Shown here: piece by piece, positions 1-64,000 of the stretch | Position numbering within the stretch: the stretch's first letter is position 1 | Layout of the letters: each line of letters opens with the position of its first letter | Assembly (NCBI RefSeq): GCF_005877885.1 | Contig: NZ_VCHY01000001.1 | Span: 434,001 to 498,000, forward strand | Direction of reading: 5' to 3' | DNA length: 64,000 bases | DNA from: Labilibacter sediminis | Lineage (GTDB): Bacteria > Bacteroidota > Bacteroidia > Bacteroidales > Marinilabiliaceae | The notes under the pieces: generated by a model | Seen by the model: the letters and a program-made list of their open reading frames with translations, nothing else | What the model was told of the DNA's origin: nothing | Databases searched by the model: none | Made by a program: the position numbers and the translations under genes

Positions 1-46
1 TCTTGTGGCTCAAATAATAAAACCACCGAATGGATTAGTTAAATAA
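1..46 (+). repeat. Dispersed repeat family, partial copy 1
   Basis: The start of the window matches the core of the repeat at 14896-15091: TCTTGTGGC, a run of A/T, then ACCACCGAA and GGATTAGT. The copy is cut by the window edge and seems to lack the distal half. Confidence 0.6.
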
Positions 47-79
47 CCAGACCAATTAAATTAGACACGTACAAACCAT

Positions 80-1279
80 ATGGAAAAAAAGAACGAAATA
101 ACGATTGGAATTCGATTGGCTTCAATGCTGGTTGACCATTTTATAATGACGTTTGCAATGTTTATTCCGGTATTGCCAACTATGATCATCGGAATGAAAG
201 ATGTATTCAATATATCGCATGAGCAATCAGGTATGAACCCTGTATTTATGATTTACGGATTTGTAATTGGATTTGCCATGTATTTTAACAAGGACTTCTT
301 TGATGGCAGGAGCCCTGCGAAAAGGATATTAAAAATACAGGTCATAAATAACAAAACAAATATCGCAGCTAGTCCGTTAAGATGCCTGATCAGAAATTTA
401 ACCATGCCGTTTTGGCCTTTAGAAGCCATTTTCATATTAATTAATCCTCAGCGCCGCTTAGGAGATTACATAGCAGGCACAAGAATTGAACCTTATCATC
501 CTGAGAACATAAAGGTTAAAAAAGAAATTAAAGATTACATTCTGCCATTAAGCATTGGCCTGCTTTTTACTTACTTAATCACTTTACCTTTTTCAATGCT
601 TAGTGATTCCTGGGAACAGGAAAACATCAACTATCTTGAATCCTCGTATAACCCCAAGTTGAGCAGCGAATTATCTTCTTTCCTATCCTATCGTTTAAGA
701 AGCCTTAGCGACTCTTCTAACATAAAGGTATTTGATAAAATAGAAAACGACAGCCTTCAATATGTTTCTCTATTATTTTATACCCATAACATAGACCTTT
801 TGGAGAATACAATTAAGTTTCAAAACTTAGAGCGATCGATCGTTGATACCCTTGATTTAAAAATCTCTAAAAGCTCTTTTATCCTGTCAGGAAAAATTAT
901 TTTTAAAGTTCCGGGTCATGTTCAGATTAAATACATGGATTACAGCCCTAGAGAGAAGGAAACTGAGAAATTAGGCGAAGGTTCTGATTATATAAACGAC
1001 TCAACAAAAGTACTGAAAGCATTCTATGATAACGGACAACTGGAAAGTGAAGCAATATATGTTCACGGGAAACTTTTCGGTAAATATAAGGAGTGGTATG
1101 AAAACGGGAATCTAAAAACTGAAATAGAATATGCAGATGGTATGAGAAATGGTTTAATGACTACATATTATTCTAACGGACAAAAGGAATCGGAAATGCT
1201 TTATGAAAATAACGCCTACATTAAAGACCTCAACAAATGGGATAAAGTAGGAAATGAATTACCGATAGATAATGAGTAA
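80..1279 (+). CDS. RDD-family membrane protein with C-terminal YwqK/MORN-like repeats
   Basis: The N-terminal third (about residues 8-150) looks like an RDD domain: Arg12 and Asp19 in the first membrane helix, a second hydrophobic segment near 55-70 and a DGRSPAKR motif, as in integral membrane proteins of unknown or transport function. A further membrane helix follows near 152-172. Residues about 175-300 have no recognised fold. Residues about 312-385 hold three YwqK-type repeats with the pattern YxNGQ/NLxxE (FYDNGQLESE, WYENGNLKTE, YYSNGQKESE), found in antitoxin-like or MORN-related proteins. I infer a membrane anchor carrying a beta-rich repeat tail. The gene sits between two copies of a dispersed repeat (1-46 and 1291-1352), like the genes at 14-19 kb. 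Exact function is unknown. Confidence 0.75.
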   Translation: MEKKNEITIGIRLASMLVDHFIMTFAMFIPVLPTMIIGMKDVFNISHEQSGMNPVFMIYGFVIGFAMYFNKDFFDGRSPAKRILKIQVINNKTNIAASPLRCLIRNLTMPFWPLEAIFILINPQRRLGDYIAGTRIEPYHPENIKVKKEIKDYILPLSIGLLFTYLITLPFSMLSDSWEQENINYLESSYNPKLSSELSSFLSYRLRSLSDSSNIKVFDKIENDSLQYVSLLFYTHNIDLLENTIKFQNLERSIVDTLDLKISKSSFILSGKIIFKVPGHVQIKYMDYSPREKETEKLGEGSDYINDSTKVLKAFYDNGQLESEAIYVHGKLFGKYKEWYENGNLKTEIEYADGMRNGLMTTYYSNGQKESEMLYENNAYIKDLNKWDKVGNELPIDNE

Positions 1280-1290
1280 TTGCCAGGCCC

Positions 1291-1352
1291 ACACTGCAGC
1301 AAGATTGCATCTTGTGGCACCAAAGATAAAACTACCAAAAAGATTAGTACGG
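1291..1352 (+). repeat. Dispersed repeat family, short copy 2
   Basis: Contains the hairpin core GCAAGAT(TGC)ATCTTGTGGCAC and the following AAAAGATTAGTACGG block, without the distal half. It immediately follows the RDD/YwqK gene. Confidence 0.6.
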
Positions 1353-1436
1353 TCAATGGCATTAAATTAAGGGTAAAGTTCTTTAAAATCAGAATTTAGT
1401 GTTTCGATGTTAAGTGATCAAAACAAAGTAAACGAT

Positions 1437-1564
1437 AACTAGACCTGGGTTTTAACCCAGGAAACTTTAAAGTGTATAAATGGGTTTTAACCCAAATTTA
1501 TGTTTAGGTTAAAACCGATTTACATTATGTTGTAATATGCACGAGATAAATCCCGTGCCTAGTT
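1437..1564. repeat. REP/MITE-like cluster of small palindromes
   Basis: Bounded by AACTAG at 1437 and its inverted counterpart CTAGTT at 1564. Inside are CCTGGGTTTTAACCCAGG, TGGGTTTTAACCCA, GGTTAAAACC and a GCACGAGATAAATCCCGTGC hairpin. Repeated small hairpins with bounding inverted repeats suggest a REP or miniature element; no transposase is in the window. Confidence 0.55.
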
Positions 1565-1597
1565 ATTAAAGATCATGCTTTCTGGCTGTAAAACACC

Positions 1598-1735
1598 GCT
1601 GCTGCAAGATTATATCTTGTGGCATTTAAATGATAAAACCACACGAAAGGATTCGTGCAGTAGCCTTGCGCTTATTTTGTTCCCAACTTGCCCTTTAAAA
1701 CATAGGGTAATGAAATACGACTTGTTCAGGTTATG
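1598..1735 (+). repeat. Dispersed repeat family, copy 3
   Basis: Core GCTGCAAGAT(TAT)ATCTTGTGGC, then ACCACACGAAAGGATTCGTG, CAGTAGCC and a degraded distal part. It lies directly upstream of the lipoprotein gene's 3' end. Confidence 0.6.
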
Positions 1736-1763
1736 GATGCAGTAAACAGGAATCCAATCCTAC

Positions 1764-2243
1764 TTACGTCTTATCTCCAAATTTGGTGTGTCTCAAGCGC
1801 AGCTTTATTATTATATCATTATTATGCAGTATATAAAGATGCTCCCCATCACTTTGTATTTGAGCAAGGAATGAAGGTTTTGCACTATCCAAATCCGGTT
1901 TTGTATGAGACTTCATAAAATTGTCAACATATATTGCAATCGCTGCATCAGTTATTGACTTACCCAGTATTGGGGATAAATCAACATCAACCTCATATAA
2001 ATTGAATTCACGAGGACCTGTATACTTATAATAACCAATTGATCCATGCCGTAATACCGCTATCTTACCCTTAGTAGAAACCGGTTCGTAAACAAAACAG
2101 TTATAAGTGCCATTTTTGAAGAAATGATACCAGGTGTGAGACTCATTATCAAACCAGTTTCCTATGATTTCTTTTTCCTCAGAATTGCAGGTGTTAAGAG
2201 TGACAGAGAGGATAACTAACGATAAAAACACTATTGATTTCAT
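1764..2243 (-). CDS. Small hypothetical lipoprotein
   Basis: A 159-residue protein with a hydrophobic leader ending in LNTC, a plausible lipobox with Cys19, so probably a membrane-anchored lipoprotein. The stretch GNWFDNESHTWYHFFKNGTY resembles the opening of lipocalin-like domains (W-x-F-x-x-dG-t-y), but similarity is too weak for assignment. It lies alone on the minus strand between the repeat cluster at 1.3-1.7 kb and a 424-bp gap holding hairpin repeats. A 61-codon ORF on the opposite strand overlaps its 3' end and is probably a shadow. Function unknown. Confidence 0.6.
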   Translation of the reverse strand: MKSIVFLSLVILSVTLNTCNSEEKEIIGNWFDNESHTWYHFFKNGTYNCFVYEPVSTKGKIAVLRHGSIGYYKYTGPREFNLYEVDVDLSPILGKSITDAAIAIYVDNFMKSHTKPDLDSAKPSFLAQIQSDGEHLYILHNNDIIIKLRLRHTKFGDKT

Positions 2244-2544
2244 ACCAGCAGAGGTTTTGATGGATTATATGCAAGTTAGGGTATTCTTTAATAAGAAGTC
2301 AAATTTTAGAAAAGAAGCGTCTTCATATATATTAGCCTGAATTCGATTAAAATTATAGAGCTCAGATTTTTATTACCAGGTGAATAGAGCATGAGCCTAC
2401 CCCTAACAAAATATAAAAAACATTGCGGCGAAAATGCATTTTTATAACTTGGCAACAATTAATAAATTATGTGCTTTAACCCGCAATATGCCCTTAGAAA
2501 ACCAATTAAGTAATGAAACTACTGCCAATCAAACCGTAAACTAA

Positions 2545-2621
2545 CTTGCTTCAACTCACCATAGCGGTGCTATGCCTCGTTTCAGTAAGTCTTTGTTTTA
2601 CCTGCCTACCGGACAGGCAGG
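2545..2621. repeat. REP-like double hairpin
   Basis: Two hairpins: CATAGC-GGT-GCTATG and the 7-bp stem CCTGCCT / AGGCAGG (2601-2621). They lie between the small lipoprotein and the hybrid kinase gene, about 50 bases beyond the kinase stop. The rest of 2244-2667 shows nothing further. Confidence 0.5.
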
Positions 2622-2667
2622 TTGCATTTTCAATGTTCATAACGAAAATCTAATGCATAATCCGGGT

Positions 2668-4857
2668 TTAAGTATCCTTGTCGTTTCCGTTCATATGGTT
2701 GGCATATTCCCTGGGGCTATAACCATATTCATCTTTAAAAATAATACTGAACGTGGGTAGATTCTTTATGCCTACCTGGTTGCATATTTCAGTTATGCTC
2801 ATTGAGGTAGTCAATAACAGGTGCCTTGACCGTTCCATTCTTAGTTTCCTGATATACTTGGCGGCAGACATGTCAGTAAGAGCTTTAAATTTACGGTAGA
2901 GTTGCGATTTACTCATGGCCATCTCTTCACAAAGGGTATGAACATCAAAATTTTCTGCATGCAGATTTTGTTTGATATGCCCTGTTACTTTATTGAAAAA
3001 GTGATCTTCTCGCCTGATGAGAGGGCTGGTAGGCTTTTCAAGTGGCTCCCCACTTCTATAACGTTCGTATAGTTTCCTACGGAGCTCCAGAAGTTTATTA
3101 ATTCTGACCAAAAGTTCCTGATGGTTAAAAGGTTTGACAATATAGGCATCTGCACCCTGCTCCAGCCCCTTTATACGAGAGGCAATATCAGCTTTAGCGG
3201 TTAACAATATAATAGGGATATGACTGGACCGGTAATCCTCTTTTAATTTATTACAGAGCGTAAAGCCATCCATTTCTGGCATCATGATATCGCTAATGAT
3301 AGCATCCGGTATGGTTTCAAGTGCTTTTTCATACCCTTGCTTTCCATCAAATGCGATATCAATTATAAATTGGTTCTGATAACAGGTTTTCAAATAGGCA
3401 ACCACATCCTGGTTGTCCTCAATAATCAACACTTTGGGTTTATCCTCACGGCCCACCTCACGCGTTTCTGCCTCTTTTTCAAAATCGTAACCCAGAGTGT
3501 TTGCCGTATCTTCGTAAGAATATTCATGAACGACAGATGCCTTTTTTATAGCGGTGAAAACAGGCAGTTTTACCGTGAATTGAGTCATTTCACCAGGGGT
3601 ACTTTCCAGGTGAATGGAACCATTCAAAAGGATTATAAGTTCTTTGGTAAGTGCAAGGCCTACACCAGCCCCACCAGCTTTACGGGTGTCCTTATCATCC
3701 ACCTGGTAAAACCGTTCGAATATTTTTTTCTGCTGTTCTTCTGGAATACCAATGCCATTATCCTTTACCTGTATCGTTAGCTCTTTCTCACTTGCCGCCG
3801 CACTCATCGTTATCTCACCGCCGTGATGGGTAAACTTAATCGCATTGCTCAAAAGGTTGGTAATGATAGTGGTAATTTTTTCAGGGTCGAAATACATGTA
3901 TACAGAATGACTCCCTGCTTCAAAGGTAAACTTCAGATTCTTCTCCCGGGCATAATATTCCTGCAACTGAAAGATATATCTAAGAAAGGGAAGAATATCG
4001 CCATACGTACTGTTGACTTCCATATTTCCTGACTCAATCTTGCTAAGGTTCAGCATCTGATCAACCAGTTGAAGCAAACTTTTTCCGTTACGACTGATGG
4101 TATTGACTTTCTCATGGACTGATTCTGATGTATCATTTATCAATGAATCGGCAAGGCCAAGGATAACAGTAAGAGGGGTTCGGAACTCGTGCGTTATATT
4201 GGTATATAGTCTCGTTTTGGATTCATTAAGCTCCTTTTGACGTAATGTTTCCCTGCGTTCCATGTTTTTATAAATATTTTGTGCGTATAGAGCGAAAATA
4301 AAAATATATGAAGTCATTGCAAGCAGGTTGAGTACAAATAAAAAACGGTTTTGGTTGGGCGTAATCAATTCTTTACCGGGGAGCTGTTCGTCAAATAAAA
4401 CCAATGCACACACAGAAAGAAAAAAGAATGCGAATACGGTGATCATCCATTTGTAATTACGGAAAATAAGAGTGTGAAGAACCGGGGCAAGTCCAACAAA
4501 AATAAATCCGCCACTGGTTAAAAGCCCTCCCATCTGGGCAACATAAAATACAATAATTGCCAACATACCCAATTTTTCAAAAAACAACAGGTAATCTATT
4601 TTTGAGATAAAAAAAATGCCTGAAATGATGATCAGGAAACTGTACATTATGGCAACTGTGCAATACTGAACGATAATAGTAATGGAGAGACTGATTGCAA
4701 CAATAAGCATGACAACCATTAAAAACAAGGCTCCAGATCCACCTGCTACTAAATATTTAAAGAAATAACGTTTTTCATTATCTATGTTTCTTTTCTTGGC
4801 GAAACTTTCAAGTTTTCTATCTAACCAAGTTATTAACTCATTGATTTCCATAATCAA
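2668..4857 (-). CDS. Membrane hybrid histidine kinase / response regulator with AraC output
   Basis: One polypeptide carries a whole phosphorelay. Residues about 33-195 form roughly six membrane helices. HisKA follows, with His223 in THEFRTPLT, then HATPase_c (N-box NLLSNAIKF near 334-342, DNGIGIP near 367-372, GAGVGLALTK near 397-405). A receiver domain spans about 474-590 with phospho-acceptor Asp523 in ISDIMMPEMD, and an AraC-type HTH about 625-729. The order matches Bacteroidota hybrid two-component systems, but the sensor is a bundle of membrane helices rather than the usual large periplasmic Y_Y_Y/beta-propeller region. The ATG at codon 3 is an alternative start. It probably controls a nearby target; the esterase at 5101-6294, transcribed toward it, is a candidate by position only. 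Confidence 0.9.
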   Translation of the reverse strand: MIMEINELITWLDRKLESFAKKRNIDNEKRYFFKYLVAGGSGALFLMVVMLIVAISLSITIIVQYCTVAIMYSFLIIISGIFFISKIDYLLFFEKLGMLAIIVFYVAQMGGLLTSGGFIFVGLAPVLHTLIFRNYKWMITVFAFFFLSVCALVLFDEQLPGKELITPNQNRFLFVLNLLAMTSYIFIFALYAQNIYKNMERRETLRQKELNESKTRLYTNITHEFRTPLTVILGLADSLINDTSESVHEKVNTISRNGKSLLQLVDQMLNLSKIESGNMEVNSTYGDILPFLRYIFQLQEYYAREKNLKFTFEAGSHSVYMYFDPEKITTIITNLLSNAIKFTHHGGEITMSAAASEKELTIQVKDNGIGIPEEQQKKIFERFYQVDDKDTRKAGGAGVGLALTKELIILLNGSIHLESTPGEMTQFTVKLPVFTAIKKASVVHEYSYEDTANTLGYDFEKEAETREVGREDKPKVLIIEDNQDVVAYLKTCYQNQFIIDIAFDGKQGYEKALETIPDAIISDIMMPEMDGFTLCNKLKEDYRSSHIPIILLTAKADIASRIKGLEQGADAYIVKPFNHQELLVRINKLLELRRKLYERYRSGEPLEKPTSPLIRREDHFFNKVTGHIKQNLHAENFDVHTLCEEMAMSKSQLYRKFKALTDMSAAKYIRKLRMERSRHLLLTTSMSITEICNQVGIKNLPTFSIIFKDEYGYSPREYANHMNGNDKDT

Positions 4858-5019
4858 TATTATCTAAGAATGTATATCTCAATTTTAAAAACAACTGTTT
4901 TCTACTTTATAAGATACAAACATTTAGGTGCAACGTCCATGTCTCTGACTAAATAATAGGTGTATTTGAATGATGTGATTGGTTCAGACCAGAATAGAGA
5001 GTAGAATTAAACATATCTC

Positions 5020-5053
5020 AAACAAAAGCCTGCTCCTCAGGATGGAGACAGGC
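5020..5053 (-). terminator. Rho-independent terminator of the esterase gene
   Basis: The hairpin GCCTG(T)CTCC / GGAG(A)CAGGC lies about 50 bases beyond the stop codon of the minus-strand esterase. It is followed on that strand by TTTTGTTT, the usual intrinsic terminator layout. Confidence 0.65.
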
Positions 5054-5100
5054 ATTGTCAGAGTTATATAAAGCGATTGTAAAGACAGATCTTTTCAATA

Positions 5101-6294
5101 TTAGTTAGCAGGAAAGCTATTGGATAAATCAATAAACACTTTCCCTAAACGGTCATACAAATGACTGAAGTGGGTACCTTCGTATGTTTCGAACTGATGA
5201 GATATTCCCCTCTCATCAAGAAATTCGTGAAATGCTATGTTGGGCAAATTCATCAACAAATCATCATAAATACCGCAATCAAAGTATATGATTTTAAGTT
5301 TATCTATTTTCTTTCTATTTATTTCAGCCAGGGCAAAAAGGCTGTAAGCATTCCATTTAGTCATGATTTCCTGGTTAATTATTGGCTGACCAGTTTGGTC
5401 ATAAGTAAATGGCAGGTCAACCAGATAAGGTGGATTTTCACTATTTGGAGATACCGCAGCAGCCAGGCTATAGATCGTGTTTGTAACAAATTTATAAGGT
5501 TCAGACATGTTATAGGGTGATGGACCGGTAAATCCCCACATTTGATCTTCGAATAACATATACTGAGAACAGGTAGTCACAAACTCCTCAGGGAAATGCC
5601 CCGGTGATAGTCCCGCTACATATCGGAAAATGTTAGGGTATTTAATACCAACTGACAGGGCACCATAGCCTCCTGCCGAGTGACCGGTAACTGCACGAAA
5701 ATTAGCGCTCGGTATGGTCCTGAAGTGAGAATCAATAAATGAAATCAAATCTTTTGTAATATAATCTTCATAATTACCCTGAACGGAAGAATTGATATAC
5801 CAGGACACGGCATAACGAGTAGATGCGTTTGGCATGACGATGATTGCATCCTCCATATCTTCATCCATAAGGTTATTTACCCAGGTGGTGAATCCTTCCT
5901 CTGGAAAATCTACCGGAGCCTGAAGTTGAGCCACCTGTCTTAAAACCTCAAATGGGACAGGGTCTAGCAAAGAATTTTCGCTGGCAGGAAGTCCATGAAG
6001 GTAATAGATTACTGGAAACCTCCGATTGCGATTCAAAAAATAGTTTCTGGGCAAATAGACATTAACATTTCTAAGTTCGGGATCACCCAACAGGTTCTCT
6101 TTCAGTGAAGGTGAATAAAGCTGTACTGTAATCACCGTTCCTTCTGAGTTATCTGCACATTTCAGAAACTCATCTGTTTCCACAAAGGCCTCTTTATCAG
6201 CGGATGATTCAGGGGCAATTGCCTCTCTCTGTTCACATGAATAAGTTAAAAACATTATTAACGAACAGATGGTAAAAAACAATTTCGTTTTCAT
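5101..6294 (-). CDS. Lipoprotein esterase of the esterase D / PF00756 family
   Basis: An alpha/beta hydrolase on a lipoprotein signal: the leader ends TYSC with Cys20 as lipidation site. The fold is shown by YYLHGLP (97-103), the nucleophile elbow GHSAGGYG with Ser206, a likely acid at Asp344 or Asp345 (DCGIYDD), and His375 or His378 in GTHFSH. PF00756 enzymes include feruloyl and acetyl-xylan esterases, S-formylglutathione hydrolase and mycolyltransferases; here the signal implies an envelope-located esterase of unknown substrate. It has its own terminator downstream and an approximately 1.1-kb gene-poor region upstream, so it is probably monocistronic. Confidence 0.85.
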   Translation of the reverse strand: MKTKLFFTICSLIMFLTYSCEQREAIAPESSADKEAFVETDEFLKCADNSEGTVITVQLYSPSLKENLLGDPELRNVNVYLPRNYFLNRNRRFPVIYYLHGLPASENSLLDPVPFEVLRQVAQLQAPVDFPEEGFTTWVNNLMDEDMEDAIIVMPNASTRYAVSWYINSSVQGNYEDYITKDLISFIDSHFRTIPSANFRAVTGHSAGGYGALSVGIKYPNIFRYVAGLSPGHFPEEFVTTCSQYMLFEDQMWGFTGPSPYNMSEPYKFVTNTIYSLAAAVSPNSENPPYLVDLPFTYDQTGQPIINQEIMTKWNAYSLFALAEINRKKIDKLKIIYFDCGIYDDLLMNLPNIAFHEFLDERGISHQFETYEGTHFSHLYDRLGKVFIDLSNSFPAN

Positions 6295-6418
6295 GACATA
6301 AGGATTTTAAGTTAAACATCTTAGTTGCATCAAGTTATTACCAAATGGATAAATCTGTCTTAACCGTACTTCCCATATATTTAAGGAGGTATTGCATCTT
6401 TTTAAGGATACTTCCCAT

Positions 6419-6562
6419 TTATTTAACGATTTGTTCTGATAGATATATTTTGGACAATTGCACATTGTACTTGGTCCCACCTTTATCACCTATTAAATGT
6501 AATTGATTCATACTGGCAATGTATTGAGCAAGGTGGTAAACCCATGCATAGATGGGATGGCG
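6419..6562 (-). pseudogene. Unidentified gene remnant
   Basis: On the minus strand a protein-like stretch (containing YAWVYHLAQYIASMNQ and LIGDKGGTKY) is open from a stop codon to another stop with no start. An adjacent frame just upstream reads GSYHKAAIPSM, as if one frameshift split a longer gene. I cannot name the family. It could be chance coding-like composition. Confidence 0.3.
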
Positions 6563-6875
6563 GCCTTATGATAAGAACCTATAAGCCTCGTTGAAGAATC
6601 AATATTTTAGAATGCAAAGCTTAATACTCTATTTAGTCTTTTTTTATTGGTAAAAATCACATTAATAAGTCTTATGGACCGATCTTGGATGCAAAGATGC
6701 TCAAGGAACTTCACAACATGCATTTAATTTTAGAATTCCGATTCCTGTGAAAAGAAAATCCAATTAATAATCCTTACAATCAAAACCAAGCACAATCGAA
6801 AAAATGGTTAAAGATACTTTTAACACAATAGACTACTCATTAACAGTCATATATATACTAATTAAAGATAATTCC

Positions 6876-7019
6876 CTATAACAAGCCTGAGTTAATGCTT
6901 CCAATGTTGTATTTGTCGTAGAATGTATGCTTGTAGAATTCCTTTACTAAGGCCAGTTCCGGAATGTCAATTCTTTTTCGTTTTTCTACTAATATTAATA
7001 CGTTAGTGTGGTTTGTTTC
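6876..7019 (-). pseudogene. Remnant of an unidentified protein C-terminus, copy A
   Basis: The minus strand is open for 47 codons with no start codon and ends with a natural-looking stop. It contains RIDIPELALVKEFYKHTF followed by DKYNIGSINSG. A second degraded copy at 13.68-13.83 kb reads KIDIPELITFVKGFYRYTF before a stop. The nucleotide similarity extends to about 7050. I read both as fossils of the same gene 3' end; the family is unknown to me, and a transposase or recombinase is possible but not shown. Confidence 0.5.
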
Positions 7020-7383
7020 TATTTAGTGAAATCAAGCAAGGTGTATAAGTGAAGACCGTTAAGATTTTCAATATCTCTATATCTGATTGATTTACTGATT
7101 AATAAATTTACTTGCAGAGCGGATGAAAAACAGCGTTTGACATACAAATTACCATACATTCAATGGTAAAAAACAAGTAATAAATAGCAGGAAATATTGT
7201 TGATAACTTTTTCCAATCAAACAAAAAACTCCCAGTTGATTTTATTCAGCCGGAAGTTATTTCTATATTCAATATGAGATATCCAAAACAAGGAAATTTA
7301 TGGATTAGAAAGTAATGAATACTTTGTCTTGAAGCCCCCTTTGAACTATACATTTCTATACTAAAAATTTTGAGCAATAAAGA

Positions 7384-7935
7384 TTAAGAAATTTTATAAG
7401 ATGTTTGGACTATGTTGCCTTTCGCGATTAGTCGTTCATCCACAATAGCTCTGACTGACCAATAGTCAGGATTATTATCATCAACGGAACAATAGTATTT
7501 GATTAAAGAGCCAGCAAATACAGGTTCCAGAAGCTTTACCTTAATGGAAAATAAATCCGGATCTGTCGTTTTTCTATTTTTTATGTAGTCAATGGTTTCC
7601 TGACATAGTTTCTGATTAATTTGAGGTTGCAAGGCATGCCTTTTCTGCAATTCTATAATACCTTTCATTAAATCTGCCTTTTCCAATTCATGCAATACTT
7701 CTAATAGGTAACAGGCCTGCCGGAGTCCTTCCATTGTATAGATGCCCGGCCATAATTTCAAATTTGGAAAATGACCTGTAAAAGCAGATTCATTTGCAGA
7801 AACATAGCGCTCTGCCACCAAGGATAAAGGTTCGGAATCGAAGGATATAATCCTGTCGACCATAATCATTGGATGTCTTACCGGAATAAGATAAGACAGA
7901 ACATCTGATCCAATTACCATATCTGTTTTCATCAT
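7384..7935 (-). CDS. FabZ-like 3-hydroxyacyl-ACP dehydratase
   Basis: A hot-dog dehydratase of the FabZ type: the N-terminal motif LIPVRHPMIMVDRI matches the family's LLPHRxPFLLVDRI. The catalytic pair is His55 in GHFPNLKLWPG and Glu69 in MEGLRQA, at the family spacing of 14 residues. At 183 residues it is longer than FabZ (about 150), with an insert near 85-125. It would dehydrate 3-hydroxyacyl-ACP to the trans-2-enoyl form; with no enoyl reductase in the operon, double bonds would be retained, consistent with a polyene. It is the last gene of the operon, 8 bases after the ketoreductase. In the cyl comparison it corresponds to CylZ. Confidence 0.8.
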   Translation of the reverse strand: MMKTDMVIGSDVLSYLIPVRHPMIMVDRIISFDSEPLSLVAERYVSANESAFTGHFPNLKLWPGIYTMEGLRQACYLLEVLHELEKADLMKGIIELQKRHALQPQINQKLCQETIDYIKNRKTTDPDLFSIKVKLLEPVFAGSLIKYYCSVDDNNPDYWSVRAIVDERLIAKGNIVQTSYKIS

Positions 7936-7943
7936 TTTAATTA

Positions 7944-8690
7944 CTAAACGGACAATCCGCCATCAACCATAATTGATTGTCCAACAATGTAGCTTGCATC
8001 ATCAGAAGAAAGAAAAAGTACTGCTTTAACTACTTCATCCAATTCTCCCAATCTTTTTAAGGGGATTTGATTTTTCAACGCATCAATGGCACGTCTGTCC
8101 AATCGTTGAGTCATTCCACCTTTCAAACACCCGGGAACAACCGTATTAACTCTTATACCCATGGGGGCTAATTCAGCTGCCAGGGTACGGGACATAGCCT
8201 CAATTCCTCCTTTTGAGGCTGCATAGTTTACCTGACCCGGGTTAGCTTTGCTACCTGCCACTGAGCTGATATTGATTATAACTCCTGCTTTCTTCGCAAT
8301 CATCGATCTTACAACAGCACGCGTACAATGGAAGGTTCCCTCTAAATTGGTTTGGGTGACCAGGGACCAACTATTCTTTGACATCAATGCGAAAGGCTGA
8401 TCATATATTATTCCTGCATTATTTATTAGAAAATCAATGCCTCCTCGCTCTTTTATGAAAGAAGAAAAAGCATTTGCCGTTTCTTCTTCATTTTTAATGT
8501 CAGCTTTCACCAATATGGCATTACCTCCTGATTGTTCAATTTCCTTTACAGTCAGTTCTGCTTCATTCTGATTTCTGTAATATCCAATACCTACACATGC
8601 TCCCTCGGATGCAAATGCTTTTGCCATTGCCTTCCCAAGACCTCGCGAAGCACCTGTTATAATACCTGATTTATTGATAAATCGCCCCAT
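7944..8690 (-). CDS. 3-oxoacyl-ACP reductase (FabG/CylG-like SDR)
   Basis: A classical short-chain dehydrogenase: cofactor motif TGASRGLG, NNAG, catalytic Ser in NISS, and Tyr/Lys in YAASK, followed by the PG motif after the active site, as in FabG. I chose the ATG at 8690 (MGRFINKSG), two bases after the stop of the preceding gene, because it gives 248 residues, close to normal FabG length. The ATG at 8723 adds 11 residues and overlaps the upstream gene by 32 bases. It would reduce the 3-keto group of ACP-bound intermediates made by the ketosynthase in the same operon. It corresponds to CylG in the cyl comparison. Confidence 0.87.
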   Translation of the reverse strand: MGRFINKSGIITGASRGLGKAMAKAFASEGACVGIGYYRNQNEAELTVKEIEQSGGNAILVKADIKNEEETANAFSSFIKERGGIDFLINNAGIIYDQPFALMSKNSWSLVTQTNLEGTFHCTRAVVRSMIAKKAGVIINISSVAGSKANPGQVNYAASKGGIEAMSRTLAAELAPMGIRVNTVVPGCLKGGMTQRLDRRAIDALKNQIPLKRLGELDEVVKAVLFLSSDDASYIVGQSIMVDGGLSV

Positions 8691-8691
8691 T

Positions 8692-9720
8692 TTATTCTTC
8701 ATTTCTGGTGTGATAGCTATCAAGATTAAGATTTACATGAATGCTCTCGTTATTAATTACCGGGGTGGAAACAGTTTCTATTTCATAATCGTTTATCCTG
8801 AAGCACTTCAAGCCGGCATGCCAAAACGGCTTCCTGATCAACGCTTTACCTACATATTCTTTTCTCATTGGCGAATATCCGATGGAGAGCACCTGACCAA
8901 CTGCTTCATTTTCATAAAAAATCTCATCGTTTACATCCGCAGGTGTTTTTGTAGTAAAACACGTGAGTCTTCTGTTCCAGCCTTTTACTCTAAGCTTTTG
9001 CATGGCATCGTAACCCGGATACCCTGTCTTTTGTCGGGACAGTCTCCATTGCAATTGCAGTTCCGGAGGGCTTAACTTGCACTGTCCTTCCCGGTACAGG
9101 TCAAAGAAAAAATTCTCAAGAGAACACTGTGACCTGGCAGCCCGATCATTCAGTGCAAGGTCAAAAGATGCCCCAGTTTTGGTCAGAATTTCAATCCACT
9201 CTTTTTTTGATTCTGTCGGAATCATAAAATGATACCCGTATTCCCCTGTGATACCGGCCCTAAACACTATCCCTGATTTGAGTGTCATGATTGATAAATA
9301 TGGCATACCCAATATTTCCGTACCAATGGCTTTTGCACACAATTCCCACGCATATGGACCGTTTAAGCTTAAAAAACAGTTCGATTCATTTAAATCAATA
9401 ATGGAATAGTCCTTTAGAGCACCACAATACTGGTTCATCCAGTCAATGAGGTTTACAGACTCATTCCAATATCCAAGTAAATACGCATCTTCCCGGTTAC
9501 GACAAATATAAACATCTGCAAAAGGCACTGCTTCCTCATCAAGTAACAAAGTGTGTTTCATCTGACCATTCTGAAGAAAGACGTTGCAAGGGCAAATACG
9601 ATCCAGTACCTTAAATGCGTCCTTACCCCTTATCAAAAGGCACCTCAATTCAGTTTCCTCTTCGAGAGCCACAGAATTCCTGATAGCTAAATAACCTTTG
9701 TTTAATTTTTCTTCAGTCAT
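8692..9720 (-). CDS. GcvT-like aminomethyltransferase-family protein (CylF-like)
   Basis: A 342-residue member of the GcvT/YgfZ superfamily, which binds folates: LSLNGPYAWELCAKAIG matches the conserved L-x-GP-x-A segment, GITGEYGYHFMIP matches the GYTGExG(Y/F)E motif, and LSRQKTGYPGYDA resembles the C-terminal K-x-D-F-x-G-x-A region. In the glycine cleavage system GcvT transfers a methylene to tetrahydrofolate, but no gcvP, gcvH or lpd lies here. It sits between the ACP and ketoreductase genes and overlaps the ACP gene by 8 bases. A GcvT homologue inside a ketosynthase/ACP/KR/DH operon is the feature shared with CylF of the group B streptococcal granadaene operon. Its substrate is not known. 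Confidence 0.75.
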   Translation of the reverse strand: MTEEKLNKGYLAIRNSVALEEETELRCLLIRGKDAFKVLDRICPCNVFLQNGQMKHTLLLDEEAVPFADVYICRNREDAYLLGYWNESVNLIDWMNQYCGALKDYSIIDLNESNCFLSLNGPYAWELCAKAIGTEILGMPYLSIMTLKSGIVFRAGITGEYGYHFMIPTESKKEWIEILTKTGASFDLALNDRAARSQCSLENFFFDLYREGQCKLSPPELQLQWRLSRQKTGYPGYDAMQKLRVKGWNRRLTCFTTKTPADVNDEIFYENEAVGQVLSIGYSPMRKEYVGKALIRKPFWHAGLKCFRINDYEIETVSTPVINNESIHVNLNLDSYHTRNEE

Positions 9721-10003
9721 TGTCCTTTGTTTTACCTATTACCAAATCAATTGTTGAATTGACAGTCCTCAATGCCTGCCTTCCTTCTTCTTCGGAAATA
9801 CTAATGTTAAATCTGGATTCAAGTTCAACGATAAATACAACTGCATCCACTGAATCAAGTCCTAATCCGGAACCAAAAAGTGGCGTATCAGGGTCCAGAT
9901 CATTGGGTTCAATTTTCAACTGCAAGGCAGTAATAAGAATTTCTACTACACCGAGCATAATTGACTCACGTAATTCAATTTTTCTTTTCAGGTTGGTTTG
10001 CAT
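9713..10003 (-). CDS. Acyl carrier protein
   Basis: A 96-residue carrier protein. Ser51 in GLGLDSVDAV is the predicted phosphopantetheine attachment site, followed by the helix VVFIVELESRF that normally contacts partner enzymes. It is slightly longer than a stand-alone AcpP (about 78) because of an N-terminal extension. It overlaps the ketosynthase gene by 16 bases and the GcvT-like gene by 8, so translation is probably coupled. It should carry the growing chain for the ketosynthase, reductase and dehydratases of this operon, playing the part of AcpC in the cyl comparison. Confidence 0.88.
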   Translation of the reverse strand: MQTNLKRKIELRESIMLGVVEILITALQLKIEPNDLDPDTPLFGSGLGLDSVDAVVFIVELESRFNISISEEEGRQALRTVNSTIDLVIGKTKDND

Positions 10004-11775
10004 ACTTTTTTACTGTTTTCAAGTGTTTCAATGAGAGTGTAAAGACCCCGGGTGTCCGGGAAAGAAGTCGAATTTAAAGTAAGCCCTGACATTGACCACT
10101 TTGTCAGACATAAAGGTGATTCACCTTCTTGTGCTTTAAGCAATATTCCAACAGCACCAGCAGGAGTGTTTTTATTATCGTTATGAGTATCTACAGATGC
10201 GACAATCATTACATCGGCACCATCTCTCCAGGCAAGCGTGTCAGCGGCAAGACACAAAGCGGTCATTCCGTTGTCAGGTCTTTCGGCAAGCGCTGCAACC
10301 GGGCCTTTGAGGCCAAACAGTCTGCAACAGACACTGGCGGGATAGTTGACAACCAACCTTGTAAAGGCTGCCGCGGAAAGATGTTTCATGCCTCTGTCCC
10401 TGATACTGTTTTGAAGAGCCTTCAGGCTGTCTTCGGAAAGATCATCTTGCCCAACAAACAGGCCTGTATTTTCACATTCGTTTGATCTGAATTGTATTTC
10501 CGCATTGTTAAGGAGTTTTGCAACGACTCCTGCAAGAAGCTTTGCTGCCAGATCCGTATTGCGTAAATCATCAAATGGAATATGCTTGTTGATATAATCC
10601 TTGTCAAAATTAACGGCATGCCCCAGAATTGAAATTGATCGTGGAGTTTTTCTTTGAGCCTGGCATTCCATATCATTACTGCCAAATATCAATGCAGTGT
10701 TTAAACCTCCAAATGCGGAATTGGTGCATAATGCGAATCTGGTTTGATGCGGACGGGGGCAGGTTGCCGCTACCGGATCAATTGGAGAAAACGGGCGAGG
10801 CCTTGAATAATTCAAAGTGTGTGGTATAACATAATGAAGCATCGCACTAATCGTTGTTATTGCTTCCAGCACGCCGGCAGCTCCCTGTGCATGTCCTAAA
10901 AAGCTTTTACTTGAACTGACCGGTATTTGGGAGGCACGGTCTGATAACGCATTTTGAATACCTCTCCACTCAGCAGAATCATTGGCGGCAGTTCCCGTTC
11001 CATGTGCATTAATATAATCAATGTCCTGAGGTTTCAAATTACTATCTTTCAACGCCGCGGTTATCGCCTTCTGTATCCCTGATCCACTTGGATCCGGTCT
11101 CGTATCATGAAAGGCATCAGCTGCCGTTCCGTATCCCATAAATACGGCCTTAGGTACTATTCCTCTTTGTTTTGCTGAAGCTTCAGTCTCCATAACCAAA
11201 AAACCGCCACCTTCACCCAATGTAGTCCCTAGTGAATTGCTAAAAGGCGAACAGGGTGCAGTGGATAAAAGTCCCAGGCAGTGAAATCCTGCAAATACAT
11301 CGATGTTCAGAATATCTACTCCACCTGCAATCACCAGTTTGGCCTTTCCCCTCCGAAGCAGGTCGGCACCAAATCCAATTGCGTGTGATGATGAAGTACA
11401 TGCAGTAGAAACAGTGATAACCTGTCCGCCTAGCTTTAATTCATTCGCAAGGCTATAACTGACATTATTAATCTTTTTGCCCCTTACGGCATTGGATGTG
11501 CCAAGCACAAGTGTAACGGCATTGTTACCGGTTATACCGGCATCATATAATGCTTCTTTTGCAGCTATCAGGGCATAAGCTAATAATCGTTTTTCATTTG
11601 ATTCGTAATCGTCACCACCCTGAACCATACCTCCAAGTTTGGGTTTAAAGTCAACCACATCAAACCTCGTAATCGGCCTGATTCCACTTTTGCCTTGCTG
11701 TATGTTATCCCATAGTTCCTTTGTGGAACTTCCAAGGGCGCAATGTGCTCCTATTCCTGAAATTACTACTTTCAT
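9988..11775 (-). CDS. Beta-ketoacyl-ACP synthase fused to a degenerate second KS half
   Basis: Residues 1 to about 368 are a full FabF-type ketosynthase with the triad Cys126 (STACTSSSHA), His258 (NAHGTGT) and His295 (FLGHAQGA). Residues about 378-595 resemble the N-terminal half of a second ketosynthase. Aligning its GPVAALAERPDNGM with the first domain's active-site segment puts Pro499 opposite Cys126, so this half cannot form the acyl thioester and may act structurally, like a chain-length-factor half. Normal FabF is about 410 residues. It should elongate ACP-bound chains by decarboxylative condensation. It overlaps the upstream Tat-protein gene by 4 bases and the ACP gene by 16. It corresponds to CylI in the cyl comparison. 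Confidence 0.88.
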   Translation of the reverse strand: MKVVISGIGAHCALGSSTKELWDNIQQGKSGIRPITRFDVVDFKPKLGGMVQGGDDYESNEKRLLAYALIAAKEALYDAGITGNNAVTLVLGTSNAVRGKKINNVSYSLANELKLGGQVITVSTACTSSSHAIGFGADLLRRGKAKLVIAGGVDILNIDVFAGFHCLGLLSTAPCSPFSNSLGTTLGEGGGFLVMETEASAKQRGIVPKAVFMGYGTAADAFHDTRPDPSGSGIQKAITAALKDSNLKPQDIDYINAHGTGTAANDSAEWRGIQNALSDRASQIPVSSSKSFLGHAQGAAGVLEAITTISAMLHYVIPHTLNYSRPRPFSPIDPVAATCPRPHQTRFALCTNSAFGGLNTALIFGSNDMECQAQRKTPRSISILGHAVNFDKDYINKHIPFDDLRNTDLAAKLLAGVVAKLLNNAEIQFRSNECENTGLFVGQDDLSEDSLKALQNSIRDRGMKHLSAAAFTRLVVNYPASVCCRLFGLKGPVAALAERPDNGMTALCLAADTLAWRDGADVMIVASVDTHNDNKNTPAGAVGILLKAQEGESPLCLTKWSMSGLTLNSTSFPDTRGLYTLIETLENSKKVCKPT

Positions 11776-12800
11776 AAACCGGATTGCTTTTGTTTTTTAC
11801 TCGCATTTGCTATAGAACTGATGATAATAATTAATAGTGCTATAAGTATTAAAATTGGTCCAACTGTAATTCCCAAGATTGCACCAAGTAATCCTACTCC
11901 TCCCTCTATTGTACCACCTGCAATTGCAATAAACAGCCAGCCAACTGCAGTCATAATACCTCCAATACCCAATAATCTCAAACCTTTTTTTTCTGGATTT
12001 ATTTTTTTCTTTGATGGTTTGCCTACTGATGTTTCAGTTAATATCGGATTATAACCAACAGGCATATCGTGAACTTCCATATCGCTCCATTGTATGGCCG
12101 CCTTTTCTGCATCATTCTTGCTTTTTGAATAGTTTTGTTCCCCCATCTGCAACCTTAAAAGATGTTCAAGGTCCTTTTCAGAATCACACGCTGCCAGGAG
12201 TTTATCTGCTTTCCTGACATGCTCTTCAATAAACATATCCGGAGAATGTCTCAATCGCCTGATGATTCGTTTGCCCATAACTCTCATTTGTCTTCTTCGG
12301 CCCTTAGGTACTCCGACTGTTTTGGCTTCAAGGTCCAAAACTTCAAGTATGCGGTCACCCATTTCAGGATCATCTTTTAAAGCAAACATTATATCCTCCT
12401 TTGATTCCTCCGACATATTTTTCAGGATATCAAGAGAAGTTGTGACTGAATAGTTTACCTCAGGAGCAGAATATAACAAACGCTTTTGCATCCAGGGATG
12501 TACCTGACCTTTAATTGAAAGACTCCCAAAATTTCCGACTAGCAAAAGACTGCGTAAACTTGATCTGAAGAAATTCTGTTCTGTTTCGCTCGGAGTCTGA
12601 TTTATAAGGCTCTTGATATAGTCTCCTCCAGCATGTAGAATTCGATCCATACTGTTGTCCATTTCTCTTAAAAAATTCGTCATTTCTGACTGAGAAACAT
12701 CTGTACCTATTGGAACAACAATCTCGCTTAAAGCACTATTACTGGTAGCACCGGCAGCTAAAGTTACCAGGCCTGTTTTAATGAAACTTCTTCTTTTCAA
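11772..12800 (-). CDS. Tat-signal membrane protein of unknown function in the polyene-like operon
   Basis: The N-terminus MKRRSFIKTG followed by a hydrophobic alanine-rich stretch is a twin-arginine-type signal. The middle (about 35-270) is charged and mostly helical with no family I recognise. Residues about 275-335 hold two glycine-rich hydrophobic segments ending in a basic tail. The gene lies between the first dehydratase gene (86-bp gap) and the ketosynthase gene (4-base overlap), so it belongs to the operon. A role in placing or exporting the product at the membrane is a guess from position. I know no equivalent in the cyl operon. Confidence 0.65.
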   Translation of the reverse strand: MKRRSFIKTGLVTLAAGATSNSALSEIVVPIGTDVSQSEMTNFLREMDNSMDRILHAGGDYIKSLINQTPSETEQNFFRSSLRSLLLVGNFGSLSIKGQVHPWMQKRLLYSAPEVNYSVTTSLDILKNMSEESKEDIMFALKDDPEMGDRILEVLDLEAKTVGVPKGRRRQMRVMGKRIIRRLRHSPDMFIEEHVRKADKLLAACDSEKDLEHLLRLQMGEQNYSKSKNDAEKAAIQWSDMEVHDMPVGYNPILTETSVGKPSKKKINPEKKGLRLLGIGGIMTAVGWLFIAIAGGTIEGGVGLLGAILGITVGPILILIALLIIIISSIANASKKQKQSGL

Positions 12801-12886
12801 TTTGTAAAATTTAAAAAATTAGTCAAATAGATCATATGTTTTATTTGCATAACATAAACTTAAAAACAGTCATAGTCACAGAAATC

Positions 12887-13459
12887 CTAATTCTTACCAT
12901 CAGCACTAACCAAAGTTCCGTGGGCAATAATGATATTGTTTATGCATGCCCTGACTTTTGAGTAGAAAAGTGACCTAAATGTCTGGTTCAAATGAACTTC
13001 ATAGGATATTACCTGGCCCGGCCTGGCATACCCGTTAACTTCCATATCTGCCGATCCTAAAAAACCCACGTTTGAATAAGTCTGCATCAGGCGTTTATTT
13101 AAAAAGCTTTTAAGCATTATTATTGTCTCATCAGGCTCATCATCCACAAAGCCATTGAACAGTTCATCCAGTGATTTGAATCCAATGTTTGCTTTCGTCA
13201 ATTCTTTCTCTATTGCCAAAATAACGATCAAAAGATTGCAGCACTGACCCAGACCCTCCGTAATGTACATTGAGTGTAAATGATCCTCAGATTTGTTATT
13301 GCGATATAATGGATCGGTATTTTTAACAGTGTAATTCGCGCGTAAAGAAGGGTTTTTACCAAAATTAAAATAAGTAATCATGTCTACCATCAAAAATGGT
13401 GAGCGATGAGGCAACAATAACTTAATAAGTCTTTGATCATATGTGCTACATACACCCAT
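12887..13459 (-). CDS. Divergent FabZ-like hot-dog dehydratase
   Basis: The N-terminal motif LLPHRSPFLMVDMI and the central TEGLGQCCNLL (Glu68) mark a FabZ/FabA-type hot-dog protein. The usual GHFP motif is missing: the residue 14 positions before Glu68 is Asn54, and only His60 and His62 lie nearby. It may therefore be weakly active, rearranged, or an accessory partner of the canonical dehydratase at 7384-7935, since FabA-like enzymes can work as heteromers. It is the first gene of the operon. Overlapping palindromes at 13477-13497 lie just upstream of its start. Confidence 0.75.
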   Translation of the reverse strand: MGVCSTYDQRLIKLLLPHRSPFLMVDMITYFNFGKNPSLRANYTVKNTDPLYRNNKSEDHLHSMYITEGLGQCCNLLIVILAIEKELTKANIGFKSLDELFNGFVDDEPDETIIMLKSFLNKRLMQTYSNVGFLGSADMEVNGYARPGQVISYEVHLNQTFRSLFYSKVRACINNIIIAHGTLVSADGKN

Positions 13460-13476
13460 AAAGAACGAGAGATTTA

Positions 13477-13497
13477 TTTACTTAGTAAATTACTAAA
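13477..13497. promoter_or_regulatory. Overlapping palindromes in the leader of the polyene-like operon
   Basis: TTTACTTAGTAAA and TAGTAAATTACTA are two overlapping perfect palindromes, each with a one-base centre, 18-38 bases before the ATG of the first operon gene. They could bind a dimeric regulator or fold in the leader RNA. In such AT-rich DNA chance remains possible. Confidence 0.35.
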
Positions 13498-13679
13498 AAA
13501 ATGTTAATACACAAAAACTCTTATTTTCAAGAAAGTACTGTTAGCCATTACACTATTTTGGAAATATTGTATAATTTTTAATTCGAGATTTAAATTTCAG
13601 GAGTGAAACGTTTTAATACTTTCTAAATACTACAGCTACCCTAGTATCCACTATTCATACATCAGCAAAGATGAATTCT

Positions 13680-13825
13680 TGTAACGAGCCTGAGTTTATG
13701 CTTCCAATATTGTATTTATCTTTTAACCGAATGTATACCTATAGAAACCTTTAACGAATGTGATCAGTTCCGGAATATCAATTTTCTTATTACCTTTTCT
13801 TACTATATGGCGGTAGTTTGGTAAT
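13680..13825 (-). pseudogene. Remnant of the same unidentified protein, copy B
   Basis: This is homologous to the remnant at 6876-7019. On the minus strand it reads NYRHIVRKGNKKIDIPEL then FVKGFYRYTF, followed by an in-frame stop and shifted sequence corresponding to the KYNIGSINSG end of copy A. Both copies have the same orientation and bracket the polyene-like operon. Confidence 0.5.
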
Positions 13826-13889
13826 ATTTATTGCTGTTTTCACCATCACACAAAGTGTATAAGAGATGGCAGACGATGTAGTAAATACC

Positions 13890-14085
13890 TCCTCACTGTC
13901 GCAACATTGCACCTGTGGCACAAATGATAATACCGTCGAAAGGATTTGTGCACTAGACAAGGGTAGTCGAAAATTTAAAAGGGTGCGTTTATGAGTTCAA
14001 TTGCCCATAAATCAAGCACCTTAAGGCAAAACACAGTAAAAATAAGTGCACCACAGGTGAGCTTGTTTAGGAGTTGACTGCATAA
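13890..14085 (+). repeat. Dispersed repeat family, full-length copy 4
   Basis: Has both halves: a proximal part with CACTGTCGCAACATTGC, CTGTGGCAC, GAAAGGATTTGTGCACTAG, and a distal part with TCAAGCACCTTAAGGC, AAAACACAGTAAAAATAAG and TGCACCACAGGTGAG, ending GAGTTGACTGC. It lies upstream of the DUF4386 gene and follows remnant copy B. The proximal hairpin is mutated here. Confidence 0.7.
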
Positions 14086-14203
14086 AAAAACGCATTCTGA
14101 ATATTTAGTTACTATTTACAATTAAACTTGGGCATATGATTAAATACGCTTAATTTTAATAAACATCAATTCTTAAGCGGCTCTAACTTTTTATAAAATA
14201 ACG

Positions 14204-14869
14204 ATGTACACTAATAAAAGCAGAGGAAGAATTGTTGGGATGTTATTCCTAACCTTAATGATTGCATATACAATTGGTGCACTTTTAATTGACCCAATTC
14301 TAAATTCACCCAATTATTTAAATGAGATATCGGAAAGCAAGAACAAACTATTAATAGGAGTATTTTTAGAACTTATTAATGGGGTTGCTTATCTAGGAAT
14401 TGCAGTACTTGTATATCCAATCATAAAAAAATTCAATGAGAGTTTAGCTATCTTATATGTTGGGTTTCGAATTATTGAATTTGCCATGCAAATGGTTAGC
14501 AATATGAGTCCTCTTTTATTGATTACAGTAAGCCAGCACTATTTTTTAACAGATATGCAAGAGTCAAGTTTATTTCAATCTTTAGGCTCTGTTTTGTTGA
14601 CACTTCGTTTTTGGGCCAATCAAATGGTATTTATTACATATAGCCTGGGTGCCTTTATTTTCTATTATTCAACTTACCATTTAAAACTCATTCCTCGATT
14701 CTTATCCATTTGGGGTCTTATTGGTGCTCCTTTAGTATTAGTTAATGTATTCTTTGATTCTGTTGACCTTAGTCTTGGAATAGATTTAGGTTTAATAATG
14801 GGATTGAATGAAATAGTTTTAGGTATATGGCTTATAATTAAAGGATTTAAGACAATTGAAAGCAAATGA
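14204..14869 (+). CDS. DUF4386-like integral membrane protein
   Basis: A 221-residue protein with about six hydrophobic helices, starting TNKSRGRIVGMLFLTLMIAY and ending GLNEIVLGIWLIIKGF. This is the layout of the DUF4386 family, whose function is unknown but which is common in accessory regions of Bacteroidota. Pairing with Crp/Fnr-type regulators in such regions is familiar, and one lies at 15120-15701, though a repeat copy separates them here. The gene is bounded on both sides by direct copies of the dispersed repeat, as though it were a single-gene unit. Confidence 0.75.
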   Translation: MYTNKSRGRIVGMLFLTLMIAYTIGALLIDPILNSPNYLNEISESKNKLLIGVFLELINGVAYLGIAVLVYPIIKKFNESLAILYVGFRIIEFAMQMVSNMSPLLLITVSQHYFLTDMQESSLFQSLGSVLLTLRFWANQMVFITYSLGAFIFYYSTYHLKLIPRFLSIWGLIGAPLVLVNVFFDSVDLSLGIDLGLIMGLNEIVLGIWLIIKGFKTIESK

Positions 14870-14895
14870 GGCATTGTCAAAATTCATAAATTACC

Positions 14896-15091
14896 CTCTG
14901 CTGCCGCAAGATTGTATCTTGTGGCACTCAAATAATAAAACCACCGAAAGGATTTGTACAGTAGCCAAGCGAGTCAGAAATTTAAAGGGTGTGCTTAAGA
15001 GTCCAATGGCGCATAAAACAAGCACCTAAAGGTAAAACATAGCAAAAACAATTGCACCACAGGTGGGATTATTAATGAGTTATAGCTAATG
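14896..15091 (+). repeat. Dispersed repeat family, full-length copy 5
   Basis: The best-preserved copy: hairpin GCCGCAAGAT(TGT)ATCTTGTGGC, then CCACCGAAAGGATTTGTAC, CAGTAGCCAAGC, a GTGTGCTTAAGAG block, AACAAGCACCTAAAGG, TTGCACCACAGGTGGG and the end GAGTTATAGC. It lies between the DUF4386 gene and the Crp/Fnr gene. Confidence 0.75.
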
Positions 15092-15119
15092 ACAACAGAG
15101 TTCCATACAAAATGAAACA

Positions 15120-15701
15120 ATGAATAGATTATTAAAAAATATTGAAACTTATATTACTTTGAATCAGGATGAATTATCATTGCTTGAAAAATCTCTGACA
15201 AAGAAAACCTACGATAAAAAGGATGTAATTTTCGAGGAAGGAAAAATTTCTAATGAAATATATTTTGTTTCTAAAGGTTGTGTTCGACTTTTTTATAATG
15301 TAGACGGTACTGATAAAACAGCTTTCTTTTATACTGAAGGACAATTCATCTGTGCTGGAGAAAGTTTTACATTTAATATACCTGCCAAAGAAAACTATCA
15401 GGCAATTGAACCTACTGAGTTAATTATATTTACAAAAACAGACATTGAAAAATTAACGCTGCAAATACCGAAAATGGAAGTAATTGCCCGAGTTGCTGTA
15501 GAAAACGAACTTATTACAAGCCAGAAAGTAATTGCTTCATTTGTGACAAAATCACCAGAAGAACGTTACATTGATTTGTTAAATACTCAAAAGGAACTAT
15601 TTCAACGAGTTCCACAACAGTATATAGCTTCTTTTTTAGGCGTTTCCCCTGAAACATTAAGCAGAATCAAGACACGTGTTTACAATAAAGAACGATCTTG
15701 A
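15120..15701 (+). CDS. Crp/Fnr-family transcriptional regulator
   Basis: A 193-residue regulator. Residues about 25-125 are a cyclic-nucleotide-binding-like beta roll (VIFEEGKISNEIYFVSKGCVRLFY). The C-terminus about 135-190 carries a short winged helix with QYIASFLGVSPETLSRIK as recognition region. No cysteine cluster for an Fnr-type iron-sulphur centre is seen. Such proteins in Bacteroidota often control one adjacent enzyme gene. It is followed by an SDR gene and a serine hydrolase gene on the same strand, possibly its targets. The effector is unknown. Confidence 0.85.
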   Translation: MNRLLKNIETYITLNQDELSLLEKSLTKKTYDKKDVIFEEGKISNEIYFVSKGCVRLFYNVDGTDKTAFFYTEGQFICAGESFTFNIPAKENYQAIEPTELIIFTKTDIEKLTLQIPKMEVIARVAVENELITSQKVIASFVTKSPEERYIDLLNTQKELFQRVPQQYIASFLGVSPETLSRIKTRVYNKERS

Positions 15702-15755
15702 CTATCGTCAAGAAAAAACAGAATTGCAAGCTCTAACTTTGCTATTAAAATTTAA

Positions 15756-16622
15756 ATGAAGATGAAAAGAGTATTAGTAGCAGGAGCAACAGGGTATCTA
15801 GGTCGATACTTAGTTAAAGAGCTTAAGAATAGAGGATTTTGGGTAAGAGCCCTGATTAGAAAAGAAGATCAAAAGGATAAGTTTAAATCAGTTGACGATT
15901 TTTTTATGGGTGAAGTGACCCGGCTAGAAAGTATTCAGGGAGTGACAAAAGATATTGATTGGGTATTTTCAACAATTGGTATCACTCGTCAGAAAGATGG
16001 AATGACATATATGGATGTTGACTATCAAGGTAATTCTAATTTATTGAATGAGGCTTTAAAAGAAAAAGTTGAAACTTTCCTATATATATCAGCAATTAAT
16101 GGAGATAAACTAAGATATCTAAAAATATTTGAAGCTAAAGAACGATTTGTAGATGAATTAAAAGATTCAGGAATCAATTATTGTGTATTACGACCAAATG
16201 GATTTTTCTCTGACATGAAAGATTTCCTTAATATGGCAAAAGGCGGAAGAGTATATCTATTTGGAGATGGTAAATTTAAATTGAACCCTATCCACGGAGA
16301 GGACTTAGCTAAAGTGTGCGTGGATAACGTAGCAGGAGGAGTTAAGGAAGAAACAGTAGGAGGTGTTGATATTTTACAGCAGAATGATTTAGCTGAATTA
16401 GCACTGAAAGCGTGGGAAAAACCAGTAAAAATAACTCACCTCCCAGATTGGACCAGGCGACTTACGATTTGGTTGTTGAGAACCTTTACTTCTTCAAAAA
16501 CATATGGACCGATTGAGTTTTTCCTGACAGCTATGAGTTTTGATAACATTGCAAATCAATATGGTACTAATAGAATTGAAGATTTTTTTAAGTTAGAGGC
16601 AAAAAAAATGAAGAATAAGTAA
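15756..16622 (+). CDS. NAD(P)-binding atypical SDR / NmrA-like protein
   Basis: The N-terminus has the Rossmann motif GATGYLG at residues 10-16, preceded by a hydrophobic strand. YISAINGDK and LRPNGFFSDM are typical of atypical extended SDRs of the NmrA/complex-I-assembly type, which often lack the YxxxK catalytic pair. The 288-residue length fits. An internal ATG at codon 3 is equally plausible. It lies 54 bases after the Crp/Fnr gene and 13 bases before the serine hydrolase gene, so the last two are probably cotranscribed. The substrate cannot be read from sequence. Confidence 0.8.
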   Translation: MKMKRVLVAGATGYLGRYLVKELKNRGFWVRALIRKEDQKDKFKSVDDFFMGEVTRLESIQGVTKDIDWVFSTIGITRQKDGMTYMDVDYQGNSNLLNEALKEKVETFLYISAINGDKLRYLKIFEAKERFVDELKDSGINYCVLRPNGFFSDMKDFLNMAKGGRVYLFGDGKFKLNPIHGEDLAKVCVDNVAGGVKEETVGGVDILQQNDLAELALKAWEKPVKITHLPDWTRRLTIWLLRTFTSSKTYGPIEFFLTAMSFDNIANQYGTNRIEDFFKLEAKKMKNK

Positions 16623-16635
16623 GCACTTAAACAGG

Positions 16636-17673
16636 ATGATAAAAAAGAAATCAAAACAAATAATTAGAATTTTATTGCTTATAGGAACGGCTACCTCTTT
16701 ATACTTTGTCCCTTGGCCAATATTAAAAGTTTGGATTACGCCTTTACCTGAAACAGTTCAAAAACAAGTAGATAAAGCGAATAACTATGGCTTTGATGGT
16801 ATAATTGTTTATGTAGACAAAAAGGGAGAAAAACCTGAATTTTATGCCTCAGGACATAAAAATAGAGAAAACGAAGTTCCAGCAGACCCGCATTCTTTAT
16901 TCAAAATAGCTAGTGTAAATAAACTGTATATTGCTGTAGCTATTACTAAATTGGTAAATGATGGATATTTAGCATTAGACAAAGTCCTTGATGATTATTT
17001 ACCTGAATTAAAAGGTAGAATTGAATATGCCGATAAAATCACCTTGAAAATGATGGTTCAACATACAAGTGGCATTCCTAATTTCACCGATACAAAAAAC
17101 TATTGGATAACTCCAAAAGAAACAGCAGATGAAAATCTTACATTGGTTTTGGATTTACCTGCTAATTTTAAACCCGGTGAAGCTTATCAATATTCCAACA
17201 CAAACTACTTACTACTCGACAAAATAATGAACCGGATCATTGGATATGATACATTTCGCTACATACAGCAAGAGATTTTAATCCCACTTAACTTAAAACA
17301 GACTTTTGGTTCCATTAACGATGTAAACATGGATGATATAATTAGTGGATATTACGTGGGCTATGATAGGGATTTAAAAACGGATAACATAGACTCAATG
17401 TTGGCCACTGCAGAAGATGTCGGTAAATTTATTAGAGCTCTTAATGATGGCTCTGTATTTAAAAATAAAGAAGAGCAAGAGATTTATTCCTCAATTTATA
17501 AGTATGAACATACCGGATTGATTCCTGGTTACCAAACTATTGCCAGATATCATAAGCACATAGATACAGTTGTTATTCAATTCACAAATACTGTCGACTT
17601 TGAAGGCTATAATTGGACTTTATCAGAAATAATGTATAATCGAATAGTAAAAATATTGAGCAATAAAAACTAG
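16636..17673 (+). CDS. Membrane-anchored serine hydrolase, beta-lactamase class C / PBP4* family
   Basis: A hydrophobic segment at about 10-25 anchors or exports the protein. The three family motifs are present: SxxK as Ser93-Val-Asn-Lys96, YxN as Tyr186-Ser-Asn188, and the KTG-equivalent His292-Thr-Gly294. These define the beta-lactamase/D-alanyl-D-alanine carboxypeptidase/esterase superfamily. In this clade (HTG rather than KTG) esterase or peptidase activity is as likely as beta-lactam hydrolysis, so I do not call it a resistance gene. It follows the SDR gene by 13 bases. Confidence 0.82.
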   Translation: MIKKKSKQIIRILLLIGTATSLYFVPWPILKVWITPLPETVQKQVDKANNYGFDGIIVYVDKKGEKPEFYASGHKNRENEVPADPHSLFKIASVNKLYIAVAITKLVNDGYLALDKVLDDYLPELKGRIEYADKITLKMMVQHTSGIPNFTDTKNYWITPKETADENLTLVLDLPANFKPGEAYQYSNTNYLLLDKIMNRIIGYDTFRYIQQEILIPLNLKQTFGSINDVNMDDIISGYYVGYDRDLKTDNIDSMLATAEDVGKFIRALNDGSVFKNKEEQEIYSSIYKYEHTGLIPGYQTIARYHKHIDTVVIQFTNTVDFEGYNWTLSEIMYNRIVKILSNKN

Positions 17674-17692
17674 CCACAAACCGCATAGCTCC

Positions 17693-17892
17693 CCCACTGC
17701 CTCAACATTATTTCTTGTGACACTCCAATAACAAAACCATACGAAAAGATTTGTGCACTAGCCAAGGGTCGTCGGAAAATTTTAAGGATGTGCTTACAAA
17801 TTTAATTGTGCACAAAACAAGCAGCCTAAGGCAAAACATTGTAAAATAAGTTCAGGGCAGGTGGGGTTATTTATGAGTTGTAAGCAATTTTC
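17693..17892 (+). repeat. Dispersed repeat family, full-length copy 6
   Basis: Same order of blocks as the copies at 13890 and 14896: CTCAACATTATTTCTTGTGAC, CGAAAAGATTTGTGCACTAG, GATGTGCTTAC, ACAAGCAGCCTAAGGC, GGCAGGTGGGGTT and GAGTTGTAAGC. It lies between the serine hydrolase gene and the minus-strand lipoprotein gene. Confidence 0.7.
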
Positions 17893-17934
17893 GGAGCGCT
17901 TAAGCAAAATACAGATTTGGTATATTAACCAACA

Positions 17935-18849
17935 CTATTGGCTAATTCGATAAAGCGTATCCACACAGTTACCGAAACAATATGGCTCATAGTGCGAACG
18001 CCAGGTGGAACGTTTAATAGCGTAATTATCATCTATCCGCGTTAAGGTACCTGATTCGCTTTCGTATTCATTGGTTCTCTCGAACCTAAATACTTCATCA
18101 CATATTGTACCGGTATAGGTTATGTCCATGTCATCGGTATAACTTGCTGTGGTACCGTTTTGCGTAACGGTCAACTGTATTTCTCCGCCGAATTGGTTGG
18201 CACAGGAGTTTTCGCATTCATAAATACCTTGCCACAAACCTGAGAAGTCAAACGTTTCTGTACAATCACTTTGTGTAATATCGAATGCAACTTCGTCAAT
18301 ACTGACCACAGCATCAATGGCCGACACCATTTCTATACACAGCACTACTGTACCTGTATTCACAATTTGAATGGAAGGCTGGTCTAGTGGGACCTCTTTG
18401 GGCATAGGCGCGCCGAAAAACCCGGGCGATAAGTTATAGGGGCCATAACTTATTGAGCTTAAGCAAGCCGTTTCGGGACTATCTCCAACTTTAATATGTA
18501 TCCATCCGGTTTCATCGTTCTGAAGAGCGGAGTTTATCAATGCCGATTTCAATGCACTTTTTTGATAGCTTACGGATGCATTCTTAAGGGTTTTTAGTAT
18601 GTCAATCTTTGCACTTTTAAGCATTTTAATCTCCGGAGGAACGTTTAGTGTTATAACCTGATTGGTGGGTTGATTGGCCACCAACTGAATATCCTGAAAA
18701 GCTCCATTAAGAGGAAAAGATAAACTAGTGAATGCGCTAGTATCAGTTGAATCATCTTTTGAACAGCTAACAAGGAACATGCAGATGATAAAAAGTGTCT
18801 GAACCAGGATGGAGTGTCTATGGAGAGATAAAAATTGAATCGTACACAT
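17935..18849 (-). CDS. Hypothetical lipoprotein
   Basis: A 304-residue protein whose leader ends in FLVSC, with the lipidated Cys about 29 residues in, followed by acidic SKDDSTDTS, a usual Bacteroidota lipoprotein start. The rest is predominantly beta with no recognised domain; two cysteine-rich stretches (YECENSC and YCFGNC) near residues 212-295 may form disulphides. It is the only gene on the minus strand in the 14-20 kb block and is bracketed by repeat copies at 17693-17892 and 18936-19066. Confidence 0.65.
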   Translation of the reverse strand: MCTIQFLSLHRHSILVQTLFIICMFLVSCSKDDSTDTSAFTSLSFPLNGAFQDIQLVANQPTNQVITLNVPPEIKMLKSAKIDILKTLKNASVSYQKSALKSALINSALQNDETGWIHIKVGDSPETACLSSISYGPYNLSPGFFGAPMPKEVPLDQPSIQIVNTGTVVLCIEMVSAIDAVVSIDEVAFDITQSDCTETFDFSGLWQGIYECENSCANQFGGEIQLTVTQNGTTASYTDDMDITYTGTICDEVFRFERTNEYESESGTLTRIDDNYAIKRSTWRSHYEPYCFGNCVDTLYRISQ

Positions 18850-18935
18850 AATATAATAAGTAAGTATGTTATAGCTTTTCTTGTTTTTAAAATTTACAAG
18901 TTACGGCACAATCAAAAAAAACACAATGTTATTGT

Positions 18936-19066
18936 ACCTCCCGTACAGTAAGATCTCGTGACACTCAAATTTAAAACCACACAAAAGGATTTATACTGTA
19001 GCCAGAGCTTATAAGTACATCTTCCCTTAATGCAATGTAAGTACACTATAGTTGGAGTTGTTTGGT
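18936..19066 (+). repeat. Dispersed repeat family, degraded copy 7
   Basis: Proximal blocks CAGTAAGATCTCGTGACACTC, AACCACACAAAAGGATTTAT and TGTAGCC are recognisable, the distal half only weakly (GGAGTTGTTTGG). It lies in the 358-bp gap before the oxidoreductase gene. Confidence 0.55.
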
Positions 19067-19207
19067 AGTTGTGCCATTCCCCACCTCTCTCAAAATCAAG
19101 ATTAAGCTATTGAGCTTACACTCAAATCCAAAGGGAATCGTTAACTTTAGAAGTTAACGTTAGCCACCATCAGATTACAATATTTTTAAACTCTAAAATT
19201 TGAGATA

Positions 19208-20161
19208 ATGGAATTAATGAAAGCAGTTATATATAACAAAAAGGGATCACCTGACAAGTTAATTTATAAGGACGTAGAGAAGCCGATACCCAACGACAAT
19301 GAAGTATTGATAAAAATATATGCGACATCAATAAATGCAGCAGATTATCGGCCAATGAAATTGGGAATCATACCAAAGAAAAAGATTTTTGGAGCCGATG
19401 TGTCTGGTAAAGTAGAATCTGTAGGCAAAAACATTCGTAAGTTTAAACCTGGAGATGATGTAATAGGCGACCTTTCTGATTTTGGATATGGAGGTTTTGC
19501 GGAATACGCAACGGCTCCGGAGGAAGCCTTTGTATTAAAACCGGCAAACATATCATATGAAACTGCTGCCGCTATACCTCTTGCAGGAATAACGGCTTTA
19601 CAGGCAGTGCGAAATAAGGCGAATATTCAGAAAGGGAATCAGGTGTTAATTGTTGGTAGTAGCGGTGGTGTTGGTACTTTTGCTGTTCAACTCGCAAAAT
19701 ATTTTGGTGCGGAAGTAACAGCAGTATGCAGTACGCGAAATATAGTACAAAGCAGTACGCTCGGAGCAAATTATACAATTGATTACACAAAGGAAGATTT
19801 TACAAAAAATGATAAAACTTACGACATTGTTTTGGCAGTCAATGGGAATTACTCGCTTTCTGCTTACAAACGAGTCTTAAATAAACATGGCGTTTATGTA
19901 ATGGTTGGAGGTGCTATGATGCAGGTTATTAAAACATTGTTGTTTGCTAAACTATTGTCTCTTGGCTCTAAAAAAATGTATTCGCTTTATGCAAAATCAA
20001 ATCCAAAAGATTTGGAATTTGTCGCAAAGCTTGTTGCAGATGGCCACATAAAGCCTATAATTGAACAGCGTTTCCCCCTTGATAAAACAGCCAATGCAAT
20101 GCGCTACGTTGGAGAAGGACATGCACAGGGGAAAGTTGTGATAAATGTGAATGGAGAATAG
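19208..20161 (+). CDS. Zinc-free medium-chain dehydrogenase (quinone oxidoreductase-like)
   Basis: The N-terminal GroES-like domain (about 5-110) shows the typical GADVSGKVESVGKNIRKFKPGD region, and the C-terminal Rossmann domain has GSSGGVGTFAVQLAKYFGA. No catalytic or structural zinc cysteines are present, placing it with the zinc-independent quinone oxidoreductase/zeta-crystallin group rather than alcohol dehydrogenases. It should use NAD(P)H to reduce quinones or enones. The ATG at codon 4 (MKAVIYNKKG) is the more usual family start. It is preceded by a copy of the dispersed repeat and stands alone. Confidence 0.83.
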   Translation: MELMKAVIYNKKGSPDKLIYKDVEKPIPNDNEVLIKIYATSINAADYRPMKLGIIPKKKIFGADVSGKVESVGKNIRKFKPGDDVIGDLSDFGYGGFAEYATAPEEAFVLKPANISYETAAAIPLAGITALQAVRNKANIQKGNQVLIVGSSGGVGTFAVQLAKYFGAEVTAVCSTRNIVQSSTLGANYTIDYTKEDFTKNDKTYDIVLAVNGNYSLSAYKRVLNKHGVYVMVGGAMMQVIKTLLFAKLLSLGSKKMYSLYAKSNPKDLEFVAKLVADGHIKPIIEQRFPLDKTANAMRYVGEGHAQGKVVINVNGE

Positions 20162-20301
20162 AAATGGCTATGCTAATAGTCGTAATATCGCACTAGTCCC
20201 TTAGCAAAAATCAACCCACATTTATTATCCACTCTCCCGTAAACTATTATACACCTGATATTGTGAGAAACAACATCTCACATATGAACAACAAACAGAT
20301 C

Positions 20302-20676
20302 TTAACTTACCTTCTTTCTATTAAGCAACCATTCAACTAAATAGTATCTACTGTATGAATAGTGACAGATAACTTCTTCGCTTAATAATGCTTTATGGAG
20401 TAATATTGCTATAGCTGTTTCAAAAGGCTTTTGAGCTATAAGTCCAACAGATTTCTTCTTTCCACCAAAAACATAACGCATCATATCAATGGCCATAAAT
20501 ATTTCGGAATCGCTAATATTTAATTTTGCCCTTGAGAAATCAACCAATACATTATATTGATTTACCAGTTCAATTTCTTTTAACCTGTTAGCTAGATCTG
20601 TTATTGTAAACTGTCCTTTAAAGCGAATACAATACCCTTCTATCTCTCTTTTATACACTACACTAATCATCTTCAC
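20302..20676 (-). CDS. Small STAS/SpoIIAA-like hypothetical protein
   Basis: A 124-residue soluble protein whose pattern (a strand pair, then YNVLVDFSRAKLNISDSE, then KSVGLIAQKPFETAIAILL) resembles the SpoIIAA/STAS-like fold of short Bacteroidota proteins. No enzymatic motif is seen. It lies downstream of the SusC/SusD operon terminator, so it is probably a separate transcript. Assignment is by pattern only. Confidence 0.55.
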   Translation of the reverse strand: MKMISVVYKREIEGYCIRFKGQFTITDLANRLKEIELVNQYNVLVDFSRAKLNISDSEIFMAIDMMRYVFGGKKKSVGLIAQKPFETAIAILLHKALLSEEVICHYSYSRYYLVEWLLNRKKVS

Positions 20677-20720
20677 TTAATTAATTTGTTCTTCAAGGAT
20701 ATCAGAGAAATTAGTTTACA

Positions 20721-20758
20721 AAAAATCCATAGAGTATTTCCGTTGAAGTACTCTATGG
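20721..20758 (-). terminator. Terminator of the susC/susD operon
   Basis: A perfect 10-bp stem CCATAGAGTA / TACTCTATGG with a 12-base loop is followed on the minus strand by TTTTT. It sits about 85 bases beyond the last operon gene. Confidence 0.8.
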
Positions 20759-20842
20759 AGCTAACAAAACTAACTACAATTACACATCGATGTGAAACAC
20801 CAACAAAAATCCAGTAGTCCTTATTTTTTATAAGACAATACC

Positions 20843-21658
20843 TTAGTCTAACCTATACATATCAAAGGTACCTCTATCCCAGCCTTTTCCGTCTTCACCA
20901 TCTTTAGGATAAATAAAATACTCTAATCCTTCAATAGTTCCCAGGCAAGAGTTATAAGTTCCATCACTTAAACTCTTAATCCATGCATTGTCGTAATTAC
21001 CTGGTTCATCAAAGAAGAACTGATCAGGAATATAACAACCTGTTGTAGCTCTTTTAAATATAATTTGAACTGGAGATTCATCAACAGCCCATAAGCCAGT
21101 TACATAAATTGAAAAAGGATCATCTCCCGCCTCAACGTCAACCTCATATTCGTAAACTCTATTCCAGGCATCCGTTTCAATAACGTGAAATGTACCTACA
21201 AAAGCAGATTGATCGAAGTTGCAAAATTTAAATAAGCTCAAATCATAGGTGTTACTATAATTTGCTACTTCATTACCATCTTCTGCATCTATATACAGTG
21301 ATAATTCAACTCCTAAAGGATCGGAATTCTCATAAACACCTGTAATACCAACAGTTCCTATAACCTCTCCGGCAGGTATCAATACCTGTTTATTAACAAA
21401 TTCGAATTGTTCTCCCTCAATAGCCGATGAACTTTCATTAATCATTATTTCATATGTTCTATCCTTATTTACAGCCTTATTCACTCCAATCCCAATACTA
21501 TAAACAGGATTTGTATTATCAACAATCATACTGCCCCTTTCCTCTATAAACCTAACTTGAGAAGGACCGCTGTATTCTTTAACACTATTATCGTAACAAC
21601 TTGTACACATAACAGTAAAAATTACCATAAGAGGTATATATATTCTTTTAATTTTCAT
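20843..21658 (-). CDS. DUF4843-like surface lipoprotein of the Sus-type operon
   Basis: The leader ends CTSC with Cys21 as lipidation site. The following part (VKEYSGPSQVRFIEERGSM, then SIGIGVNKAVNKDRTYEIMI and VLIPAGEVIGTVGI) looks like a Calx-beta/DUF4843-type beta domain, common as the third protein of SusC/SusD operons. A probable C-terminal domain follows. It lies 108 bases after susD and before the terminator, so it is the last gene of the operon. It may help bind the imported ligand at the cell surface, an inference from position. Confidence 0.7.
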   Translation of the reverse strand: MKIKRIYIPLMVIFTVMCTSCYDNSVKEYSGPSQVRFIEERGSMIVDNTNPVYSIGIGVNKAVNKDRTYEIMINESSSAIEGEQFEFVNKQVLIPAGEVIGTVGITGVYENSDPLGVELSLYIDAEDGNEVANYSNTYDLSLFKFCNFDQSAFVGTFHVIETDAWNRVYEYEVDVEAGDDPFSIYVTGLWAVDESPVQIIFKRATTGCYIPDQFFFDEPGNYDNAWIKSLSDGTYNSCLGTIEGLEYFIYPKDGEDGKGWDRGTFDMYRLD

Positions 21659-21766
21659 GCGTTTATAATTTTCATTTGTTGCATGGAACTCTCAAGAAAA
21701 TTCAATCATCCCCTTTGTATAAATTTAGATAATTGAATATTTATGATCGTTTCATGTGTTTAATTT

Positions 21767-23236
21767 TTAGTAACCGTCATTTTGCGTAATAATATCATTC
21801 CCGTTCAACTCTGAAGTTGGTATAGGCCACTGCCACCTGTAATCATCCCCTTCGATAAATAAATCATTAGCCACTGTTGTATTGCTTTGAGGAGTGCGTT
21901 CGAATCCTTTACCCATACGCTTTAAGTCGAAATAATAAAAACCTTCAAACATCAATTCTTTTTGGCGTTCTTTGATAATATATTCTTTTAAATCAACTGA
22001 AGCACCAGTGTCTTTATCAATTAATATTTCAGGAAAATTATGAATTCTATGATTACCTAGCTTATTTAAATCATCTACAGCTTTTCCCTCATTATCCGCC
22101 CCACCTAAATAGGTATATGCTTCAGCTCTGATAAGGTACATTTCTGCTAATCGCATAGGCTTTGGCATGTTAACTCCCTGATTGTCGAACATTGGATTAG
22201 TTGGATATTTATTAAGTAAGTTTCCTGTCCAACCATATAAGGTATAGGTTTCTACCACGTTTTTTTGCCTACGTATATCATTGTCATATTCTTCGAGTAA
22301 TTCAATCCACCAATCTGCCGGAATATAATCGGGTGTTGGATATTGTGTAAATGAATTACGGTTAAAAAAGTTATACCCAATAGCAGCACCTGCATCGGTA
22401 GCTGTATATCCTACCCTCCAAATAATTTCTGATCCCTCATCATTTATCCACATATTCTCATAATTTTCAATGGTAGATAAACTTAGATATGTTGATCCTA
22501 TAACCTCACTTGAGTACTTTATAGCGTCCTCGTAGTTTTTCATATCTAATGCTACCCTTGCCAACAATCCGTTTACCATAGGAACCGAAAAATAATTTTT
22601 ATCATATGAACTAACATCCGGCATTAAATTCAAAGCTTGTTCTAAATCCGCAATGATAAACTGATAAACTTCTTCAACCGTATTTCTTTTCGGACTCGAA
22701 ATTTTATTATAGGTAACATATGGAACACCTAAATCTGTACTTGATGTTGTACCGTATGCTTTCGCATACAATCGCACCAAATTATAATGCAACAAGGCTC
22801 TGGCTACATAAGCTTCTCCGGTAATTCTATTTAAATTATCTTCATCTCCAGGAACCTCTGCAATATTATTTATTAGAAAATTTGCATTGAAAATGGCCGC
22901 ATAATGGTTTGCCCAAACGGCACTCGTTTCGCTTGTTCCGGGATAAATCTTCCATGCATAAGGATCACCGTATTGATTACTATAACCTGTTGCAGCAAGG
23001 GTTACATCCGTCATCATATCCGTTAAAACTGTTAGATAAGTACCATAGGAGGCGCTTGACATAAAAGAGGCATAGATACCATTTAACATGATTTGTGCAT
23101 CTCTTTCTGTTTGTAAAGTTTCATCTACAACAGTAGAATCCTCTGGTTTCACATCAAAAAAGCTTTCACAAGAGTAGGTAGTTACCCCAATAAAAAAGAT
23201 TAATGTGTATAAATAAATATTTTTTCTTCTCATCAC
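21767..23236 (-). CDS. SusD/RagB-family nutrient-binding outer-membrane lipoprotein
   Basis: A 489-residue SusD-like protein: lipobox YSC with Cys23, the family start FFDVKPEDSTVVDETLQTERDAQ, TPR-like helices with ALLHYNLVRLYAKAYG, and the C-terminal signature MRLAEMYLIRAEAY plus FDLKRMG. SusD proteins form the lid over a SusC channel and capture the ligand. It follows susC by 18 bases, so the two are cotranscribed. The ligand is not determined by sequence; the adjoining secreted protease makes peptides more likely than glycans, as for RagAB. Confidence 0.93.
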   Translation of the reverse strand: MMRRKNIYLYTLIFFIGVTTYSCESFFDVKPEDSTVVDETLQTERDAQIMLNGIYASFMSSASYGTYLTVLTDMMTDVTLAATGYSNQYGDPYAWKIYPGTSETSAVWANHYAAIFNANFLINNIAEVPGDEDNLNRITGEAYVARALLHYNLVRLYAKAYGTTSSTDLGVPYVTYNKISSPKRNTVEEVYQFIIADLEQALNLMPDVSSYDKNYFSVPMVNGLLARVALDMKNYEDAIKYSSEVIGSTYLSLSTIENYENMWINDEGSEIIWRVGYTATDAGAAIGYNFFNRNSFTQYPTPDYIPADWWIELLEEYDNDIRRQKNVVETYTLYGWTGNLLNKYPTNPMFDNQGVNMPKPMRLAEMYLIRAEAYTYLGGADNEGKAVDDLNKLGNHRIHNFPEILIDKDTGASVDLKEYIIKERQKELMFEGFYYFDLKRMGKGFERTPQSNTTVANDLFIEGDDYRWQWPIPTSELNGNDIITQNDGY

Positions 23237-23254
23237 TTTAATATTTTAATTACA

Positions 23255-26167
23255 CTAAAAACTTAAGTCAAGACCAATTGTATATGTCTTAACATTAGGG
23301 TACATATTTAATTCGTTAACTCCATAAACCTCAGGATCAATGCCGGTATAACCAGTAACTGTAAATAAGTTTTGACCTTGCACATATAATCTGGCATTTT
23401 GGAAAAACAGTGTTTTCTTTAACCAACTTGAGTTTACATCATAGGATAGCGTTAAGTTCTTCAGTCTTATGAAAGATGCATTTTCCAATAAGCGAGTATC
23501 AAACTGGTTGTCTTGATATTTAGGATCAGGATGTTTTGCTACATCGCCAGGCTGTTTCCAGTAATCCAACATCTCAACACTCTGATTATAGTTGGTAAAC
23601 ATACCTTGGCTCTCTATAAAATATCTCGTATTGTTAACAATCCATTTATCAGCCATCCATGTAAAGAATGCACTTAACTGAAGGTTTTTATAAGCAAAAT
23701 TGGTTCTAAACCCTCCTGTTAATGGTGGCAGATATGATTTTCCTTCTGTTAATACCCTGTCGCTATCGCTATATGTATCAGTTACGGATCCATCAGCTTT
23801 GTACCACAAACCTTTACCCGTTGAAGCGTCTACTCCAGCCCATCGAGTTAAATAAAATGTACCAAGAGGTTCACCAACCGTCATTTTTGTAAACTGCTGA
23901 TCTATTTCCTCTAAACCATTGTATAGCTTGGTTATTTCATTACGGTTATATGCAACATTGGCATTTAAATTAAAGGTAAAGTTGTTGTTTTGAATAATAG
24001 TTGCATCTATTTCAAACTCTATCCCTTTATTATTCATTTCTCCAATATTCTCCATTCTTCCATTCACTCCGCTGGTATGAGAATAAGGAACAAAGAACAA
24101 CATATCGGTTGTTAGTTCATTATACACCTCTAATTTGGTTCTAAACTTGCGTAAAAAAGCAAAATCAATGGCTAAATTGGCCTTCATCTTTTTCTCCCAT
24201 GTAAGATCGTCGTTAGCGTACTGAGTGAAAAAGCTCGCCCCTTGATTCATATACGAACCATAACTAAATAGTCCTAAATGCTCGTAGTTACCAATATTGT
24301 AGTTTCCTGTTTCTCCAATACTACCACGCAACTTAAGTTGATCAATCCATGAAATATCTTTAATAAAATACTCCTCCTGCAAATTCCAACCTAAACCAAC
24401 ACTCCAAAACGTTCCCCACCTGTTATTTATTCCAAAACGAGAGGATCCATCCCTCCTTATGCTTAAATCAAGAAGATATTTATAATTGTAGTTATAATTC
24501 ATATTGGCAAAAAAGGATGCCAGGGTGTAGCTACTTCCATTACCTCCCCATGAACCTGTTTCTGCAGCAACATCTACCACCTTTAGGTAATCATTAGGCA
24601 TTCCTTTAGCGCTAACACTCATTGAAGTATAGTAATTAGCTACGGCCTCCTGTCCTAATAAAAAGTCGAAATTATGTGCTTCATTTACACTCAGCTTGTA
24701 CTTTAATGTGTTTGTAGGAGTAACTCTAAAGTTTCTTGAAAACACATTAGCTACAGAACCTTTTTGACCTGAACCTCCAAAGCTTTCAGGACTCATATAA
24801 CTTTTAGCTGTATAATCGTAAAAGTCAACTCCCAAATTTGATTTAAATACCAGATTATTTAAAAGATGAACATCGAAAAACACGCCTCCCACAATTTTCA
24901 GGGTATTTGATTTATTATCATTCAATGACAATTCCTCTAATGGGTTTACCTCTGATGGGAATCCTTCTTGATTATAACTTCCATCCGGGTTTTTATTGTA
25001 CAAATAAGGATTAAGCATTCGGGCTGCAAAAACCGGATTAAGAAGACTGTTAGAAATGGTATTGGTATTGTTCTTTTCTTCGTAACCAACCATCATATTA
25101 ATGCCAAAATTTGCTTTATCTGACATTTTATTATCAAGATTTAAGCGAAAAGTCATACGTTCAAAATCTGACCTGTCCAAAATACCATCCTTAAAGTAAT
25201 ATCCTCCAGATACAAAAAACCTTGTTTTATCACTACCTCCACTGGCTGAAATTTCATGGGATTGAGAAAGGGCATTGTGCATTACTTCATCAAACCAGTT
25301 GGTATTATGCTTCATTAACTCAAGCTTTTCTTCTGGTGTATATGTTTTGTTGCCGGTTTCTTCTTCATACTGAATCTTTTGAACCGTTGACATCATCTCA
25401 AAATTATCGTTGGCCACCTGACTCAATCCATATTGTCCTCGGTATTTAACAACTGTTTGTTCATTAAAACCACCTCTTTTGGTTGTAATTACGATAACAC
25501 CATTACTAGCTCTTGAACCATATAAGGCTGTTGCAGTTGCATCCTTTAGTATAGAAATACTTTCAATATCATTGGTATTAATTGAACTAAACTGCCCCGA
25601 TGTAATTTGAATTCCATCCATAATATACAAAGGATCGTTACCAGCATTTACTGAACTTACACCTCGTATCCGGATAGTGGCTGAAGAACCTGGCGCTCCC
25701 GATGAACTAACCGATAAAACACCAGGAGCTTGTCCCTGCAATGCCTGATCGAAACCAACCACAGGCACTTGCTCAATTTTTTTAGCATCAACTATTTCAA
25801 CAGATCCTGTATAGGTTCCTTTCTTTTGAATACCGTAACTGGTAATTACAACCTCCTCTAAATCTTCTGTATCCAATGTTAGTAATACATCAATCTTGAC
25901 TTGACCCGAAAAAGGAATATCCTGCGTTTCAAATCCGATAAATGAGTAACTCAATGTTTTTATTGTATCTGAAACCTGTAAACTATATGTTCCATCGTAA
26001 CTTGTAATTGTACCTATGGTGGTACCTTTTATTAATACAGTAACACCAATCATGGGTTCTTTTGTTGTATTATCTCTTACAGTACCGCTGACAGTAACAG
26101 TTTGTGCCCATATAGCACTTGTGCCAATCATCATCAACAATACCCATAAACTAAGTATCTTCTTCAT
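23255..26167 (-). CDS. SusC/RagA-family TonB-dependent outer-membrane transporter
   Basis: A signal peptide (about 1-21) is followed by a carboxypeptidase-regulatory-like domain (VSGTVRDNTTKEPMIGVTV, about 25-95) and a short VITSYG element. The plug domain, about 125-230, has LQGQAPGVLSVSSSGAPG and IRIRGVSSVNAGNDPLYIMDG. A beta barrel runs to the terminal YTIGLDLSF, a normal outer-membrane C-terminus ending in Phe. At 970 residues it is full size. It imports a ligand captured by the SusD partner using TonB energy. No sugar-processing genes occur in the locus. Confidence 0.95.
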   Translation of the reverse strand: MKKILSLWVLLMMIGTSAIWAQTVTVSGTVRDNTTKEPMIGVTVLIKGTTIGTITSYDGTYSLQVSDTIKTLSYSFIGFETQDIPFSGQVKIDVLLTLDTEDLEEVVITSYGIQKKGTYTGSVEIVDAKKIEQVPVVGFDQALQGQAPGVLSVSSSGAPGSSATIRIRGVSSVNAGNDPLYIMDGIQITSGQFSSINTNDIESISILKDATATALYGSRASNGVIVITTKRGGFNEQTVVKYRGQYGLSQVANDNFEMMSTVQKIQYEEETGNKTYTPEEKLELMKHNTNWFDEVMHNALSQSHEISASGGSDKTRFFVSGGYYFKDGILDRSDFERMTFRLNLDNKMSDKANFGINMMVGYEEKNNTNTISNSLLNPVFAARMLNPYLYNKNPDGSYNQEGFPSEVNPLEELSLNDNKSNTLKIVGGVFFDVHLLNNLVFKSNLGVDFYDYTAKSYMSPESFGGSGQKGSVANVFSRNFRVTPTNTLKYKLSVNEAHNFDFLLGQEAVANYYTSMSVSAKGMPNDYLKVVDVAAETGSWGGNGSSYTLASFFANMNYNYNYKYLLDLSIRRDGSSRFGINNRWGTFWSVGLGWNLQEEYFIKDISWIDQLKLRGSIGETGNYNIGNYEHLGLFSYGSYMNQGASFFTQYANDDLTWEKKMKANLAIDFAFLRKFRTKLEVYNELTTDMLFFVPYSHTSGVNGRMENIGEMNNKGIEFEIDATIIQNNNFTFNLNANVAYNRNEITKLYNGLEEIDQQFTKMTVGEPLGTFYLTRWAGVDASTGKGLWYKADGSVTDTYSDSDRVLTEGKSYLPPLTGGFRTNFAYKNLQLSAFFTWMADKWIVNNTRYFIESQGMFTNYNQSVEMLDYWKQPGDVAKHPDPKYQDNQFDTRLLENASFIRLKNLTLSYDVNSSWLKKTLFFQNARLYVQGQNLFTVTGYTGIDPEVYGVNELNMYPNVKTYTIGLDLSF

Positions 26168-26215
26168 AAGTATTTATTTAATTCGAATAGAATTTTTATT
26201 TAGAAAGGTGCTTTA

Positions 26216-26641
26216 TTATCTGATTTTGATGGGTACTTCATATCTGGAGTAATTCAACGCTTGATCTACCACAAGAATCACTAATATATAGTTGGATGAT
26301 TTTATACTGTTCGGGATGGTTGTTGCAAACAAATATTGGTTGCTTATTTCATCCTGAGTACCACTTAAAGGAAATGTTTCTTCTTCGGGATTCCACGGGT
26401 CATCCCATCCTTTTAATCCTTCTGTAATATATACCGTACACTCCTTTAACTGTATATCATCTGAAAAAGTAGCAGAAAACATAAGGGTGCTTCCACGCAA
26501 ATACTCTGTATTTACTTCTGGAAGAATGATCTTGGCGGTAGGGGAAGTTGTATCCTCTGTCTCATCCTTTTTGCATGAAAAAATAATGCCAGAAAGCACT
26601 AATAAAATGCATGCTTTTTTTATCCAACCTTTTATCATCAT
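26216..26641 (-). CDS. DUF4625-like lipoprotein
   Basis: A 141-residue lipoprotein: the leader ends IFSC (Cys23) then KKDETEDTT. The rest is one immunoglobulin-like beta domain opening with SPTAKIILPEVNTEYLRGSTLMFSATFSDD, typical of DUF4625 proteins found beside SusC/SusD genes. It lies 48 bases upstream of susC on the same strand and after the terminator of the preceding T9SS gene, so it may be the first gene of the susCD transcript. Role unknown; probably surface exposed. Confidence 0.7.
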   Translation of the reverse strand: MMIKGWIKKACILLVLSGIIFSCKKDETEDTTSPTAKIILPEVNTEYLRGSTLMFSATFSDDIQLKECTVYITEGLKGWDDPWNPEEETFPLSGTQDEISNQYLFATTIPNSIKSSNYILVILVVDQALNYSRYEVPIKIR

Positions 26642-26802
26642 ATATTTATAGTGTGTTTATTTATACTATTTTGGGAAGCACATTCTTGTGACTTATATAT
26701 ATTATTCCTGCTTTTCAGGAAAAAGTAATCTCAACGCAAAAATCTATGTTTAATATTTTTTTTGGTTCTATTTAACCCCTTACTATGGCAATCTCTTTTA
26801 AA

Positions 26803-26831
26803 AGTGGATCTTGCCTAAAACAAGATCCACT
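26803..26831 (-). terminator. Hairpin terminator after the T9SS protein gene
   Basis: A perfect 11-bp stem AGTGGATCTTG / CAAGATCCACT with a 7-base loop lies 24 bases past the stop codon at 26855. On the minus strand it is followed by TTTAAAAG, a weak T tract. Confidence 0.65.
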
Positions 26832-26854
26832 CATTACACATTACTTAATTTAAC

Positions 26855-28993
26855 CTATTGTTTCTGTACTTTTATGTTCGAAACAATTCCTTTAATATTT
26901 TTAATTTTCACTACATATACACCAGACTGTAAATCTGATACCTGAATAGAGTTAATATTAGAACCGTTTACTGATTTCACAAGAGAACCAGCCAGATTAT
27001 ATACATCAACTGTGTTAACCTCTACTTCTGATTCGATATAAAGAATATCTATTGCAGGGTTAGGGAATAATTGGATATTCATAGAATATTTACCTTCAAT
27101 ATTTGTACTAACAGGTGTTAACCCTACTGATGGTCCACCTTCCGTTGAAGCATCAACTGTAAACGCCCCTGTAGCATCTTCAAAACCATCCTTACTTATG
27201 GTATAATTATAAGTTCCATAAAGCACATCTTCGAAGTTTGCAAAACCAATCTCCAAATCACCTAAAGTAGAAGTAGAATAAGTAATAGATCCATCTGTTA
27301 ATTCAACTAATGCACCTTCCAGTTCGCCTCCTCCAAATAATTGATCATGTTGTGTTTCGTCGTATACAACAAATGCGAATGATTTTGCTGCGGATAATTC
27401 ATAGGCAGGAGCTGGTGAAAAATCTCCAAAATAATATTGCTCTTCAACTTTTGCATACCCCGTTGCTGTAATTGTAGCATTAGCATAACCATAAGGAGCT
27501 GTAATATCTACCACACCTGAAGCATTTGTTGTTCCACTATAAATTTCTAAACCAGTATCAAACTTAACACTACCACCTTCTATTAAAGTTCCTGTACCCG
27601 CTTCTTGTACAGTAACCGTTTTTGTAATAGATGGAAAAGCAGCTACTACATACTCATACACATCTGTATTCCCCACATTGTCCGAGAATAAATATAAATT
27701 ACCTCCCGTGGAAATAACATTTGAAATAGCCAGAACAGGATTTTGATCAACCATTAAAACCTTGGTATTACCATCATTACCATCAGAAATAAAAACGTAA
27801 TCCCCGGAACCAGTTACAGAAATAAAAGCAACTCCTCCATTTATGGCAGTTAGCATTTTTTGTTCCTCTCCGTAGTTACCTCCTAAACCTGATGCTAATA
27901 CAAGTTCCGCATCCCCACGAGACGGATTAATTGCATATAATTCAGTATTACCTCCCGTTTTTGATGCTAAAACATACACGTAATTCCCGGACACCACCAT
28001 ATCAACAATATTATCAGATTCATCCTCAGCATTTAAATGAAAGTACTTAACAGTTGTACCATTTATTTCAGCGAGTTTTAAGCCAGAACCAGACAAAGCA
28101 ACTGTATACAACTTATCATTTAAGATTTGCATAGGTATCTCATCTTCAATCATTACATCAACCCCTGTGCTATTTTGTAATGCTACAACTTCCTCCGCAG
28201 AGTTCATGGCGTATAGTTTACCCTTACCAATTGGATCTCCGTAAAAACCATTTAAAAAATACATGTATTGAGATGTAGCTATGAAATCAAATAACTGATC
28301 AGAATCCCCTGTATAAGTAGTATTTAGATTGGTTCCGTCATATTCAAAAATTCCCGGATTACTTATCCAGCCACTTCCAACAGTACCTGCATAATACAAG
28401 CTATTATTAAACATGACACCATGCATTTTTGAATTAATGACTTGAGCAGCATAATCTGAATTAAACAACTCATAATAGCTCGTTTCATCAGTAAAGGCGG
28501 GTGAATAAGTAGCTCCACCAAACATATCTGTACCTGAAATTAAAGCAAAGTGATAATAATTATCAGAACCATCGTTATACCTTAATACTCCGGAACCTGC
28601 TCCTAAAGTCTGGTCTGTCGGATTGTAGTCTTCAATTAAAGAAGCAGTTCCTGCAACTAATTTTCTTAGCTCAACCCCTGCATTATCAGCAGAATTATTA
28701 CCTAAATAAATAGCTACATCAGAATCTGCCCAACCTGATAATCCTTTTGCAGTTCCTAACTCAAGCGTTTCTGCATCTGTAAATGTAGTTCCATCTAATG
28801 TGTAAGAAATTATATCATTACTACCATCTGTAGAAACATAAATTAAACCTGTACTATAGGGAGAAACTTCATTAACTGTCCCTGTTTGAGTATGTTTTAA
28901 ATAAACATCCTTTGATGATGGCGGAGCAATCTGAGCACTCAAGCTAAACACTATAACAGCAAAGACTGTCAATAAAAAAGTAATTCTTTTCAT
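26855..28993 (-). CDS. T9SS-secreted repeat protein with C-terminal sorting domain
   Basis: The signal peptide ends at SLSAQ. Residues about 25-460 look like a bladed beta structure (repeated LYxxxxxGGN and YVxVSGSGxxV patterns), suggesting a propeller-like binding module. Two carboxypeptidase-regulatory or CarboxypepD-like domains with a GVVDITAPYGY core follow at about 470-630. The last roughly 75 residues are a type A sorting domain (IQLFPNPAIDILYIES, YNLAGSLVKS, LQSGVYVVKI), which directs export by the type IX system and surface attachment. No catalytic motif is visible. It lies between the giant protease gene and the susCD operon on the same strand with its own terminator. Confidence 0.8.
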   Translation of the reverse strand: MKRITFLLTVFAVIVFSLSAQIAPPSSKDVYLKHTQTGTVNEVSPYSTGLIYVSTDGSNDIISYTLDGTTFTDAETLELGTAKGLSGWADSDVAIYLGNNSADNAGVELRKLVAGTASLIEDYNPTDQTLGAGSGVLRYNDGSDNYYHFALISGTDMFGGATYSPAFTDETSYYELFNSDYAAQVINSKMHGVMFNNSLYYAGTVGSGWISNPGIFEYDGTNLNTTYTGDSDQLFDFIATSQYMYFLNGFYGDPIGKGKLYAMNSAEEVVALQNSTGVDVMIEDEIPMQILNDKLYTVALSGSGLKLAEINGTTVKYFHLNAEDESDNIVDMVVSGNYVYVLASKTGGNTELYAINPSRGDAELVLASGLGGNYGEEQKMLTAINGGVAFISVTGSGDYVFISDGNDGNTKVLMVDQNPVLAISNVISTGGNLYLFSDNVGNTDVYEYVVAAFPSITKTVTVQEAGTGTLIEGGSVKFDTGLEIYSGTTNASGVVDITAPYGYANATITATGYAKVEEQYYFGDFSPAPAYELSAAKSFAFVVYDETQHDQLFGGGELEGALVELTDGSITYSTSTLGDLEIGFANFEDVLYGTYNYTISKDGFEDATGAFTVDASTEGGPSVGLTPVSTNIEGKYSMNIQLFPNPAIDILYIESEVEVNTVDVYNLAGSLVKSVNGSNINSIQVSDLQSGVYVVKIKNIKGIVSNIKVQKQ

Positions 28994-29066
28994 AATAAAA
29001 AATTAAAAGGTTAATAATTAATACCGGGTATAATAAGACCTGATTAGGAATATTTAATCATGGATT

Positions 29067-29108
29067 ATTATTTTCTTGGAGCTAGATATCTAACACCAAG
29101 AAAATAAT
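29067..29108 (-). terminator. Long hairpin after the giant protease gene
   Basis: A perfect 13-bp stem ATTATTTTCTTGG / CCAAGAAAATAAT with a 16-base loop starts 8 bases after the stop codon of the protease gene. The T tract is poor, but the stem and position suit termination or 3'-end protection. Confidence 0.55.
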
Positions 29109-29116
29109 ATCGCACC

Positions 29117-32100
29117 CTAACGTTTTATAAATTTCTTAACTAATACACCTTCTTTCGTTTCAAGCTGCAACATGTACAAACCAGGGCTTAATGAAGATAT
29201 ATTTAGAGCCATTTTACTTTCGTTGTCAGAAACTTGTGGAATAAGTACAACTTGACCAGTAGCATCCATAATTTTAAAAGTTTCAATATTGATATCAACA
29301 TCCTTAATTGACAAGAACAGTTGATTTTGTGCCGGATTTGGATATAAGACCACATCTCCTAATTCAATTTCATCTATACCTATCCTATGTTCGATAAATG
29401 CCGGGAAACTGGTTTCCAGTTTTGCTCCCATCGGATCAAATGCAACAACTGAAATATTAGCATACCCTAACTTGATTGGCATAAATACAGCCGTTGAACC
29501 TGTATGTAGCATTTCCACTACATCTGTATTTTCATATGATAATTTATAAGTAATCTCATCTCCATCAGGATCAATGATATGATCGTTCAGATAAATAATT
29601 AATCCTTCTTCCATTTCCATAGCAATTATTTGCTCTCCTATTTCAACCTCTTCCACAGGTGCACGATTTACATTATCTACAGTAACTTGTAGTGTAAAAA
29701 CATTTACATTTCCGTGTTGATCTTCTCCTATTACTTCAATGGTGTGAATTCCAGCACCATCATAATCAGGTGTAAACTGAATATCAACTTCACTTCCATC
29801 AATGGTATAATGTACATATGGATATTCTTCTGGAATTGTTAAAGTAAAATCATCTCCTTCTTTATCTGTTACCACCAATGTATAATTAAGTGTATCGGTT
29901 TCCTGAATTGAATAAAATACTTTATTCCCATCAGCATATTGTGGCCCTTGATTATGCGTTAATGTTAAAGGAACAGATACCTTTGAGTTATAGGGGTCAT
30001 TGGAATTGATGATAAAGTTGGCTGTATTAATACCTTGTTTTGCAAACTGGGCCACAAAACTTAGACTAAAAGTTTTACTTTCATTTTTTGCTATAGTACC
30101 GGTTGGCTCAGAGTTTAGTATAGCCCATACATTACTTCCTGCCTCTAATTCGGCAGCTTTCATCATTAAAGCCATATCATTATACCCTTGTTCAGCTAAA
30201 TCAAAATATATATCACCATTTCCAAAATAATATCGTTTTAAAATACCGTTTGAAATTGTTGTGGTTCCCTGCGGATAACCTACAGCCATCTCATACCTGA
30301 ATACAATAAAGAATTTTTCATTAGGAAATAACAATTGGGCCTCATCAAGCTCAATAGTAATATATTCTCCTGTTGATGACGCTTTATCAGCAATGTGCCT
30401 ATATGTTTGCGAATGAAGAACGGTAGCGTCTTGTAGATTATCAGCACCCCCCATAATTATTACTTCAATATTAGATTCTAAAACCTCACTCCAAGAATAC
30501 CAGGTCATTACATGCGTAAGGTTAAAACCATCTTCAGGAGCAAAAAAACCTGTGCCCGCGTAAAATTCCTGTGATCCACCATAACCTATAGTTTGTGTTG
30601 AGTATGTTGCATCCTCAAACTCCAAAATACGGTTGTAATCATCGTAATTAAATAAAGGAACAATACCCGATTTTAACTCAGGAGTGGCAAAAGTGTTAAT
30701 TTGTTTCTGATTATAAGCAGGCGTACCAATCACTGTTCTTGAACTTGGCGCAGGAACCGGATCTTCTTTAACAGCTCTTTCAAACTCAATCTCTATATTA
30801 TAAGTAAGTGTTGTAGATCCTTGTGTATTATTGATTGTTAATACACTATCTTCCACATGATTTGCATTCTCTGCGTAGATATCAATTCCTTCAGACGGGT
30901 AACCAACAACCGGAGGTAAGGAGAATACTGCTGAAACTGGAATTTTAATTACTCCCTCCGCTAAATCATTACTGTATACCATAATAGTATCTTCAATAAT
31001 GGCTTCAGATAAAGGGAACACTCTTAATCTAAAGGTTTCTTTATTAAGAGGACGCAACGAAAAATTGATTAATCTTCTGGATATATCTACCCATCCATCT
31101 TCACTACTTCCATTTCCAAATTTATTGTCGTCACCCATAGTTATACCATAGTTGAAACCCTTAAGAAGTTTAACATTTTTAATGTTGATGCTTTTTGATC
31201 CTTGATTGTTCAATGTAAAATCAAAATCGTAGCGTTTGTAAGGCGATGTATAATCCGTATTATCATGCTCAACCATTAATAACTCACCAAGAGCTAATGT
31301 ATCTTCTACAATAATGCTATCCTTACCAATAACCTCAAGGTTAATTGGTAAAGTAAACTCAGGATCAGATGGAGTATTGTTTTTAAATAAGATATCCTCG
31401 CTATATAATCCATCATATAAGGATAATGCGTTTACTTTTAAATCAAAATCCAATGTTGAATTTGCTTCTACCTGGTAATACTCATGAGGTATAAAAGTAA
31501 TAGTGGTTCCTGTATAAAGGAACTGCTTAGACTTATTCATTGCTTGAATACCTTTGCTTCCATCCTGATTTTCGATACCTACTAAACTTGCGTCTGCAGC
31601 ATATGCATCTTCATCATCGGTAAAACTATATAGGTATTTAATTACACCTGTTTTGTATATAACCACCTCACAACTAACTGGTAAGCCAAGTCCAAAATTG
31701 CTGGATAACTCTTGAAATAAAATCACCACTTTATCTTCATATTCCTGAACATATAAACCTGTTTTAGGATATGCTTCTATCCACGATAATCCATGAAACC
31801 CAAACATTGGAGCCAGATAATTATTAATACTTGATGTATCTGGTATTTCACTTTCAGGTCCCCATATCATTCCTTCCTGACCTTTGGTAAAAGTGATAAC
31901 TCCGGTGTGACCAACATAAAGTGTATCATATTCTATTCCGTAAAAAGGAATAGATGTACTAAGAGGTACTTCAATCCAGAAAGAGTCTGCTTCTAATGGG
32001 TCTCCAACTTCTAACCTCTCTCCGGTTTCAACAATATCCATCCAATTGTTATATACCGAAGATGGATCTCTTTCTATAAAGTAATCATAATCTACCTCTG

Positions 32101-35100
32101 TTGAATGTTCAGAAATACCTTTAGGATATAAATTATACCATTCGTGAGAAATAGGACTGACTAACATTGGATTATTTCCGGTGTTATTGATGCTTACAAC
32201 AGTATCCAGCCGTTCTCCATGATTTAATACAACATCCAACATTTCCTTATCTGAAGAGATATAAGGAGCATCCACAACACTAGCCTTAACGGGAATTTGA
32301 TAAACAGTTCCCTCTTCATCTGTAAACTGAAGTATATCATCCTTAATGCCTAGCGCAACAGCATCAATTGAAATTTCGTAAGTTGTAAATGTATTTGCCT
32401 TTAAATCAACTGGCATGTATCCCTTAATAGAAAAGTTGCCATTGATAAATAAACTTTCGATTAATGTTCCTACGGCCTTACCCGTATTTAACACTTTAAG
32501 CTTATGTGTTTTTGTAGCTCCTTGAAATACATTACCAAAATCAATAACTGAAGGTTCAAAAACTAAATTACGAACACCTCCAGATGTTATATCCATATTA
32601 ATAGTATGCGTAACCAGGTTATTAATAGGATCATTACTGATAATATTTATTCGCTCTTCAAATTGATCTACAGATAAAGAATCTGTATCTGCGATATAAT
32701 TTATCTTAACTGAGTCCCCCACATTTACAGTTCCGTATGGATTGGTTAATGATTCCAAAACTCCATAACCCGGACTTTTAAAGAATATTTGATGTCCGGT
32801 AGTTGGAGGGTGCTCTGTTTTTCTTTCGCTCCCAAAGCTACTCCCATAGCCATTTAAAATCAATCCGTCAACACTTTCCCGATCCTCAATGGTTATTAAA
32901 CAACTTGCTCTGTTGAAACCTAAACTTGTAGTATTTAGTATATCGCTTAAATCTTTATAATTAAATTCAATACTTCCATCATCATGCAATACAATTTGAA
33001 AAGTAATAGGGTAATTTTGCCACTCTACTGGGTATAGGGCTTCATCTGTAAAATAATAAGATCCATGCGGTACATCTTGATATTGCACAATCAATTTTCC
33101 AGGAAATTGTTGATACAAAATTTTACCTCCGTCTTCCAGATAAAAAGGCATTCCCCACGCACAAACTAATTTACCTGGTTGAGCTTTATTTTTATAAGAG
33201 GCCGGATTTGAATTAAACCATCCATCAGTTGAAAAAGTTATAGCTCCCCATTTTGTAATATAACAAGTGTCGTATTCATTTCCGAAAAATGGGAACTTAA
33301 ATCCAACAAGCGCTTCCTGGTATGTAACTGTACTATTTAAGCGAAATACTTCAGATACATCTGTACCAGTTTCTGAAATATCAATCCATTCAAAGGCCGG
33401 GCTATCTATATCTCCTTCATTTTCAACAGCAGCATATCCATACTTATGAATAAAACGTCCATCAAAATCAGGCATATTTGAACCATCTGCAAATTTTGGT
33501 ATGTAGTAGCGTAAAGGATAAGCACCATCGTTACGAAGGTAAAATGATCCTTCTGTTTCGTCTCCAAGCGTAATATCATTATGATAGGTATTCTCTGGAT
33601 TAATTACAGCTTTTGCAGGATCAGATCCAGCACCATACAAACTAAAACTATAGGTTTGACCATTTTGTTCAGTTAATGTTACTACAGCGTTTGCCGGACC
33701 AACATTGGTTGGAGTATACTTAAATTCAAATGTTTCTTCTCTTTCGGCAGGAATTACTTCCATTAAATCAGAAATCAACCTAAAGTCAGGGTGAGATATT
33801 TGAATATCGATATCTCCCGTGGTAGAAGCAAAGGCACCTAACCCATTATTTTCAACTTTTACTATTTTACTTAACGCTTCCCCTATGAAAACATTACCAA
33901 AATCCGTGATATCAGCACTACTTAATTCAAACGGGTGACCAGTAACATCGTATTCAAGTTTTACTGTTCCTATTTCATTGTTTTCTTCGTTAGTAAATAC
34001 AACAACATTTGTTCTATAATCTCCGTTAATTAAATCCGACGCATCAACCTCAATATCAACCACTTTTATTTCTCCAGGAGCAATATATCCTGAAGTTGGA
34101 GATATCTGAATGTATTCATCTAATTCTATTAGTTTACTCCAGGCTGTTACTGCCCACACCTTGGTATAATCGTAATAAATATCTCGCAAAAGGCTCCAGG
34201 AATTTCCTAAGTCTGAGCTAAAGTAACTATGATCTGTAGATTCATAATTTTGTCCTTGTGCAGCAAGTAAAGGATACTCTAGTCCTGGGGGCGTATGAAC
34301 AACAAGCCAGAACTCATCACCCCTATTAAAATAGATTTGCTCATTTAAATCAACTTCCCACAATAAACCACCCTCTACATCGCCATAAAAGAGGTTTTGG
34401 GTGTAAATTAATTTAGAGCCAGATAATTCAGATCCTTTTCTTATCTCAATAATGACGGGGGCATCCATTTCTTCCCAGATATTTAAACCCAACTCAAGAG
34501 AAGTAAGGTTAAATCCGTCTTCAGTTTTCACTTCAAAATGAGTTGCCATGGAATTCGGCAATTCTTGGTTTTGTTCACCAATAACGGCTAATGTATATGC
34601 AAACTGAGCTTCATCAAAATGAAATAACCAATCATTGTGCTGTTCTTGTGCATGTAATTCAATCTCAAAGTCGGAGTTTGATAACTCTTTATAACCAACA
34701 GCAGGTTTACTTGCTGTACTTGGTGAAAAATGATAAAATGATAATGGATTAACTTCATTTTCGTATATATCTGTATTCTCCACGTGGCGAGGAGTCAAAG
34801 ACCATTTTAATAAACCATCTCCTGAATTAGATATAGTAAACTGTTTATTTGCTATTGTATCCTTATCAACATTAATTGAAAATTCGATTAACTCAGGTGT
34901 TAAACTTAAACCTGGTCCATTATTAGTACTAATGGTAATCCGGTTAGATAATCCTGATGCGTTCCCCCATCTATCTATACCTTTAACAGCTACATAATAT
35001 TCCGTTAAATGGGCTAAATCATTCAGTTCATACTCATATAGTTCCCCTGCATATAACGTTGATTCAATTCTAATTTTTGAAGCTATATCGACTGTGGCTT

Positions 35101-36781
35101 CATCAAAAGGCTCTGTTGAATAATACACATCAAAGTATCTTGGATTATCGTCATCCTCATCTGTAGGAACAGTCCATTGGAACAACGCAAAGTCTCTTGA
35201 AGTACCAATTCCTACTAAATCTGTTATTTTATCAGGAGCAATTCCTTCATCATTTTGTAATGCTAAATAAGCATCAGCAGCCCCTAAGCCAATTTTACCT
35301 GCCCAATGCAGGTTTACTTCCATGGTATCAATTACATTTAAACCACTTAGCAAACGGGACTTTAACATTTCGTTATCAAACTCCTCACCACCATATTGAG
35401 ATGCAATTAAAGCGGCAACGCCTGAAACATGAGGACAAGCCATGGAGGTTCCATCATAAAAACCATAACTATTATCAGGCATAGTACTAAGTACCCCGTT
35501 TGTTTGCCCCCTATCCACATTACCTCCTGGAGCCGTTACATCAATCCAGTCTCCATAATTTGAGTAAGATGCTAATTCGTTTTCAGATCCGGTAGCTGTA
35601 ACAGCAATTACTTTTTCATAACAACCTGGCCAATATTTCCCTTCTTTTCCCAAATTACCTGCAGCAAAAATTACAACGCCACCCTTCATAGGACTTCCTT
35701 CATAGTTTCCTGCTTCAGCAATGTAATAATCAATAGCATCTAATATGGATTGCTCATATATATCTGGCTCATTATATCCCCAACTATTTTGTGAAATAAC
35801 AGATCCATTATCTGCAGCGTATACAAAGGCTTCCTCTGGTAGGCCATAAGATGAACTACCCATTATTTGAGCAGACATTATACGCACACCATCATTATTT
35901 CCGGTTCCTCCTGCTACACCTGCAACACCAATTCCGTTATTATTAACCGCAGCAACGGTTCCTCCAACATGAGTACCATGCTCTAAAGGATCTACATCCC
36001 CCTTATCTTCGGCAAAATTGTATCCGTATATATCGTCAACAAATCCATTTTCATCATCATCAACTCCCTCTGCACCATAAAATTCAGCCTCGTTAATCCA
36101 CATGTTTGCATTTAAATCTTCATGACTGTAATCAACACCCTCATCAATAATGGATACAATTATATTTGGATTACCTGCCTGCTTCTCCCAAGCTTTATAT
36201 AAATTGATGTCAGCTCCAGGAGTACCTCCTGTTTGACCATTATTGTTGTAATGCCATTGATCATTTAGTCTGGGATCGTTAAATGGTACTTTTGTGATTG
36301 ACTTAGTAATGACTCCACCAGTTTCTTTTAAAGGTGTTATATTATAAGGGATTAACTTTTTCTCAAAAAACAATTCAGCCTGTTCTACTTCGTGAATATT
36401 ATTATAGGCTTTTAGTATTTGTTGAATATCCTCTTCTGAGTTAACCTCAACTTTATACCATAAATGAAGCCCATGCTTTTGGTGACGTGTTTCGTATTTA
36501 GGAGAATACCTAAACAAACGTTCCATTTTAACCGCTTTATATTCCTGGTTTAGTCTATCTATATTGTTTATCCCAACATTAGCGTATCCGTTAATACTTG
36601 TAGATTTTAATCCTGTAGAAGAAACTTGTAATCCAGGTATTAATTTAATTTTTATTGAACCTTGCAATACACCATTTTGATAGGTTCTAACTTTTTGTGC
36701 GCTAGCTATTGGTGTAATACAAAAAAGAAATAGTATAAAAATTAGAATATTTTTTGTGTGATACTGCGTAAAACTATTCAT
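29117..36781 (-). CDS. Giant T9SS-secreted subtilisin-like (S8) serine protease
   Basis: A 2554-residue secreted protein with a signal peptide ending PIASAQ. A propeptide-like region covers about 30-165. The S8 domain (about 170-505) has the complete triad Asp213 (IIDEGVDYSH), His268 (EHGTHVGG) and Ser446 (GTSMACPHVSG), with oxyanion Asn376 (AAGN). A fibronectin III-like domain follows near 515-620, then a long series of ASPM/SPD-2/Hydin-like and other beta domains, some repeated (FPFFGNEYDTCYITKWG near 1170 and PFYGIEYDTLYVGHTG near 1600). A cadherin-like part lies near 2290-2480, and a type A sorting domain (LYPNPAQNQLFLS, LSPGLYMLQLET) ends it. It should degrade proteins at the cell surface or outside. 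It is upstream of the susCD genes. Confidence 0.93.
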   Translation of the reverse strand: MNSFTQYHTKNILIFILFLFCITPIASAQKVRTYQNGVLQGSIKIKLIPGLQVSSTGLKSTSINGYANVGINNIDRLNQEYKAVKMERLFRYSPKYETRHQKHGLHLWYKVEVNSEEDIQQILKAYNNIHEVEQAELFFEKKLIPYNITPLKETGGVITKSITKVPFNDPRLNDQWHYNNNGQTGGTPGADINLYKAWEKQAGNPNIIVSIIDEGVDYSHEDLNANMWINEAEFYGAEGVDDDENGFVDDIYGYNFAEDKGDVDPLEHGTHVGGTVAAVNNNGIGVAGVAGGTGNNDGVRIMSAQIMGSSSYGLPEEAFVYAADNGSVISQNSWGYNEPDIYEQSILDAIDYYIAEAGNYEGSPMKGGVVIFAAGNLGKEGKYWPGCYEKVIAVTATGSENELASYSNYGDWIDVTAPGGNVDRGQTNGVLSTMPDNSYGFYDGTSMACPHVSGVAALIASQYGGEEFDNEMLKSRLLSGLNVIDTMEVNLHWAGKIGLGAADAYLALQNDEGIAPDKITDLVGIGTSRDFALFQWTVPTDEDDDNPRYFDVYYSTEPFDEATVDIASKIRIESTLYAGELYEYELNDLAHLTEYYVAVKGIDRWGNASGLSNRITISTNNGPGLSLTPELIEFSINVDKDTIANKQFTISNSGDGLLKWSLTPRHVENTDIYENEVNPLSFYHFSPSTASKPAVGYKELSNSDFEIELHAQEQHNDWLFHFDEAQFAYTLAVIGEQNQELPNSMATHFEVKTEDGFNLTSLELGLNIWEEMDAPVIIEIRKGSELSGSKLIYTQNLFYGDVEGGLLWEVDLNEQIYFNRGDEFWLVVHTPPGLEYPLLAAQGQNYESTDHSYFSSDLGNSWSLLRDIYYDYTKVWAVTAWSKLIELDEYIQISPTSGYIAPGEIKVVDIEVDASDLINGDYRTNVVVFTNEENNEIGTVKLEYDVTGHPFELSSADITDFGNVFIGEALSKIVKVENNGLGAFASTTGDIDIQISHPDFRLISDLMEVIPAEREETFEFKYTPTNVGPANAVVTLTEQNGQTYSFSLYGAGSDPAKAVINPENTYHNDITLGDETEGSFYLRNDGAYPLRYYIPKFADGSNMPDFDGRFIHKYGYAAVENEGDIDSPAFEWIDISETGTDVSEVFRLNSTVTYQEALVGFKFPFFGNEYDTCYITKWGAITFSTDGWFNSNPASYKNKAQPGKLVCAWGMPFYLEDGGKILYQQFPGKLIVQYQDVPHGSYYFTDEALYPVEWQNYPITFQIVLHDDGSIEFNYKDLSDILNTTSLGFNRASCLITIEDRESVDGLILNGYGSSFGSERKTEHPPTTGHQIFFKSPGYGVLESLTNPYGTVNVGDSVKINYIADTDSLSVDQFEERINIISNDPINNLVTHTINMDITSGGVRNLVFEPSVIDFGNVFQGATKTHKLKVLNTGKAVGTLIESLFINGNFSIKGYMPVDLKANTFTTYEISIDAVALGIKDDILQFTDEEGTVYQIPVKASVVDAPYISSDKEMLDVVLNHGERLDTVVSINNTGNNPMLVSPISHEWYNLYPKGISEHSTEVDYDYFIERDPSSVYNNWMDIVETGERLEVGDPLEADSFWIEVPLSTSIPFYGIEYDTLYVGHTGVITFTKGQEGMIWGPESEIPDTSSINNYLAPMFGFHGLSWIEAYPKTGLYVQEYEDKVVILFQELSSNFGLGLPVSCEVVIYKTGVIKYLYSFTDDEDAYAADASLVGIENQDGSKGIQAMNKSKQFLYTGTTITFIPHEYYQVEANSTLDFDLKVNALSLYDGLYSEDILFKNNTPSDPEFTLPINLEVIGKDSIIVEDTLALGELLMVEHDNTDYTSPYKRYDFDFTLNNQGSKSINIKNVKLLKGFNYGITMGDDNKFGNGSSEDGWVDISRRLINFSLRPLNKETFRLRVFPLSEAIIEDTIMVYSNDLAEGVIKIPVSAVFSLPPVVGYPSEGIDIYAENANHVEDSVLTINNTQGSTTLTYNIEIEFERAVKEDPVPAPSSRTVIGTPAYNQKQINTFATPELKSGIVPLFNYDDYNRILEFEDATYSTQTIGYGGSQEFYAGTGFFAPEDGFNLTHVMTWYSWSEVLESNIEVIIMGGADNLQDATVLHSQTYRHIADKASSTGEYITIELDEAQLLFPNEKFFIVFRYEMAVGYPQGTTTISNGILKRYYFGNGDIYFDLAEQGYNDMALMMKAAELEAGSNVWAILNSEPTGTIAKNESKTFSLSFVAQFAKQGINTANFIINSNDPYNSKVSVPLTLTHNQGPQYADGNKVFYSIQETDTLNYTLVVTDKEGDDFTLTIPEEYPYVHYTIDGSEVDIQFTPDYDGAGIHTIEVIGEDQHGNVNVFTLQVTVDNVNRAPVEEVEIGEQIIAMEMEEGLIIYLNDHIIDPDGDEITYKLSYENTDVVEMLHTGSTAVFMPIKLGYANISVVAFDPMGAKLETSFPAFIEHRIGIDEIELGDVVLYPNPAQNQLFLSIKDVDINIETFKIMDATGQVVLIPQVSDNESKMALNISSLSPGLYMLQLETKEGVLVKKFIKR

Positions 36782-36799
36782 AAAGTTGTGTTTAGAATT

Positions 36800-36940
36800 T
36801 TACCTGTTTTTCTTTAACTTCTCTCGTTTCTTTTCTCTCTCTTTCGACAGTTGAGACAATAGCTTTTTAAAAGCCTCATTTTCTGCCTCCCTTTTCTTAA
36901 TAAGCTCTTCTATCTTTTTATCGGAAATTTCATTACACAT
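36800..36940 (-). CDS. 46-residue charged coiled-coil peptide ahead of the protease gene
   Basis: An ATG-started frame encodes MCNEISDKKIEELIKKREA and continues as a strongly charged Lys/Glu helix ending KKNR. It stops 18 bases before the ATG of the giant protease gene on the same strand, so it would be cotranscribed and possibly translationally coupled. It has no signal peptide or membrane helix and would remain cytoplasmic. Lys/Glu-rich frames arise easily in AT-rich DNA, so reality is uncertain; its position is the best argument. Confidence 0.45.
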   Translation of the reverse strand: MCNEISDKKIEELIKKREAENEAFKKLLSQLSKEREKKREKLKKNR

Positions 36941-37270
36941 GGATCAAAGCTTAAGTGTTTATTAGTTTAGAATTACATAATGGTTCACGAATTAATGAAA
37001 GAATGTTAAGAGACGTAAATATTATACCATAGCTGGACTTCTCACAAACCACACAAAACCTCAGCAATGATTAATTGTTAAATCATTTACACACAAACAA
37101 ACCTCTCTACTTAAACCATACCAACCTAATAACCTGCGCACTAACACCTCACAAATGACATAACCAAGAAATATATGATGTAGAATATTTTAACTTGATA
37201 TAACCTTTAGATTTGAATAGAATAGTTAAATTAGGGCTGTAAAAAATATAAATATTTGTAATCAACTAAC
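36941..37270. promoter_or_regulatory. Divergent regulatory region between protease operon and TPR regulator
   Basis: This 330-bp gap separates the minus-strand protease genes from the plus-strand regulator and must hold both promoters. About 37080-37170 is strikingly poor in G on the plus strand and rich in A and C. I could not identify a convincing Bacteroidota -7 element (TAnnTTTG). Confidence 0.4.
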
Positions 37271-38911
37271 ATGGGAGTATTATTTTCAACGCATTTCTCG
37301 TTAAAATCCCTAACTCTATTTGTGCTTATTCTTTGTCCACTTTATGTGTTTTCTGCCGATCATGTAAAGGAGGATAGTCTGCGCTTTAAATTAAACCTAA
37401 TAGAGGACCATGAAGAAAAGGTTAGACTTCTAATGGAACTAACGAAGCTGACACGAAAGTATGATTTAAAAAAATCAATCCAGTACAGTATTCAGGGAGA
37501 AAAACTGAGCGAATCAAATGATGATGAATTGAATATTGCCAAATTTAAACTGGAAACAGGAATCTCCAATTACTTTTTAGGAAACTATGACGAAACACTG
37601 TCTGATTACTTTGCCGCATTAACGACTTTTAAAGAATTCAATAACTATATCGGTATACTCAGAACATTAAATAATATTGGTGCCATTTATGACAGGCTAG
37701 AAAACTTTAACAGCGCTATTAAGTATTATCAACTAACCATACAACATTACAATTCAGGAAACAAAGAACAAAAGGAAAAACATATTAATTATCTAACTCA
37801 AATATTTAACAATTTAGCAAGCGCATACGAAAAGATAGGTGAAACTGATAAGGCCATTGAATATTATGAGCTAAGTTTAAGTGAAGCGAAAAAAATAAAC
37901 TTCAGACATATTATTGGTTCCTTGTACAATAATTTAGGAAAAATTGAATCAAACAATGGTAATTTTAATATTGCCCGTGAGTATTTAAATAATGCCATTA
38001 AAATAAGAACTGAGGATAAAGAAATTGAAGGGCTTGCCAAATCGTATTATTTTTTATCTGCTCATTTTTTTAACACAAAAGATCTTGATAGTGCCAAGTG
38101 GGCTGCTAATAAATCATTGGAAATTGCAGAAAAAAACAATTTATTAGAAGCTCAGCAAATAGCCCATATGTTTCTATTTGATTATTACGAAGCTAAGAAA
38201 GATTACAAAAACGCTCTTGCATCGCATAAAACATTCAAGGCTATTAGCGATAGTCTGGTTAGCGAACAAAAAATTAACCAATTATCAAAGCTTCAAACAA
38301 AATACGAAATTGAACAATTAGAAGAGGAAAGCCTGAGACAGAAAGAAAGAATTAAAGCGCAATACACCATCTTAGTTACTATATTAAGTGCAGGATTGTT
38401 AGTTGCCGTATTGCTGGTATTTTTACTTAGAACGAAGAAAAAAAGAGTTGAGCTGGAAAACAACCAACTTGAAACTGAAATTGAAACCAAAAACAGAGAA
38501 CTGACTACAAATGTGATGTACTTAGTTCAAAAAAATGAGCTTATAAACAATGTAGCTAAGAGCCTTTTAGCAGTTAAGGATAAGGTTATGGAAAAGAATA
38601 AGCAACCTATTCAACAAATTATTTATAACCTGCAATCGCAAACAGATAAGGAAATATGGAACGAATTCGAATTCAGATTTAATCAAGTTCATAATGATTT
38701 CTATTCACAATTAAGAGCTAAACATGCCGACATTACTCCTTCTGAAGAACGACTTTGTGCCTTATTGCGATTAAATTTATCTTCTAAGGAAATCTCAACG
38801 ATCACTCATCAAACCATTAGAAGTATTGAAGTTGCCAGGGGGAGGTTAAGAAAAAAACTCAGTTTAACCGGTAAGGACATTAATTTAGTATCTTATTTGA
38901 CTGATTTTTAG
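37271..38911 (+). CDS. TPR-transmembrane-HTH transcriptional regulator
   Basis: A signal-like leader (about 10-29) is followed by five to seven TPR units between about 45 and 340 (for example LRTLNNIGAIYDRLENFNSA and NNLASAYEKIGETDKAIEYY). A membrane helix lies at about 366-386, then a coiled coil, and a C-terminal LuxR-like HTH at about 490-546 (PSEERLCALLRLNLSSKEIS, IEVARGRLRKKL). This is the known Bacteroidota architecture of a periplasmic TPR sensor joined through the inner membrane to a cytoplasmic DNA-binding domain. Divergent transcription from the protease/T9SS/Sus locus makes it the likely local regulator, which is inference. Confidence 0.85.
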   Translation: MGVLFSTHFSLKSLTLFVLILCPLYVFSADHVKEDSLRFKLNLIEDHEEKVRLLMELTKLTRKYDLKKSIQYSIQGEKLSESNDDELNIAKFKLETGISNYFLGNYDETLSDYFAALTTFKEFNNYIGILRTLNNIGAIYDRLENFNSAIKYYQLTIQHYNSGNKEQKEKHINYLTQIFNNLASAYEKIGETDKAIEYYELSLSEAKKINFRHIIGSLYNNLGKIESNNGNFNIAREYLNNAIKIRTEDKEIEGLAKSYYFLSAHFFNTKDLDSAKWAANKSLEIAEKNNLLEAQQIAHMFLFDYYEAKKDYKNALASHKTFKAISDSLVSEQKINQLSKLQTKYEIEQLEEESLRQKERIKAQYTILVTILSAGLLVAVLLVFLLRTKKKRVELENNQLETEIETKNRELTTNVMYLVQKNELINNVAKSLLAVKDKVMEKNKQPIQQIIYNLQSQTDKEIWNEFEFRFNQVHNDFYSQLRAKHADITPSEERLCALLRLNLSSKEISTITHQTIRSIEVARGRLRKKLSLTGKDINLVSYLTDF

Positions 38912-39022
38912 TTCACAACTATAACTTTCTCAGTCCTTTTTTCTTTAAATATAATTTGAATTGGTAGATTAATCACCTACATACTATTTTTGTAGCAGAA
39001 CTCTATTGCTAAAAATTTTAAT

Positions 39023-40000
39023 ATGAACGCGCATTTTAAAGAAATCACCCTTAAGGCTACAAGGGCCACAAATGTTTATGAACAGGAAGAAATTCAGAGT
39101 CTGTGGAGTGGCTATGGATCGATAGTACGTCTGGCTTTAGAAGGGTCAGAATTTAAAAGTGTAGTGGCTAAACATGTTCGTATGCCGCAACAAAAAAAGC
39201 ATCCGCGCGGCTGGAATACCGACTACTCGCATCTACGTAAAGTAAAATCATATGAGGTAGAAACTGCCTGGTATAAAAACTATGCGGCTCTATGCGATGA
39301 TGATTGCCGCATACCCCATTGCCTTGGCCTGGAATCGAAAAACGATGAGGTTTTTATGGTGCTTGAAGATTTAGATGCCAGTGGATATGACCAACGCTTA
39401 TCATCGGTTACATGGCAAAATATTGAAACCTGTTTAAAATGGCTGGCTAATTTTCATGCTACCTTTATCAACACCAAACCTGTTGATTTATGGGAGGTTG
39501 GTACCTACTGGCATTTAGACACCCGACCAGACGAGTTAAAAATAATGGAGGACAAAGCATTGCAAAAAGCTGCTCCCCTACTCGATGCCATATTAAACAA
39601 TGCCCGTTATTTAACCTTTGTTCATGGCGATGCGAAGCTTGCCAATTTTTGCTTTAACAGCGATGGAACAAAAGTTGCTGCGGTAGATTTTCAGTATGTT
39701 GGCGGTGGTTGCGGCATGAAAGACGTAGCCTATTTTATAGGAAGCTGTTTATACGAAGAAGACTGCGAAAAGTACGAGAATAAGATATTGGATTTTTACT
39801 TTAACGAGCTACGAAATGCTGTAGCTAAAAAAAATCCCTCAATAGATACTGCTGAATTGGAGAAGGAATGGCGAGCCTTATATCCTTTTGCATGGACCGA
39901 TTTTCATCGTTTCCTTAAAGGGTGGAGTCCCGGTCATTGGAAAATTAACAGCTACAGCGAAAAAGTAGCAAAACAAACCATACAAGGACTAAATAAATAA
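39023..40000 (+). CDS. Aminoglycoside-phosphotransferase/ecdysteroid-kinase-like small-molecule kinase
   Basis: A protein-kinase-like fold for small molecules: Lys50 region ([10 protein letters not shown]) as ATP-binding lysine candidate, [14 protein letters not shown] as hinge, the catalytic loop HGDAKLAN (His201, Asp203, Asn208), and metal-binding Asp222 in VDFQYVGGG. These match the APH/choline-kinase/DUF1679 superfamily. The substrate is unknown, and the family name does not imply antibiotic resistance. It ends 4 bases before the phosphatase gene at 40005, so kinase and phosphatase are cotranscribed and may act on related phosphorylated metabolites. Confidence 0.8.
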
Positions 40001-40004
40001 GGCG

Positions 40005-40916
40005 ATGCAGCTATCTCAACAAGACTTACATCATTTAACACAAGAAGCAATAAAAGCTGCAAAAAAAGCAGGTGAATACATTTCGTCGTACACCAGCAAG
40101 CACTTGAAAGTAAACTACAAACCCAGTACTTCAGATGAAAGCGACAAGGTACTGGGCGGTTCCAGTTTAGCTTCGCGAGTATTTACAGAGGTAGATATTA
40201 AAAGTCAGGAAATCATTCTTGAATCTTTATCTGCTTCCATACATCAATATGATTTGGCCTTGTTGACCGAAGAACAGGTTGATGACAAAAGCAGGTTAAA
40301 CAAAGACTACTTTTGGTGTATTGATCCGCTGGACGGAACCTTGCCTTTTACCGAAGGCAGAGAAGGATATTCTGTTTCCATAGCATTAGTTTCACAACAG
40401 GGTATTCCTCACATAGGCGTTATATACGATCCTGTGAAAAAAAATATCTATTACTGCCTCAAGAGTGGTGGTGTTTATAAAAACGATCAGGAATTCAACA
40501 TCTCGGATAAAAACCAGCATTTTACCCTTATCACCGACAGAAGCTTTACAAAAGAACCGGACTTTACGCAGGTTCACAACGAAATTGAAGCCTATGCTTT
40601 AAATAAAGGATTGAAGAACATACAACATATAAATACAGGTGGTGCTGCTATGAATGCGATTTGGGTTTTAGAAAACAGTCCTGCCTGCTACTTTAAATTT
40701 CCTAAAACAAAACAAGGCGGAGGAAGTATCTGGGATTTTGCTGCTACCACAGCTATTTTTAACGAACTGAAATTACCGGCATACAATATCTTTGGAAAGC
40801 CTTTAGACTTAAATAATCCCGGCACAACTTTCATGAACCAACAAGGCGTATTATTTGCTACAGATAAATCTACTCAGCAACATATTCAATCAATTTATGC
40901 TGAATTAAGAAAATAA
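40005..40916 (+). CDS. Inositol-monophosphatase-family phosphatase (CysQ-like)
   Basis: It has the lithium-sensitive phosphatase motifs: Glu89/Glu90 in LLTEEQ, IDPLDGT with metal ligands Asp107 and Asp110, and WDFAATTAI with Asp244. The 303-residue length fits the inositol monophosphatase/3'(2'),5'-bisphosphate nucleotidase group. The gap between TEE and DPLDGT and the pairing with a kinase do not decide between an inositol phosphate, PAP or another phosphoester. The stop codon is 6 bases from the end of the convergent sensor kinase gene. Confidence 0.85.
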   Translation: MQLSQQDLHHLTQEAIKAAKKAGEYISSYTSKHLKVNYKPSTSDESDKVLGGSSLASRVFTEVDIKSQEIILESLSASIHQYDLALLTEEQVDDKSRLNKDYFWCIDPLDGTLPFTEGREGYSVSIALVSQQGIPHIGVIYDPVKKNIYYCLKSGGVYKNDQEFNISDKNQHFTLITDRSFTKEPDFTQVHNEIEAYALNKGLKNIQHINTGGAAMNAIWVLENSPACYFKFPKTKQGGGSIWDFAATTAIFNELKLPAYNIFGKPLDLNNPGTTFMNQQGVLFATDKSTQQHIQSIYAELRK

Positions 40917-40922
40917 GGCAAT

Positions 40923-42836
40923 TTAGTTTCTGTTATAACCGGCATAGTATACTGGCAGGTCCACACTAAAAGTACTTCCTTTTTGAGGCACAGAACTTAA
41001 CCTGATATTACCTCCTAAAATACTGGTTATTTTCTTTACAATAGCCAAACCTAATCCAGCTCCTCCGGAGTTTATAGAGTGATTATTCTCCACCTGCCAA
41101 AAAGCTTCAAATATTTTTTCCTGCTCATCCTCCGGAATACCCACTCCTGTATCAGACACATAATAAGTCACCTGGTCATTATTGCGTTTACAGCCCAGTA
41201 CTACAGTCCCTTTTTCGGTATACTTAATGGCATTGGATACAAGATTATTAAGCACATGCTGAAATAACACGGCATCCGTATCCATTACAGCATCGTTTTT
41301 AATATCATTTGTTTCAATATACATATTCAAACCGGCCTGCACAGCCAACACCTCATATAAATCAAAAGTATCTTTTAAGAGCTGATGAATATTTACCTTT
41401 TGCCAATGCGGCTTCACCATTCCGGATTCAATCTTTGACAAATTGATGATACTATCTAAAATAGACAATAACTGCTGTCCTCCTTTAACCACAAGGGCAG
41501 CATATTTTTTATGCTCAAACGAATCTAATTCTGCTATCTCCAACAACTGGGAAAATCCCATAATACTATTCATCGGGGTTCTTATCTCATGACTAATATT
41601 GGCCAGGAACGACTGCGTTAACTTTTCGCTTTCCGAAGCTTTCACCAAAGCTCTATTTAAATCTCTGTTGGCTAATTTTAAATGAATTTTTTCGGCTTTT
41701 AAATCGTAGTTGGCTTGTTTAAGTTTATCTATGGCTTTTACCAAACGTATTTTCATAGTATCAAAAGCCAGCGCCAAACGACCGATTTCATCTGCACGGT
41801 CGAGCAATTCAACATCTGTTTTTAAAGTCAAATCTCCTCCTGCAATTTTTTCGCTCAACACAATAAAACGAGATAAGGGACGTGTTATTCCCTGCGCCAA
41901 AAACTTAACAACAACCAGTGTGATAAATAAGAATATTAAACTAAAAATTAAAGTTTGATTCCTTACAATATTTAATACCGGAAACAGATCCTCATCCGGC
42001 ACGAGTATAAGCAAACGATACGAGGTATCACCAATAGGCATATACGCCAGTTCAACCTTTTTATTATTGATTTTCTTATCAGACACAACCCCTTCCGTAT
42101 CATGAGAAAGTATTTTATTAACCACATTTATAGGCACATGTCGCGAAAGGGGATTATTAATTTCACTCACTTTTGTTGACATGATAACTATACCTTTGTT
42201 ATCTATTAACCAAATGCGGCTATTTTTACTGGGTTTATGCGCATGAAACTGTGAAATTAAAACAGAGGGATCAATGCCCACTCCTGCAACACCAAGAGCA
42301 TTATCCGGGTTACCCATTAACACATTTATAAATAACACGGTCGATTGCAATTCTCTATTATGATCGTAATTAATAGATGTTTTAACTTTTTTGTCGATAG
42401 CCTGAAAAAACCAGCTGTCGTCAGGATCATACTCAGAAACAACATCCAACAGCGTATAATTATCTCGCCAGTAGTTTTTAGTTTTACTATTGACCGCAAA
42501 TACAGTTTGGTACTCATAATCTTTCTTCAATAAATCCAGACGTTCTAAAACAAGATCTTTATACTCATCATTCACCTCTCCTTCCTCAAACCAGGCACAT
42601 AATGTTGGGTCATCGGCCAGTAATTCTGATGATTCAAAAGCTTTTTCTAAAATAGACTGAAAGTGACTTTGAGAAGCAACCAATACCGTATAAAGCTGCT
42701 TATTACGATACTCCTTAAACAAAGAATCCTTCACAGAATGATAATGAACAAAGCCAAGAGCTGCTATAATCATTACAACAAGGGTTCCAACTATAAGCTG
42801 TAACTGAAGCCTTATTTTTTTAAATTTTATTATCAC
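40923..42836 (-). CDS. Cache-HAMP sensor histidine kinase
   Basis: A first membrane helix (about 11-31) and a second (about 292-314) enclose a periplasmic Cache-like sensor (VLVASQSHFQSILEKAFESS; GVAGVGIDPSVLISQF; SRIWLIDNKGIVIMST). HAMP (ITRPLSRFIVLSEKIAGGDL), a coiled coil, HisKA with SHEIRTPMNSI and HATPase_c (NLVSNAIKYTEKG, DTGVGIPEDEQEKIF, GGAGLGLAIVKKI) follow. There is no receiver or output domain, so a separate response regulator elsewhere is needed. It stands alone, convergent with the phosphatase gene. Confidence 0.9.
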   Translation of the reverse strand: MIIKFKKIRLQLQLIVGTLVVMIIAALGFVHYHSVKDSLFKEYRNKQLYTVLVASQSHFQSILEKAFESSELLADDPTLCAWFEEGEVNDEYKDLVLERLDLLKKDYEYQTVFAVNSKTKNYWRDNYTLLDVVSEYDPDDSWFFQAIDKKVKTSINYDHNRELQSTVLFINVLMGNPDNALGVAGVGIDPSVLISQFHAHKPSKNSRIWLIDNKGIVIMSTKVSEINNPLSRHVPINVVNKILSHDTEGVVSDKKINNKKVELAYMPIGDTSYRLLILVPDEDLFPVLNIVRNQTLIFSLIFLFITLVVVKFLAQGITRPLSRFIVLSEKIAGGDLTLKTDVELLDRADEIGRLALAFDTMKIRLVKAIDKLKQANYDLKAEKIHLKLANRDLNRALVKASESEKLTQSFLANISHEIRTPMNSIMGFSQLLEIAELDSFEHKKYAALVVKGGQQLLSILDSIINLSKIESGMVKPHWQKVNIHQLLKDTFDLYEVLAVQAGLNMYIETNDIKNDAVMDTDAVLFQHVLNNLVSNAIKYTEKGTVVLGCKRNNDQVTYYVSDTGVGIPEDEQEKIFEAFWQVENNHSINSGGAGLGLAIVKKITSILGGNIRLSSVPQKGSTFSVDLPVYYAGYNRN

Positions 42837-43024
42837 TATAGTGGTTTAAGATTAACTAACGATACAGAATAAGCAAAGTTTATTATACAAAAGCAATACA
42901 ACTAAAGTACATTAAGTAAAAACGATATCAAAAAAACGCCAGCAGAAAATTGACTATAAAAATTGCTGCTAATTATAATTAAAAACTAAGTAATTTTTGT
43001 TCCTTTGCAGCAATATTTACTGAT

Positions 43025-43765
43025 ATGAGAAAGATACTAGGATACATTTTGTCGCCAATATACTGGCTTTATTTTGGATTATTGTTGGTTATATTTCATG
43101 TGATACAAGTTGTTTGTCGCAAACTGGGTGGCTACCATTTGCGAAAAAAAGCTGTTGACATACTTAACTATCTTTTATTATATGGTTTAATCATTGTTGG
43201 TGCACGGATCCGCTTTAAAGGATTCAGGAATTTACAAAAAAATGGTCCGCTTATCATTGTTTCAAATCACCAGAGTACATTTGATATACCTCCAATTGTC
43301 ATTGGATTCAGAAAACATCATCCAAAATTTGTTTCCAAAAAGGAATTGGGTAAAGGTATTCCAAGTATTTCGTACAACCTGCGTCATGGCGGATCGGCAC
43401 TTATCGATCGAAAAAACGGAAGGCAATCCATGGTTGAAATTGCCAAGCTTGGAAAACATATTGAAAAGGAAAAATACAGTGCCAGTATTTTCCCTGAAGG
43501 AACCAGAAGTAAGACAGGCAAAGTTAAACGCTTTCAACATCCAGGAATAGCAGGCCTGTTAAAAACAGCGCCATCTTCAACTATTGTTCCTTTGGTGATT
43601 GAGGGTAACAATTTGCTAACTAAATATGGTTATTTCCCTTTACGCTTTGGTACAAAGTTAACTTATACAGCCTTGGACCCTATTAATCCAAAAGATAAAG
43701 ACATTAAAGAACTTACTTCAGAAATTGAGCTGTTAATTAAAAATAAAATTGCTCAAAACAGTTAA
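43025..43765 (+). CDS. plsC: 1-acyl-sn-glycerol-3-phosphate acyltransferase
   Basis: An N-terminal membrane helix (about 10-30) precedes the acyltransferase motifs: NHQSTFD with His82 and Asp87 (HX4D), a glycine/arginine block near 120-130 (RHGGSALIDRK), FPEGTR at 156-161, and a later VPLVIEG. Length (246) and motif order fit PlsC, which converts lysophosphatidic acid to phosphatidic acid at the inner membrane. It is monocistronic with a strong terminator directly downstream. Confidence 0.9.
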   Translation: MRKILGYILSPIYWLYFGLLLVIFHVIQVVCRKLGGYHLRKKAVDILNYLLLYGLIIVGARIRFKGFRNLQKNGPLIIVSNHQSTFDIPPIVIGFRKHHPKFVSKKELGKGIPSISYNLRHGGSALIDRKNGRQSMVEIAKLGKHIEKEKYSASIFPEGTRSKTGKVKRFQHPGIAGLLKTAPSSTIVPLVIEGNNLLTKYGYFPLRFGTKLTYTALDPINPKDKDIKELTSEIELLIKNKIAQNS

Positions 43766-43787
43766 GTCCATAACTTATTAATTATAC

Positions 43788-43829
43788 AAACCTTTGTTAT
43801 CATGAATCAATGGTACCAAAGGTTTTTTT
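43788..43829 (+). terminator. Rho-independent terminator of plsC
   Basis: The stem AAACCTTTG / CAAAGGTTT is followed by TTTTTTT on the plus strand, 22 bases after the plsC stop codon. Confidence 0.85.
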
Positions 43830-44327
43830 ATACCATTATGGCTCATTAGACAGTAGGATAAAGCTATAATAGACATTTAATAATAACCATACTCACCTTT
43901 GTCATAAGACATTGCCACACTTGCCTTATTTAAACCATTACATAATTACCTACTTGTTTGGTATTATTAATTCTGTTCTTTGTTCAACAAAAACTCAACA
44001 ACACAGTTTTAACTTACTAATTAATCAGTTCATCTATCTTTTCACTAATTCAACAACAGCAAACATATAAAAACTCATCCCCAAACATTAATCAAACCCA
44101 AACACACTAATAACTAATTGCTTAAAATCAAACCTATCCAATATTTAAACATTATTAATAAATTATATTAAGCTATAATTTGGTTATATCAGTAGAGTAA
44201 ACTATACTTATAGTCAATTTAAACCAACCACACACCACTAATCATAAATATATTCACACATCACTATAAACATACAAGACTAATTTACCTGCTTCAAACA
44301 TGATCTTATTAAATTTATCGCTCTGCA
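43830..44327. other. 500-bp G-poor intergenic region
   Basis: No gene or hairpin stands out. The plus strand between about 43980 and 44290 is almost free of G and rich in A, C and T, which would make a long unstructured leader for the downstream sensor kinase. It presumably contains that gene's promoter, which I could not pinpoint. Confidence 0.45.
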
Positions 44328-46352
44328 ATGGTTAAAGTTAAGACCAGAAAATATATAATCATCCTGGTTTGTCTATTTTTGTTCTCCTGTGAAAGAAAAA
44401 AAGAAGTAACAATTGGTTTCTCATATGCAGATAAGAATTCGACTCAGGTATTAAGAGCAGAAGTTATTAATGAAATTGCTCACCAATTTAACTACAATAT
44501 TACCCTCATTGAAAAAGATGCATGCGGGCAAAAAGAAAACCAGAGAAAAGACTTAATTGATTTATATAACGACCATATAGATCTACTTTTACTTTACCCT
44601 GCTGACACAACGTATTTTACTGATATTGTTGAAAAATTATTTGATAATAATATCCCTGTAGTGTTAATCGATCAAAAGGTAAACACTGAAAAATACACTA
44701 CTTTCATTGGTCGTGACAACAAAACAATTGGATATAAGGCAGGAATGGCAGCTGCAGATATTTTAAATGATAAAGGAAGTATATTAACCATAACAGGAAA
44801 TAATAACTCATTCACTACAACTGAAAGATCGCATGGATTTAGTTCTGCCATATCTAAATTCGCACATATTAACATTGAGGCTACAATTGATGGCAATTGG
44901 CACAAAGACTCCGTTGAACAGAAGTTAAACTACCTTATAAATACAGGCCATATACCTGATTTAATATTTGCCCACAATGATGCCATGGCTACATGGTCAA
45001 GTGCTATTTGTAGGAAACACAAAATTAAACCTTTAATAATTGGCGTTGATGGTCTTCTGGCAAACCAGGGAGGTATATACCAGGTGGAAAACGGAAATAT
45101 TGACATTACATTTAGAAACAAACCGGGCGGTGATATTGCAGTAGAAAGTGCCATTGCAATTTTAGAGGAAAATCCACCTGCCAAGAAACAGATTATTCAA
45201 AGCTTATTCATTAACAAAGACAATGTAAGTATCATTAAAAACGGGTTACATCTCTTAAAACAATCCTCTACTAACTTATCAAAGAAAAATATAGAATTGA
45301 ATAGCTTAGGGAGAAAACTTAATTACCAACAATACATCCTCTTATTTCTATTTATCTTTTCTATACTCATCTTAGCCTTTTCTACTCTTCTATATAAATT
45401 TCTAAGACAAAAGTCGAATTATATAAGTATTATCGAAGAAAAAAATGATGAAATATCGCAATATCTTAAAGAAGAACAATTGCTATCTGAAGAGTTAACT
45501 GCACAAAACAGTGCATTAAAATTGTACAAAGATGAGCTTGAGTCGCAAGTACAAGAAAGAACTAAAAAACTAGAAATTGCACTCCAAAAAGCAGAAGAAT
45601 CGGACAAACTAAAATCCAGTTTCTTATCCAACTTTTCTCATGAGGTTCGCACCCCGCTAAACTCAATTATTGGCTTCAGTAACCTTTTAACCAAAGAAGA
45701 ATCTGACAATGAAAACATTATTCAATTCGTCAAATATATTAAGTCGGGAGGAATTCAATTACTAAAACTGATTAACGACTTTGCTGAAGCTTCAATTATT
45801 GGAGCAGAAGGCGTTAAAGTTAAACCAGAATACATCAGTGCTCAAAAAATTATAAAAGACGCCTATCATCTATATAACATTGAAAATAATGAATTGAGAG
45901 AGCAAAAATCTAAAACTGTTAAATTCATCTTCAATTACAAGGACAACAGGATTGTAAACACTGACTATTACCGCATTAAACAACTTTTAGGTTATTTAAT
46001 TGATAACGCCATTAAGTTTACACATAAAGGAGTCGTTGAGCTTGGTTACCATATTGTGGACCACAACAAAACTATCTGCTTTTATGTAAAAGACACTGGT
46101 ATTGGCATACCTGCTGATAAGCTGACAACCATTTTTAACAAATTTGTTAAACTGGAGGATGAGATTGATGTATTGTACAGAGGCAATGGCATCGGCCTCT
46201 TTATAGCCAAAAGTATTGCACACTATCTACAAACCTATATTCATGTAAACTCTGAATTACGAAAAGGTTCTATGTTTTACTTTAGTCTGCCATATACAGA
46301 TGCTCCTGTTCCATCCTCCGAACTTCAAAAAGTTGAAGCCACTAACGATTAA
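44328..46352 (+). CDS. Sensor histidine kinase with periplasmic sugar-binding-protein-like sensor
   Basis: Leader ending LFSC (Cys21) then KKEVTIGFSYADKNSTQVLRAEV, which starts a type I periplasmic-binding domain (Peripla_BP_4, about 26-315; compare VVLIDQKVNTEKYTTFIGRDN and FAHNDAMATW). A membrane helix (about 335-358), coiled coil, HisKA with SHEVRTPLNSI and HATPase_c (LIDNAIKFTHKG, DTGIGIPADK, GNGIGLFIAKSI) follow. No receiver domain is present. It resembles sugar-sensing kinases in which a LacI-like domain is the ligand sensor. The possible lipobox in front of a transmembrane kinase is unusual. It overlaps the convergent acyl-activating gene by 11 bases at the 3' ends. Confidence 0.87.
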   Translation: MVKVKTRKYIIILVCLFLFSCERKKEVTIGFSYADKNSTQVLRAEVINEIAHQFNYNITLIEKDACGQKENQRKDLIDLYNDHIDLLLLYPADTTYFTDIVEKLFDNNIPVVLIDQKVNTEKYTTFIGRDNKTIGYKAGMAAADILNDKGSILTITGNNNSFTTTERSHGFSSAISKFAHINIEATIDGNWHKDSVEQKLNYLINTGHIPDLIFAHNDAMATWSSAICRKHKIKPLIIGVDGLLANQGGIYQVENGNIDITFRNKPGGDIAVESAIAILEENPPAKKQIIQSLFINKDNVSIIKNGLHLLKQSSTNLSKKNIELNSLGRKLNYQQYILLFLFIFSILILAFSTLLYKFLRQKSNYISIIEEKNDEISQYLKEEQLLSEELTAQNSALKLYKDELESQVQERTKKLEIALQKAEESDKLKSSFLSNFSHEVRTPLNSIIGFSNLLTKEESDNENIIQFVKYIKSGGIQLLKLINDFAEASIIGAEGVKVKPEYISAQKIIKDAYHLYNIENNELREQKSKTVKFIFNYKDNRIVNTDYYRIKQLLGYLIDNAIKFTHKGVVELGYHIVDHNKTICFYVKDTGIGIPADKLTTIFNKFVKLEDEIDVLYRGNGIGLFIAKSIAHYLQTYIHVNSELRKGSMFYFSLPYTDAPVPSSELQKVEATND

Positions 46353-48819
46353 CCAATACTCTTTGCTGATTCGCTATCTTATTATAAACCACCTCTGTAA
46401 TGTGATCATACGAATTTGATTCAGGTAAAACTGGTTCTAAAAATTCGACCATCACTTTTTTAAAAGGTTTTGGAAACCAACTTCCCTTAGGTAAAGCATC
46501 GTAAGCTCCTTTTATAGAAACCGGAACAATAGGAACATTTAATTCTCTGCTTAAAATCGCAAAGGTCTTTTTAAAATCACCAAGGTGACCATTGATAGTT
46601 CTGGTTCCTTCAGGAAAAATAATAAGGTTCTTATTCTTTTTTAGCGCCTCTCCCATTTTCTGAATAGATTCCTTTAGGTCCTTATTTAAATCCATGATGA
46701 TGATATGATTTCTATTGGCCAAAAACTTTAACCATGCTTTGCGTATATGCTTTTCTTTGGCATAGAAGTAGGTGTTCTTTATGGTTTTATTTTTCAGGAA
46801 TGAAGCCACAAATAATCCATCAAAATAACTTTGATGATTTGGAGCAATGATACAAGGCGTATCCGGGATATTCTTAACTCCTTTTGCCTTTAATCGAAAA
46901 TATAAACTAAAAAACAACTTCGATGTCTTTACAAATGCTCTTCCTGTAAACCATGTTTTTGGTAAAGAAATATGAACTTTTTCCTTTAAAATCTTTGTCC
47001 AGTCAATCTTCTCTACCTCAATTTTACTTCTATGTTTTTCAATATATTCACTTAAGGCTAAAACACTTTTAAATTTCACCAATTCGCCTGGTTCAATACT
47101 AACCCCGAAAGTGGATTTTAAAAACACCTGCATACTTACTTTATCCAGAGAATCCATTCCTAAATCCATCTCCAAATGATAATGAGGTTGTATAATTTTT
47201 CCTTTTTCAGCCTGAAGATATTCTGCAATTACCTTAAACTCCTTACTGTCCACTTCAACAGTATCATGCGATTCTATTTCTTCTACGTTTTCCAGTTCCT
47301 GCAACTTAAACCTTCGTATTTTTCCTAAACGCGTACGTGGTAATTCGCCATCTATTAAGGTAAAATCCATTACTTTTTTATACGAGGCACAGTTTTGATT
47401 GTAATCATCAAAAACCGCCCACTTTATTTGCTGTTTAAGTTCATTTCCATCAGGATATTTTAATAACATTTCATCTGTTGGAACAACAATAGCTTTAAAC
47501 TGATCGCCCGACTGATAAACTCCGGCTTCTTTCACAAAAGCGGCATAATGCTCCAGCTTTTGCTCTAACTCCACCGGGTTAATGTTTTTTCCATTTGACA
47601 GGATCAATATCTCTTTTTTCCTTCCGGTAATAACAAGATAGCCTTCTTTATCAAAATGTCCTAAATCACCGGTATATAACCAACCATCCTTTAACACCTC
47701 GGCAGTTTCTTCCGGTCTTTTATAGTAACCCAGCATCACATTAGGACCTTTGGCTACAATTTCTCCATCTCTAATTTCAACATCACATAATGGCAAAGGA
47801 AAACCTGGTGAACCTACTTTTACTTTTCCCGGGCGGGTAAAAGTAATCATCGGAGCAGCCTCTGTCATACCAAAACCTTCGAGCACCTCAAACCCCAGGG
47901 TTTTATAATCATTACCAACTACCTTATCCAATGCTGCACCTCCACAAACCATGAAGCGAACATGACCTCCGAACTTTTTATGAACTGCACCGAAAACCAG
48001 TTTAGAAAACGATCTGGAGTTTACTTTTTCTGCAAGTTTAAACAATGCCGACGCTACTTTACTTTTATCAATCTTATCTTTTATTCCTTTACGAATGGCA
48101 GAATACAGTCTTGGCACACCTATAATAAGTGTTACCTTGGATTCTTGCAATGTTTTAATAATATCTTCCGATGCCATTGAGGGCGACATGGCTATGGTAG
48201 AACCACCATACAAAGGCATTACCATAGTCCCCAACAATGGAAATATATGATGTAATGGCAACAACATTAGTATACGGTCATCCTGACGAAAAATCTCAAC
48301 ATCGCGTGAAACTGCATAAATATTGGCCAAGATATTCTCATAAGACAACATAACCCCTTTCGGATTACCTGTTGTACCGGAAGTATAAATAATTACTGCA
48401 GTTTTTTCCTTATCCGGGTTTATTACAGGATAATCTGTGTATTCTCCTTCCGAAGCGTCTTCATAATCGTCAATAATAAATACCTGAGGCGTGTAATCCA
48501 CCTGTTCCAAAGCCTTAAGTAATTCCTCCTTTTTATCATTAGAAGTAAACAAAACTTCCGGCTTGCAGTCATTTAAAATATACGATACTTCATCAACCGT
48601 ACACATAAAATCAATGGGAACTACCACTGCGTTATTATTCCATCCCGAATAAAAACTATATATCCAACCAAGCCTGTTTTCAGAAAATATTCCAATCTTC
48701 TTGATGTCTGTTGAATTGTAAAGTGCAGAAAACAATTGAATTTTCTTACCTAAAGTATTATATGCAATAGTTCTTCCTCTTTCCACTATTGCCGCTTTCT
48801 CTCCTTTGTATAAAAACAT
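46342..48819 (-). CDS. Trifunctional acyl-activating enzyme / acyl carrier / PlsC-type acyltransferase
   Basis: Residues 1 to about 505 are an ANL adenylating enzyme: phosphate loop YTSGTTGNPKG, GFGMTEAAP, YTGDLGHFDKEGYLVITGRKK, and a late lysine in RTRLGKIRRFK. Residues about 530-600 are a carrier domain with phosphopantetheine serine in LGMDSLDKVS. Residues about 635-825 are an acyltransferase with NHQSYFD and FPEGTRT. It could activate a fatty acid, hold it on its own carrier and transfer it to a lysophospholipid, a self-contained version of the Aas reaction. E. coli Aas has the acyltransferase first and no carrier domain. It is monocistronic. Confidence 0.88.
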   Translation of the reverse strand: MFLYKGEKAAIVERGRTIAYNTLGKKIQLFSALYNSTDIKKIGIFSENRLGWIYSFYSGWNNNAVVVPIDFMCTVDEVSYILNDCKPEVLFTSNDKKEELLKALEQVDYTPQVFIIDDYEDASEGEYTDYPVINPDKEKTAVIIYTSGTTGNPKGVMLSYENILANIYAVSRDVEIFRQDDRILMLLPLHHIFPLLGTMVMPLYGGSTIAMSPSMASEDIIKTLQESKVTLIIGVPRLYSAIRKGIKDKIDKSKVASALFKLAEKVNSRSFSKLVFGAVHKKFGGHVRFMVCGGAALDKVVGNDYKTLGFEVLEGFGMTEAAPMITFTRPGKVKVGSPGFPLPLCDVEIRDGEIVAKGPNVMLGYYKRPEETAEVLKDGWLYTGDLGHFDKEGYLVITGRKKEILILSNGKNINPVELEQKLEHYAAFVKEAGVYQSGDQFKAIVVPTDEMLLKYPDGNELKQQIKWAVFDDYNQNCASYKKVMDFTLIDGELPRTRLGKIRRFKLQELENVEEIESHDTVEVDSKEFKVIAEYLQAEKGKIIQPHYHLEMDLGMDSLDKVSMQVFLKSTFGVSIEPGELVKFKSVLALSEYIEKHRSKIEVEKIDWTKILKEKVHISLPKTWFTGRAFVKTSKLFFSLYFRLKAKGVKNIPDTPCIIAPNHQSYFDGLFVASFLKNKTIKNTYFYAKEKHIRKAWLKFLANRNHIIIMDLNKDLKESIQKMGEALKKNKNLIIFPEGTRTINGHLGDFKKTFAILSRELNVPIVPVSIKGAYDALPKGSWFPKPFKKVMVEFLEPVLPESNSYDHITEVVYNKIANQQRVLVNR

Positions 48820-49126
48820 ACGATGCGTTTAATATGCAGCCAAATATATATAAAATTCGTATCCATAAGTCAAATATTCTAATAGATATAAAAATTAATG
48901 GCTTGAACTAACTATTTCTATGTATGAAACTCAATGTCTGCATTTTGGTTTAAAAAAAAAAACTTAATTTGGATTTTTCTAACGCTCATACTTATTTTGT
49001 AATATCAAATTATAAATATTAGTCAGGTAGAATCTAATATGCAATTTTTCTATTTTAAAGAATTGCACAAAAAGGTAAAATACAAACAGCCTGATAGTTC
49101 CGTAAGTCACAAAAAAACTCATTCAT
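48820..49126. other. AT-rich intergenic region
   Basis: A 307-bp divergent gap between the acyl-activating gene and the DJ-1-family gene. It contains an A10 run near 48953 but no gene, hairpin or repeat that I can support; promoters for both neighbours are expected here. Confidence 0.4.
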
Positions 49127-49678
49127 ATGAAGCAGGTTTATATATTTTTAGCTGAAGGTTTTGAAGAAATTGAAGCCATCACCCCCATTGATGTTCTTCG
49201 TAGAGCTGACATCCAGGTAACAACTGTTTCTATCACCAATAACCACAAGGTAAACGGGGCTCATAACATCCCTGTTATTGCAGATATTACTTACGAAAAA
49301 TCTGATTACAGCGATGCTGATTTAGTAATTCTTCCCGGCGGAATGCCCGGTACCATAAACCTAAACGAACATGAAGCATTAAAACAACTATTGGTAAAAC
49401 TTGCGAAGAGCCAAAAACTCATTGGTGCTATATGCGCTGCACCTATGATATTAGGTGAATTAGAACTCCTAAAAGGCAAACAGGCCACATGCTATCCCGG
49501 CTTTCAAAAACACCTAAAAAGTGCTCAATACACGGCTTCCTCCTCTGAAGTTTCCGATGGCATTGTAACTGCAAACGGAGTTGGTTCGGCGCTAACTTTT
49601 GCACTTGAACTGGTTTCTTTAATAAAAGGCAAAAAAATAGCCAGCGAACTGGCTACTAAAATGCTATATAATTTTTAA
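49127..49678 (+). CDS. DJ-1/PfpI family protein
   Basis: A 183-residue DJ-1-like protein: Cys103 in the nucleophile elbow GAICAAP and Glu16 in GFEEIEA, matching human Cys106/Glu18, with VILPGGMPGT before it. The length and C-terminal LALELVSLIKG fit DJ-1/YajL. Such proteins are proposed glyoxalase, deglycase or redox chaperones, with function debated. It converges with the DUF4251 gene, 6 bases away. Confidence 0.88.
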   Translation: MKQVYIFLAEGFEEIEAITPIDVLRRADIQVTTVSITNNHKVNGAHNIPVIADITYEKSDYSDADLVILPGGMPGTINLNEHEALKQLLVKLAKSQKLIGAICAAPMILGELELLKGKQATCYPGFQKHLKSAQYTASSSEVSDGIVTANGVGSALTFALELVSLIKGKKIASELATKMLYNF

Positions 49679-49684
49679 ACTTTG

Positions 49685-50215
49685 TTATTTCTTTTCTTCC
49701 GGCTTCCATTCTTCAACATTACCATTATAAGAAATGGTCTGCCGGTTATTACTTACAACAGTAAGACTGGCACTACCTGAATGAAAAATATCCAACTGAC
49801 AGCGAAATACATCATTATTCTCTTTCACTTCAAAGGATAAGCTTATTCTTCCTTTCTTTTCATTAATTTCCATTTCTTTTTCGGAAACTTTATTATCAAA
49901 ATTTATTCCGCCTCTTTCGCCAGGCGTACTCTGGTATGCACGGCCAAAGTATGGCATTTCAGCTTTTGCCGAATCGTTTGATAACCTCAGGTAATTAGGA
50001 TTACTGATTAAATCAATACTTCTCCATCCTGAAGGGAAAGCTCTGTCTGCAACAAATTCTATATTTTTGTCTTTTACCAGCTCAATCATTTCATTCAGCT
50101 GCTCCTGTTTCTGAATCTTTTTCTTTTCTTTTCTGCTTAGTTTGTCTTGCGACCATACATTACCTACTCCTAATAGTAATGCAAATACTAAAAAATACTT
50201 AATCATATTTACCAT
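49685..50215 (-). CDS. DUF4251 periplasmic protein
   Basis: A signal peptide (MIKYFLVFALLLGVGNVWSQ) precedes a basic coiled stretch (DKLSRKEKKKIQKQEQ) and a beta domain with the sequence GWRSIDLISNPNYLRLSNDSAKAEMPYFGRAYQ broken up as in DUF4251, a Bacteroidota family of unknown function. The frame starts at 50215, but the ATG three codons later gives a cleaner signal peptide. Monocistronic. Confidence 0.82.
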   Translation of the reverse strand: MVNMIKYFLVFALLLGVGNVWSQDKLSRKEKKKIQKQEQLNEMIELVKDKNIEFVADRAFPSGWRSIDLISNPNYLRLSNDSAKAEMPYFGRAYQSTPGERGGINFDNKVSEKEMEINEKKGRISLSFEVKENNDVFRCQLDIFHSGSASLTVVSNNRQTISYNGNVEEWKPEEKK

Positions 50216-50297
50216 AGCTAAAAAATTTAAATGGTTTAGTTAAATTTGTATCAAAATTAATACCAAAACTTTAAAAGTCAATTCTTACATAAAACAT

Positions 50298-50480
50298 ATG
50301 ACCACAACTTTTGCCAATAAATGCTTTGTTTGCGGTATTAAATTATTAGATAATATTGAAAAAAACAAGGTAACTAACCTTCCGATATGCAGTAAATGCA
50401 AAGGCACACCAAAGGAACGTGTAAAAGAAAAAGAGGCTTTAGACTCTTTAGCTGATGGTTTTGTATGCGGCTGTATTTAA
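50298..50480 (+). CDS. Small zinc-ribbon-like protein
   Basis: A 60-residue protein with two CxxC pairs (Cys9/Cys12 in CFVC, Cys31/Cys34 in CSKC) spaced like a zinc ribbon, plus a terminal CGC (Cys57, Cys59). The internal KNKVTNLPICSKCKG resembles short zinc-binding proteins. Although small, the regular cysteine pairs make it more credible than a chance frame. It is the last gene I assign to the chromosome before the prophage. Confidence 0.6.
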   Translation: MTTTFANKCFVCGIKLLDNIEKNKVTNLPICSKCKGTPKERVKEKEALDSLADGFVCGCI

Positions 50481-50645
50481 AAAAACAGAACTACAGAACA
50501 GCCATAAGATTTTGATATTTTTCCTATAAATAATATAGAATGAATTACCTCTCAGTAGATAAGTTAAAGGTTATACACCATTACAAAACACTGACCAGTA
50601 GCTAGTTATTTTTTTGAAAAAAAATTATTTTTCTTCTTTACACCT

Positions 50646-50843
50646 TTGGATAGTTTAAAATTAAAAGGGGAAATCATAACGGCTGTAGGTGAGGTCTTCA
50701 AAAAGAGCATAAAAAAAGAGAGATGCTATATAATACTATTACATAACACCCCTCCGAAAATAATTTTTCAAGTAGGTATATCATACGATGATACCCCGAC
50801 AACTTTTAAATACTTTAAATTACAAGAACGGAAACAACTCTGA
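50646..50843 (+). CDS. Doubtful small ORF
   Basis: A 65-codon frame that can start only at TTG (at 50646). It contains EVFKKSIKKERCYIILLHN and has no motif I recognise. The strand upstream is T/A-rich without a clear promoter. Listed because nothing else explains this gap. Confidence 0.2.
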   Translation: MDSLKLKGEIITAVGEVFKKSIKKERCYIILLHNTPPKIIFQVGISYDDTPTTFKYFKLQERKQL

Positions 50844-51026
50844 TATCATTCTGAAAAATTCATAAAAATCAATCGTATTCAAGCCATCCCATAAACCCCA
50901 ATCAAAGGTTTCATTTAAAAAACTAATCCCCTTCACTAGGGTTTTACACTGATTAAAAAATCTAGCGCAGCCACGAAGTATTTTCAATCCCTTCTTGGTC
51001 TTAGAATTCTTTGCTTTCTTTAGCAT
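50820..51026 (-). CDS. Small hypothetical protein at the prophage edge
   Basis: An ATG-started 68-codon frame with basic N-terminus (LKKAKNSKTKKGLKIL) and an aromatic C-terminal half (FDWGLWDGLNTIDFYEFF). The basic start followed by amphipathic helices resembles the 43-residue frame at 51881-52012, so both may be small phage products. The family is unknown. Confidence 0.35.
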   Translation of the reverse strand: MLKKAKNSKTKKGLKILRGCARFFNQCKTLVKGISFLNETFDWGLWDGLNTIDFYEFFRMISELFPFL

Positions 51027-51052
51027 TTGTCTAAAATTATCGTCATTAAAAT

Positions 51053-51068
51053 GAGGTCATATGACCTC
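51053..51068. promoter_or_regulatory. Perfect 16-bp palindrome GAGGTCATATGACCTC
   Basis: This uninterrupted palindrome lies in the 190-bp gap between a minus-strand small frame and the plus-strand gene at 51220. Its length and symmetry suit a binding site for a dimeric repressor. Confidence 0.45.
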
Positions 51069-51219
51069 TTATCAAGGAACCCTTACAAGAAAGCGAATAG
51101 GGTATCCCATTGCAAAACTACAATAATTAATATTAAGAATACTTCTAAATAATCCCTACATAATTGTACACCTAAAGAAAATAGTATATTAGTGCTCTTC
51201 TAACCAAACACTAATCTTT

Positions 51220-51840
51220 ATGTTATGTGATTTATGGAATTTTATTGGTGTAAATACTTCTGAAATTCAAGCATTAACTGCAACACTAGGTTTTCTATCA
51301 ACCATTATATTAGTAGGTATTACAGCATACTATACTATTATCACAAAAAAAATATTAAACACCACTACTGAGGACTTTAAAATAAACAAACATCCTTTTG
51401 TAAATTTTGAAACAATAAAAATTGAAAATATAGATGTTGGATCAATAATAGATGATGAATTTGTTGAATCAGGTGCAACCAATGTACTATTTAATGCGGA
51501 CTTGATTAATAAATCACAAATTCCTGTGAAAATATTTCGTCTTGAATTTGACTATGATAGACCAAATAAGAAAGGCATTGATTATACTAATTTTGATGTA
51601 GTATTAGCAACAAATGAAACAACTAGAAAAAGTATGGGTAGGGCTAATTTTAAAATTAAATCATTCCTTGTTGTAACCTGTACGGTTTATTACACCTCAA
51701 TTTTCGATACCTCTAGAATATACTACACACAAAAAAGAGTACAAGTACATTCTAATTATGATGCTATAAATGAGTTTAATACTACAACAGGAGAAATTAC
51801 CAATAAAAAAAGAATAAAAGAACTTACAAAATCAATCTAA
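51220..51840 (+). CDS. Membrane-anchored hypothetical protein, possible prophage moron
   Basis: A single membrane helix near residues 18-42 (LTATLGFLSTIILVGITAYY) anchors a mostly beta soluble domain (about 60-195) that may lie in the cytoplasm or periplasm. No family recognised. It is the only well-supported plus-strand gene near the prophage edge, against the direction of the structural genes, and has its own promoter gap and terminator. That layout is typical of lysogeny-expressed accessory genes, but its role cannot be read. Confidence 0.65.
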   Translation: MLCDLWNFIGVNTSEIQALTATLGFLSTIILVGITAYYTIITKKILNTTTEDFKINKHPFVNFETIKIENIDVGSIIDDEFVESGATNVLFNADLINKSQIPVKIFRLEFDYDRPNKKGIDYTNFDVVLATNETTRKSMGRANFKIKSFLVVTCTVYYTSIFDTSRIYYTQKRVQVHSNYDAINEFNTTTGEITNKKRIKELTKSI

Positions 51841-51879
51841 AAAAGGGATAACCAAATTAATGATTACCCCTACTTTTTA
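51841..51879. terminator. Bidirectional terminator hairpin at the prophage end
   Basis: GGGATAA / TTACCCC arms (one mismatch) enclose CCAAATTAATGA, with TACTTTTT on the plus side and CCCTTTTT when read on the minus strand. It lies between converging frames ending at 51840 and 51881. The loop matches that of the terminator at 53420-53451. Confidence 0.6.
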
Positions 51880-51880
51880 A

Positions 51881-52012
51881 TTATAACACCTCTATTAAGT
51901 CTATAATGACTTTTATCAGTTTGGTTAAATTACTGATAAAGCGTGTTACTTGTTTTAGTCTTTCATTCCATTTAGTTTTAATTTTTTTAGTTTTTGAAGA
52001 ATTAAACTCCAT
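51881..52012 (-). CDS. 43-residue basic amphipathic peptide of the prophage
   Basis: An ATG-started frame reading MEFNSSKTKKIKTKWNERL, then VTRFISNLTKLIKVIIDLIEVL. It has a basic N-terminus and a hydrophobic amphipathic C-terminal helix. It follows the lysis genes on the same strand and ends 2 bases before a terminator hairpin, which supports it as a real last gene. It could be membrane-active; no family is known to me. Confidence 0.4.
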   Translation of the reverse strand: MEFNSSKTKKIKTKWNERLKQVTRFISNLTKLIKVIIDLIEVL

Positions 52013-52187
52013 AACATAAAAATTAAAAATTAAACAACACTGTAAAGATAGTAATTATTTAGAATCTTTCTAAATAAGAATGGAGAAAAATAAAAAAAGG
52101 TGACATAAATTAATACGTCACCTGATTTCTGATTCCCAAATATTTTGGAATTTTTAACCAAACCAATATAAATCTAATAATAATTAT

Positions 52188-52436
52188 CTAGAAAAGTCCT
52201 AAAAATTTTTTCTTTTTCTTTGGTGTTGGTTTTTGATCTTGTGATTGGGTATTATCCAAATCAATAACTATATCACCTGTACCTTTACCTTTTATATCTC
52301 CAATGGATATTTCAGTTTTATTTCCACTGTTTTGTTCTGCTTCATTTTTACCATAATAAAAACCTGTAGCTAACCCAAAACCGAAACCAACAAGAAATAA
52401 TAATATTTTCCCTGCTAACGTTAATTTATGCCACAT
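52188..52436 (-). CDS. Small membrane protein of the lysis module
   Basis: An 82-residue protein with one N-terminal membrane helix (ILLFLVGFGFGLATGFYYG, about 11-29) and a hydrophilic tail ending in a lysine cluster (KKKKKFLGLF). It overlaps the endolysin gene by 11 bases, so it belongs to the lysis operon. Single-pass topology with a soluble tail resembles a spanin inner-membrane subunit, but the tail is short and I cannot confirm it. Confidence 0.6.
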   Translation of the reverse strand: MWHKLTLAGKILLFLVGFGFGLATGFYYGKNEAEQNSGNKTEISIGDIKGKGTGDIVIDLDNTQSQDQKPTPKKKKKFLGLF

Positions 52437-52836
52437 TTACTAAATTATTTAAATACTTTACTTGATTATCATTTAACCCTGCACAAAATGGCTTTTTAGC
52501 ATCAAATGCAGAATGTTGATCTACTAACCTTATTCTATCACTTAATTGAATAGTTAGTTGCTCTAAAGCTTTCATTTGTGCTTGTGTGAAGCTGTTACTT
52601 TTACCACTCAAACACACACCCCAACTTTTACTGTTTATTCCTCTACAGTGTGCACCATTAACTTTTAACTTTCTACCTTTTTGTATAGTACCATCTTTTT
52701 TTATGAAGAAGTGATAACCAACATCTACAAAATTTCTTTCTTCAACGTGCCATTTTCTAATAACACTTATATCATCGTGTGTTTTGTAGTCACTATCTGA
52801 ACAATGAACTACTAATATCTTTTTACCTTTTATCAC
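52426..52836 (-). CDS. Phage endolysin, N-acetylmuramoyl-L-alanine amidase (Amidase_2)
   Basis: A 136-residue amidase of the T7-lysozyme/PGRP type: zinc ligands His11 (VVHCSDS), His108 (DQHSAFD) and Cys118 (KKPFC), with catalytic Tyr41 (GYHFFI) and Lys115. NGAHCRGINSKSWGVCLSG is the usual central segment. It cleaves the amide bond between MurNAc and the stem peptide during lysis. It has no signal peptide, so it needs a holin; small membrane proteins are encoded directly upstream. Confidence 0.92.
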   Translation of the reverse strand: MIKGKKILVVHCSDSDYKTHDDISVIRKWHVEERNFVDVGYHFFIKKDGTIQKGRKLKVNGAHCRGINSKSWGVCLSGKSNSFTQAQMKALEQLTIQLSDRIRLVDQHSAFDAKKPFCAGLNDNQVKYLNNLVNVA

Positions 52837-52842
52837 TTTTCA

Positions 52843-53091
52843 TTACTTTTTATCTTTTGTTGTTATGTATTGCACCACCTTTTCAATACCTTTTAGACCA
52901 AATGCAGAACCTATTATATAGAATAGGTATTTCATACTTATTTCAAATACTACTGCATTTAATAGGGGTAGAAATAGTGATATGATGATGATCAACACCA
53001 TCACTATAAAAGCAAAAACACCAACCATTCGGTTAGTGCTTGCTTCATCGGAATTACTTAATAATTTATTTAACCATTTCATTTTTTTCAA
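52843..53091 (-). CDS. Holin-like small membrane protein
   Basis: An 82-residue protein with two hydrophobic helices (about 24-47 and 50-70, including FAFIVMVLIIIISLFLPLL) and charged ends (MKKMKWLNKLL, KDKK). Size, topology and position 6 bases before the endolysin gene fit a phage holin. It overlaps the preceding gene by 26 bases. Confidence 0.7.
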   Translation of the reverse strand: MKKMKWLNKLLSNSDEASTNRMVGVFAFIVMVLIIIISLFLPLLNAVVFEISMKYLFYIIGSAFGLKGIEKVVQYITTKDKK

Positions 53092-53395
53092 TTTTATATT
53101 TTGGTTCTGTTGGAAATGCTTTATTGTAGACCGCCACCAACTGCAGAAAACCTATTATAATTACTACTGCAAAAGATGTTAAGAATACTTTCTTATATCG
53201 CTTGAACGCCCTATAATCAAGTAATTCGTCATCAATTAATTGTATTTTATTGGTGTTAGGACATTTAAAAAAATGGTTTTTTTCATTCTCTTTCATTTCT
53301 TTTATGTCACCTTTTAGTTCATTTATATCTTCTTTAAGTCCTTGAAAATGTGAATCAAAATATTTGTATATCATATCTATTTCATTACTACTCAT
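53066..53395 (-). CDS. Coiled-coil single-pass membrane protein of the lysis module
   Basis: Residues about 12-50 form an acidic coiled coil (LKEDINELKGDIKEMKENEKN), and about 72-92 a membrane helix (VFLTSFAVVIIIGFLQLVAVY). This build resembles phage holin-accessory or tail-lysis junction proteins of the hemolysin XhlA type. It is the first gene of the lysis operon after the terminator at 53420-53451. Confidence 0.6.
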   Translation of the reverse strand: MSSNEIDMIYKYFDSHFQGLKEDINELKGDIKEMKENEKNHFFKCPNTNKIQLIDDELLDYRAFKRYKKVFLTSFAVVIIIGFLQLVAVYNKAFPTEPKYKIEKNEMVK

Positions 53396-53419
53396 ATGTT
53401 TAGTTATTATTTTTTATCT

Positions 53420-53451
53420 AAAAAACCCCCACCAAATTAATGATAGGGGTT
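53420..53451 (-). terminator. Terminator between tail and lysis genes
   Basis: AACCCC / GGGGTT arms enclose a loop containing CCAAATTAATGA, followed on the minus strand by GGGTTTTTT. It lies 22 bases after the stop codon at 53473. Confidence 0.7.
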
Positions 53452-53472
53452 AGTGATTTATTGTTATTTACT

Positions 53473-54453
53473 TTATTCAATTGGTGCTAAATCATCCATT
53501 ACAAATGATTTTACACCATTCCAAGATGTTGAACCACCTGCACCACCTAAGTTTGTTAATCTTGCCCTGTAATATATAGTTGTACCTAGACTAAAAGAAC
53601 CTGGGATACTAAAATTTGATTCAGAACCATATGATACACCATCAGGTGTTGTTGTAACAGAACCCGATACTGTACACCCATTTAAACTAAAATCATCAGC
53701 CGTATTAAATTCAATTAACCAACTTATTGTTGCATCTGTAGTTGTGTAGTCATTGGCTTTTATTTCAATATTACCACTTACACCTTTACTATCTGTTAAA
53801 TACCAACCTGCAGCACTAGTAGCTTGAATAGTAACTGTAGGTGTTACTGTAACACTTTCTGGTACAACAAAAGGAAAAATAAATTCATCATCATTTGATT
53901 CAATTGCTAAATTTTCGTCACTATCCCATCTTCTTATATCACTACCTAAATGTGTAACACGTATATATACTGTGCTACCTGCGACCAAATCACCCTGACC
54001 ATCAAAAGAATCTAAATCATAAGGACTAAACCAAAATGATTTTGTGTATTGGTTATTAAAAATTGTGAAAGTAGAAACAAACATACCATCACCGTGTTGA
54101 TAGTCATTAGTTCTTTTTACCTCAATTGAGAAATCGTGATCAGTATTATCATCAACCGCCCAAGATGGAAATGAAAATAAATCAAGTGCAAACCTACATC
54201 CATCTTCATAACTCGTTGAAGTATTGACTATTCCATCCATAGACCAACATTTCCAATAATGGTCATACCCCCTAAAATCACCTAAATCATAGGGTGCTGC
54301 TAAACTTCTAGACCTCCCCCAACCACGTAGAGTTGAAGAAAAACCCCAATAATTAACTTTTGGGGATTTACGTAAAACGCTAACACTATTTGAACTTTCA
54401 CCTATTTCATTTTTAACTATTGTTGTTGTTATATTACTTGTTGGTAATGCCAT
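53473..54453 (-). CDS. Phage virion-associated protein, probably tail/adsorption
   Basis: A 326-residue beta-rich protein with repeated aromatic and glycine-rich strands. The C-terminal half (about 195-320) looks like one or two fibronectin/Ig-like domains (VTVTPTVTIQATSAAGWYL; FSLGTTIYYRARLTNLGG). It follows the tail fibre gene with a one-base gap and precedes the terminator, so it is cotranscribed with the fibre and could be an accessory fibre, chaperone or host-binding protein. No closer family is recognised. Confidence 0.6.
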   Translation of the reverse strand: MALPTSNITTTIVKNEIGESSNSVSVLRKSPKVNYWGFSSTLRGWGRSRSLAAPYDLGDFRGYDHYWKCWSMDGIVNTSTSYEDGCRFALDLFSFPSWAVDDNTDHDFSIEVKRTNDYQHGDGMFVSTFTIFNNQYTKSFWFSPYDLDSFDGQGDLVAGSTVYIRVTHLGSDIRRWDSDENLAIESNDDEFIFPFVVPESVTVTPTVTIQATSAAGWYLTDSKGVSGNIEIKANDYTTTDATISWLIEFNTADDFSLNGCTVSGSVTTTPDGVSYGSESNFSIPGSFSLGTTIYYRARLTNLGGAGGSTSWNGVKSFVMDDLAPIE

Positions 54454-54454
54454 A

Positions 54455-57400
54455 TTATTTAATTTTATTTTCTAATTCATTAATCTTTGTTTTAAGTGCT
54501 TTTATTTCAGCATATAAAACCGCTGTTAACTGTGCATAATTCAATGATAAATATTTATCATCAGTTTCTTCACCTACAACTAATTCAGGGTAAATATCTC
54601 TAACCTCCTGTGCGATGAAACCTATTGAGTTTTTACCATCCTTTACGTATGTAACAGGGTTTAAATCACCTCTTACCTGTAGGGGTTGAATGTTAGATTT
54701 TAAACGCCTGTCTGAGAATGCAGTTACTTCACCTTTAGCAATTATATTTCCCTCTCCTGTTATCTGTGCAGCAATACCCAAAGATTGATTATCAAACACC
54801 CATCCTCTGTTAGTACCACCACCCATACGGAAATACATATTGTAGTCGCTTGTTGTGTCTAAACGACCGCCCCAAGTTCCATCGGAAATAGTTGACATAT
54901 AGATTTTATATGAATCAGAGTTCCAAAATCTATACCCTCTACCGTTACCGCTTGCAAGTGAATAACCCGTTGCACCATCAGCATAAAAATCAGCACCTTG
55001 AATAGTACCTGTTACATCTAATTTACCGTTATTATCAAGATACATTCTTCTTGTGCCGTTAATGGCAAATTCAATATTTGATGTGTATTGATTGTGAAAA
55101 ATCATTGAATTAGTGGTAGCATTAGCAACAGCAATTTTCATTGCATCCTTACCCGTATCATTGTAACCAATACTACCTTTAACACCACCTGCATCTTGTT
55201 CAAAATGGATAAATGGGTTGTGGGTTTCTGTCACATTATCAGTGTCGGCAATTAGATAAATACCTGCATTACTTTTTGAACGAATAGCTAAAAGACTTTC
55301 GGTTGCTCTATCAGTATAACCGATTGTTATATCGCCTTGTGTATTTATATTACCTGTATTGTGTATATTACCATAATGAGCATCTAAAAAAATACGAGCC
55401 ACACCGTTACTTGCAAAATAAGCACCCCAACTTTTAGTACCAGTAACCCAACTACTAAGAAATGAAGCTTGGTCAGCGTGAGAATAACCTATGCCGTACA
55501 TATTATTTAATAGGCTAACATTAGGGTTATAATTACTACCAATAGTATAAATAGGATTGGTATATGAACCATTAGCACCAATATTATTATAACTGCCCTC
55601 TAAGTGTCCTGTGTTGTGTGCTGAACGTTTAAGATTACCTGTCAATTCAATATAACCATTAACTTTTAAATCATTATTTAAAGTCGTCAAAGAACTGCCT
55701 ATCTGTATCTTATTAATACCGCCTCTACGTATATATACATCACCTGTCTGACCACCATCTACCCCACCTATATATACGTTATTACCTCCTTCTATACCAA
55801 GTAATCTAACAACACTGCCTGTTGTGGATTTCGACTTTAACCAACCTGAATTAGAAGTTATTATACTACCTTCAACTGTTAATTTCTCGGATGTTGAACT
55901 TGTACCTATACCAACATTACCGTGATTACCTTCATTAATAAGAATATCACCACCGCTACCTTTTATCCTAAACCTTGTACGTGAACCATTAGGGTCAGAA
56001 ATATACATTAGAAAATGATGGTCACTTTGTCTATGTGCTATTCTTCCATATGAATCAGGTGTAACAATATCAAATCTTCCCTCACTTGTTGTTGTTGATT
56101 TTACCCTAACTGTTGGTGTGGTTGCAGAAGTAAATTGACCATATCCATTAACATCTAAAGCTTCACTAGCACCTGTTTTATTTATTGCTATTCTACCATT
56201 ACTTTCCACCCTAAATATATGGTCGTTAGCTGGTGAGGTAACACGCAATAATGAATTACTACTATTAACAGTAGTTCCGTTAATATGTATGCCGTAACCT
56301 GTTGTATGATTTTGGGTAAAAGTTGCCACGTATTTTGCATCGGCATTTTGCGTAAACACTGCACTACCTGCAATATTTAAAGCTTCGGTAGGTGCTGCAC
56401 CTGTCTTTATAGAAAGACCTGTACTATTCATAAACATCACATTATTACTACCGTGTATACCTCCAACACCAAACCTTAAATCACCCGTTGCAGCACCATT
56501 AGTAAAATAAACAGAACCCCTATTACCTATTAATCCATAACCATCAACCTTAACTTGGTCTGTTGCAGGTACTGTATTATCGCCTGTAGCCGTACCCATT
56601 ATTCTTTGAGCGAATAATTTACCTTTAGACGGGTTAAATTTAAACCTATCAGCACTATCATATAGTACATTAACGTTATTATGCCAAACAATAGGGTAAT
56701 CAATATCATTTGTTGTATGGTTGTTTACTGTAACTTTTGAAGCTTGTGCAGCGGTTGCACTTATACCTAAATACTTTGAACTTAATGAAGTACCACCTTC
56801 ATATAATGTACCTACATTTACACGTGCATTTGCTGTTGCTTTCCAAGTTGCACCATCTGCAACAAAATTAAATGCATTTAGTGCATCATCATACCATATT
56901 TCATCAACATTAGTGCCAGCACCCCAATTAATAATTATACTATCATCATAAAATGATTTGTCTGCTTTTAGTTGAGTTCTAACAAATGATGTTGAATTAA
57001 GTCCATCTAAAGTATTAGCATCCTGAGCATATGCAACAGATAAACTACTTTCTGTTTTAGTTTTAAATTGTTTGGTTGTATTATCAAAATAGGCAATTCC
57101 ATTTGAAATTGGTGTATCTTCACGTGTTGCCAATATCTGCAAATCATCTATATCTCCTACACGAGCAAAACCATCACTACCAAATACTAACTGACCATCA
57201 TTAGTACCATCATATTTAGTTGCCTGTATACCTGTATAAGTTCCATCAATTAGTGCTGTTGTTGCTCCATCCCTTGTTATAATTAAATCATTGGTTGACT
57301 TAACTATTGTTGTTTCAACTTCATTTATAGTACCTGTAATGGTTAAATCACCTGCAACAGTTAAATTATTAGCTGCAAAATCTTGTGTACCTGAACCACC

Positions 57401-58090
57401 TATTAAAGCATAAACGCCTGTATGCAAGTGATTACCATAGGCAACTGTTGTTGAGGTAGTACCAAAGTTTTTATTGAATGCTGAATTTTTACTAAATATT
57501 GGTTCATAAACTCCACTATGATTATGTGATTTATTCGAATAATTAGTACTTACCCAATTTTCAGTGGCATAACCTGTTAAATCAGTTTGTAAGGTTGATA
57601 AATCGACCGTATTACCGTTTAGTATTGAAAGGTTATTACCAACTAATGATAATGTTTGAGGTGTAATAACAGATTGGTCTAAGCTAATTACACCATCACT
57701 TACATTTATACCATTACCTATTTCAACAAGTCCTTTACTTGTTTTAGTAGCTATAGGTATTTGGTCGAAAATACTACCATAATCACCACCATCAGCATAA
57801 GCAATAACACCACCTTCACTAACAACATCACCTTTAAACCTTACCCTACTATCAATTAAGATTTCATCGTTATTAGCATCATAAGTAATTGATTTATTGG
57901 TGATAGTTAACCCACTCAAAAAATCATAAACACCTGTAATTTCTTCATTTAGTGATTTCTTTGGAAATAAAGAAACATCAATTGATGAAGCAGGTGAAGA
58001 TGATAAAATATTACCAACCGTAACCTCACCATTATATATCCTCTTATTACGGTTGAATTGTTTTGTTTTAAGCTTTTTTATATATGTCAT
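54455..58090 (-). CDS. Phage tail fibre with C-terminal S74 intramolecular chaperone
   Basis: A 1211-residue fibre. The N-terminal about 120 residues probably attach to the tail. The middle is a long series of short beta repeats (GNVGIGTSSTSEKLTVEG, IHINGT, SEALDVNGYGQF). The last about 95 residues are a peptidase S74 domain: SDRRLKSNI followed by SIGFIAQEVRDIYPELV and a terminal coiled coil (LKTKINELENKIK). Ser1126 and Lys1131, five residues apart, match the known autocleavage dyad of endosialidase chaperones, so the domain should trimerise the fibre and then release itself. The fibre probably recognises the host surface. Confidence 0.9.
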   Translation of the reverse strand: MTYIKKLKTKQFNRNKRIYNGEVTVGNILSSSPASSIDVSLFPKKSLNEEITGVYDFLSGLTITNKSITYDANNDEILIDSRVRFKGDVVSEGGVIAYADGGDYGSIFDQIPIATKTSKGLVEIGNGINVSDGVISLDQSVITPQTLSLVGNNLSILNGNTVDLSTLQTDLTGYATENWVSTNYSNKSHNHSGVYEPIFSKNSAFNKNFGTTSTTVAYGNHLHTGVYALIGGSGTQDFAANNLTVAGDLTITGTINEVETTIVKSTNDLIITRDGATTALIDGTYTGIQATKYDGTNDGQLVFGSDGFARVGDIDDLQILATREDTPISNGIAYFDNTTKQFKTKTESSLSVAYAQDANTLDGLNSTSFVRTQLKADKSFYDDSIIINWGAGTNVDEIWYDDALNAFNFVADGATWKATANARVNVGTLYEGGTSLSSKYLGISATAAQASKVTVNNHTTNDIDYPIVWHNNVNVLYDSADRFKFNPSKGKLFAQRIMGTATGDNTVPATDQVKVDGYGLIGNRGSVYFTNGAATGDLRFGVGGIHGSNNVMFMNSTGLSIKTGAAPTEALNIAGSAVFTQNADAKYVATFTQNHTTGYGIHINGTTVNSSNSLLRVTSPANDHIFRVESNGRIAINKTGASEALDVNGYGQFTSATTPTVRVKSTTTSEGRFDIVTPDSYGRIAHRQSDHHFLMYISDPNGSRTRFRIKGSGGDILINEGNHGNVGIGTSSTSEKLTVEGSIITSNSGWLKSKSTTGSVVRLLGIEGGNNVYIGGVDGGQTGDVYIRRGGINKIQIGSSLTTLNNDLKVNGYIELTGNLKRSAHNTGHLEGSYNNIGANGSYTNPIYTIGSNYNPNVSLLNNMYGIGYSHADQASFLSSWVTGTKSWGAYFASNGVARIFLDAHYGNIHNTGNINTQGDITIGYTDRATESLLAIRSKSNAGIYLIADTDNVTETHNPFIHFEQDAGGVKGSIGYNDTGKDAMKIAVANATTNSMIFHNQYTSNIEFAINGTRRMYLDNNGKLDVTGTIQGADFYADGATGYSLASGNGRGYRFWNSDSYKIYMSTISDGTWGGRLDTTSDYNMYFRMGGGTNRGWVFDNQSLGIAAQITGEGNIIAKGEVTAFSDRRLKSNIQPLQVRGDLNPVTYVKDGKNSIGFIAQEVRDIYPELVVGEETDDKYLSLNYAQLTAVLYAEIKALKTKINELENKIK

Positions 58091-58092
58091 AT

Positions 58093-60186
58093 TTATATTT
58101 TCTTAATCTCCAACAACTTACATTCAATTTTTTCGTTTAAATAGTCAATAACACAACCATTTATCATTAATTTCATATCACCCAAATAATTACCATAATT
58201 GAGTGCTTTATTTATTTTAAAGGTATTATTGAGGGTTAAATTTAATGTTGTTGATGGTGTTGATTTGTTAGTTATTATCTGCTCAATTATATGATATTCA
58301 GAATCTTCATAAACCCCATTATATTCAAATTTTGAGATAGGTGTGAAATTCACCTTATCAGGACTATAGAAAAATGCACCACGCTGATTATTATTATTTA
58401 TTTTAAAGTCTGGTTGTTGTAAAATACTGCCTAGTTTTAAATTTAAAATTTGTCCACTATTTATATATCGCTCATCAACAACCCTTTCACTACTCTTTAC
58501 TAGATTATCTAATTTGATATTATGAAGTTCTGCAACATCATCATATACAACAACCTTTGTATCATACATCCTATATTTTACACTAAAAACTAAGGCATTA
58601 TAGTTAATGATACCTATAACTATATTATTATCAATTCCTTCCTGTAGATCATATGCAAAGTCAAGAACCGTTTCAAATTCTAATTCTTTGTCAAATTCCA
58701 TATACTTTTCAGTCAAATTATTAGCCTTAACCAACACTAACGAGTCTGTACTTCCTGTAAAAGCTCCTGTTGTTGGGTCAAATGGTGATGAGTTTGTGAA
58801 TTTTTTGGTAGAATTAGAATAATATTTATCGCCTGAACGTACATACATACCTAAGCTCATAATATAGCTATCATTATTAATACCATTTTCATCAGGATTT
58901 TCCCAATCATCCTTAGTTTCGAAATACATTTTTTTTGTAATCTTCATTTTACTACCATTCATTAGGTAAATAGGATTTACTTTATTTTCAATTACCCAAC
59001 TAGCAGTGTGATTTTCCCATAAATGATAACAATCAAACTCAATGTATACTATTGGTTTTGATGGTTCTGTAGTTTTATATGCTTTTACTATTTTAGGTGT
59101 TGTAATATTTTCACCTATAGGTATATTTTGATTGGTTATATAGTTGGTATGTGTAGTATAATACTCTTTTGTCCAAGCATATTCACCACTACCTTTTGAT
59201 TCACTATTTACATACCCATCGATATAACTAACATTATTTACTTTTCCTGCTATTATATCACTCACGCAATAAGGATCATACTCTATTTCTTGGTTATTAA
59301 TTGCACTAACATAACCCTTTCTTATACTATTACTCTTAAAGCCTATAGTGGTTAATTCAATTGAAGAAAAATCAATATTTATATTTGGTTGTTTTGCAAA
59401 TGTTGGTAATGTATAGTGTGTAAATTCAACATCACCACTAGCACTAGCCAATAAGTCAATTGGATATATAAATATATCATCCCCTATAGTTTGTAATTTT
59501 AGACCATTTGCAATAAGTACATTATTAAGAATATCTTTACAATCATTAGGTTGTAAGTCTTCATCATACCAATTACCATTATTAATACATATATCCTCTA
59601 AATAATTACTACTTAAAGTATTAGTATCATTATCTATTACTACATTAAAAAAATTTTTAAAATAAAGGTTGTTGTATTCAAGACCTACTTTACCAATAAT
59701 AATTTCTAATAATTCCTTTAAGGTTGAAAAGTCAGTGTAAAGATCATTATTATCATCAATAAATTTTACTCTTTCCAAATTTGAAAAACCATTATTTGCA
59801 GTTACTTGAACACCAACACCTATTTCTGTCGTTGATGTTGAAAAGTCTTCATCATATAATTCAGTATTTAAATAACCTATAAAATTCTTTTGACCATCTA
59901 TATAATGCATTACTTTATACCTGTTCATTTCAGGGGTAAAAAGGGTAGATAATACCCCCTCTTCACCTTTATAAAAAAAACTCAAAGTTGCACCACAACT
60001 CATTATACCATCAGTAACAATGTTAATTTCAGGGTATTCAATTTCAAATGAATTATTAATACCTCTCACCTCAATTGAATTAGTATCACCACTTTCATAA
60101 TAATCTCTAATTTCTACCCTATTGTGTCTATTATTATCCGAATAAAACTCATAGAAAAATTTTAAACCATATATACCTGTTGCCAT
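58093..60186 (-). CDS. Phage tail tip / baseplate protein
   Basis: A 697-residue protein between the tape measure and the tail fibre, the usual place of distal tail or tail-associated proteins. The start (YGLKFFYEFYSDNNRHNRVEIRDY) and the region ECGATLSFFYKGEEGVLSTLFTPEMNRYKV (here SCGATL) resemble tail-tip proteins of Bacteroidota siphoviruses that I know only as hypothetical. No lysozyme or peptidase motif is apparent. It starts 4 bases after the tape measure stop. Function is by position. Confidence 0.65.
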   Translation of the reverse strand: MATGIYGLKFFYEFYSDNNRHNRVEIRDYYESGDTNSIEVRGINNSFEIEYPEINIVTDGIMSCGATLSFFYKGEEGVLSTLFTPEMNRYKVMHYIDGQKNFIGYLNTELYDEDFSTSTTEIGVGVQVTANNGFSNLERVKFIDDNNDLYTDFSTLKELLEIIIGKVGLEYNNLYFKNFFNVVIDNDTNTLSSNYLEDICINNGNWYDEDLQPNDCKDILNNVLIANGLKLQTIGDDIFIYPIDLLASASGDVEFTHYTLPTFAKQPNINIDFSSIELTTIGFKSNSIRKGYVSAINNQEIEYDPYCVSDIIAGKVNNVSYIDGYVNSESKGSGEYAWTKEYYTTHTNYITNQNIPIGENITTPKIVKAYKTTEPSKPIVYIEFDCYHLWENHTASWVIENKVNPIYLMNGSKMKITKKMYFETKDDWENPDENGINNDSYIMSLGMYVRSGDKYYSNSTKKFTNSSPFDPTTGAFTGSTDSLVLVKANNLTEKYMEFDKELEFETVLDFAYDLQEGIDNNIVIGIINYNALVFSVKYRMYDTKVVVYDDVAELHNIKLDNLVKSSERVVDERYINSGQILNLKLGSILQQPDFKINNNNQRGAFFYSPDKVNFTPISKFEYNGVYEDSEYHIIEQIITNKSTPSTTLNLTLNNTFKINKALNYGNYLGDMKLMINGCVIDYLNEKIECKLLEIKKI

Positions 60187-60189
60187 TTA

Positions 60190-62283
60190 TTAAAATCTAT
60201 TTACCTTTTTATTATAATTATTTAATACCCCAATCAACTTATCACCTCTAATTTCAAACTCCACATTACTATTAACATTATTACCTTGATTCATTGGTTG
60301 TATTAATGTTTTAAGCTTATTTAATGGTGCTATTACTTCGGGGTTTGATTTTGCACCTGAATATTCACCAACCTCTGCTAGTGTCCTACCGTATGCAATA
60401 CCACCATTGGCTAATTTAGGGGGTGAACTTGTAAAGGTTTTTATTGCAGCACCTGCAGCAACCATTGCAACACCACCTGCAATAGCAATAAATGGATTAA
60501 GAGTTTTTAGCGATTCATTAAAAGCAAATATTGCCATACCTTGAGCAATTAACAGTTTACCAAACTGTTCAGCAAGACCACCAATTAATTGACCAAAACC
60601 TTCTAAAAAATTAGCATCTTCATTAAAAAAACTTTCCATTGCCCCACTTATAGTACCTGCTAATCCTTCACCTAACATAGTGCCTATTTGCTGATTAGCT
60701 AATTCAGCTAACTCTTTTGCACCTTTTTTCATTTTTTCTTTATCAGAATCACTAGGTTTTATTGGTGCTAAATTGAATGAATTAACTTCTTTATCTAGTC
60801 CTACTTTATTGGGGTTTTTAGCAAACTTTACTTCACCTACATTATCAACACCTTTTGATTGCATTTTTTCAAGTTTGTTGATAGTATTATCTATTTCATC
60901 AGTAGCTTCTTTGTACTTGTCTATCTTCTTTTGAAGTGCTTTTATTTCATCATTTATACCACCTATTTCATTTAATGAAGCTGTTTGTCTTCTTTCCTGT
61001 AGTGTCTTTATTTCTGCCTCTAATGTTTGAAGATTTTCAATTTCTTTATTAGTTAATTTCGTTGATTCTCTTGCTGCCTCTCGTCTTCTAACTGCTTCTT
61101 CTCTAATAATATTCATATTAGATTTCAACATCTTCAATTTATTTTCAAGTGCTCCACGTTGTTGTACATCTAACTGTACACTTGAAGACTTTAGAATTTT
61201 TTCAATTTCTAATACATCTTTTTTTGCTTGTCGATACTCTTTTAATAAACTATCATCAGATCTACCCTTTACACTATCTTTTGTTAATGTATTTTCATTG
61301 ATAAATGCTTTATATTGCTTTCGTGCTTTTTCCGCTGCATCACCTATAGTATTTAATGCAACAGCAACACCAATTAATGCAGTTGCTAGTAATACATAGG
61401 GGTTAGCATTTGCAACAGCATTAAAAGCTGTTTGTGCAACCTTAACTGTCTGTAATGCTATAACTAAACCACCCATAGCACCAACTAATTTTAATATTAA
61501 TTCAAAGTTTTGTGCAATGAAAGTTGCCATCTTTTTCATTTGGTTAGTAATGGCTGGCATATTGCTTTTAATAGCACCAAACAATTCAGTAAATGCAGGG
61601 GTTAATTCTTTACCTATTTCAGCTTTTAGATTATTGAAATCAGCTTGCATTTGTGCAGCTTTTACACCTGCATTATCAGATAATCCACCTGTTTCTTTTA
61701 ACTTTTCATTTATTACGGCTAACGCTGCAGATGATATATCACCTGTCTCTTTCATTTTCTCCTTTAACATAGTAGATGAAAGACCAAGGTTATCAAGTAT
61801 TGGAATACTATTACGTGCTAAACCTGTAACAATGGATTCAACCATATAATCAACAGATTCACCCATTTTATTAGCTTGAACTGCTGCAAACTGCATTAAT
61901 TGGGGCATTTTTGAACTGTCAATACCAAATTCTGCTGCTTTAACCGCTGCTTTCATTAATTGGAAATCACTTGCAGTACCTTTTGTATATTCTCTTAGTT
62001 TTCCAATATCAGCACCTTTAAGCTTATCAAATGCTTCTTGTACACCTGATATACTTGCAGATAATTCAACAGCATCTTTTGCATATGTAAATAACTCACG
62101 TGCACCAAAAGTTATACCTATTGCAGCACCTATATTTACTAGTTGATTTGAAACACCCCCAAAGTTTTTATTTAGATTTCTTGAAAATTTATTAACTCTA
62201 CTATTTGCCTTTTTCATTCCCCTCTCAAAATCACTAAGCTCTGCACGTAGTTCAGTTGTTAGGGTAAATTTACTATTACTCAT
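60190..62283 (-). CDS. Phage tail tape measure protein
   Basis: A 697-residue protein with the features of a tape measure: N-terminal helices (ELSDFERGMKKANSRVNKFSRNL), a phage tail tape-measure-like core (YTKGTASDFQLMKAAVKAAEFG; ITKLVGAMGGLVIALQ near 270), long coiled coil about 340-470, and a hydrophobic C-terminal block (ALKTLNPFIAIAGGVAMVAAGAAIK-like, about 590-635). Tape measure length sets tail length; at the usual 0.15 nm per residue this suggests roughly 100 nm. It follows the chaperone gene by 2 bases. Confidence 0.88.
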   Translation of the reverse strand: MSNSKFTLTTELRAELSDFERGMKKANSRVNKFSRNLNKNFGGVSNQLVNIGAAIGITFGARELFTYAKDAVELSASISGVQEAFDKLKGADIGKLREYTKGTASDFQLMKAAVKAAEFGIDSSKMPQLMQFAAVQANKMGESVDYMVESIVTGLARNSIPILDNLGLSSTMLKEKMKETGDISSAALAVINEKLKETGGLSDNAGVKAAQMQADFNNLKAEIGKELTPAFTELFGAIKSNMPAITNQMKKMATFIAQNFELILKLVGAMGGLVIALQTVKVAQTAFNAVANANPYVLLATALIGVAVALNTIGDAAEKARKQYKAFINENTLTKDSVKGRSDDSLLKEYRQAKKDVLEIEKILKSSSVQLDVQQRGALENKLKMLKSNMNIIREEAVRRREAARESTKLTNKEIENLQTLEAEIKTLQERRQTASLNEIGGINDEIKALQKKIDKYKEATDEIDNTINKLEKMQSKGVDNVGEVKFAKNPNKVGLDKEVNSFNLAPIKPSDSDKEKMKKGAKELAELANQQIGTMLGEGLAGTISGAMESFFNEDANFLEGFGQLIGGLAEQFGKLLIAQGMAIFAFNESLKTLNPFIAIAGGVAMVAAGAAIKTFTSSPPKLANGGIAYGRTLAEVGEYSGAKSNPEVIAPLNKLKTLIQPMNQGNNVNSNVEFEIRGDKLIGVLNNYNKKVNRF

Positions 62284-62285
62284 AT

Positions 62286-63011
62286 TTAGGTATTATTTTG
62301 TTTGGTTTCGTTTATTCTTTTTAGAAGTTTTTCACCTCTATTAAAAAGTTCTTCTCTTTCCTCTTTAGTTAAATTTTTAAACTCAGTTATATAATTACTT
62401 TCATTATCCCAAGGGAATTTTAATACATCAGTTACTTTTAAGTTTTCACTATATGGTGCTAAATTGGAATACATTATTAACCTTGTAGATTCACTTTCAT
62501 TCTTTTGATTAGTTTGGTATTGTTGAAGAATTGCATTTAATTCAATATCTGACATTTCATCTAAGAAGTATTTAGGTGAAATACCCATTTCTATACATAT
62601 ACCATATAAATCACGTACCCATATTTTAGGGGTTTCTTCATCTACTTTTTTTTTTACCTCTTCATCTTCATTAACACCATCAACTTCATTTAGTGAACTA
62701 AACAAATCACCTAATTCAGGTATATTTATTTTTTCATCATCAATTAAATCTAAGAAGTCACCAAAGGAGTAATTGAAATTTTTATTTCTACATTTTAACA
62801 ATTGAAAAAACAGATAATACACCTCATTTTCATTATTATAATCTAGTTCAAATAGTGACTTATTAATAATGTTTTCCCATACCATTTTAGCCCTATTACT
62901 TTTCTGTAGTTTATAATCAATCCCTTCAATAGTTACTACTAAAACAGGTTGTAAACTCTCTATATCTTCTTTCATTTTCTCTATAATTTTGATCAAAAAA
63001 AACCCCAACAA
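62286..63011 (-). CDS. Putative tail assembly chaperone with A10 slippery run
   Basis: A 241-residue acidic protein between the tail tube and tape measure genes, where siphoviruses encode the tail assembly chaperone pair (lambda gpG/gpGT type). The alternative ATG at codon 13 (MKEDIESLQP) is a plausible start. Codons 120-122 (KKK) lie in a run of ten A residues (62646-62655 on the minus strand). Slippage by one base either way hits a stop within three codons, giving a roughly 120-residue short form. A long and a short form from slippage would parallel gpG/gpGT, but here the long one is the unshifted frame. No direct homology seen. Confidence 0.65.
   Translation of the reverse strand: MLGFFLIKIIEKMKEDIESLQPVLVVTIEGIDYKLQKSNRAKMVWENIINKSLFELDYNNENEVYYLFFQLLKCRNKNFNYSFGDFLDLIDDEKINIPELGDLFSSLNEVDGVNEDEEVKKKVDEETPKIWVRDLYGICIEMGISPKYFLDEMSDIELNAILQQYQTNQKNESESTRLIMYSNLAPYSENLKVTDVLKFPWDNESNYITEFKNLTKEEREELFNRGEKLLKRINETKQNNT
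62646..62655 (-). promoter_or_regulatory. Candidate slippery site (A10) in the tail chaperone gene
   Basis: The minus strand reads GT followed by A10 and GT. After slipping back one base the next codons are AGT AGA TGA; after slipping forward one, TAG follows at once. Both end translation within three codons. Confidence 0.4.
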
Positions 63012-63027
63012 CTTAATGAAGGGGTTT
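62995..63027 (-). terminator. Terminator after the tail tube gene
   Basis: AAACCCC / GGGGTTT arms with a 14-base loop are followed by TTTTT on the minus strand, 22 bases past the tube gene stop. It would separate abundant tube transcripts from the tail assembly genes. Confidence 0.75.
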
Positions 63028-63049
63028 AATTACTTATTATTATTCACTA

Positions 63050-63475
63050 TTATATTTCATTGATATTATATTCACCCTTTCCAGTTAAAGAAATTGAAAA
63101 CGTTGCAACATCACCATCATTATAAGTTACTTCAATTCCTTCTATTGACATAAAACCATCAATAGAAAACTTTGTATTGTCACTTGCTCCTTCTGCAGTT
63201 GCACTACCTACTACTATTTTTACTTTATCTCTATTCTTGTGCGCTTTAAGTGCCGTAATGAAACCATAATCAGCATCATAACTTAACATACAATCAGATT
63301 TTGCAGACCAATTTAAACGACCCATTACAGAATCATCGTAACCACCTGTATCTTTATTACTTATATCAATAGGAGAACCGCCAAAACTTAAACTAAGTGA
63401 TTTTGAAAATCCTAATTTTGTACTGCCTGAACCTAAAAAAAGGTGCACATCAGTACCCATCATTAATGTACCCAT
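63050..63475 (-). CDS. Phage major tail tube protein
   Basis: A 141-residue protein with the tail-tube-like pattern: LGFSKSLSLSFGGSPIDISNKDTGGYDDSVMGRLNWS and a C-terminal IEGIEVTYNDGDVATFSISLTGKGEY, typical of tube proteins of siphoviruses of Bacteroidota and of Bacillus phage SPP1 gp17.1 type. It follows the DUF3168 gene by 26 bases and has a terminator directly after, as for a highly expressed structural gene. Confidence 0.8.
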   Translation of the reverse strand: MGTLMMGTDVHLFLGSGSTKLGFSKSLSLSFGGSPIDISNKDTGGYDDSVMGRLNWSAKSDCMLSYDADYGFITALKAHKNRDKVKIVVGSATAEGASDNTKFSIDGFMSIEGIEVTYNDGDVATFSISLTGKGEYNINEI

Positions 63476-63501
63476 ATTATTATATTTTATATTTTTTTTA
63501 T

Positions 63502-63900
63502 TTATGTAGTTTTGATGTTGAAAACCATTGATTGTAAGTAACCTTCATTACCATCTTTATCTTTTTCAAAAGTTTCTTCATCATCACCTTCTCTAATTTG
63601 ATTTATATTAATTCCTTCTATTGTTCCCCTAAACTTTATCAATTCATCAGTTATTATATCAGCAATTTCAACTGATTCTTTATAGGTTTTTGCAAATACA
63701 CCAACAAAAGAATTTACATTTTTAAATCCAAAAGCATCTTTTGTATATTCGGTATTTACACCATCCCTAACTAAAATAACATAAGGCATTTCAACACTAT
63801 TATTAGTTTTAATTGGATATATTTTATTAGCTGTTGAACCTGATAATTCAGGTATTTCACTAATGATTTTAATTAGTGCTAAATTTATTTTTTTACTCAT
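63502..63900 (-). CDS. DUF3168-like tail completion protein
   Basis: A 132-residue protein; the start ILKIISEIPELSGSTANKIYPI-like, PYVILVRDGVNTEY, and YKESVEIADIITDELIKFRG match the DUF3168 (tail completion/tail terminator) pattern. It sits between a gp10-like gene and the tube gene, the expected location. Its ATG overlaps the upstream stop (ATGA), so translation is coupled. Confidence 0.8.
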   Translation of the reverse strand: MSKKINLALIKIISEIPELSGSTANKIYPIKTNNSVEMPYVILVRDGVNTEYTKDAFGFKNVNSFVGVFAKTYKESVEIADIITDELIKFRGTIEGININQIREGDDEETFEKDKDGNEGYLQSMVFNIKTT

Positions 63901-64000
63901 CTTTTATTTCTGTTATTTGCCCTTTTTACAAATCTTATGAAGCTTTTAGTTAATTCATCTTCAATAGAACCAACAACTTGACCTTTTGTAGTATCAATTG
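63897..64000 (-). CDS. Partial gene, possibly HK97-gp10-like tail protein
   Basis: The last 33 codons of a minus-strand gene cut by the window edge, ending SFIRFVKRANNRNKR and a TGA overlapping the next ATG. The position just before the DUF3168 gene and the basic end with ELTKSFIRFV suggest an HK97-gp10-family protein, but the fragment is too short to confirm. Confidence 0.45.
   Translation of the reverse strand, partial: IDTTKGQVVGSIEDELTKSFIRFVKRANNRNKR

Follow-up and report, generated by a model that had tools for sequence, protein, structure and literature searches.

A seven-gene operon of Labilibacter sediminis probably encodes a minimal polyene-type PKS with GcvT-like and exported partners

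We analyzed a stretch of 64,000 nucleotides from Labilibacter sediminis (hereafter the window) and identified a seven-gene operon that is probably a minimal highly reducing (HR) type II PKS, one that would make a polyene and would have dedicated GcvT-like and exported partners. Because the operon encodes an acyl carrier protein (ACP), a ketoreductase (KR), a FabZ-like dehydratase (DH), and a KS-CLF but no enoyl reductase (ER), a polyene – perhaps a colored lipid – would be its likely product. The interesting part of the system lies in the roles of its GcvT-like and Tat-signal proteins.

A conserved seven-gene operon

We confirmed that the genes between positions 7384 and 13459 form a genuine minus-strand operon that is kept elsewhere (Table 1). 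An earlier note on this DNA had described seven compact minus-strand ORFs, and the ORF list and translations place all seven at the coordinates and on the strand given there. Adjacent genes overlap by 4, 16, or 8 bases or are separated by gaps of 1, 8, or 86 bases, with the KR gene read from the ATG at 8690; from an alternative TTG start at 8723, its overlap with the GcvT-like gene would be 32 bases. The GC3 of the operon (0.35) falls within the range of the 22 other window ORFs (mean 0.28, sd 0.076, maximum 0.40) and thus provides no clear composition signal of recent transfer. Within the operon flanks, we found no Rfam match, and promoter- and terminator-like sites were not commoner than in shuffled sequence. 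We rejected attC sites as the identity of nearby repeats (fold z -0.37) and a defense system as the identity of the operon (no PADLOC match for the seven proteins).

Table 1. Genes of the operon, listed in their order from position 13459 down to 7384.
Gene product	Coordinates	Strand	Features
hotdog1 (P0001)	12887..13459	-	FabZ-like, without the GHFP His
Tat-signal protein (P0002)	11772..12800	-	TTG start; helical domain and C-terminal hydrophobic hairpin; no known relatives by profile or fold
Fused KS-CLF (P0003), 595 aa	9988..11775	-	predicted KS 1-365, shortened CLF 376-595
Acyl carrier protein (P0004)	9713..10003	-	GLDSV site
GcvT-like protein (P0005)	8692..9720	-	Asp69 present; His164 replaces the presumed pterin-site Glu
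Ketoreductase (P0006)	7944..8690	-	FabG type, YxxxK
hotdog2 (P0007)	7384..7935	-	FabZ-like dehydratase, GHFP and Glu

Related loci across phyla

The exact seven-gene order is repeated in a Bacteroidia MAG (L032) and in an assembly titled Nealsonbacteria (L033), with 54–76% identity per protein. This shared order, along with the occurrence of KS, ACP, GcvT-like, and KR genes together across phyla, points to a grouping beyond chance. The earlier note had named scattered genes in related genomes as a refutation; these two loci and, for the core genes, the 21 and 46 loci of the two types described here show the genes kept together.

We scanned one contig collection with two patterns built from four sequences and obtained 86 pattern matches and 67 confirmed loci; because so few sequences underlie the patterns, more distant carriers would be missed. 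The confirmed loci comprise 21 of the window type (L032–L051 and L094, labeled A) and 46 of a second type (labeled E), both labels being our own; one locus labeled E (L079) nevertheless groups with A. Window-type hosts belong to Bacteroidia, Myxococcota, Fibrobacterota, and Gemmatimonadota, and second-type hosts are mostly Enterobacterales, Pseudomonas, and Paraburkholderia.

Counting neighbors on the same strand within 7 kb – several window-type loci being cut by contig ends – we found a KS gene in 19 of the 21 window-type loci, ACP in 20, KR in 18, a FabZ-like gene in 13, a beta-propeller in 10, and a ferritin-like gene in 6. A malonyltransferase gene, absent from the window operon, is present in 11 of these relatives, and hotdog1 occurs only in L032 and L033. 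The corresponding counts for the 46 second-type loci were 45 each for KS, ACP, and KR, 44 for FabZ-like genes, and 5 for malonyltransferase.

Enterobacterial GcvT-KS-CLF clusters (L025, L027, L028, and most of L052–L098) have KR, DH, ACP, GcvT-like, and fused KS-CLF genes in common with the window, as well as GPY(A/S)WE, P-x-E-L-Q, and C-terminal motifs. Unlike the window, they follow the order KR-DH-ACP-GcvT-KS, have a full-length CLF, and encode no Tat protein; annotated and scanned second-type clusters also hold genes for a second KS-like protein and for ABC, FtsX-type permease, and LolA-like proteins.

Searches of genome samples with the KS at E≤1e-60 matched 1 of 61 relatives, the own genome being included and the only match. 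At 1e-50, there were 3 matches among 395 in a phylum sample, and the two that were not from the own genome (410 and 419 aa, 40 and 43% identity) group with FabF rows. At 1e-25, P0005 matched only the own genome, both among 393 genomes of the order and among 395 of the class; at 1e-10 it matched 18 of the 61 relatives, with identities (apart from the query) of 21–27%, the level of ordinary GcvT. We found no description of these Gram-negative loci among the literature matches listed, from a coverage that excludes most subscription journals, and a text search of PMC10132072 gave no match.

A KS fused to a shortened CLF

P0003 matched the Pfam domains ketoacyl-synt (2.4e-32) and Ketoacyl-synt_C (8.5e-35), and its best NCBIfam scores came from FabF models, all below cut-off. 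Cys126, His258, Lys290, and His295 are conserved in the KS part. The remainder corresponds in alignment to the N-terminal half of another KS-fold domain, one that has no Cys; searched alone, it gave weak matches to the N-terminal halves of FabF proteins (best E 0.0025). An AF2 model of the full chain had a pLDDT of 88.5 and a pTM of 0.93. With this model, the top Foldseek matches by E-value were FabFs (TMq about 0.58); the PfaC KS-CLF 6riw, 13th by E-value, spanned the complete chain (740 columns, TMq 0.76), and the 48th match, the ishigamide KS/CLF 6kxd, aligned to the KS.

Judging from the sequence and the model, P0003 is a KS fused to a shortened, Cys-less CLF. The gene had been described simply as a KS; that assignment stands for the first domain, but the fused CLF means that it is not a single KS. 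Most other loci have a longer CLF than the window, whose CLF may be impaired. There is precedent for such a short form: PMC12664062 reports a 211-residue CLF from a working aryl-polyene system.

We built a KS tree of 49 rows that included the window, 17 of the 21 window-type loci, and 14 of the 46 second-type loci. The window fell inside a window-type clade (18 rows, support 100/99), which is nested in a clade of fused KS-CLFs (38 rows, 99/96) that also includes enteric, Priestia, Lachnospira, Pseudalkalibacillus, Streptomyces, and L. plantarum cyl rows. Among these, the cyl KS sits on a very long branch of 2.39, and its neighbors are enteric rows (94/95) rather than those of the window. The fused KS-CLF clade excludes the own FabF, E. 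coli FabF, NodE, and the aromatic KS. We therefore rejected house-keeping FabF as the identity of P0003; the earlier note had held the KS to be distinct from it and had set this comparison beforehand. A profile of the KS family gave 384 bits for 9s5h_B, 323 for the ishigamide KS 6kxd, and 234 for 6qsp_A, which we take to be an aryl-polyene KS.

A reductive set without an enoyl reductase

The ACP matched PP-binding (7e-11), and the KR matched the NCBIfam 3-oxoacyl-ACP reductase model (3.2e-79) with 266 bits, under the model cut-off of 297.75. A FabA domain was found in hotdog2 (2.4e-10), and hotdog1 gave a weak FabZ-like match in NCBIfam (2.1e-8) and none in Pfam at E≤1. Hotdog1 keeps only the Glu of the catalytic pair, so that a role as partner subunit is likelier for it than dehydratase activity. 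Of the two dehydratase-like proteins claimed earlier, hotdog2 holds up as a dehydratase and hotdog1 lacks the catalytic His.

As claimed, the operon is without an ER: NCBIfam called none among the seven proteins, and Pfam adh_short_C2 carries an ER name, yet is a general SDR model. A house-keeping ER could also act on the chain. The genome encodes one ACPS-family protein over cut-off.

We propose that the fused KS-CLF would extend an ACP-bound chain with malonyl units, the malonyl-ACP presumably being supplied by a house-keeping malonyltransferase. The FabG-type KR and FabZ-type DH would convert each new keto group to a double bond and, with no ER in the operon, a conjugated polyene would remain on the ACP, its length probably set by the shortened CLF. 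Instead of carrying out the usual folate-dependent C1 transfer, the GcvT-like protein might be dedicated to the ACP-bound chain as its partner. The helical Tat protein, exported and anchored in the membrane, might help with moving the product or retaining it in the envelope.

HR type II PKSs with KS-CLF, KR, and DH produce polyenes according to the accessible part of PMC10698177, and the polyene subgroup described there has in common with the window a KS-CLF, KR, DH, and ACP in an operon without an ER. Corresponding features in the window are a predicted active KS with a Cys-less CLF, a KR, a DH, an ACP, and no ER. The window differs in that its KS and CLF form a single chain, its CLF has ~220 residues, and it adds GcvT-like and helical Tat partners.

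We consider it unlikely that the operon is instead a fatty-acid or lipid-modifying set in which a house-keeping ER removes the double bonds, giving saturated, hydroxylated, or short acyl chains for an envelope lipid. KS, KR, DH, and ACP belong to such a set too, and FabF models give the top NCBIfam KS scores, but the KS-CLF fusion and the tree position with polyene-type systems argue against it.

A GcvT-like protein with an altered pterin site

P0005 matched Pfam GCV_T (6.5e-25) but scored below the curated GcvT equivalog cut-off (TIGR00528, 52.7 bits vs 235.85). We built GcvT trees that included the window, 18 of the 21 window-type loci, and 15 of the 46 second-type loci; L047 and L048 (over-long frames) were omitted, and three mis-extracted pieces of 40–49 aa (L006, L015, L021) were removed from the tree and residue counts. 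The unrooted tree without YgfZ (46 rows) contains three supported groups: ordinary GcvT and oxidases (9 rows, 100/99), CylF and Priestia (3 rows, 98/94), and a Gram-negative PKS-linked family that includes the window (34 rows, 98/97). The separate group at 100/99 led us to reject ordinary GcvT or a folate oxidase as the identity of P0005. When YgfZ was included (47 rows), it fell on the Gram-negative family's side (97/89) with a branch of 3.9, and CylF fell on the ordinary-GcvT side; in this tree, a single clade of all PKS-linked rows was not best and was not rejected (p 0.095). With a CylF profile, the window protein scored 92.7 bits, the best ordinary GcvT 90.0, and the best enteric row 122.5, in a sequence set that still included the three mis-extracted pieces.

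We surveyed individual residues in 49 rows, comprising the window, 20 of the 21 window-type loci, 15 of the 46 second-type loci, and others. The site that differs between 1pj5 and 3gsi, which we take to be the catalytic D552, aligns with Asp in 36 of the 39 PKS-linked rows and with Glu in 3. The Glu that aligns with His164 of the window, presumably the pterin-site residue, is found in 1 of the 39 PKS-linked rows compared with 10 of the 10 other rows. At the position seven residues before it, 32 of the 36 Gram-negative PKS-linked rows have Lys, and the 9 ordinary rows and all 3 CylF-group rows have Tyr or Phe.

P0005 appears to have kept the catalytic Asp and, like CylF, to have lost the pterin-site Glu; this one shared loss and the gene context tie it to CylF. 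Its likeness to GcvT and the dimethylglycine oxidase folate domain extends to fold family (by profile) and the Asp; it differs from them in the Glu and in its separate tree group. The earlier note had favored CylF over GcvT or YgfZ. Its exclusion of ordinary GcvT holds, and the shared Glu loss is in its favor, but YgfZ, a grouping with which that note had named as a refutation, falls on the family's side on its long branch. With a separate group in the unrooted tree and 92.7 vs 90.0 bits by profile, P0005 is at most a candidate CylF orthologue.

Relationship to cyl operons

Cyl operons are reported from Firmicutes, Actinobacteria, and the chloroflexus Thermosporothrix in the accessible part of PMC6985545, where CylE and CylF are given for all of them, CylE is called universal, and CylF is proposed as the ammonia source for ornithine. 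The cyl/granadaene operons compared here (from that source, Lactococcus allomyrinae L109, and L. plantarum L030) and the window have in common KS/CLF, ACP, KR, and DH genes – the cyl lipid core – and a GcvT-family gene in the operon. The window operon differs in lacking CylE, an ABC exporter, and a glycosyltransferase, in its gene order, and in encoding a Tat protein and hotdog1 instead.

That CylE, a transporter, and a glycosyltransferase are missing had been noted before, and we found no CylE, ABC, or glycosyltransferase match among the seven operon proteins. A CylE profile – built from two rows, so that a remote CylE could be missed – matched only the L. plantarum control (L030) among L025–L098 and the window. 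A search of the own genome for CylE, run without a positive control, gave no match, and none is annotated in the Priestia cluster. The operon would resemble cyl operons in function without being one: the earlier description survives as an iterative set without an ER, but its nearest kin are Gram-negative loci, not Gram-positive cyl operons.

It is quite improbable that the window holds a stripped-down cyl operon, that is, a Gram-positive granadaene operon that was acquired and retained only the lipid core and CylF. The same functional core, GcvT included, and the Glu loss common to CylF and P0005 would fit such an origin, but the window genes nest among Gram-negative loci of the same order, the CylE profile finds only its control, and P0005 is no more than a candidate CylF orthologue by tree and by profile. 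Least probable is an unusual aryl-polyene or flexirubin-like pigment operon: a KS-CLF, KR, DH, and a short CLF are found in such systems too (PMC12664062) and the KR scores 221 bits with the flexirubin SDR model FlxB, but this is under the cut-off of 340, 6qsp_A trails 9s5h_B and 6kxd with the KS-family profile (the KS tree holding no ApeO or flexirubin rows), and no aryl-starter enzyme is present among the seven proteins.

The minimal HR type II PKS that we favor might – tentatively – exemplify a widespread, unnamed Gram-negative class defined by a fused KS-CLF and a GcvT-fold partner of the polyene-ACP that lacks the pterin anchor. The presence of GcvT-like genes without CylE in 67 Gram-negative loci and without an annotated CylE in the Priestia cluster argues against a role tied to ornithine; if the partner does persist without CylE, ornithine supply would not be the general role of CylF, and CylF-like proteins would show the GcvT fold put to a new purpose, the assembly of polyketides. 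The GcvT gene is missing from some fused KS-CLF clusters (L029, L031), which argues against an essential role. Cyl-like polyene machinery would extend to Bacteroidota, Myxococcota, Fibrobacterota, Gemmatimonadota, and many Gammaproteobacteria, and the seven-gene system offers a place to test the role of the GcvT-like partner without CylE. Searching a plasmid collection with L. plantarum CylF returned 7 records – itself, Lactococcus, four Priestia, and one Enterobacter – with ordinary GcvT not among them, and the matches adjoin such clusters where examined (L026, L028, L030, L109).

An exported helical protein family

The only profile match of P0002 was to a Tat signal, under cut-off (0.008). 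Conserved across its family alignment are an initial RR, an HP and several Arg within the helical portion, and the C-terminal hydrophobic hairpin. The AF2 model is helical (pLDDT 72.6), with the start and residues 260–309 poorly predicted, and a Foldseek comparison with the PDB gave no match at E≤0.001 (best 0.87). We rejected this family and nine enterobacterial cluster families as a hidden CylE, there being no hhalign match.

The P0002 family occurs in 18 of the 21 window-type loci and 0 of the 46 second-type loci. An exported helical protein family with a fold that has no PDB match thus travels with PKS genes and, if our reading is correct, the window type links the GcvT-fold partner to this orphan protein. 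The genome encodes TatC.

Repeats around the operon

We identified a degenerate direct repeat immediately beyond either end of the seven-gene operon, its two copies agreeing at 73% over 139 columns. A search of the organism's own genome (E<=1e-5) recovered these two copies, both beside the operon, and no others; the pair may be a trace of the operon's mode of arrival. At the same threshold, a separate intergenic repeat of ~180 nt was found at four genomic places, all on a single strand and inside 23 kb. In its folding, this second repeat does not resemble an attC site.

Repeats in and near the window (window coordinates)
Feature	Position	Remark
Degenerate direct repeat, two copies	6864-6991; 13667-13805	immediately beyond either operon end
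~180-nt repeat	13896-14078; 14901-15081; 17692-17880	intergenic
~180-nt repeat, weak piece	1618-1663	
~180-nt repeat, further copy	4.7 kb ahead of window start	

Related loci in other genomes

A gene for a ferritin-like/desaturase-like protein adjoins the operon in 6 of the 21 loci of the window's type (L038, L039, L041, L046, L049 and L051), accompanied by a ferredoxin domain in L049 – a possible oxidative tailoring step. The entire operon is also present in L033, a contig titled Candidatus Nealsonbacteria that is perhaps misbinned Bacteroidota DNA; each of its proteins is 54-75% identical to its window counterpart.

Fused KS-CLF also occurs in plasmid clusters of Streptomyces, Lachnospira eligens and Pseudalkalibacillus (L101, L106, L029 and L031), with no GcvT among the genes listed for them. 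Four 9-10 kb records named Listeria phage (OR848257, OR846906, OR848259 and OR846907) contain a GcvT-like frame and are perhaps bacterial DNA.

Filamentous-haemagglutinin/TPS genes adjoin the enterobacterial GcvT-KS-CLF clusters L025, L027 and L028, with ShlB/FhaC-like genes additionally at L025 and L028. The P. mirabilis ‘plasmid’ record is, at 4 Mb, the size of a chromosome.
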